From positions 1 to 21,491 of the IMG/VR virus record IMGVR_UViG_3300017752_000205: DNA of 21,491 nucleotides. The stretch is one strand, 5' to 3'. Position numbers and translations under genes: made by a program. The notes beneath the pieces were generated by a model that did no database searches, was not told the origin of the DNA, and saw only the letters and a list, made by a program, of their open reading frames with translations. Source of the stretch: a virus. Positions 1 to 21,491 of the stretch are shown piece after piece. How positions within the stretch are numbered: position 1 is the first letter of the stretch; each line of letters begins with the position of its first letter.

Positions 1-65
1 GGCTGTGCTTCCACAGACTCAACAGACAATCCGAAGACGTGCCAAAAACTAAACTGTACTACCAT
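1..65 (-). CDS. Partial small hypothetical protein (N-terminal 21 residues)
   Basis: An open frame starts at ATG 65-63 and runs leftward off the window without a stop. It begins MVVQFSFWHVFGLSVESVEA. Its ATG overlaps the last codons of nrdB, and a GGAG lies about 10 nt upstream inside nrdB, the overlapping arrangement used elsewhere in this operon. The visible residues are hydrophobic and aromatic, so a small membrane-associated protein is possible. I do not recognise a family. Only 21 codons can be seen, so the frame could be fortuitous. Confidence 0.5.
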   Translation of the reverse strand, partial: MVVQFSFWHVFGLSVESVEAQ

Positions 66-1012
66 CCCCAATCATCTCCTTTCAGCCCATGTGCATTATA
101 ATCAGTCACTCGTTTCTCAAAGAAATTACTCATTGAGCTACCGCTTAGTATCTCCTCCATCCACGGCAAGGGATTGTCTTTGACCTTCCAGTTTGTCTTG
201 AGACCTAATTGCAGTAATCTACGGTCTGCAAGGTATCGAATGTATTGCTTTACATCTGTTGCTGATAACCCTTCCAAGTCACCCATCTCATACGCAAGAT
301 CAATAACCTTGTCTTCAAGTTTAACAGCAGTACGAAACATCTCATAGATTTCTTTCTTGAAATCATCATTAACAATTCGTGGATGTTCGTTACAATAGTC
401 TCTGAATAACTTAGCCATTCCCTCTGCGTGTTGTGACTCATCACGTACTGACCACTCAACAACCGTACACATACCCGGCATCTTACCGAATCGTTGGTAG
501 TTTAAGAGCATCGCAAATGCTGAGAACAGGCTCATACCTTCGTTCAATACTGACCGTGCAATAGACAGTGCTGTACCTTGAACGCTATGCATATCAATAT
601 CAGCCATGAACTCTAGTTTTTCAGCCATCTCAGTGTACTCTAAGAACGCTGTGAACTCCTCTTCCGGAAGTCCGAGAGTGTCATTGAGTAAGGCGTATGC
701 TCGTTGGTGGATGAACTCACGAGAAGCAAAGGCTGTGAGCATGGCTCTGATTTCATTGTTCTTGAACTTGGGTATATAATACTCAAGATAGTTTGTTCCA
801 ACCGCCACGTCTGTTTGTGTAAATAACCGCAGGATTTGAGTGATGTGGTTTTTCTCCTCCTGCGATAATGACCCTGACTTCCAATGATTGACATCGGTCT
901 GTAACTCCAGTTCATCCTCGATCCAGTGGATACGCTCATGTTCTGTTGCATATGTTACTGCCCACGGGTATGCGAATGGTTTATAACTTTTGCTCTGTTC
1001 CTGCAAGCTCAT
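59..1012 (-). CDS. nrdB: Class I ribonucleotide reductase small (beta/R2) subunit
   Basis: The R2 subunit carries the diiron-tyrosyl radical cofactor that lets NrdA reduce ribonucleoside diphosphates to deoxy forms, supplying dNTPs for phage replication. The 317 residues show the R2 set in order: D68 (TQTD), E99 and H102 with radical-site Y106 (REFIHQRAY), E159 (NEGM), and E192/H195 (DESQHAEG). These match the E. coli ligands D84, E115, H118, E204, E238, H241 and radical Y122, so the enzyme appears intact. Its C-terminus ends in DDWGW, an acidic-aromatic tail like those that bind R1. A GGAG lies about 10 nt before the ATG. The first 32 nt overlap the end of a 56-aa ORF, which suggests translational coupling. 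Confidence 0.95.
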   Translation of the reverse strand: MSLQEQSKSYKPFAYPWAVTYATEHERIHWIEDELELQTDVNHWKSGSLSQEEKNHITQILRLFTQTDVAVGTNYLEYYIPKFKNNEIRAMLTAFASREFIHQRAYALLNDTLGLPEEEFTAFLEYTEMAEKLEFMADIDMHSVQGTALSIARSVLNEGMSLFSAFAMLLNYQRFGKMPGMCTVVEWSVRDESQHAEGMAKLFRDYCNEHPRIVNDDFKKEIYEMFRTAVKLEDKVIDLAYEMGDLEGLSATDVKQYIRYLADRRLLQLGLKTNWKVKDNPLPWMEEILSGSSMSNFFEKRVTDYNAHGLKGDDWGW

Positions 1013-1151
1013 ATAATTGTTTCTCCAGTGTGTTTAGTTTTTGTGACAGTTCAGTCACTGTATCATAGCAATCATTTAATAGTTGTTTGTTGAAAGGATC
1101 TATATCCTTTAGTAGCTCTAGCCGTAGCAAGAGATTATCTACCCTTGGCAT
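981..1151 (-). CDS. 56-aa hypothetical protein between nrdA and nrdB
   Basis: This short frame fills the nrdA-nrdB gap, starting MPRVDNLLLRLELLKDIDPF and ending GTEQKL. The start is well supported: a perfect AGGAGGT sits 9 nt before the ATG, inside the codons for the nrdA C-terminal CxxC tail. An in-frame ATG also directly abuts the SD but is too close. The ORF overlaps nrdA by 13 nt and nrdB by 32 nt, so all three are probably translated as a coupled unit. The sequence is Leu/Lys/Glu-rich with hydrophobic spacing suggesting a helical or coiled-coil protein (for example TVTELSQKLNTLEKQLYEL). I recognise no family. Its position suggests, but does not show, a role with the reductase. Confidence 0.75.
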   Translation of the reverse strand: MPRVDNLLLRLELLKDIDPFNKQLLNDCYDTVTELSQKLNTLEKQLYELAGTEQKL

Positions 1152-2896
1152 GATACGCATACCTCCTCATCTTCAAAGTCCTTCAGTGCATTACGGTCTA
1201 CTTTAGTCCCAACCTTTTCCGCTGAGACACCTGCCGTAGTGCGTAGATAGTATAGACCTTTAAGACCTTCCTTCCAAGCCTTGAGATGTACCTGATTAAC
1301 AATAGCCTTGTCTGTCCCGGAAGGGAAGAAAACGTTAACGCTCTGACCTTGACAAATAAACTCCTGACGTTTGGCAGAGTGCTCAACAACCCAGTTCTGA
1401 TCTAGCTCAAAGGCTGTTTTAAAAGTATCTTTTTCAACCTCCGATAAAAACTCCAGATGCTGTACTGATCCTTCAGCCTCCGTAATAGACTTCCAAACCT
1501 TCTTAGTGTTCTGTCCTTTCTCTTCAAGTAACGTTTCCAAATACGAATTGCGTACTGTGTGAGCCCCCGCACGAGTCCTGTGTACATAACAATTGCTAAT
1601 ACGAGGCTCGATACTGGCAGAACAACCACAGAGAATAGAACTATTAGCGTTAGGAGCGATAGCAAGTAAATGCATGTTCCTAATACCAGTACCACGCCCG
1701 TCAGGACATTCGTCACGCTCAACAGCCAGTTGGTAGGTTGAGTGCTGCGCCTGTTGTTTAATATCCCCAAAGAGTTTATAGTTTTCACTTGCGGCCTGCC
1801 ATGACTCCCACGCTATACCTTTGGACTGGAGGTAGCCGTGGAATCCCATTGCTCCAAGACCGATGCTACGTTCTCTGTATGCTGAGAATACAGCTTTTCC
1901 CAACTCTTCTGGTGCGTTGTCAATAAAGAATTGAAGGACGTTGTCCAAGAATCGGATAAGGTCTCCAACCATTCCACTTGTTTTCCATTCGTCATACTTT
2001 TCAAGGTTGACTGAGGAGAGACAGCAGACGGCTGTGCGTTCTTCACTTGTTGCGAGATGGATTTCATTGCAGAGGTTACTGCCATTAATTGACAATCCAA
2101 GTTTTCTTTGAGCTTCTGGCAAGCCTCTTCTGGCTGTGTCGATAAAGTTAAGATAAGGACTGCCAGTTCTGAAGCGAGCTTCAAGGATTCGTTGCCACAG
2201 TCTACGAGCTTGGACTGTCTCTCTAACAATTCCTGTACTTGGGTCTGTAAGGGTCCATTCTGTATCATTAATTACACTCTCCATAAATTCATCTGTGATA
2301 TTCACAGCATTAAATAAATTAAAACACTTGCGGTTTATATCACCACCCGTGGCTACTTTGAAAGACACAAACTCCTCGATGTCAGGGTGCGATACATCCA
2401 TGTATGCGGCATAGCTACCCTTTCTTGTCTTTCCTTGTTTGTACGCTGTCATCTGAGCGTCTACTACTTTCATGAACGGTATCGGTCCGGGGGCTTTGTC
2501 GCTGATCCCTCTCACGTCTGACCAGTGCCCACCCACACCTCCGCCCTTTACGGAAAGCCATGCTACTTCACCATTATGTTCAATAAGAGAATCAAGATTG
2601 TCCCCCACGTAAGTAAGGAAGCAACTAATAGGTAAGCCACGTATTTTTCCGTCCGGTTCTGGGGCATTAGAGAGGACAGGAGACGCAAACATGAACCAAC
2701 CTTTCGAGGCATAGTCATAAATACGTTGTGCCAAATCAAAATCGTCAGCGCAGTAAGCCACTGCCGCACGAGCGAAAGCCTGTTGAGGACTTGTTTCATG
2801 ATCAAGCATATAGTAGTCACGCATAAGCGTAATAGCTTGTTCACTGAGGCGACTGTCTCTTTCATAATCAATCGTTATCCCAAGGTGTTGACTCAT
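1139..2896 (-). CDS. nrdA: Class I ribonucleotide reductase large (alpha/R1) subunit, short form
   Basis: This is the catalytic RNR subunit. Key residues, numbered from the longer possible start at 2905, are: C95 (SCFLTY) and C294 (AVCCLSS) as the redox pair, N277/C279/E281 in SNLCNEI as the active site, Y552-Y553 (LYYLRT) as the radical-transfer pair, and C583/C586 in a C-terminal CVSC motif re-reduced by thioredoxin or glutaredoxin. At about 585 residues it is much shorter than E. coli NrdA (761 aa), and I see no N-terminal ATP-cone, so dATP feedback inhibition is probably absent. Start: the ATG at 2905 lies only 1 nt after GGAG, whereas the in-frame ATG at 2896 is about 10 nt away and is preferred. 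Both starts overlap the upstream 58-aa ORF. Confidence 0.95.
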   Translation of the reverse strand: MSQHLGITIDYERDSRLSEQAITLMRDYYMLDHETSPQQAFARAAVAYCADDFDLAQRIYDYASKGWFMFASPVLSNAPEPDGKIRGLPISCFLTYVGDNLDSLIEHNGEVAWLSVKGGGVGGHWSDVRGISDKAPGPIPFMKVVDAQMTAYKQGKTRKGSYAAYMDVSHPDIEEFVSFKVATGGDINRKCFNLFNAVNITDEFMESVINDTEWTLTDPSTGIVRETVQARRLWQRILEARFRTGSPYLNFIDTARRGLPEAQRKLGLSINGSNLCNEIHLATSEERTAVCCLSSVNLEKYDEWKTSGMVGDLIRFLDNVLQFFIDNAPEELGKAVFSAYRERSIGLGAMGFHGYLQSKGIAWESWQAASENYKLFGDIKQQAQHSTYQLAVERDECPDGRGTGIRNMHLLAIAPNANSSILCGCSASIEPRISNCYVHRTRAGAHTVRNSYLETLLEEKGQNTKKVWKSITEAEGSVQHLEFLSEVEKDTFKTAFELDQNWVVEHSAKRQEFICQGQSVNVFFPSGTDKAIVNQVHLKAWKEGLKGLYYLRTTAGVSAEKVGTKVDRNALKDFEDEEVCVSCQG

Positions 2897-3044
2897 CGAA
2901 ATCATTCTCCAGTGTATCTTGTTTTTGTTCGATCCGATCTACGAACCGTTCAACTAAGTCTTCTGAGGTAATCTCTAACGTCTCCATCAAAGTTACCTCA
3001 TCCAACTGCTTGAGCTTATCCTTCATATCTTCAAGCGTAAACAT
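2868..3044 (-). CDS. 58-aa conserved-type small acidic protein ahead of nrdA
   Basis: This short frame starts MFTLEDMKDKLKQLDEVTLM and ends STPWDND. The central part (VTLMETLEITSEDLVERFVD) resembles a small protein I recall from T7-like marine and cyanophages with a TLLELLEISSEDLVERF-type core, which would argue that it is a real gene. No function is known to me. It begins 5 nt after the stop of the DUF3310 gene and overlaps the 5' end of nrdA by 29-38 nt, so nrdA translation is probably coupled to it. No strong SD precedes its ATG; initiation may depend on ribosomes finishing the upstream gene. Confidence 0.75.
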   Translation of the reverse strand: MFTLEDMKDKLKQLDEVTLMETLEITSEDLVERFVDRIEQKQDTLENDFDESTPWDND

Positions 3045-3049
3045 CTATT

Positions 3050-3280
3050 TTACCATACTTCTATTAGTTTGTCAAGATAATGTTTGCACTTTTGCAAATC
3101 AAGTACCCCGCCTTTGTCTTGAAAGCGAGCAATGTATTTGATTACATTACCCATGAGATAGCCACGGTACTGGTCTTCAGTCATCCATGACTGCATTGCA
3201 TCCCAAGGTTGTATGTCTTTGGATGTGTAATGGTTACCGCCAAGCTGATACTCACGGGCCATAGAACTTAGATCAGGCAT
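3050..3280 (-). CDS. DUF3310 family protein
   Basis: The 76-residue protein matches the DUF3310 pattern common in phages: a GGNHY box near residue 14, then PWDAMQSW, then GYLMGNVIKYIARFQDKGG and a final helix with YLDKLIE. Members are often labelled nucleotide kinase in databases, but no kinase motif such as a P-loop is present and the function is unproven. The short N-terminus before GGNHY is normal for the family. The start overlaps the phosphoesterase stop by 8 nt, and GGGAG lies just upstream of the ATG. It sits in the nucleotide-metabolism end of the operon, directly before the nrd genes. Confidence 0.85.
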   Translation of the reverse strand: MPDLSSMAREYQLGGNHYTSKDIQPWDAMQSWMTEDQYRGYLMGNVIKYIARFQDKGGVLDLQKCKHYLDKLIEVW

Positions 3281-4037
3281 ACCTCTCCCTCAAGTAGTTG
3301 ATTGACACTGGCATCTCATCGAATGTACCTTCAGCTACTTCATGCAACATCCAGATACCAGACCATGATCCGTTAGTCTGCGGGTTCAAGTAGTCCTCAT
3401 CATGTTGATAATAAATACCTGCAAACAATCCAGTGATGCGTTTACCATCAGCACGCTTGGCATATGAGATACTACGATCCTGTACGTGACCCATGACACA
3501 ACTCATGTGCTGTTTATTCAGCAGTGCATTAGAAGAACTTACTGGTCTTCCCATAACACCACTAACAAAGTAATGGCTATAACACACGCCATCAATGACC
3601 ACAGGCTGTAAGAAATCATAGACCTCCCATCCCATCTCTGTTAAATATAAATCATCAAAGGACATTAGCCCTTCTAACTTAGGGTCAGCGTTGATAGCGC
3701 GAGCAATACGATACTCGTGGTTACCAAGTGTGAATACCATGCGAGGGTTCCACTGCTTGTCCTTGTTACGCTTGAGTCTTTCCTGTTCCTTACGAATAGG
3801 ATCAAGGAACTCTTGCATAGCCTCGATGCCTGCATTGATATCGTTGACGTAGCGTCTGCCCTCAAACGATTTCTTACCGACATCATACGTTGATAAACTA
3901 GGTAGATCAAAGTGATCGCCGATGTGTATGATAACATCAGGTTTCTTGTCTACGGCATATTCTCCTGCCCAACGCAAGTGATCAATTGGATGATCAGGTT
4001 TTACTTGCGTATCAGGTATGACCATATGTTTAAGCAT
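3273..4037 (-). CDS. Calcineurin-like metallophosphoesterase
   Basis: The 254-residue protein has the metallophosphoesterase motifs in order: motif I as DTQ (D9, Q11) in place of the usual DxH, motif II GDHFD (D41), motif III GNHEY (105-109), a histidine at about H155 (YSHYF) and MGH with H184. These bind two metal ions and hydrolyse phosphoesters; the substrate is unknown. Phosphoesterases sit beside replication genes in several marine podoviruses. The Gln in motif I may alter one metal site. The start MLKHM has AGAAGG upstream. The ATG lies within a TTAAGCATGCTTAA palindrome that overlaps the end of the upstream nuclease gene. Residue 5 is an alternative ATG. Confidence 0.9.
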   Translation of the reverse strand: MLKHMVIPDTQVKPDHPIDHLRWAGEYAVDKKPDVIIHIGDHFDLPSLSTYDVGKKSFEGRRYVNDINAGIEAMQEFLDPIRKEQERLKRNKDKQWNPRMVFTLGNHEYRIARAINADPKLEGLMSFDDLYLTEMGWEVYDFLQPVVIDGVCYSHYFVSGVMGRPVSSSNALLNKQHMSCVMGHVQDRSISYAKRADGKRITGLFAGIYYQHDEDYLNPQTNGSWSGIWMLHEVAEGTFDEMPVSINYLRERYA

Positions 4038-4043
4038 GCTTAA
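4029..4043. repeat. Palindrome TTTAAGCATGCTTAA (fourth copy, genic)
   Basis: This is a perfect 14-bp palindrome (TTAAGCATGCTTAA) with an extra T. It is the same motif found at 11630, 12211 and 12319 near the control region. Here it spans the junction of the nuclease stop and the phosphoesterase start, so part of the match is coding. It could be a functional copy or a coincidence. Confidence 0.6.
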
Positions 4044-4395
4044 CCTTCTTCAGTAGTTCAAAGAAATACTCTGCATCAACAACAGCTAAAGGATTTCTTC
4101 TGTTTTCTTTGACGATGACAAGTGGCTGTGCATCGCCTCGATTGTTGCATTGGTCAATGAAACGATATACTCCAACTCTCGCAAGCGACTTGCATTCGAC
4201 ATCGAACGGGAAAGACTTGCGAGCCAAAGGGCTGAGTTGAAGATCACTGCCACTAACACCCATACTTGTACTTCTGACATCATCCTCCTCCAGATGGGGA
4301 TACACATCGAGAACTTGATCACGAGTCCACTGTTGTAGTTTACGCCCCTTCGCTTTCGCTGACTGCGTTTTCACTTGGCGGACTCCATATCTCAT
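4030..4395 (-). CDS. Putative PD-(D/E)XK nuclease / Holliday-junction-resolvase-like protein
   Basis: This 121-residue protein has a plausible PD-(D/E)XK core: D51 in SGSDLQLSP, then E67-C-K69 in FDVECKSLAR, followed by a helix with QCNNRGDAQPLVIVKEN. That spacing resembles small phage resolvases and endonucleases, and the position right after the exonuclease suits branched-DNA processing, the role of gp3 in T7. It shows no clear similarity to T7 gp3 by eye, so the nuclease call rests on motif and context. Start: ATG 4395 lies 1 nt after AAGGAG. An in-frame GTG at 4374 has GGAG 8 nt upstream and may be the true start. It overlaps the exonuclease by 56 nt. Confidence 0.65.
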   Translation of the reverse strand: MRYGVRQVKTQSAKAKGRKLQQWTRDQVLDVYPHLEEDDVRSTSMGVSGSDLQLSPLARKSFPFDVECKSLARVGVYRFIDQCNNRGDAQPLVIVKENRRNPLAVVDAEYFFELLKKVKHA

Positions 4396-5038
4396 TCTCC
4401 TTGCGTTGTAAGTATAACAACACTCCGTTTTCTACAGCCCTGTCGTAGCTCCCTAACTCCTCAACACAAACATCAAACATCTCTCGTTCACTCAGTCCAC
4501 TGAGTAATTTGTACGCCTTCTTAGGGCCAATACCTTTGACACCAATGATGTTATCGATGCGGTCACCTATTAGGAACTGCATATAAAAGTTGAGCAATCC
4601 CTGCTCTGCGGTGATGTAGTACTTTTCCCTCTTGACAAAGTTGTAGTGCCATCCTTGCACTTGATCAAAGTCTTTATCCAAGGAGACGATGGTGGAATCG
4701 TCACCGAACTTGGTTGCCTCAATTGCAATTGCATCGTCAGCTTCGATCCCTTCGTACACGTCACCGTTCCATGAGTATTGAAGGTACTCCCGCAAGAGAC
4801 CATGATGTACTGGTTTCTCTCCCTTGCGGTTGCCCTTGTAAGGTGCAGTGATGGCGTAGTCATGTCGATAGTTTGAACTGCCAGTTAAGTATGTCCTCCA
4901 TGTTGAACAGTCGATATCAAACATCAGCATGTCTTCCAAGAACTTAGCCATCGTCCTGATAGCTACGCCCTCCGATTCCTCTTGCGTTGCAAATCCTATG
5001 CGGTAACAGAGGATGTCGCCATCAATCAGTGCGATCAC
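4340..5038 (-). CDS. 5'-3' exonuclease, T7 gp6 / FEN-like
   Basis: The 232-residue protein shows the FEN/5'-nuclease pattern: D6 and D8 in LIDGDIL, a basic YKGNRKG segment near residue 67, E99/D101/D102 in EADDAIA, D121/D123 in SLDKDFDQ, and D159/D162 in GDRIDNI followed by a helix-hairpin-helix (GVKGIGPKKAYKLL). These acidic residues hold two metals and the H3TH grips DNA. In T7, gp6 removes RNA primers and degrades host DNA; the same role is likely here, given the adjacent SSB, polymerase and nuclease. The length is shorter than T7 gp6. It overlaps the SSB stop by 4 nt. Confidence 0.93.
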   Translation of the reverse strand: MIALIDGDILCYRIGFATQEESEGVAIRTMAKFLEDMLMFDIDCSTWRTYLTGSSNYRHDYAITAPYKGNRKGEKPVHHGLLREYLQYSWNGDVYEGIEADDAIAIEATKFGDDSTIVSLDKDFDQVQGWHYNFVKREKYYITAEQGLLNFYMQFLIGDRIDNIIGVKGIGPKKAYKLLSGLSEREMFDVCVEELGSYDRAVENGVLLYLQRKENEIWSPPSENAVSESEGA

Positions 5039-5460
5039 AGAGTCTCTTCATCCTCAGCAATCTCATTGACTTCAGGTGCCTCATACTTATTCAAGTCAGT
5101 GACAACTAACTTGGCAATACTCAACGACATACCTGACTGACCAGTCGGTGATTTCCACGCATAAGGCTTGACCATGAGGCTAGCTTTAGAGCCATTACCT
5201 ACTTTGATGCTTGATGGAATCACATCACCATTCTTGTCATAAGGTGTGATCTCGTAGTTCTTAGACTTGCAGGTAATGAAGAAACCTTTCTCTGGCTTGT
5301 TCGCATCCTGACGTACAGTCACACCAGTCTTCTCAATAGCATCAACTTGATCCGCATCGAGGTTGACAATATCTACTTGATACTTACCACTGAGCTTGTT
5401 GCGCTCATACAAGAAGGGCCACATCAACTCTATATCTTCAAGTTTAAATACTTCACTCAT
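5035..5460 (-). CDS. Single-stranded DNA-binding protein, T7 gp2.5-like
   Basis: The 141-residue protein has a beta-rich OB-fold-type core (KYQVDIVNLD, GFFITCKSKN, then GNGSKASLMVKPYAWKSPTG and a final strand), followed by an acidic C-terminal tail ending EIAEDEETL. Such tails mediate contacts with the polymerase and helicase in the gp2.5 family; here the last residue is Leu rather than the Phe seen in T7. It is shorter than T7 gp2.5 (232 aa). It has a strong AGGAG 6 nt before the ATG and its own near-consensus sigma-70 promoter, which would allow expression above that of the polymerase, fitting a protein needed in stoichiometric amounts. Confidence 0.85.
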   Translation of the reverse strand: MSEVFKLEDIELMWPFLYERNKLSGKYQVDIVNLDADQVDAIEKTGVTVRQDANKPEKGFFITCKSKNYEITPYDKNGDVIPSSIKVGNGSKASLMVKPYAWKSPTGQSGMSLSIAKLVVTDLNKYEAPEVNEIAEDEETL

Positions 5461-5493
5461 ACTTTTCTCCTATGGAAGTAAGAAAGAACATAT

Positions 5494-5523
5494 ATTATAT
5501 CACACAATGCTAGTGTGTGTCAA
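5494..5523 (-). promoter_or_regulatory. Sigma-70 promoter for the SSB-to-nrdB part of the operon
   Basis: Read on the minus strand, -35 TTGACA (5523-5518) and -10 TATAAT (5499-5494) are both perfect, with an 18-nt spacer and an extended TGA before the -10. It overlaps the last codons of the DNA polymerase gene and lies about 35 nt upstream of the SSB start codon. Confidence 0.85.
5501..5517. promoter_or_regulatory. Inverted repeat filling the spacer of the SSB promoter (possible operator)
   Basis: CACAC (5501-5505) and GTGTG (5513-5517) form a 5-bp inverted repeat with a 7-nt centre. It occupies almost exactly the space between the -35 and -10 boxes, a classic repressor position. The arms are short, so this is suggestive only. 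Confidence 0.4.
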
Positions 5524-7156
5524 ACCAATTGTTACCTATTTTTGATTCAGCATCTACGGGACACCGAACCCCCAACACCTCACCCGCCTTGCGAGCAGAG
5601 GCTACCATGATTGACGCAACAGTTTCCGCATGTGGTCTCTGTGCTTCAATCTGGATCTCATCATGCACGAATGCAACTTGTTGTACAGAAAGTCTTTGTC
5701 TCTTGAACTCTTTGTGCGCTTCGATACACCACTGCTTCGCGATGATAGCACCACATCCTTGCAGTAATGAGTTAAGCGCGGCGTGTTCGCTACGCACCAG
5801 TATTCTTCTGCTATCCAAGCCGGGTACGTACCCTTTGACCGCCACCTTCTTAACTTTCTCCATAAGTCTTGATAGCGCAGGGGTGTTGCGATAAAAATTC
5901 TGGAGTACTTCACTCCCTTCACGCGCACCGCCGCCGACAATACTGCCAATCTTGGCCGGTCCTGCACCATACAATGTCGCGTATATAAGAGTCTTAGCCT
6001 GCGGTCTCGTAATGCCTGCGGCATCAGCGTTCTTTTGATGGATGTCCCCATTCAATAATTCCTCTGTCCAGTCTGGATCTTGCATATAATGAGCGAGACA
6101 TCGTAGCTCAATACCACTAAGGTCTGTCCCAACTAAAACATTACCGTCAGTTACCCTCCATAACGCCCTACATTCAGCCCCATACTCACTACTGACACTA
6201 GGGATTTGACCCATGTTAGGTTTCTGATGTGTCATACGTCCAGTCACAGCGCCATTGGTAATGACTCTACCGTGTACCCTACCGTCATCCTTGACGTTAT
6301 CAATCCATGACTCAAGTAAGCCAACGCGCTTCTGTATCATCAGGTACTCAGCGATCAATTGTGCTTCAGGTAAATGAATAGCCTTGAGCGTACCTTCATC
6401 AACTATGATAGTGCCTTTCTCAGTCTTCTTAGTAAACGTAACACCACGTTCCTGCAGACGCTCTGCGATTTGCTTGCGTGACCCCACATTGAATATGGTA
6501 ACCCTGTCCTTGAGTTGCTTGCCTGTCTTTTCTGACCAACGCTCTTCCACAATCGGAGGAAATATATTTTGCAAGTGATCAGTAATATCAGACATTCGAT
6601 CCTTAAGTTGAGCCAATAAAGAGATAGCATCTTTCTCGTTGAGTTTAAATCCATTGTCTTCCTGCCTCTTCATGATCCATGCAATACGATGTTCTAGTCC
6701 GACTGAGTATCCATAATCCTTCAACTCTTTGTCTAGCTTCTCGTACAACAGCGTTGTCACATGAACATCCTGACGACAATAAGTGACCATCTCTTGTGTT
6801 AGACCACCATCAAAGTCAGTGAACTCATCCTTGAAATCACCAAGCCTTTGACCCCACATGCGTAGACTATGGCCACCCTCCAACTGTGGATTCCATAACC
6901 TTGACATGACCAATGTATCACGCACTTTACGTACAGGGATCTTGATGCCCCATAGCTTGGACAACAGTGGTCCATCAAAGCCGATGATGTTGTGACCAAC
7001 AATGATGTCGGCTTCTTTGATTAGATCTTGTAGTCCGCCTTGTCCATGAGTAAATACATTACCGTCTCTCGCAGGAAACCAATTACCCTTGGTTACACAA
7101 CACCAGATGGTGTCATGCGCGAGGTTGGTTTCAATGTCGAGTACCAATACATTCAT
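5510..7156 (-). CDS. DNA polymerase, family A, T7 gp5-like with shortened thumb
   Basis: This replicative polymerase has 548 residues against 704 in T7. The N-terminal 3'-5' proofreading exonuclease keeps D7/E9 (LDIETN), D61 (GFDGPLL) and D130 (CRQDVHV). The polymerase part keeps D345 in VGTDLSGIELRCLAH, the O-helix R384/K388/Y392 (RPQAKTLIY, equal to T7 R518/K522/Y526) followed by LYGAG, and D499 in FVHDEIQ. By recall alignment with T7 gp5, the thumb segment that carries the thioredoxin-binding loop is about 50 residues shorter, so host thioredoxin is probably not used as in T7. The start ATG overlaps the primase-helicase stop by one base (TAATG). Confidence 0.96.
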   Translation of the reverse strand: MNVLVLDIETNLAHDTIWCCVTKGNWFPARDGNVFTHGQGGLQDLIKEADIIVGHNIIGFDGPLLSKLWGIKIPVRKVRDTLVMSRLWNPQLEGGHSLRMWGQRLGDFKDEFTDFDGGLTQEMVTYCRQDVHVTTLLYEKLDKELKDYGYSVGLEHRIAWIMKRQEDNGFKLNEKDAISLLAQLKDRMSDITDHLQNIFPPIVEERWSEKTGKQLKDRVTIFNVGSRKQIAERLQERGVTFTKKTEKGTIIVDEGTLKAIHLPEAQLIAEYLMIQKRVGLLESWIDNVKDDGRVHGRVITNGAVTGRMTHQKPNMGQIPSVSSEYGAECRALWRVTDGNVLVGTDLSGIELRCLAHYMQDPDWTEELLNGDIHQKNADAAGITRPQAKTLIYATLYGAGPAKIGSIVGGGAREGSEVLQNFYRNTPALSRLMEKVKKVAVKGYVPGLDSRRILVRSEHAALNSLLQGCGAIIAKQWCIEAHKEFKRQRLSVQQVAFVHDEIQIEAQRPHAETVASIMVASARKAGEVLGVRCPVDAESKIGNNWFDTH

Positions 7157-8754
7157 TATAACTCCTCTTCATTTACCTCAGTCATTCTGCCAGTATGTCG
7201 AGAGTAAAGCAACGCAGACGCAGGACCAGTCGTGCCGCTGAATCTGTTCTTCAGTACACGCACACGGGTGGTGTTACGTTCTGTCTCATCATCTGCTTGA
7301 CCGTTGCGCTCCAGTCCAATCACCATGTCAGATAACTGAGCGATAGAACCAGACCCACGTAGTTGGGCCAGTGACGTAGCCGCACCCTCTTCATGCCCCT
7401 TAGAGTCAGGACGCTTGAGGTGTGACACTACAATCAAGGCTACGCCTGTCTCTTGCACAAGCATACGTAGCTTGGTCATGATCTCGTCTATGGCTTTTCG
7501 TTCATCACCACTGGCTTGAGCAGAGACCACGATACTAATATGATCAAGGAATATGTAACTACACCCCAATCCCTTGGCAAGATACCGCACTCGATGAATG
7601 ATGTTATCAACACTGGTGCTACCAAAATGATCGAACAGATATATACGATCAGTACCAAGCGTTCTCTGGAATGCATCCTTCTTGTCCTCTGCTGTTGCAT
7701 CTGAGTCTGGTAGATGCAGTGGTTGGTTAGCCGCAAGAGACATGAGGGATAGACCTGTCTTACGTACTGACTCCTCCAAGAACATCAGACCTAGGTTGTC
7801 CTCTGTCTTGTTGAGTACATGCCACACAATCTCACGTACAAACTGAGACTTACCTAGACCAGAGCCTGCAGTGATCGTCACTAGCTCACCCTTGCGTATG
7901 CCGTAGGTCAGATCATTTACACCTACAAAAGGATACTCGCAGTCAGCAGGTGCAAGAGGTTTCATCACATCGTCATACAGACTACTGCCCACAATGATGC
8001 CATCAGGTACATGCTGTTCAGATGCCCACCACTTGTCGGAGAACTCCTTCATCTTCTTCTGTTGAAGATAGTCACAGGCGTCCTTCATACCCTCAAGATG
8101 CTTGAACACCTTGGCCTTGCTGCCAAAAACTTCTGCAACCTGTGATGCCGCCTTCTGCCCTGCTTCATCAGAGTCAAAGCAGATCACCACATTGTCGAAT
8201 GAATCAAGCCACTCATAATGCTTGCGTACATCCTTGGCGGCAGAGGCCGCACCATTCCGGATAGATACCACGGGGTACTTTGATCCAAGCATCTGGTATG
8301 AGGCCATCGCATCGAACTCACCCTCGACAATAGTAACGAACTTGCCACCCTTGCTGAATAGATTCTGTCCGTACAATACGGCACTTGCCCAGTCACCACC
8401 GATAGTGAACCGCTTCTGATCATCCCGATGCTTACCTGCCACAATTGTGCCTGTGCTGTCGGTATAATAGAAATGATACTGTCCAAGATTATCCTTCCAA
8501 CACTTGTATGCTGTCGCAGTATCACTGCTGATACCACGCTCGATCAATGTCCGGTAGTTAATATTGTCCGGCATATCTAGTTTCTTTGCTTCCACCTGTA
8601 CCTCCCTATGGGTTGGTGTGTAATCGTCTCCCTGCGGGGCTGTACGTGCCTCACAGACAAAGCAATGGGTCCATCCATCATCGTTGAGTGACAGACCATC
8701 GCTTGAGCCACAGTCATTGCATGGTAGGTGCGTCTTTACAAAAGGCAATCTCAT
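7156..8754 (-). CDS. Bifunctional DNA primase-helicase, T7 gp4-like
   Basis: From ATG 8754 the protein is 532 residues. It has an N-terminal zinc-binding domain (C12, C15, C31, C34; PCNDCGSSDG), a TOPRIM primase domain with E144 (VEGEFDA) and D194/D196 (CFDSDEAG), then a RecA-like hexameric helicase with Walker A GSGLGKS (297-303), acidic FLDH (D404) and SHLKRP near 445. It unwinds the fork and lays down primers for the adjacent polymerase. The frame is open upstream to 8850, but those 32 residues overlap another gene and precede the zinc motif without resemblance to gp4, so 8754 is preferred. AAGGAG lies only 1 nt before this ATG; an in-frame TTG two codons on has better spacing. Confidence 0.95.
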   Translation of the reverse strand: MRLPFVKTHLPCNDCGSSDGLSLNDDGWTHCFVCEARTAPQGDDYTPTHREVQVEAKKLDMPDNINYRTLIERGISSDTATAYKCWKDNLGQYHFYYTDSTGTIVAGKHRDDQKRFTIGGDWASAVLYGQNLFSKGGKFVTIVEGEFDAMASYQMLGSKYPVVSIRNGAASAAKDVRKHYEWLDSFDNVVICFDSDEAGQKAASQVAEVFGSKAKVFKHLEGMKDACDYLQQKKMKEFSDKWWASEQHVPDGIIVGSSLYDDVMKPLAPADCEYPFVGVNDLTYGIRKGELVTITAGSGLGKSQFVREIVWHVLNKTEDNLGLMFLEESVRKTGLSLMSLAANQPLHLPDSDATAEDKKDAFQRTLGTDRIYLFDHFGSTSVDNIIHRVRYLAKGLGCSYIFLDHISIVVSAQASGDERKAIDEIMTKLRMLVQETGVALIVVSHLKRPDSKGHEEGAATSLAQLRGSGSIAQLSDMVIGLERNGQADDETERNTTRVRVLKNRFSGTTGPASALLYSRHTGRMTEVNEEEL

Positions 8755-8953
8755 TCTCCTTGTAATAATTACACAACATCCTGAGTGCGTGCGCTTCTTT
8801 GTTGTCCTCACAGTAGTCAGCGAGAGACTGAAGAGAACGCAACAGGCCATGTTTATAAATCATATCACAACAATCCACAAGAGTTGTGTGCAAGTTGTGT
8901 TCTTCCATCGCTAGAGTAAACTCTTCTTCAGGTATATTAAAGATATTAACCAT
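8714..8953 (-). CDS. Hypothetical protein upstream of primase-helicase
   Basis: From ATG 8953 the product is 79 residues, starting MVNIFNIPEEEFTLAMEEHN and ending KDAPTMQ. It is acidic and predicted helical, with three Cys. I do not recognise a family with confidence. The frame extends to an ATG at 8998, but that start has no good SD, whereas AAGAGA precedes 8953. The 3' end overlaps the primase-helicase start by 41 nt, and its KENEI codons supply that gene's SD, so translation is probably coupled. Confidence 0.75.
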   Translation of the reverse strand: MVNIFNIPEEEFTLAMEEHNLHTTLVDCCDMIYKHGLLRSLQSLADYCEDNKEAHALRMLCNYYKENEIAFCKDAPTMQ

Positions 8954-8962
8954 AACTAAAAT

Positions 8963-8977
8963 CTCTTGCGTATCTAT
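8963..8977 (-). repeat. Shared 15-mer ATAGATACGCAAGAG in a gene leader
   Basis: On the minus strand this 15-mer lies directly upstream of the ATG at 8953 and includes its SD. The identical 15-mer occurs on the plus strand at 12730-12744, in the leader of the virion operon. The meaning is unknown; it may be a shared leader or regulatory element or a chance match. Confidence 0.5.
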
Positions 8978-8994
8978 AAAGTAAGAATATTGTA

Positions 8995-9180
8995 TCATGA
9001 ATTTTCATCTGAGTCAAGCTCAACAATATCAGAGATACTCATCAGGTCATGACGCTCAAGAGCTTTGATTTCTGTGTGCTTGAAACAATCATTACACATA
9101 TCAATAAACTCTTCTGAGTCGGCATACCTGCGAGTAGCTTCAAAGTCAGTCAACTCCTTGTTACATCCCAGACATCTCAT
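8995..9180 (-). CDS. Small zinc-ribbon-like protein
   Basis: The 61-residue protein has CLGC near residue 3 and CNDC near residue 29, two CxxC knuckles likely to hold one zinc, with TDFEATRRYADSEEFIDMC between them. Similar short proteins that start MRC..C...LTDFEATR occur in other phages; none has a known role that I can cite. The acidic C-terminus ends ELDSDENS. GGGAG is 8 nt before the ATG, inside the preceding 29-aa ORF, whose 3' end it overlaps by 20 nt. Confidence 0.8.
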   Translation of the reverse strand: MRCLGCNKELTDFEATRRYADSEEFIDMCNDCFKHTEIKALERHDLMSISDIVELDSDENS

Positions 9181-9250
9181 TCATATATCTCCCTGCTAGT
9201 GCGCAGGCAATGATGACAGCATAGATTAAGAATGCTTTGCTGATACTCAT
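9161..9250 (-). CDS. 29-aa predicted single-pass membrane protein
   Basis: A short frame MSISKAFLIYAVIIACALAG followed by RYMNEMSGM. Residues 6-20 form one hydrophobic segment, with a positive residue on each side. GGAGG stands 6 nt before the ATG, which is strong support for translation. It ends inside the zinc-ribbon gene, with a 20-nt overlap. Tiny membrane proteins of this sort in early phage regions can act on the host envelope or defences, but no function is recognised here. Confidence 0.65.
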   Translation of the reverse strand: MSISKAFLIYAVIIACALAGRYMNEMSGM

Positions 9251-9253
9251 CGA

Positions 9254-9526
9254 TTACCTCCACGGTTTCGTGATCATCCAGTGACCACAGGGTATCACAC
9301 CTGACCATAGTTCGTCAAATGAATATGGGTTTGGTTTACGCCCGGATGGAGTCATGCCTCGTTGTTCTAACCCTAGCTTTTTCCTGTTACGACTGACGTA
9401 CTTAATGACTGCAGGTTGTTTTCTTTGTACTTTTTTAGCGATCTCTTTGGTTGCCACTCCTTCTTTCCAGAGCTTGCATAGCAAATCAATATCCTCATGA
9501 GACCACGCTTGGTCAACCCTAATCAT
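9254..9526 (-). CDS. Small HTH (Myb/GcrA-like) DNA-binding protein
   Basis: From ATG 9526 the protein is 90 residues. Residues 8-52 (WSHEDIDLLCKLWKEGVATKEIAKKV, then a basic recognition helix ending RKKLGL) look like a GcrA or SANT-type helix-turn-helix, with the typical W...LL..LW spacing. The C-terminal part is short and aromatic (CGHWMITKPWR). A GTG five codons upstream is also open, but GGAGG is 8 nt before ATG 9526, so that start is chosen. The start overlaps the preceding HTH gene by 4 nt (ATGA). It is a candidate regulator of the phage operons; the target is unknown. Confidence 0.75.
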   Translation of the reverse strand: MIRVDQAWSHEDIDLLCKLWKEGVATKEIAKKVQRKQPAVIKYVSRNRKKLGLEQRGMTPSGRKPNPYSFDELWSGVIPCGHWMITKPWR

Positions 9527-9699
9527 GTTATATGCCTCCACGTTTTATGATTAACAATTTTACTTACTTGAGCTTTTGACAACTCAAACTTTTCTCCAAT
9601 AATATGAAGCTTTAACCCTTCTGCTCTCAATAACCGTATTAAGATTACATCTTCCGGCTCAATCTTTCTGTGTATATGGTTCTGCCAACGATTACTCAT
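9523..9699 (-). CDS. 58-aa HTH protein
   Basis: The frame starts MSNRWQNHIHRKIEPEDVIL and continues to a helix-turn-helix, LRAEGLKLHIIGEKFELSKA then QVSKIVNHKTWRHIT. The layout (first helix, IGEKFELSKAQVSKIV, then a KTW end) resembles small resolvase-type or sigma-like HTH domains found in phage regulators. It fills what would otherwise be a gap of about 170 nt. It overlaps the upstream gene by 4 nt and the downstream HTH gene by 4 nt. Two adjacent DNA-binding proteins make this pair the best in-window candidates for binding the operon palindromes, by inference only. Confidence 0.75.
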   Translation of the reverse strand: MSNRWQNHIHRKIEPEDVILIRLLRAEGLKLHIIGEKFELSKAQVSKIVNHKTWRHIT

Positions 9700-9908
9700 C
9701 TCTCGTACTCCCTCTGCATCAGGTACAACTCCCCGATCACCTTCTCAGCCAACGCAAGACGACCACGCATCCAGTCAATATGCTGTGACTGCGTTGACAA
9801 TCGCACAGATGCGGCCTCAAGAATCCCCTGATGATCTTCATCTTCCAGACACATCGGGTCAATATCTCTGATGAACTCAATCATCTGGTCTGTTGTGTAA
9901 TGGTTCAT
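9696..9908 (-). CDS. 70-aa hypothetical protein
   Basis: The protein starts MNHYTTDQMIEFIRDIDPMC and continues into a helical second half (HIDWMRGRLALAEKVIGELY) that could form a coiled coil. No family is recognised. AGGAGGT is 9 nt before the ATG. The start overlaps the preceding gene by 4 nt and the stop overlaps the next ATG (ATGA), so it belongs to a tightly coupled run of small early genes. Confidence 0.75.
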   Translation of the reverse strand: MNHYTTDQMIEFIRDIDPMCLEDEDHQGILEAASVRLSTQSQHIDWMRGRLALAEKVIGELYLMQREYER

Positions 9909-10198
9909 GAGTAATCTACCTCCTTCAAATCTATTTCATCTGGGCCTTGACTCTCTACCCAACACCAAATGTGACCCCCATTACGACACCCTGACAGTAT
10001 TTCATCGGCATGCTTGTTCGCCAATGCTCGAGCCTCACTTAGGTCAAACTCAACATCTTGTAAATGCCATGAGTCAGGGATGTCATAGCCTTTCTCAAAC
10101 TGCCAGATTGCAGTAATCTGATAGTCATTATCTTCTGAATCGTACCACCAATGAGTACAGGTATAGTCAACACCATCTTCATATAAGCTAGTTGCCAT
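9905..10198 (-). CDS. 97-aa hypothetical acidic protein
   Basis: An acidic, Trp- and Tyr-rich protein (for example THWWYDSEDNDYQITAIWQ and HIWCWVESQGPDEIDL). Aromatic residues in short strands suggest a small mixed alpha/beta fold. No signal peptide, membrane segment or known motif is seen. It overlaps the upstream gene by 11 nt, with AGGT about 8 nt before the ATG. Its high acidity could suit a DNA mimic or protein inhibitor, but that is speculation. Confidence 0.72.
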   Translation of the reverse strand: MATSLYEDGVDYTCTHWWYDSEDNDYQITAIWQFEKGYDIPDSWHLQDVEFDLSEARALANKHADEILSGCRNGGHIWCWVESQGPDEIDLKEVDYS

Positions 10199-10529
10199 AC
10201 ATTCTACCTACTTCGTCACGGGTCATGAACTTGTGATCCATATCACGCAAATCCACATCATCTAGCCATGCATCCTTGATGTTACCACCTGCATCAATAC
10301 CAAGGAACAACACCCTCCCTGCATACGGATCAGGGTACACGTCTGGCATGTACACAAACGCAGACTCCTCATCCAAACCATTGTCATTGACATAGATGGC
10401 ATCACCACCCTCATCATACCCACCACTGCCGAACATGTCACACTGCAAGTGCTTATTGATGTCACGCCAGTGCTCGACTTCCACGTTCTCAATTGTCTTG
10501 AGATACGGATCAACCAATACACCTTTCAT
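10188..10529 (-). CDS. DUF3846-like protein
   Basis: The 113-residue protein begins MKGVLVDPYLKTIENVEVEH, then has GGDAIYVNDNGLDEE and a later AGRVLFLGIDAGGNIKDAW. The order (a leading strand ending VDP, a YVN-D-GL box, a G-x-x-LFLG-x-D-x-G-N strand) resembles DUF3846 proteins of phages and plasmids, whose function is unknown. AGGAGAG is 5 nt before the ATG. It follows the HhH gene by one base. Confidence 0.65.
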   Translation of the reverse strand: MKGVLVDPYLKTIENVEVEHWRDINKHLQCDMFGSGGYDEGGDAIYVNDNGLDEESAFVYMPDVYPDPYAGRVLFLGIDAGGNIKDAWLDDVDLRDMDHKFMTRDEVGRMYGN

Positions 10530-10530
10530 A

Positions 10531-11166
10531 TTACTCTCCTGTTAGCACAGTTAGATGCAGACGCGACACATCATCAGCAGATGCAAAACGCCCACGGTTA
10601 CATTTATTATGCATGACCTGTTCACACCATGAGTCCCAGATCTTCGCAGTGGTACGATTACCAGTGAAAAGATTCACATAGTTCATGATCTTCTCGAACT
10701 TCTTGGAGTCAGACTTGACACCCTTCTGGATAGCCACATCCTTGAGGTCAACCTTGTAGAGTCTACGCACATTATGTACATCCATACACCCAACACGCCC
10801 GAACATCATCTGCATGACAAAGCCTGCTTTCGCCAGTCCGAGTCCCGGCACATCGAGCAAGCGCATCATCATCGCACCATCCTTAGTCTGAACAGTACCC
10901 CCAAGCTCCTTCTTGGGAGTCATCCACAACTCCATGAGATCATCGTACAACTCCGCACTATAGTCTCGCAGATACTCATATGTCTTGCGCTTGAAGCCGA
11001 ACAAGTATTTGGAGTTACCCCTGTTAGCACGATAATCATCCATCATCTTCGGCCACATCCAATGAGGCATCTTGATGGTCAACACAACAGCGATGATGCC
11101 ATCAGACATATGCGCATGACTCTCTTGCATGTGTGCGTTGATCAAAGGATTGTACTTCTTGAACAT
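10531..11166 (-). CDS. HhH-GPD-like DNA glycosylase-related protein
   Basis: The 211-residue protein has a helix-hairpin-helix at about 103-115 (LLDVPGLGLAKAG) followed by MFGRVGCMDVHNVRRL. This mirrors the HhH-GPD pattern of base-excision glycosylases, LPGxGxxxA then VDxxVxR. D129 falls where the catalytic Asp lies in MutY and EndoIII. No Cys cluster for iron-sulfur is visible. The N-terminal 90 residues are unlike a typical glycosylase. It could repair or edit phage bases, act on modified host or rival DNA, or only bind DNA. GAGGAGA is 7 nt before the ATG, which overlaps the preceding stop by one base. Confidence 0.65.
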   Translation of the reverse strand: MFKKYNPLINAHMQESHAHMSDGIIAVVLTIKMPHWMWPKMMDDYRANRGNSKYLFGFKRKTYEYLRDYSAELYDDLMELWMTPKKELGGTVQTKDGAMMMRLLDVPGLGLAKAGFVMQMMFGRVGCMDVHNVRRLYKVDLKDVAIQKGVKSDSKKFEKIMNYVNLFTGNRTTAKIWDSWCEQVMHNKCNRGRFASADDVSRLHLTVLTGE

Positions 11167-11405
11167 TACTGTATCTCCTCAATTTCTGCCAATTTAGCTT
11201 GACACTGACGCGCTTGTATTTGATACCAGTCATTACCGCCCAACATGGCAAACAACTCGTATGCTGTCTCGTAATTGTTCCGCGCTAACGACATATACTC
11301 ATTATCAAAGTCTTCATTCGCTTCGCTTAAAAATGAATTAGCGATGAACGATACTTGACCTTCACTAAGATCCTTAAGATCAAACAATTTACATTCTACT
11401 TTCAT
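11166..11405 (-). CDS. 79-aa hypothetical protein
   Basis: A helical acidic protein, MKVECKLFDLKDLSEGQVSF with a second half AYELFAMLGGNDWYQIQARQ, ending in a charged helix (AKLAEIEEIQ). The two-helix repeat-like second half is reminiscent of TPR-type hairpins but too short to call. A GGAGAG stands just upstream inside the 36-aa ORF, and the two genes are separated by one base. No function is recognised. Confidence 0.72.
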   Translation of the reverse strand: MKVECKLFDLKDLSEGQVSFIANSFLSEANEDFDNEYMSLARNNYETAYELFAMLGGNDWYQIQARQCQAKLAEIEEIQ

Positions 11406-11406
11406 A

Positions 11407-11517
11407 CTACTCTCCTAGCTTACTTACAAAATATATACCAACAAACAACAAAGCTACAAGCTCTGCACCATGCAACGCTGAATGCAACAGCGGATTCATC
11501 AACTCAAAACTATTCAT
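11407..11517 (-). CDS. 36-aa predicted single-pass membrane protein
   Basis: The frame starts MNSFELMNPLLHSALHGAEL and continues VALLFVGIYFVSKLGE. Residues 18-32 are hydrophobic and followed by Lys, a probable single membrane span. GAGGA is 6 nt before the ATG. The ATG overlaps the stop of the preceding 33-aa membrane ORF (ATGA), and its own stop is one base before the next gene. The pairing of two tiny membrane proteins is notable; holin, spanin or envelope-targeting roles are possible but unsupported. Confidence 0.65.
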   Translation of the reverse strand: MNSFELMNPLLHSALHGAELVALLFVGIYFVSKLGE

Positions 11518-11615
11518 TTCTTATCCTCAAAATATCTCTCACCAAAGAATGCTCCAATGCCTAACACAAAAGACACAACAGCAATCACAAAGATAATCAC
11601 AAATGTTTCTTCCAC
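11514..11615 (-). CDS. 33-aa predicted single-pass membrane protein (GTG start)
   Basis: The frame starts with GTG at 11615 and encodes EETFVIIFVIAVVSFVLGIG after the initiator, then AFFGERYFEDKK. Residues 5-24 are one long hydrophobic segment, with acidic residues before it and charged residues after it. GAGGAG lies 8 nt before the GTG. Directly 5' of that SD is the palindrome TTTAAGTATGCTTAAA (11630-11645), itself joined to a terminator. Expression of this and the genes after it may therefore depend on read-through. Confidence 0.62.
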   Translation of the reverse strand: MEETFVIIFVIAVVSFVLGIGAFFGERYFEDKK

Positions 11616-11629
11616 AAATGATACTCCTC

Positions 11630-11645
11630 TTTAAGTATGCTTAAA
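11630..11645. repeat. Palindrome TTTAAGTATGCTTAAA, copy 1
   Basis: Six-base arms TTTAAG and CTTAAA surround a 4-base centre. The identical 16-mer recurs at 12211-12226. In the leftward mRNA it would form a short hairpin directly upstream of the SD of the 33-aa gene, and it shares its U-run with the terminator at 11641-11665. It may be a DNA operator or an RNA element. Confidence 0.75.
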
Positions 11646-11665
11646 AATTGGGGGCTTTCGCCCCC
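11641..11665 (-). terminator. Rho-independent terminator after the first leftward gene
   Basis: On the minus strand GGGGGC-GAAA-GCCCCC forms a perfect 6-bp GC stem with a GAAA tetraloop, followed by AATTTTTAA. It lies 8 nt downstream of the stop of the 174-aa gene. Its U-tract runs into palindrome copy 1. It would cut off or attenuate transcription of the replication genes downstream. Confidence 0.85.
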
Positions 11666-11672
11666 GTCTGGA

Positions 11673-12197
11673 TTAGGCCGCTTTCGCGATCGCTGTCATC
11701 TCGTCCAGTATCGCGTGAAGTTCTTCAACCGTCATCCCCGCATCAAGCATTGACTTGGCCGATGTCTTGAAGTTGTCAATCGGGTTTGTCACCTCGCTTG
11801 GCTCTTTCGCTTCATCTTGAAGTTTCGGTAGCTCTTCCGCTTTCGGCTTGTTCACCTTGTGATTCGCATTGCGCTTAGGCGATTCACCTTTCAAGCATGC
11901 TTTATACCACTGGTCTAAATTGCCCGCTTGCTCTGCTTTTTTCATGACCTCTTGCTTGTGATCTTTCGCAAGATTCAAGATCTTTTTGATTTGTGACTTG
12001 TAAACCGCCGCGCTTGATTTGGTGACTTTCTTCTTTTCCGCCGCTTCTTGAACCTGCTCAAGGTAGTTCTTAATCAGTTCGTCGCCTAGCGTTGCTTCAT
12101 TGATGAAAGCTTTCAGCGTTTTGACTGTGTTGCCATGCGCTGTTGAAAGCTTGCCAAGCGCTGACGCCATCTGGTTTACGTGTAATTTGATATCCAT
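11673..12197 (-). CDS. 174-aa Lys-rich hypothetical protein, first gene of the leftward operon
   Basis: A helical, Lys/Ala/Glu-rich protein: MDIKLHVNQMASALGKLSTA, a basic stretch with KKKVTKSSAAVYKSQIKKIL, a linker with PKRNANHKVNKPKAEELPK, and a final helix pair ending ILDEMTAIAKAA. There is no signal peptide, membrane span or known motif. GAGG lies about 9 nt before the ATG, directly after palindrome copy 2. A strong terminator follows. First position after the control region, separate termination and a basic character suit an early host-takeover or nucleic-acid-binding protein, as inference. GCTTTCGC-type Ala/Lys codon runs look different from its neighbours, which hints at a separate origin. 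Confidence 0.78.
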   Translation of the reverse strand: MDIKLHVNQMASALGKLSTAHGNTVKTLKAFINEATLGDELIKNYLEQVQEAAEKKKVTKSSAAVYKSQIKKILNLAKDHKQEVMKKAEQAGNLDQWYKACLKGESPKRNANHKVNKPKAEELPKLQDEAKEPSEVTNPIDNFKTSAKSMLDAGMTVEELHAILDEMTAIAKAA

Positions 12198-12210
12198 TGA
12201 TGTTACCTCT

Positions 12211-12226
12211 TTTAAGTATGCTTAAA
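12211..12226. repeat. Palindrome TTTAAGTATGCTTAAA, copy 2
   Basis: Identical 16-mer to copy 1. It lies just upstream of the SD and start codon of the 174-aa gene, so both copies occupy the same position relative to a leftward gene start. Confidence 0.78.
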
Positions 12227-12277
12227 CTCTTGGATTCGCAAGGGGTTTCTTTCCCCGCTTATATAGTTAGACGGATT

Positions 12278-12297
12278 TTGGGACGATTAGTTCCCAA
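12278..12297. repeat. Inverted repeat TTGGGA-N8-TCCCAA
   Basis: Six-base perfect arms with an 8-base centre, in the untranslated leader of the leftward operon between palindrome copies 2 and 3. It could be a protein-binding site or an RNA hairpin in the leader. Confidence 0.5.
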
Positions 12298-12318
12298 GTT
12301 TCTGAAATATTTTTACTC

Positions 12319-12334
12319 TTTAAGCATGCTTAAT
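12319..12334. repeat. Palindrome TTTAAGCATGCTTAAT, copy 3
   Basis: This copy has the fully symmetric core TTAAGCATGCTTAA, differing from copies 1 and 2 by one centre base. It lies about 120 nt upstream of the first leftward gene, where a promoter would be expected, and so is the copy best placed as a transcriptional operator. Confidence 0.72.
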
Positions 12335-12474
12335 AATACGGCAGGGGTATAAAGAAAACCTTATATAGGGGTACTACATCGATACTCACACTCCCATAGT
12401 CAGAAATAATTTGACATGTTGAACTTATCAAGAATCGTGCCAGTTTTGCCATGCAACAAGCGTGCCAACATCTT

Positions 12475-12486
12475 ACCCCCGGGGGT
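12475..12486. repeat. GC-rich perfect palindrome ACCCCCGGGGGT
   Basis: A perfect 12-bp palindrome of C and G runs in an otherwise AT-leaning control region. No U-run follows on either strand, so it is not a terminator. A protein-binding site or origin-linked structure is possible. Confidence 0.45.
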
Positions 12487-12626
12487 GCACCAACGTAGCA
12501 CTGTCGATATAGTGTACCTGCTCAGATACAAAAAAGGGTAAAATAGAAATCTAAATGAGAATGGTTATCTTAATTCAAATCATTTGCATTTACAAAGACT
12601 TAATCGCGTCTGCGGAGGTAAACAGC

Positions 12627-12674
12627 ATGGCTGAGACCCGCCATAGTAAGGGACAGGGGAGGAATCTGTGCTGA
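12627..12674 (+). CDS. Possible 15-aa leader peptide
   Basis: ATG 12627 is preceded by a perfect GGAGG 8 nt away and encodes MAETRHSKGQGRNLC before TGA. It lies upstream of the 12690 promoter, so it would need a transcript from further left. The strong SD is the only evidence. It could be a leader peptide, a remnant or chance. Confidence 0.25.
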   Translation: MAETRHSKGQGRNLC

Positions 12675-12689
12675 TTATGTTAAAAGGTC

Positions 12690-12718
12690 TTGACAAAACA
12701 AGGAAAGTATGCTATACT
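12690..12718 (+). promoter_or_regulatory. Sigma-70 promoter of the virion operon
   Basis: A perfect -35 TTGACA (12690-12695), a 17-nt spacer and -10 TATACT (12713-12718) with an extended TGC before it. Transcription would start near 12725, leaving a leader of about 95 nt before the small-terminase start. That leader has a 7-bp inverted repeat, GCAAGAG at 12738 and CTCTTGC at 12781. Confidence 0.87.
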
Positions 12719-12729
12719 ATATGCACTAA

Positions 12730-12744
12730 ATAGATACGCAAGAG
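12730..12744 (+). repeat. Shared 15-mer ATAGATACGCAAGAG in the virion-operon leader
   Basis: Second copy of the 15-mer present on the minus strand at 8963-8977. Here it lies a few bases after the expected transcription start. Its GCAAGAG part pairs with CTCTTGC at 12781-12787, so it could take part in a leader stem. Confidence 0.5.
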
Positions 12745-12820
12745 TTAAACGCAAAAGAATTATTATCTTTAAGTGATTATCTCTTGCAATGACTGTTGCG
12801 ATAACTACAGAGTACTGTAT

Positions 12821-13195
12821 ATGACAGAGAATACTCCAACCAAAAGAATTGGAAGGCCCCCTAAGAGTGATGTTGAGTCCAAAAAGGTGGGCAATCGCGT
12901 CAAACGAGGAAGACCCCCCGGCGATGCGGCGGCAATCAATGAGATGAAAGCTCGATTGTTAGCCAGTCCGAAGTCTCGAAAGGTACTAGATAGTATTGTT
13001 AACGCCGCATTAGATGATGAACACAAGAATCAAGCAGCGGCATGGAAATTATTAATGGATCGTATGCTACCTGTAAGTTATTTTGAAAAGGATGCAAGCG
13101 GTGGTAGGTCATCTGTCAACATTACGATCACTGGTGTAGGTAGTGAGGCAACTATCAACACTGAAACTGAAGGAGAGATTATAGATCATGAGTGA
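12821..13195 (+). CDS. terS: Terminase small subunit (probable)
   Basis: From ATG 12821 the protein is 124 residues. It opens with two AT-hook-like basic motifs (RIGRPPK and KRGRPPG), then a conserved-looking block ARLLASPKSRKVLDSIVNAA and DEHKNQAAAWKLLMDRMLP, recalling the small packaging protein that precedes TerL in marine podoviruses. It would recognise phage DNA and load the large subunit. The frame is open upstream to a GTG at 12773, but no SD supports that and the added Cys-rich residues look unlike the family. The AT-hook-like motifs suit binding of AT-rich DNA. It overlaps the next gene by 8 nt. Confidence 0.72.
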   Translation: MTENTPTKRIGRPPKSDVESKKVGNRVKRGRPPGDAAAINEMKARLLASPKSRKVLDSIVNAALDDEHKNQAAAWKLLMDRMLPVSYFEKDASGGRSSVNITITGVGSEATINTETEGEIIDHE

Positions 13196-13841
13196 AGCTC
13201 AAAGAATTTTAAATCTAATAGCAGAAGAAAAGGAAATGTCTCCTAATGTGATTGCTGATGCGATGAATAAGATTGCATATCATGAAAGTTGGGACTCAAA
13301 AAAGCGCAGGGGCATTATTCCTAATCGCGTTCAGACGGGAAACGGTCCCGGACGTGGTGCGTTCCAGTATGAAATCGGAAAAGGTAAGTCTGCTGAAGTA
13401 GGTCTTAATAGAATCAAAGCGTTCTATAAGGATGTACTAAAAGAAGAACCACCTGAGTGGGTGCAAGAGTTGCCAATTGATTATAATCCTGCTGAGTTAG
13501 ACTTGGATCAACAACAAGTATTATTTCTTGCAGACCATCGCATGCGTCCTCGTTCTGATTTTAAAAAGCTAGAAAAGATGGACGTTGATGAATGGTGGGG
13601 TAAATACCATCAGACAAAGAATGATCCAAGTAAGCGTGTAAAATTTAAAAATCATGCGGAATTGTATGAAGCAGATCTCTTAGGAGCTCCCGGATTCCAA
13701 GACATTCCTGTACCTCCAACAGAGCCGGGTCGTTTGGATTTTGAGTTACCTCCGATGCCTGCACAGCCTGCTGAAGAACCGCAGGTGGTATCGGAGGATG
13801 AAGTCATGGGCCGTCAAGTTTATTTGGATCGTCTCTTTTGA
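13188..13841 (+). CDS. Lysozyme/transglycosylase-like protein between the terminase genes
   Basis: The 217-residue protein has a lysozyme-superfamily look: E33 in AYHESW as a candidate catalytic acid, followed 20-odd residues later by GPGRGAFQYEIG, which resembles the G-x-x-G-x-x-Q block of lytic transglycosylases. The rest is helical with a proline-rich tail (VPPTEPGRLDFELPPMPAQP). It may cut peptidoglycan as a virion-associated or lysis enzyme. No signal peptide is seen. It lies between TerS (8-nt overlap) and TerL (4-nt overlap), an unusual site for a lysin, so a structural role is also possible. Confidence 0.55.
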   Translation: MSEAQRILNLIAEEKEMSPNVIADAMNKIAYHESWDSKKRRGIIPNRVQTGNGPGRGAFQYEIGKGKSAEVGLNRIKAFYKDVLKEEPPEWVQELPIDYNPAELDLDQQQVLFLADHRMRPRSDFKKLEKMDVDEWWGKYHQTKNDPSKRVKFKNHAELYEADLLGAPGFQDIPVPPTEPGRLDFELPPMPAQPAEEPQVVSEDEVMGRQVYLDRLF

Positions 13842-15094
13842 CAGATCTTAATGTAGAACTACTACCGTGGCAACAAGATGTCTTTGAAGATAAGACACGG
13901 TTTAAGATTGTTGCGGCAGGAAGACGTACAGGTAAATCACGGCTCGCGGCTTGGCAGTTAATTATCTATGCACTGCAGACAAACCGTGGTCATGTGTTCT
14001 ATGTCGCCCCTACTCAGGGACAGGCTCGTGACATTATGTGGTCTACTCTGCTAGAGTTAGCGCATCCTGTTATCAAGAGTTCACATATTAACAACTTGCA
14101 GATCACGTTGATTAATGGTTGCACTATCTCATTGAAGGGTGCTGACAGACCAGAGACAATGCGTGGTGTATCCCTTAAGTTCCTTGTTATGGACGAATAT
14201 GCGGATATGAAGCCTAGTGTTTGGGAGCAAATCCTTCGTCCTGCGCTAGCTGACCAAAAAGGTGAGGCCATATTTATTGGTACGCCAATGGGTCGAAATC
14301 ACTTTTATGAACTGTATAAGTATGCGGAGCTTGAAGATGATGACAGCTATAAAGCATGGCATTATACATCTTATGATAATCCACTTCTCGATCCAGACGA
14401 AATTGATACAGCTAAAAAGTCAATGTCATCGTATGCATTCCGACAAGAGTTTCTCGCTTCCTTTGAGGCAAGTGGTTCTGATATATTTAAAGAGGAGTGG
14501 GTGCAGTTTGATAATGACGAGCCTGAGTTTGGTGATTACTACATTGCAGTTGACCTTGCAGGCTTTGCAGATGTTGCGCAAGCAACCAAGTCCAAAAACA
14601 CCAAGCTAGATGAAACAGCAATTGTTGTTGTCAAAGCAAACGAAGATGGTTGGTGGGTTGCAGATATTATTCATGGTCGTTGGGATATTAAAAAAACAGC
14701 CAAGAAAATCTTTGACGCTGTGAATGCGTATCAACCTATAGCTGTTGGTATTGAGAAAGGCGCATTGAAGAATGCTGTACTTCCTTATCTCACAGATATT
14801 ATGAAATCTGGGCAGAGGTTCTTTCGGGTAGAAGAACTTACACATGGTAACAAAAAGAAGACTGACCGTGTGGTGTGGGGATTACAAGGACGCTTTGAAC
14901 ATGGACAGATAGTGTTAAACAAAGGAGAATGGAATGCACCGTTTATGGATCAGTTGTTTCAGTTTCCAAATGCTTTAGTACACGATGACTTGGTTGATGC
15001 ACTAGCATACATTGACCAACTTGCAAAGGTTTCGTATCACTACGATTACGAAGAAGATGAGTTTGAAATTTTAGACCCTGTGGCAGGATATTAA
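13838..15094 (+). CDS. terL: Terminase large subunit
   Basis: The packaging motor ATPase-nuclease, 418 residues. The ATPase has a Walker A variant AAGRRTGKS (26-34), Walker B FLVMDE (D119/E120) and the coupling motif IGTP (147-150). The C-terminal RNase H-like nuclease has D239 in YIAVDLAG, E306 in VGIEKGAL and D383/D384/D387 in VHDDLVDA. It cuts and pumps DNA through the portal. It starts with TTG, which overlaps the previous stop (TTGA); no in-frame ATG lies near, and the first residues (TDLNVELLPWQQDVF) look like a real TerL start. It is shorter than T7 gp19. The portal gene follows after one base. Confidence 0.95.
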   Translation: MTDLNVELLPWQQDVFEDKTRFKIVAAGRRTGKSRLAAWQLIIYALQTNRGHVFYVAPTQGQARDIMWSTLLELAHPVIKSSHINNLQITLINGCTISLKGADRPETMRGVSLKFLVMDEYADMKPSVWEQILRPALADQKGEAIFIGTPMGRNHFYELYKYAELEDDDSYKAWHYTSYDNPLLDPDEIDTAKKSMSSYAFRQEFLASFEASGSDIFKEEWVQFDNDEPEFGDYYIAVDLAGFADVAQATKSKNTKLDETAIVVVKANEDGWWVADIIHGRWDIKKTAKKIFDAVNAYQPIAVGIEKGALKNAVLPYLTDIMKSGQRFFRVEELTHGNKKKTDRVVWGLQGRFEHGQIVLNKGEWNAPFMDQLFQFPNALVHDDLVDALAYIDQLAKVSYHYDYEEDEFEILDPVAGY

Positions 15095-15095
15095 C

Positions 15096-17051
15096 ATGGA
15101 CTATGATCACAATCAAGAAGACCCCGGTTCACTGGAAGGTTGGGTAATCCACAAATGCAACCAGTGGCGTGACCACTTTGAGTCAAACTACCAAGAAAAG
15201 TTTGATGAGTATTATCGTTTATGGCGTGGTATCTGGGCTGAAGAAGACTCAATGCGTGCGTCAGAGCGTTCACGGCTTATCTCTCCTGCATTACAACAAG
15301 CTGTCGAGTCTAGCGTAGCAGAAGTTGAAGAAGCTACTTTTGGTCGTGGTAAGTTCTTTGACATTAAAGACGACATGCAAGATCCTAACCAAGGCGACAT
15401 TCAATTTGTACGTGAGCAACTCACAGAAGACTTTAACTTTGTGGGTGTGCGGAAGCAGATTGCTGAGTGCTTGATTAACTCTGCCGTGTTTGGTACAGGT
15501 ATTGGAGAGATCGTAGGATACGAAGTCAAGGACTTTAGACCTGCAACTCAACCAATCATGGACGGTGAGATGCAAGCAGTTGGTGTAATGGAAACAACAC
15601 GTACTGTATTCAACTTGCGCCCTGTGATGCCACAAAACTTCTTGATTGATCCTGTCGCAACCAACATCAAGGATGCACTGGGCGTTGCAATTGACGAGTT
15701 CGTTCCTTACCATCAAGTCAAGCAGTTGCAAGAGCAAGGTGTTTATAATGACGTTGAGATTGCCACAGCGGCTCCTGACAGCGACTTAGAACCTGACCAA
15801 GACCTGACCTACTATACTGATGATAAAGTACGTCTGACGAAGTACTACGGCCTTGTACCTCGTGATATGTTTGAAGAAGCAGTTTACGAAATAGAAGACG
15901 ATGAGATTGCTGAAGACGGTCCAGAATATGTAGAAGCAATTATTGTAATTGCTAACGGTGGTACTCTTCTTAAAGCGGAAGAGAATCCATTCATGATGCA
16001 GGATCGCCCTGTTGTGGCTTTCCCTTGGGATGTAGTACCGGGACGGTTCTGGGGACGTGGTGTATGCGAGAAAGGATATAATGCGCAGAAAGCTTTGGAC
16101 ACGGAACTACGCGCACGTATTGATGCCTTGGCATTGACTGTACATCCAATGATGGCTGTGGACGCTTCTAGGCTCCCTCGTGGTGCTAAGTTGGAAGTAC
16201 GTCCGGGTAAAGCAATCTTGACTAATGGTAATCCTGCAGAAATCTTACAACCATTTAACTTTGGTACACTTGATCCGAATACATTTAACCAAGCCGCTAA
16301 CTTACAACAAATGGTTCAGATGGCTACAGGTGCAATCGATGCCGCAGGTATTCCGGGTTCAATTAATGGTGATGCAACAGCGGCAGGTATTTCAATGTCA
16401 CTAGGGGCTATCATTAAACGGCACAAGCGTACATTGATTAACTTCCAAGAATCATTCTTGATTCCTATGGTTGCAAAGATCGCACATCGGTATATGCAGT
16501 TTGATCCTGAGCGTTATCCTGCAAAAGACTTTAAGTTTATTACTACCTCTTCATTGGGTATTATTGCTCGTGAATATGAAGTAACACAACTTGTACAACT
16601 TTTGCAAACGATGAGTCCTCAATCTCCTATGTACCCAATGTTAATTGAGTCTATTGTAGATAACATGAATCTCAGTAATCGTGAAGAAATCATTGAAGGG
16701 TTACGCCAAGCGAATCAGCCTGATCCACAGCAACAAGCTTTACAACAACAAACAGTGGAAATGGAAATTGCGCAAAAGCAAATGACTATTCAAAACATTC
16801 AAGCGCAGAATGAAGAGATCATGTCTCGTGTTCGTCAGAATGAAGTTGAGACTCAGTTGCTTCCTGAAGATGCGCAGACTAAACGTATTGCGGCAATGTC
16901 TAAGGGCGTGAATGTCAAAGACGAAACTGATAAAGAATTTGAGCGCAGAGCTAAACTTGCAGAGCTTGTACTCAAAGAACGTGAAATTGCAAGTAAAGAA
17001 GATATAGTCGAACAACAGATGAGGCAATCAAATGGTAGTAACCAAGCGTGA
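15096..17051 (+). CDS. Portal (head-tail connector) protein
   Basis: The 651-residue product has features of podovirus portals: an N-terminal helical part (WVIHKCNQWRDHFESNYQEK), LISPALQQAVESSVAEVEEA, an AFGTGI-type segment (INSAVFGTGIGEIVGY), VPGRFWGRGVCEKGYNAQKA, then the long crown/barrel region with a Gln-rich coiled C-terminus (QQQTVEMEIAQKQMTIQNIQ). The dodecameric ring forms the DNA channel at the head vertex. Its place between TerL and the scaffold agrees. AGGA is 9 nt before the ATG. The last 20 nt overlap a 51-aa ORF. Confidence 0.9.
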   Translation: MDYDHNQEDPGSLEGWVIHKCNQWRDHFESNYQEKFDEYYRLWRGIWAEEDSMRASERSRLISPALQQAVESSVAEVEEATFGRGKFFDIKDDMQDPNQGDIQFVREQLTEDFNFVGVRKQIAECLINSAVFGTGIGEIVGYEVKDFRPATQPIMDGEMQAVGVMETTRTVFNLRPVMPQNFLIDPVATNIKDALGVAIDEFVPYHQVKQLQEQGVYNDVEIATAAPDSDLEPDQDLTYYTDDKVRLTKYYGLVPRDMFEEAVYEIEDDEIAEDGPEYVEAIIVIANGGTLLKAEENPFMMQDRPVVAFPWDVVPGRFWGRGVCEKGYNAQKALDTELRARIDALALTVHPMMAVDASRLPRGAKLEVRPGKAILTNGNPAEILQPFNFGTLDPNTFNQAANLQQMVQMATGAIDAAGIPGSINGDATAAGISMSLGAIIKRHKRTLINFQESFLIPMVAKIAHRYMQFDPERYPAKDFKFITTSSLGIIAREYEVTQLVQLLQTMSPQSPMYPMLIESIVDNMNLSNREEIIEGLRQANQPDPQQQALQQQTVEMEIAQKQMTIQNIQAQNEEIMSRVRQNEVETQLLPEDAQTKRIAAMSKGVNVKDETDKEFERRAKLAELVLKEREIASKEDIVEQQMRQSNGSNQA

Positions 17052-17187
17052 GTTCCAAGAAATCATTGATCAAATGAATGGTATCTTGACAAAACTTGAC
17101 AGCAGGATTAAAGAATTAGAAGCACAAAAGTCTACCCGTACCACAAAAACAACTAAGAGTCAAGAAAAAGACTTGACAAATTCATAA
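17032..17187 (+). CDS. 51-aa hypothetical protein overlapping the portal end
   Basis: The frame starts MVVTKREFQEIIDQMNGILT, continues KLDSRIKELEAQKS and ends in a Thr/Lys tail (TRTTKTTKSQEKDLTNS). The first 32 residues form an amphipathic helix likely to coil. GAGG lies 7 nt before the ATG, inside the portal gene. The 3' codons contain the -35 box of the promoter at 17173. No family is recognised; a small head or packaging accessory is possible from context. Confidence 0.68.
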   Translation: MVVTKREFQEIIDQMNGILTKLDSRIKELEAQKSTRTTKTTKSQEKDLTNS

Positions 17188-17201
17188 AATTGTGGTATAA
17201 T
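17173..17201 (+). promoter_or_regulatory. Internal sigma-70 promoter ahead of the scaffold and capsid genes
   Basis: A perfect consensus: -35 TTGACA (17173-17178), a 17-nt spacer and -10 TATAAT (17196-17201). Transcription would start near 17208, just ahead of the 77-aa gene, and would raise scaffold and capsid expression above that of portal and terminase. Confidence 0.9.
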
Positions 17202-17228
17202 ATTTGCATCTAACTTAGGAGAAACTCT

Positions 17229-17462
17229 TTGAGTCCCGAAGAACAAAAGTATTACGAAACTTACTTTGATCTTTTCATGACAGATGGTTGGAAACAATTC
17301 ATGGAAGAGATCAATGAAATTCTTGATAGACATCGTATAGAAGATATTAAGAATGAAACACATTTAGCGTTTGTCAAAGGTGAACGCGATGCTCTGTTTA
17401 GAGTGAGACGCTTTGAGACAGGCATTAAATCAGCTTATGACGTATTGCAGGAGCAAAAATAA
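17229..17462 (+). CDS. 77-aa hypothetical protein (TTG start)
   Basis: The protein reads SPEEQKYYETYFDLFMTDGW after the initiator, with a helical acidic body (QFMEEINEILDRHRIEDIKN, then FVKGERDALFRVRRFE). Similar short proteins lie between portal and scaffold in other marine podoviruses, by recollection. It could be a head-assembly accessory. The start is TTG with AGGAGA 6 nt upstream and no better in-frame ATG near it. It is the first gene after the 17173 promoter. Its TAA shares a base with the next ATG (TAATG). Confidence 0.78.
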   Translation: MSPEEQKYYETYFDLFMTDGWKQFMEEINEILDRHRIEDIKNETHLAFVKGERDALFRVRRFETGIKSAYDVLQEQK

Positions 17463-17674
17463 TGCTTAGGCGGTACGATTATAAATGCACCGTATGTAAT
17501 TATACAGAAGAAGAATGGGCTGATACTTCAGACTGTGACTTTTCAACCTGTAAAAAATGCGGTGGCAAATCAGTACGGATAATCTCTCCTGTCCGAACAC
17601 ATTTCGTTGGTCACGGTTGGCCGGATAAAGACGATAGGTGGGCTAAGGATCATGAGAGAGCCGCACGTAAATAG
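17462..17674 (+). CDS. FmdB-like zinc-ribbon protein
   Basis: The 70-residue protein has the FmdB-type single zinc ribbon: MLRRYDYKCTVCNYTEEEWA, then a second CKKCGG knuckle, and SVRIISPVRTHFVGHGWPD. The two CxxC pairs would bind one zinc. The family is annotated as regulatory, but phage members next to portal and scaffold genes have no established role; head assembly or transcription effects are both open. CAGGAG is 8 nt before the ATG. Confidence 0.8.
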   Translation: MLRRYDYKCTVCNYTEEEWADTSDCDFSTCKKCGGKSVRIISPVRTHFVGHGWPDKDDRWAKDHERAARK

Positions 17675-17683
17675 TAATCCATA

Positions 17684-18526
17684 ATGGCTAACGCCACGGA
17701 GTTTAACAATATGGCACGTTTTTTAGATGAGAGTCCCGAATATCAACCAGAAGACGGGGAAACACTCGCTACATTAGAAGATGAAGAGGTAGAAGAGCAG
17801 AGTCCTGAAGAGGAACAACCTGCTGAACCTGAAGAGATACAAGAAGCTGAAGACGATATTCCAGAGAAGTATCAGAACAAAGATCTTAAAGATATTGTTA
17901 GGATGCATCAGGAAGCAGAAAAGCTACTTGGTAAACAATCTTCTGAAGTTGTTGAGTTACGTAAGATCGTTGATGATTTCGTTAAGACACAACTAGAAGC
18001 CAAGAATAGCCCACAAGAAGAAGTCGAAGCGTTCGACATATTTGATGACCCTGACAAGTACATTGAACATAAGTTAGCTAATCATCCAAAACTAAAAGAA
18101 GCAGAAGAACTCTCGCGTAGCATGAAGCAACAAGAGATTCTAAATAAACTGCAAAGTTCTCACCCTGATTTTAAAGAGATCATTGAGAGTGAAAAGTTTG
18201 GAGAGTGGGTAACTAAGTCTAAGGTACGAACAGAATTATACCAACGCGCAGATCAACGGTTTGATTTCGATGCGGCTGATGAACTTCTCACATCGTGGAA
18301 GGAACGTCAGAACATTGTTAAAGAAACCACTGAAATGCAAAAGACAGATCGCAAGCGTCAGCTTAAGTCTGCTTCAACTGGTAATGTTTCTGGGTCTGGT
18401 GAGTCATCTAGTCGTAAAGTCTATCGGCGTGCTGATATTATTAAACTTATGCAAACAGACCCTAACAGATATCAAGATATGGCGGCTGAGATTCGCCAAG
18501 CATATGCTGAGGGTCGCGTCAAATAG
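17684..18526 (+). CDS. Capsid scaffolding protein
   Basis: A 280-residue, very acidic, helical protein directly ahead of the major capsid gene, which fits a podovirus scaffold (T7 gp9 role). The N-terminal third is Glu-rich (EDEEVEEQSPEEEQPAEPEE). The middle holds coiled-coil helices (EKLLGKQSSEVVELRKIVDD). The C-terminus is basic with a Ser/Gly linker (SASTGNVSGSGESSSRKVYR) and a final helix, the usual capsid-binding end. It guides shell assembly and then leaves. Start: ATG 17684 has no good SD; ATG 17711 (residue 10) has GGAG 9 nt upstream and may be the real start. Confidence 0.85.
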   Translation: MANATEFNNMARFLDESPEYQPEDGETLATLEDEEVEEQSPEEEQPAEPEEIQEAEDDIPEKYQNKDLKDIVRMHQEAEKLLGKQSSEVVELRKIVDDFVKTQLEAKNSPQEEVEAFDIFDDPDKYIEHKLANHPKLKEAEELSRSMKQQEILNKLQSSHPDFKEIIESEKFGEWVTKSKVRTELYQRADQRFDFDAADELLTSWKERQNIVKETTEMQKTDRKRQLKSASTGNVSGSGESSSRKVYRRADIIKLMQTDPNRYQDMAAEIRQAYAEGRVK

Positions 18527-18543
18527 CCTAGGAGATATTTACA

Positions 18544-19479
18544 ATGGCAAACTTAACTCCCGCAAGTAACAATACCGTTACTGCAGCAAACGCAGGCACG
18601 TTCATCCCAGAACTGTGGTCAGATGAAATCATTGCGGCGTATAAGCAGAACCTCGTTCTCGCTAACCTCGTAAACACAATGCCTATGACTGGTAAGAAAG
18701 GTGACACTCTTCACATTCCTAAGCCTACTCGTGGTTCGGCCAATGCTAAGACAGCGGCTGATACTGTAACAATTCAGCAGACTGCTAACACAGAAGTGCA
18801 AGTAGTTATCAACAATCATTACGAATATTCTCGTTTGATTGAAGACATTGCAGAAGTACAAGCGTTGGATTCACTCCGTCGTTTCTACACTGACGATGCA
18901 GGTTACGCTCTTGCTAAGCAAGTCGATGACGATCTGTTCGCAGAGTTGTTGAACGTTTCAAACGATGGACAGACTGCTGATGGTACTGATACTACTAAGT
19001 CGCACTACCAGATTAACGGTGCCTCTGATGTCTTGATTGACTATAATGACTCCACTGCTCTTGAAGCATTTTCTGATGCGGCTTTCCGCAACATGATTCA
19101 ACGGTTGGATGATGCTGATGTTCCTATGGACGGACGTTGTTTAATTATTCCTCCTGTGATTCGCAACACTATCATGGGCATTGAGCGTTACGTGTCTTCT
19201 GATTTTGTCAACGGTCGTGGTGTTAATAATGGACAGATTGGTCAGCTTTACGGTGTAGACGTTTACGTTACATCTAATGCTCCAACTGTCACTGGCTCTA
19301 ATACTTCTGGCCGTGTAGCAACTATCATGCACAAGGACGCTTTTGTTCTTGCTGAGCAGATGGCTGTTCGTTCACAGACTCAGTACAAGCAAGAGTTCCT
19401 TGCTAACCTCTTCACTGCAGATACTCTGTACGGTACTAAGGTACTCCGTGAAGAAAACGTACTTTCAGTAGTAGTTTAA
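18544..19479 (+). CDS. Major capsid protein
   Basis: The 311-residue protein begins MANLTPASNNTVTAANAGTF, then has FIPELWSDEIIAAYKQNLVL, an N-terminal arm and helix typical of HK97-fold phage coat proteins, followed by a strand with GDTLHIPKPTRG and the helical spine (DDAGYALAKQVDDDLFAELL). The C-terminal part (MAVRSQTQYKQEFLANLFTA, then YGTKVLREENVLSVVV) is a common marine-phage capsid ending. It forms the icosahedral shell over the preceding scaffold. AGGAG is 9 nt before the ATG, consistent with high expression. A GC hairpin follows the gene. Confidence 0.93.
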   Translation: MANLTPASNNTVTAANAGTFIPELWSDEIIAAYKQNLVLANLVNTMPMTGKKGDTLHIPKPTRGSANAKTAADTVTIQQTANTEVQVVINNHYEYSRLIEDIAEVQALDSLRRFYTDDAGYALAKQVDDDLFAELLNVSNDGQTADGTDTTKSHYQINGASDVLIDYNDSTALEAFSDAAFRNMIQRLDDADVPMDGRCLIIPPVIRNTIMGIERYVSSDFVNGRGVNNGQIGQLYGVDVYVTSNAPTVTGSNTSGRVATIMHKDAFVLAEQMAVRSQTQYKQEFLANLFTADTLYGTKVLREENVLSVVV

Positions 19480-19490
19480 TCTACTGATCC

Positions 19491-19514
19491 GGGGGAGTCT
19501 ACTCAGGCTCCCCT
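19491..19514 (+). terminator. Probable intrinsic terminator after the capsid gene
   Basis: GGGGAG (19492-19497) pairs with CTCCCC (19508-19513) across a 10-nt loop, then TGTCTTATTC. The stem is good but the U-run is broken, so partial termination is likely. It would set capsid mRNA above fiber mRNA. Confidence 0.6.
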
Positions 19515-19541
19515 GTCTTATTCAATAAACTGGAGATGTGA

Positions 19542-21491
19542 ATGGCTATCTTTCGTGGCACTGGTGGACAAGGCGACAGCACAACAGATACTACAATTAC
19601 TGTTGTAACGCAGAAAGCCGCTGATGCCGCCGCTAGTGCAAGTGCCGCCGCATCTTCAGCTTCTTCAGCATCTGGGTCTGCAACAAATGCGGCCACGTCT
19701 GCTACCAATGCCGCTACATCAGAGGCTAATGCCGCAACATCAGAAACCAACGCCGCAACATCAGAAACTAATGCATCCGCTTCGGAAACTAACGCGGCTA
19801 CATCAGAGACTAATGCGGCTACATCAGAGACTAATGCGGCTACATCAGAGACTAATGCGGCTACATCAGAGACTAATGCGGCTACTTCCGCCACTAATGC
19901 TGAAACCTCTAAGGTTGCCGCACAAGCGGCCCAGACTGCGGCAGAGCTTGCAGAGACTAACGCTGAAACTGCAGAAACGAATGCCCAAGCTTCTGCTACT
20001 ACCGCCACTACTAAAGCAGGAGAAGCGTCCACTTCAGCGGCCACGGCAACGACTCAAGCAGGTATTGCTACGACTAAAGCATCTGAAGCCTCCTCTAGTG
20101 CCACTGATGCACAAACTGCACAGACAGCGGCAGAGTTAAAATTAGATCAGTTTGATGATAGGTATTTAGGTAGTAAAACTTCTGATCCAACACTAGACAA
20201 TGATGGTAATGCGCTTTTAACAGGAGCTTTATATTGGAACTCTACCTCTGACTTATTAAAAATTTATACAGGCTCTGCGTGGGTGCGTGTAATTTCTGAA
20301 GTGTCTCAAGATACTACTCCTCAGCTTGGAGGAGAGCTTGACGGTCAGACCAATAAGATAACAAACATAGGTGACCCTACTTCTGCTCAAGATGCCGCTA
20401 CAAAGACTTATGTAGACTCTCAGGTACAATCTAAAGATGCCCTATCAGAACTCTCAGGCGACTCTGATGATATTACTGAAGGGTCTACAAATTTATTCCT
20501 AACAACTACTGAACGTACTAAATTATCTGGTATTGAAGCTAGTGCTACTGCGGATCAAACTGCGGCAGAAATTAGGACATTAGTAGAATCTGCTTCAGAC
20601 TCAAATGTATTTACTGATGCAGACCATAGCAAACTTGATGGCATTGAGGCTAGCGCGACTGCTGATCAAACAGACGCTGAAATTAAAACCGCTTACGAAA
20701 ACAATTCAGACACAAATGCATTCACTGATGCTGAACAAACTAAACTTTCCGGTATTGAAACTGGAGCTACCGCAGACCAGACTGCATCCGAAATCCTTAC
20801 TGCAATTAAAACGGTGGATGGTTCTGGTTCTGGCCTTGATGCTGATTTGTTGGACGGAAACGAAGCTAGCGCATTCGCAACGTCAGCGCAAGGTTCCACA
20901 GCAGATTCTGCACTACAAAATATATCCGAAGACACTACTCCTCAACTAGGAGGAAACTTAGATCTTAACAGTTCGGATATTACTGGCACAGGTAACATTA
21001 CTATTACAGGTACTGTTGATGGCCGTGATGTTGCGACTGACGGTACTAAGTTAGACGGTATAGAAGCCTCCGCAGATGTAACCGATGCAACCAACGTAAC
21101 TGCCGCAGGAGCCTTAATGGACTCTGAGGTAACGAATCTAGCGCAAGTAAAAGCATTTGATTCTTCAGACTATGCTACAGCGGCTCAAGGAACAACTGCT
21201 GACAACGCACTTCCTACAGCGGGCGGTACGCTCACAGGCGATCTGGCGTTTGGTGATGATGTTAAAGCCAAGTTTGGTGCGAGTGATGATCTTCAGATTT
21301 ATCACAACGGTAGTAACAGTATTATTCAAGATCAAGGCACCGGCAACCTTCAAATACGAGGGAATGACCTTGCCTTAGTTAATGAGGGATATACAAAAAC
21401 GTATGCGTACGGGACTAATGGCGGTGCTTTTAGCGTCTTTTATGACAACTCTAAGAAGTTTGAAACCACTTCTACAGGCATTGACGTAACA
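19542..21491 (+). CDS. Repetitive tail-fiber/appendage protein, partial (650 codons, open at right edge)
   Basis: ATG 19542, with GGAG 6 nt upstream, opens a frame that stays open to the last base of the window; only out-of-frame shadows of it end in stops. It begins MAIFRGTGGQGDSTTDTTIT, a start I associate with marine-phage fibers. Next come an Ala/Ser/Thr/Asn heptad array (residues about 47-123), a YWNSTSDLLKIYTGSAWVRV module, two DTTPQLGG motifs, three 37-residue GIEASATADQT modules, LDADLLDG and finally LTGDLAFGDDVKAKFGASDD with LQIYHNGS, known from fiber-like proteins. It probably forms a trimeric rod for host binding. Its place right after the capsid gene is unlike T7. Confidence 0.87.
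   Translation, partial: MAIFRGTGGQGDSTTDTTITVVTQKAADAAASASAAASSASSASGSATNAATSATNAATSEANAATSETNAATSETNASASETNAATSETNAATSETNAATSETNAATSETNAATSATNAETSKVAAQAAQTAAELAETNAETAETNAQASATTATTKAGEASTSAATATTQAGIATTKASEASSSATDAQTAQTAAELKLDQFDDRYLGSKTSDPTLDNDGNALLTGALYWNSTSDLLKIYTGSAWVRVISEVSQDTTPQLGGELDGQTNKITNIGDPTSAQDAATKTYVDSQVQSKDALSELSGDSDDITEGSTNLFLTTTERTKLSGIEASATADQTAAEIRTLVESASDSNVFTDADHSKLDGIEASATADQTDAEIKTAYENNSDTNAFTDAEQTKLSGIETGATADQTASEILTAIKTVDGSGSGLDADLLDGNEASAFATSAQGSTADSALQNISEDTTPQLGGNLDLNSSDITGTGNITITGTVDGRDVATDGTKLDGIEASADVTDATNVTAAGALMDSEVTNLAQVKAFDSSDYATAAQGTTADNALPTAGGTLTGDLAFGDDVKAKFGASDDLQIYHNGSNSIIQDQGTGNLQIRGNDLALVNEGYTKTYAYGTNGGAFSVFYDNSKKFETTSTGIDVT
19680..19910 (+). repeat. 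Eleven 21-bp units coding for TSETNAA-type heptads
   Basis: Eleven in-frame heptads (ATNAATS, EANAATS, ETNAATS, ETNASAS and variants) run without interruption. The 21-mer starting GCGGCTACATCAGAGACTAA is repeated exactly four times in a row from 19794 to 19877. The near-perfect DNA identity of the central units points to recent slippage or unequal recombination. The heptad period suits a trimeric coiled-coil shaft. Confidence 0.92.
20499..20831 (+). repeat. Three 111-bp (37-residue) GIEAS modules
   Basis: GIE codons begin at 20529, 20640 and 20751, exactly 111 bp apart. Each unit has the order (F/L)T-A/T-x-x-T/S-KL-S/D-GIE, then ATADQT, then an x-E-I helix. A fourth, degenerate GIEAS occurs at 21057. 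The DNA is well diverged while the protein is conserved, so this array is old compared with the heptad array. Confidence 0.9.

Follow-up and report, generated by a model that had tools for sequence, protein, structure and literature searches.

The gal operators of E. coli lie at about -60 (OE) and about +53 (OI) and are brought together in a GalR/HU loop, and in phage T4, RegA represses translation at many early messages. The repressor of the cluster A mycobacteriophages (L5) recognizes operators and stoperators located at the early promoter and within short gaps between genes; these sites are 13 bp long, asymmetric, and bound by a monomer, and more than twenty are present per genome in this temperate phage (PMC9283540, PMC6550527). 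Their orientation follows transcription, repressor bound there stops elongation and gives immunity to superinfection, and such temperate phages carry an integrase or parABS. The DNA analyzed here, hereafter the window, is a 21,491-nt viral contig from an uncultured marine phage (positions 1 to 21,491 of IMG/VR record IMGVR_UViG_3300017752_000205), and it carries a set of conserved palindromes. As in cluster A, the sites are found both at the early promoter and scattered through short intergenic spaces, and the site motif diverges together with the regulator, here presumed to be the product of gene 1, giving specificity groups. Unlike those of cluster A, however, the sites are palindromic, number 2 to 10 per contig (4 to 10 in most contigs of type B, defined below), and in some cases lie within genes; no integrase (PF00589) was found in 17 contigs of up to 74.7 kb, which may be fragments, and the regulator belongs to another family. 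Because stoperators are asymmetric and the sites here palindromic, we do not regard this phage as a member of the stoperator systems. The likeness to gal lies in two 16-bp palindromes, O3 and O2, which flank the predicted promoter P1 at -66 and +42, 108 bp apart (114 bp in the relative L087), although this spacing ranges from 80 to about 255 bp among relatives and there is no LacI-family protein here. As with RegA, one early protein is proposed to act at several translation initiation regions, but the sites are perfect palindromes, some of them upstream of the promoter or within genes.

The window is organized as a leftward replication operon (primase/helicase, polymerase A, exonuclease, metallophosphoesterase, and ribonucleotide reductase) and a rightward structural block (terminase and portal), some of these names having been assigned by eye from translations, and the two diverge at about 12.2 to 12.8 kb. 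Long repetitive open reading frames overlap on both strands at 19500 to 20140, probably a repetitive tail or adhesion gene. The exact 14-bp core TTAAGYATGCTTAA occurs four times in the window, at 4030 to 4043, 11631 to 11644, 12212 to 12225, and 12320 to 12333, and nowhere else in it, which bears out the count in the first-pass annotation of exact copies at 11630 and 12211, a symmetric variant at 12319, and a fourth copy at 4029. One and the same sequence, with CATA at the center, is found at 11630 and 12211, while the copies at 12319 and 4029 have the center CATG and are fully symmetric. When up to three mismatches are allowed, 16 matches are found in the window against 4.85 +/- 2.60 expected, a number reached in 0 of 100 shuffles; this search also returned an imperfect palindrome with two mismatches within gene 1 (11891 to 11904, minus strand).

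Three of the four palindromes surround gene 1, the first leftward gene (11673 to 12197, minus strand), which encodes a 174-aa protein. Promoters and transcription starts are predicted throughout, and the order along the minus strand is two sigma-54-like elements, O3, the sigma-E (ECF)-like promoter P1 (GGAACT-N16-GTCTAA, 12267 to 12294, with a predicted start at about 12260), O2, a Shine-Dalgarno sequence (SD), gene 1, a terminator-like hairpin, O1, and the next SD. O3 (12319 to 12334, minus strand) had been placed on the promoter itself in the first-pass annotation but lies upstream of it, with its center about 66 bp before the predicted start. O2 (12211 to 12226, minus strand) is in the 5' leader, immediately before the gene 1 SD, with its center at about +42, and O1 (11630 to 11645, minus strand) lies past the terminator, where it immediately precedes the SD of the next small gene; the earlier placement of these two copies next to an SD thus holds on the minus strand. 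O1 also abuts the terminator, as the U-tract of the hairpin GGGGGCGAAAGCCCCC (11650 to 11665, minus strand), which follows gene 1, merges with it. The distal palindrome O4 (4029 to 4044, minus strand), 7.6 kb beyond O1 on the minus strand, overlaps the start codon of a metallophosphoesterase-like gene (3273 to 4037). O4 was at first judged to be a coding coincidence, a view that was dropped because O4 is conserved in relatives and its type there follows gene 1. An Rfam search at the gathering cut-off gave no match, and an incomplete literature search found no report of such palindromes.

Relatives were fetched from IMG/VR using the polymerase and using gene 1, all of them metagenomic contigs, and a de-duplicated set comprised 48 loci and 519 kb. 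The first-pass annotation held that the sites should occupy the same positions in close relatives, and they do: the positions of O2 and O1 are kept, and where the arms change, they change in pairs (TTTAAG..CTTAAA, TTTAAT..ATTAAA, and TTTAGT..ACTAAA). O3 is kept in L087 and is present with other arms, upstream of the promoter, in L019, L011, and L045, while sites of different sequence are found at the O3 position in L016, L044, L053, and group B. In the nine TTAAG/TTAAT genomes in which it was measured, the center of O2 is +34 to +42 relative to the predicted start; the TTTAGT genomes have it farther downstream, at about +56 and +62. The relatives fall into three lineage types, A (TTTARNCATRNYTAAA), B (GTTAAC-N3-GTTAAC), and C (TTTGTA-N2/3-TACAAA), and type B or C palindromes occupy the same places as type A ones; in type C, the order O3-P1-O2-gene 1-terminator-O1 is repeated with unrelated site sequences. 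The early strand of the de-duplicated set carries 38 sites of type A, 55 of type B, and 29 of type C, compared to 0 to 2 in dinucleotide shuffles counted on both strands. The types are mutually exclusive within a contig, with two single exceptions, in L007 and L037. L007 is a type A phage whose type B site, perhaps a recent recombinant, is the only discordant one.

A motif-free search for repeated palindromes in contigs of at least 9 kb recovered the B, C, and TTTAGT families, and block-shuffled controls never gave more than two copies of one arm. The window itself fell below the three-copy threshold of this search because of its CATA centers, and no repeated palindromes were found in L048, L050, L063, or the more distant contigs tested among L064 to L082. 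Type B palindromes were also observed within coding sequence, in the p211 gene, the primase gene, and gene 1 (L024, L029, L032, L033, and L047). In type B gene 1, the VNxVN codons are invariably spelled GTTAAC, a sign that selection may act at the DNA or RNA level and not on the protein. Five contigs carry a type B site downstream of a terminator hairpin, close to the end of the leftward operon (L007 at 17453, L018 at 12445, L032 at 17341, L033 at 13758, and L061 at 7155).

The site type follows gene 1 even at a distance. Of the 29 sites located over 2.5 kb from gene 1, 28 agree with its type, an agreement matched in 0 of 20000 permutations that ignored relatedness, and the polymerase tree requires at least 12 type switches, as where L019 (A) adjoins L025 (B). 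The metallophosphoesterase start is the clearest case: in genes that are about 86 to 100% identical, the sequence at the start codon or immediately upstream is a type A site, a type B site, or neither, according to the type of the genome. The proteins of the window (A) and L029 (B), for example, share 94.8% identity, and their site types differ. Gene 1 of types A and B is only about 20% identical, compared to about 80% for the polymerases. No gene tested other than gene 1 tracks the site type, and the contigs without a gene 1 match (L048, L050, and L063) have no repeated palindromes although the same core genes are present. As the site sequence changes in step with gene 1, this gene probably encodes a hitherto unrecognized repressor that reads the sites, and this joint change sorts the relatives into specificity types A, B, and C, which we would compare to immunity groups. 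The first-pass annotation had instead nominated the two small helix-turn-helix (HTH) proteins encoded at 9254 to 9699 as the binders, a proposal that we abandon, as neither their presence nor their type tracks the sites: the 58-aa protein has no tblastn match in most phages sharing the type A palindrome, and the 95-aa protein is found at about 29 to 43% identity in all groups (90% in L007), palindrome-free contigs included. It is instead the 174-aa gene 1 product whose type follows the sites.

Gene 1 is single copy, and its product matches no curated family. A hidden Markov model (HMM) of type A gene 1 finds type B members with E values of 4e-13 to 2e-7 and one type C member at 1e-5, and finds nothing in L048, L050, L063, or L064 to L084. 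Comparison of the A and B profiles with hhalign gives a probability of 98, while that of A and C gives only 29 to 40, so that the homology of type C gene 1 to the A/B family is likely but weak. The protein is predicted to be all-helical; its AlphaFold model is of middling confidence (mean pLDDT 73, pTM 0.53), and structural searches with it gave no confident match. There was no match above the curated cut-off to any DNA-binding family, no HTH family match in Pfam or PHROGs, for which the weakness of the fold model should be kept in mind, and no homolog in PHROG, PDB sequence, or named-phage searches. The SAM-like core-binding families of tyrosine recombinases, Phage_int_SAM_3/4/5 (Pfam), weakly match several gene 1 relatives, at E values of 0.002 to 0.02, and gene 1 of the window has a weak match of this kind. 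Unlike tyrosine recombinases, however, the 174-aa protein lacks the C-terminal catalytic domain, and these matches are below the curated cut-off.

We consider it probable that the palindromes are DNA operators of a phage-encoded dimeric regulator and that this regulator is most likely the product of gene 1. Host RNA polymerase would start the leftward replication operon at P1, and the product of gene 1, made first, would accumulate and bind O3 and O2 on both sides of P1, turning down its own operon as an autorepressor. Because the spacing of O3 and O2 around P1 resembles that of the gal operators, occlusion or a loop would be the natural reading of this arrangement. The protein would also bind at O1 and O4 and, in other lineages, at ribosome-binding sites, in genes, and next to terminators, and at these extra sites it would hinder elongation or initiation locally. 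The part of the first-pass annotation that proposed an operator set has gained from the symmetric variants, the conserved positions at the early promoter, and the coordinated change within each genome, while the RNA leader element it offered alongside persists as a rival.

That rival, control at the RNA level, is the main one, and we regard it as unlikely. It supposes that the palindrome forms a small mRNA hairpin at ribosome-binding sites, where a phage protein, possibly the gene 1 product itself, represses translation, and we keep it in view of the contact that O2, O1, and many type B sites make with ribosome-binding sites and of the single orientation held by the asymmetric type A variants. 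O2 and O1 lie directly 5' of an SD in types A and C, about 20 of 52 type B sites end 14 to 18 nt ahead of a start codon, and the start codon sits at the center of the palindrome in L011, L045, and O4. At ribosome-binding sites, the asymmetric type A variants (CATA; TTAAGCATGATTAA) face the same way with respect to the gene, although a symmetric DNA site would have no need of this. The O3 copies, however, are upstream of the predicted transcription start, and type B sites also lie deep inside genes and beside terminators, and on the sense strand their spacer is found in either orientation, as GCC or as GGC. Moreover, the type B arm variant GTTAAC-GCC-ATTAAC would give a C.A mismatch in RNA rather than a wobble pair, and the leaders fold no better than shuffles.

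The remaining explanations fare less well than translational control. Were the sites bound by a host regulator, with the lineage types reflecting different hosts, the resemblance of the promoters to those of host sigma factors would be accounted for, but the repeated type switches on a tree of closely related polymerases, the identity of the one co-switching gene as gene 1, and the lack of sites in contigs that have the same core genes without gene 1 make this improbable. A search of GTDB contigs for the host led to three MAG contigs, but these belong to unrelated phyla and probably reflect binning noise. It is quite improbable, too, that these are genome-maintenance sites (for partition, condensation, packaging, or replication) with the gene 1 product as a centromere-binding or architectural protein; the scatter of sites across the early half of the genome, some of them in genes, would suit such a role, but their fixed places around P1, leaders, and gene starts point to expression control, and no integrase was found in the 17 contigs. 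Finally, the copies often take in the adjacent SD, as they might if they were functionless ribosome-binding-site cassettes copied by recombination, or chance occurrences, but we find this very hard to credit given counts far above shuffles, arms that change symmetrically, O3-type and intragenic sites that have no SD, and distant sites that agree with gene 1.

If the palindromes are indeed operators of the gene 1 product, a complete regulatory circuit of promoter, operators, and candidate regulator can be proposed for a group of uncultured marine phages that has many relatives in IMG/VR but lacks a close isolate. Like immunity groups, the specificity types have changed repeatedly while the core genome was conserved, yet no integrase is seen in the 17 contigs, and this raises the question of why apparently lytic phages would need diversifying repressor specificities. 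A broader reading, which we offer tentatively and hold to be possible rather than probable, is that gene 1 is the founding member of a new phage repressor family, perhaps with an integrase-type DNA-binding domain that lacks the catalytic half, whose immunity-like specificity alleles are freely exchanged among apparently lytic marine phages, with palindromic operators and stoperators scattered over the genome, and early promoters that rely on host sigma-E and sigma-54.

The sigma-E consensus is known from E. coli, and P1 fits its -35 element GGAACTT, its -10 element TCTAA, and its 16- to 17-bp spacing. In the 519 kb, the early strand has 15 matches to the motif GGAAC-N17-19-GTCTWA and the opposite strand 0 (about 0.8 in shuffles, both strands). 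The motif precedes gene 1 as P1, and several relatives also have a second copy, P2, which precedes a homolog of the 79-aa open reading frame and is followed by an operator and an SD. The two sigma-54-like elements of the window (12427 to 12468, minus strand) are in tandem, 25 bp apart, and kept in many relatives. The first is TTGGCACG-N4-TTGCA (12452 to 12468), and the second, CTGGCACG-N4-TTGAT (12427 to 12443), is weaker and departs from the pattern at -12. Matches to TGGCAYR-N4-TTGCW, which has GG at -24 and GC at -12, favor the early strand by 18:0 (shuffles about 1.2) and lie in the same intergenic region; since the pattern alone is common in viral contigs, the evidence comes from position and strand, not rarity. 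L069/L070 have two forward and four reverse copies of the element. A phage-encoded sigma-54 activator (PF00158) was absent from the 17 contigs of up to 74.7 kb, and the activator may be encoded by the host. Type B contigs have no sigma-E-like match and seem, by eye, to use a sigma-70-like promoter there. Elsewhere, we infer from these motifs that host sigma-E and sigma-54 would serve the early promoters, a usage for which an incomplete literature search found no report in phages and which, if true, would be unusual and would tie infection to the stress or nutrient state of the host.

Several other elements are found in the divergent intergenic region. A consensus-like sigma-70 promoter for the rightward block, TTGACA-N17-TATACT, lies at 12690 to 12718 on the plus strand of the window and appears by eye to be kept in relatives; the sequence AAGTATGCT within it resembles a half-operator, yet type B and C phages have it as well. 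Fur-box-like repeats of the TGCRAATNATTCKCA type, at about 12560 to 12600 in the window, are found, often in tandem, in this region of many relatives, and lie 160 to 330 bp from terS in L087, L007, L013, L040, L016, L044, L065, and L068; that they confer iron-dependent control is a guess from their sequence. A twofold element like GTRTCTGAGYAGGTAC ... GTGTCTRAGYAGTACCC lies between terS and the early promoters in relatives and is kept even where the sigma-54-like elements are missing; it may represent a cos/pac site adjoining terS or belong to a promoter.
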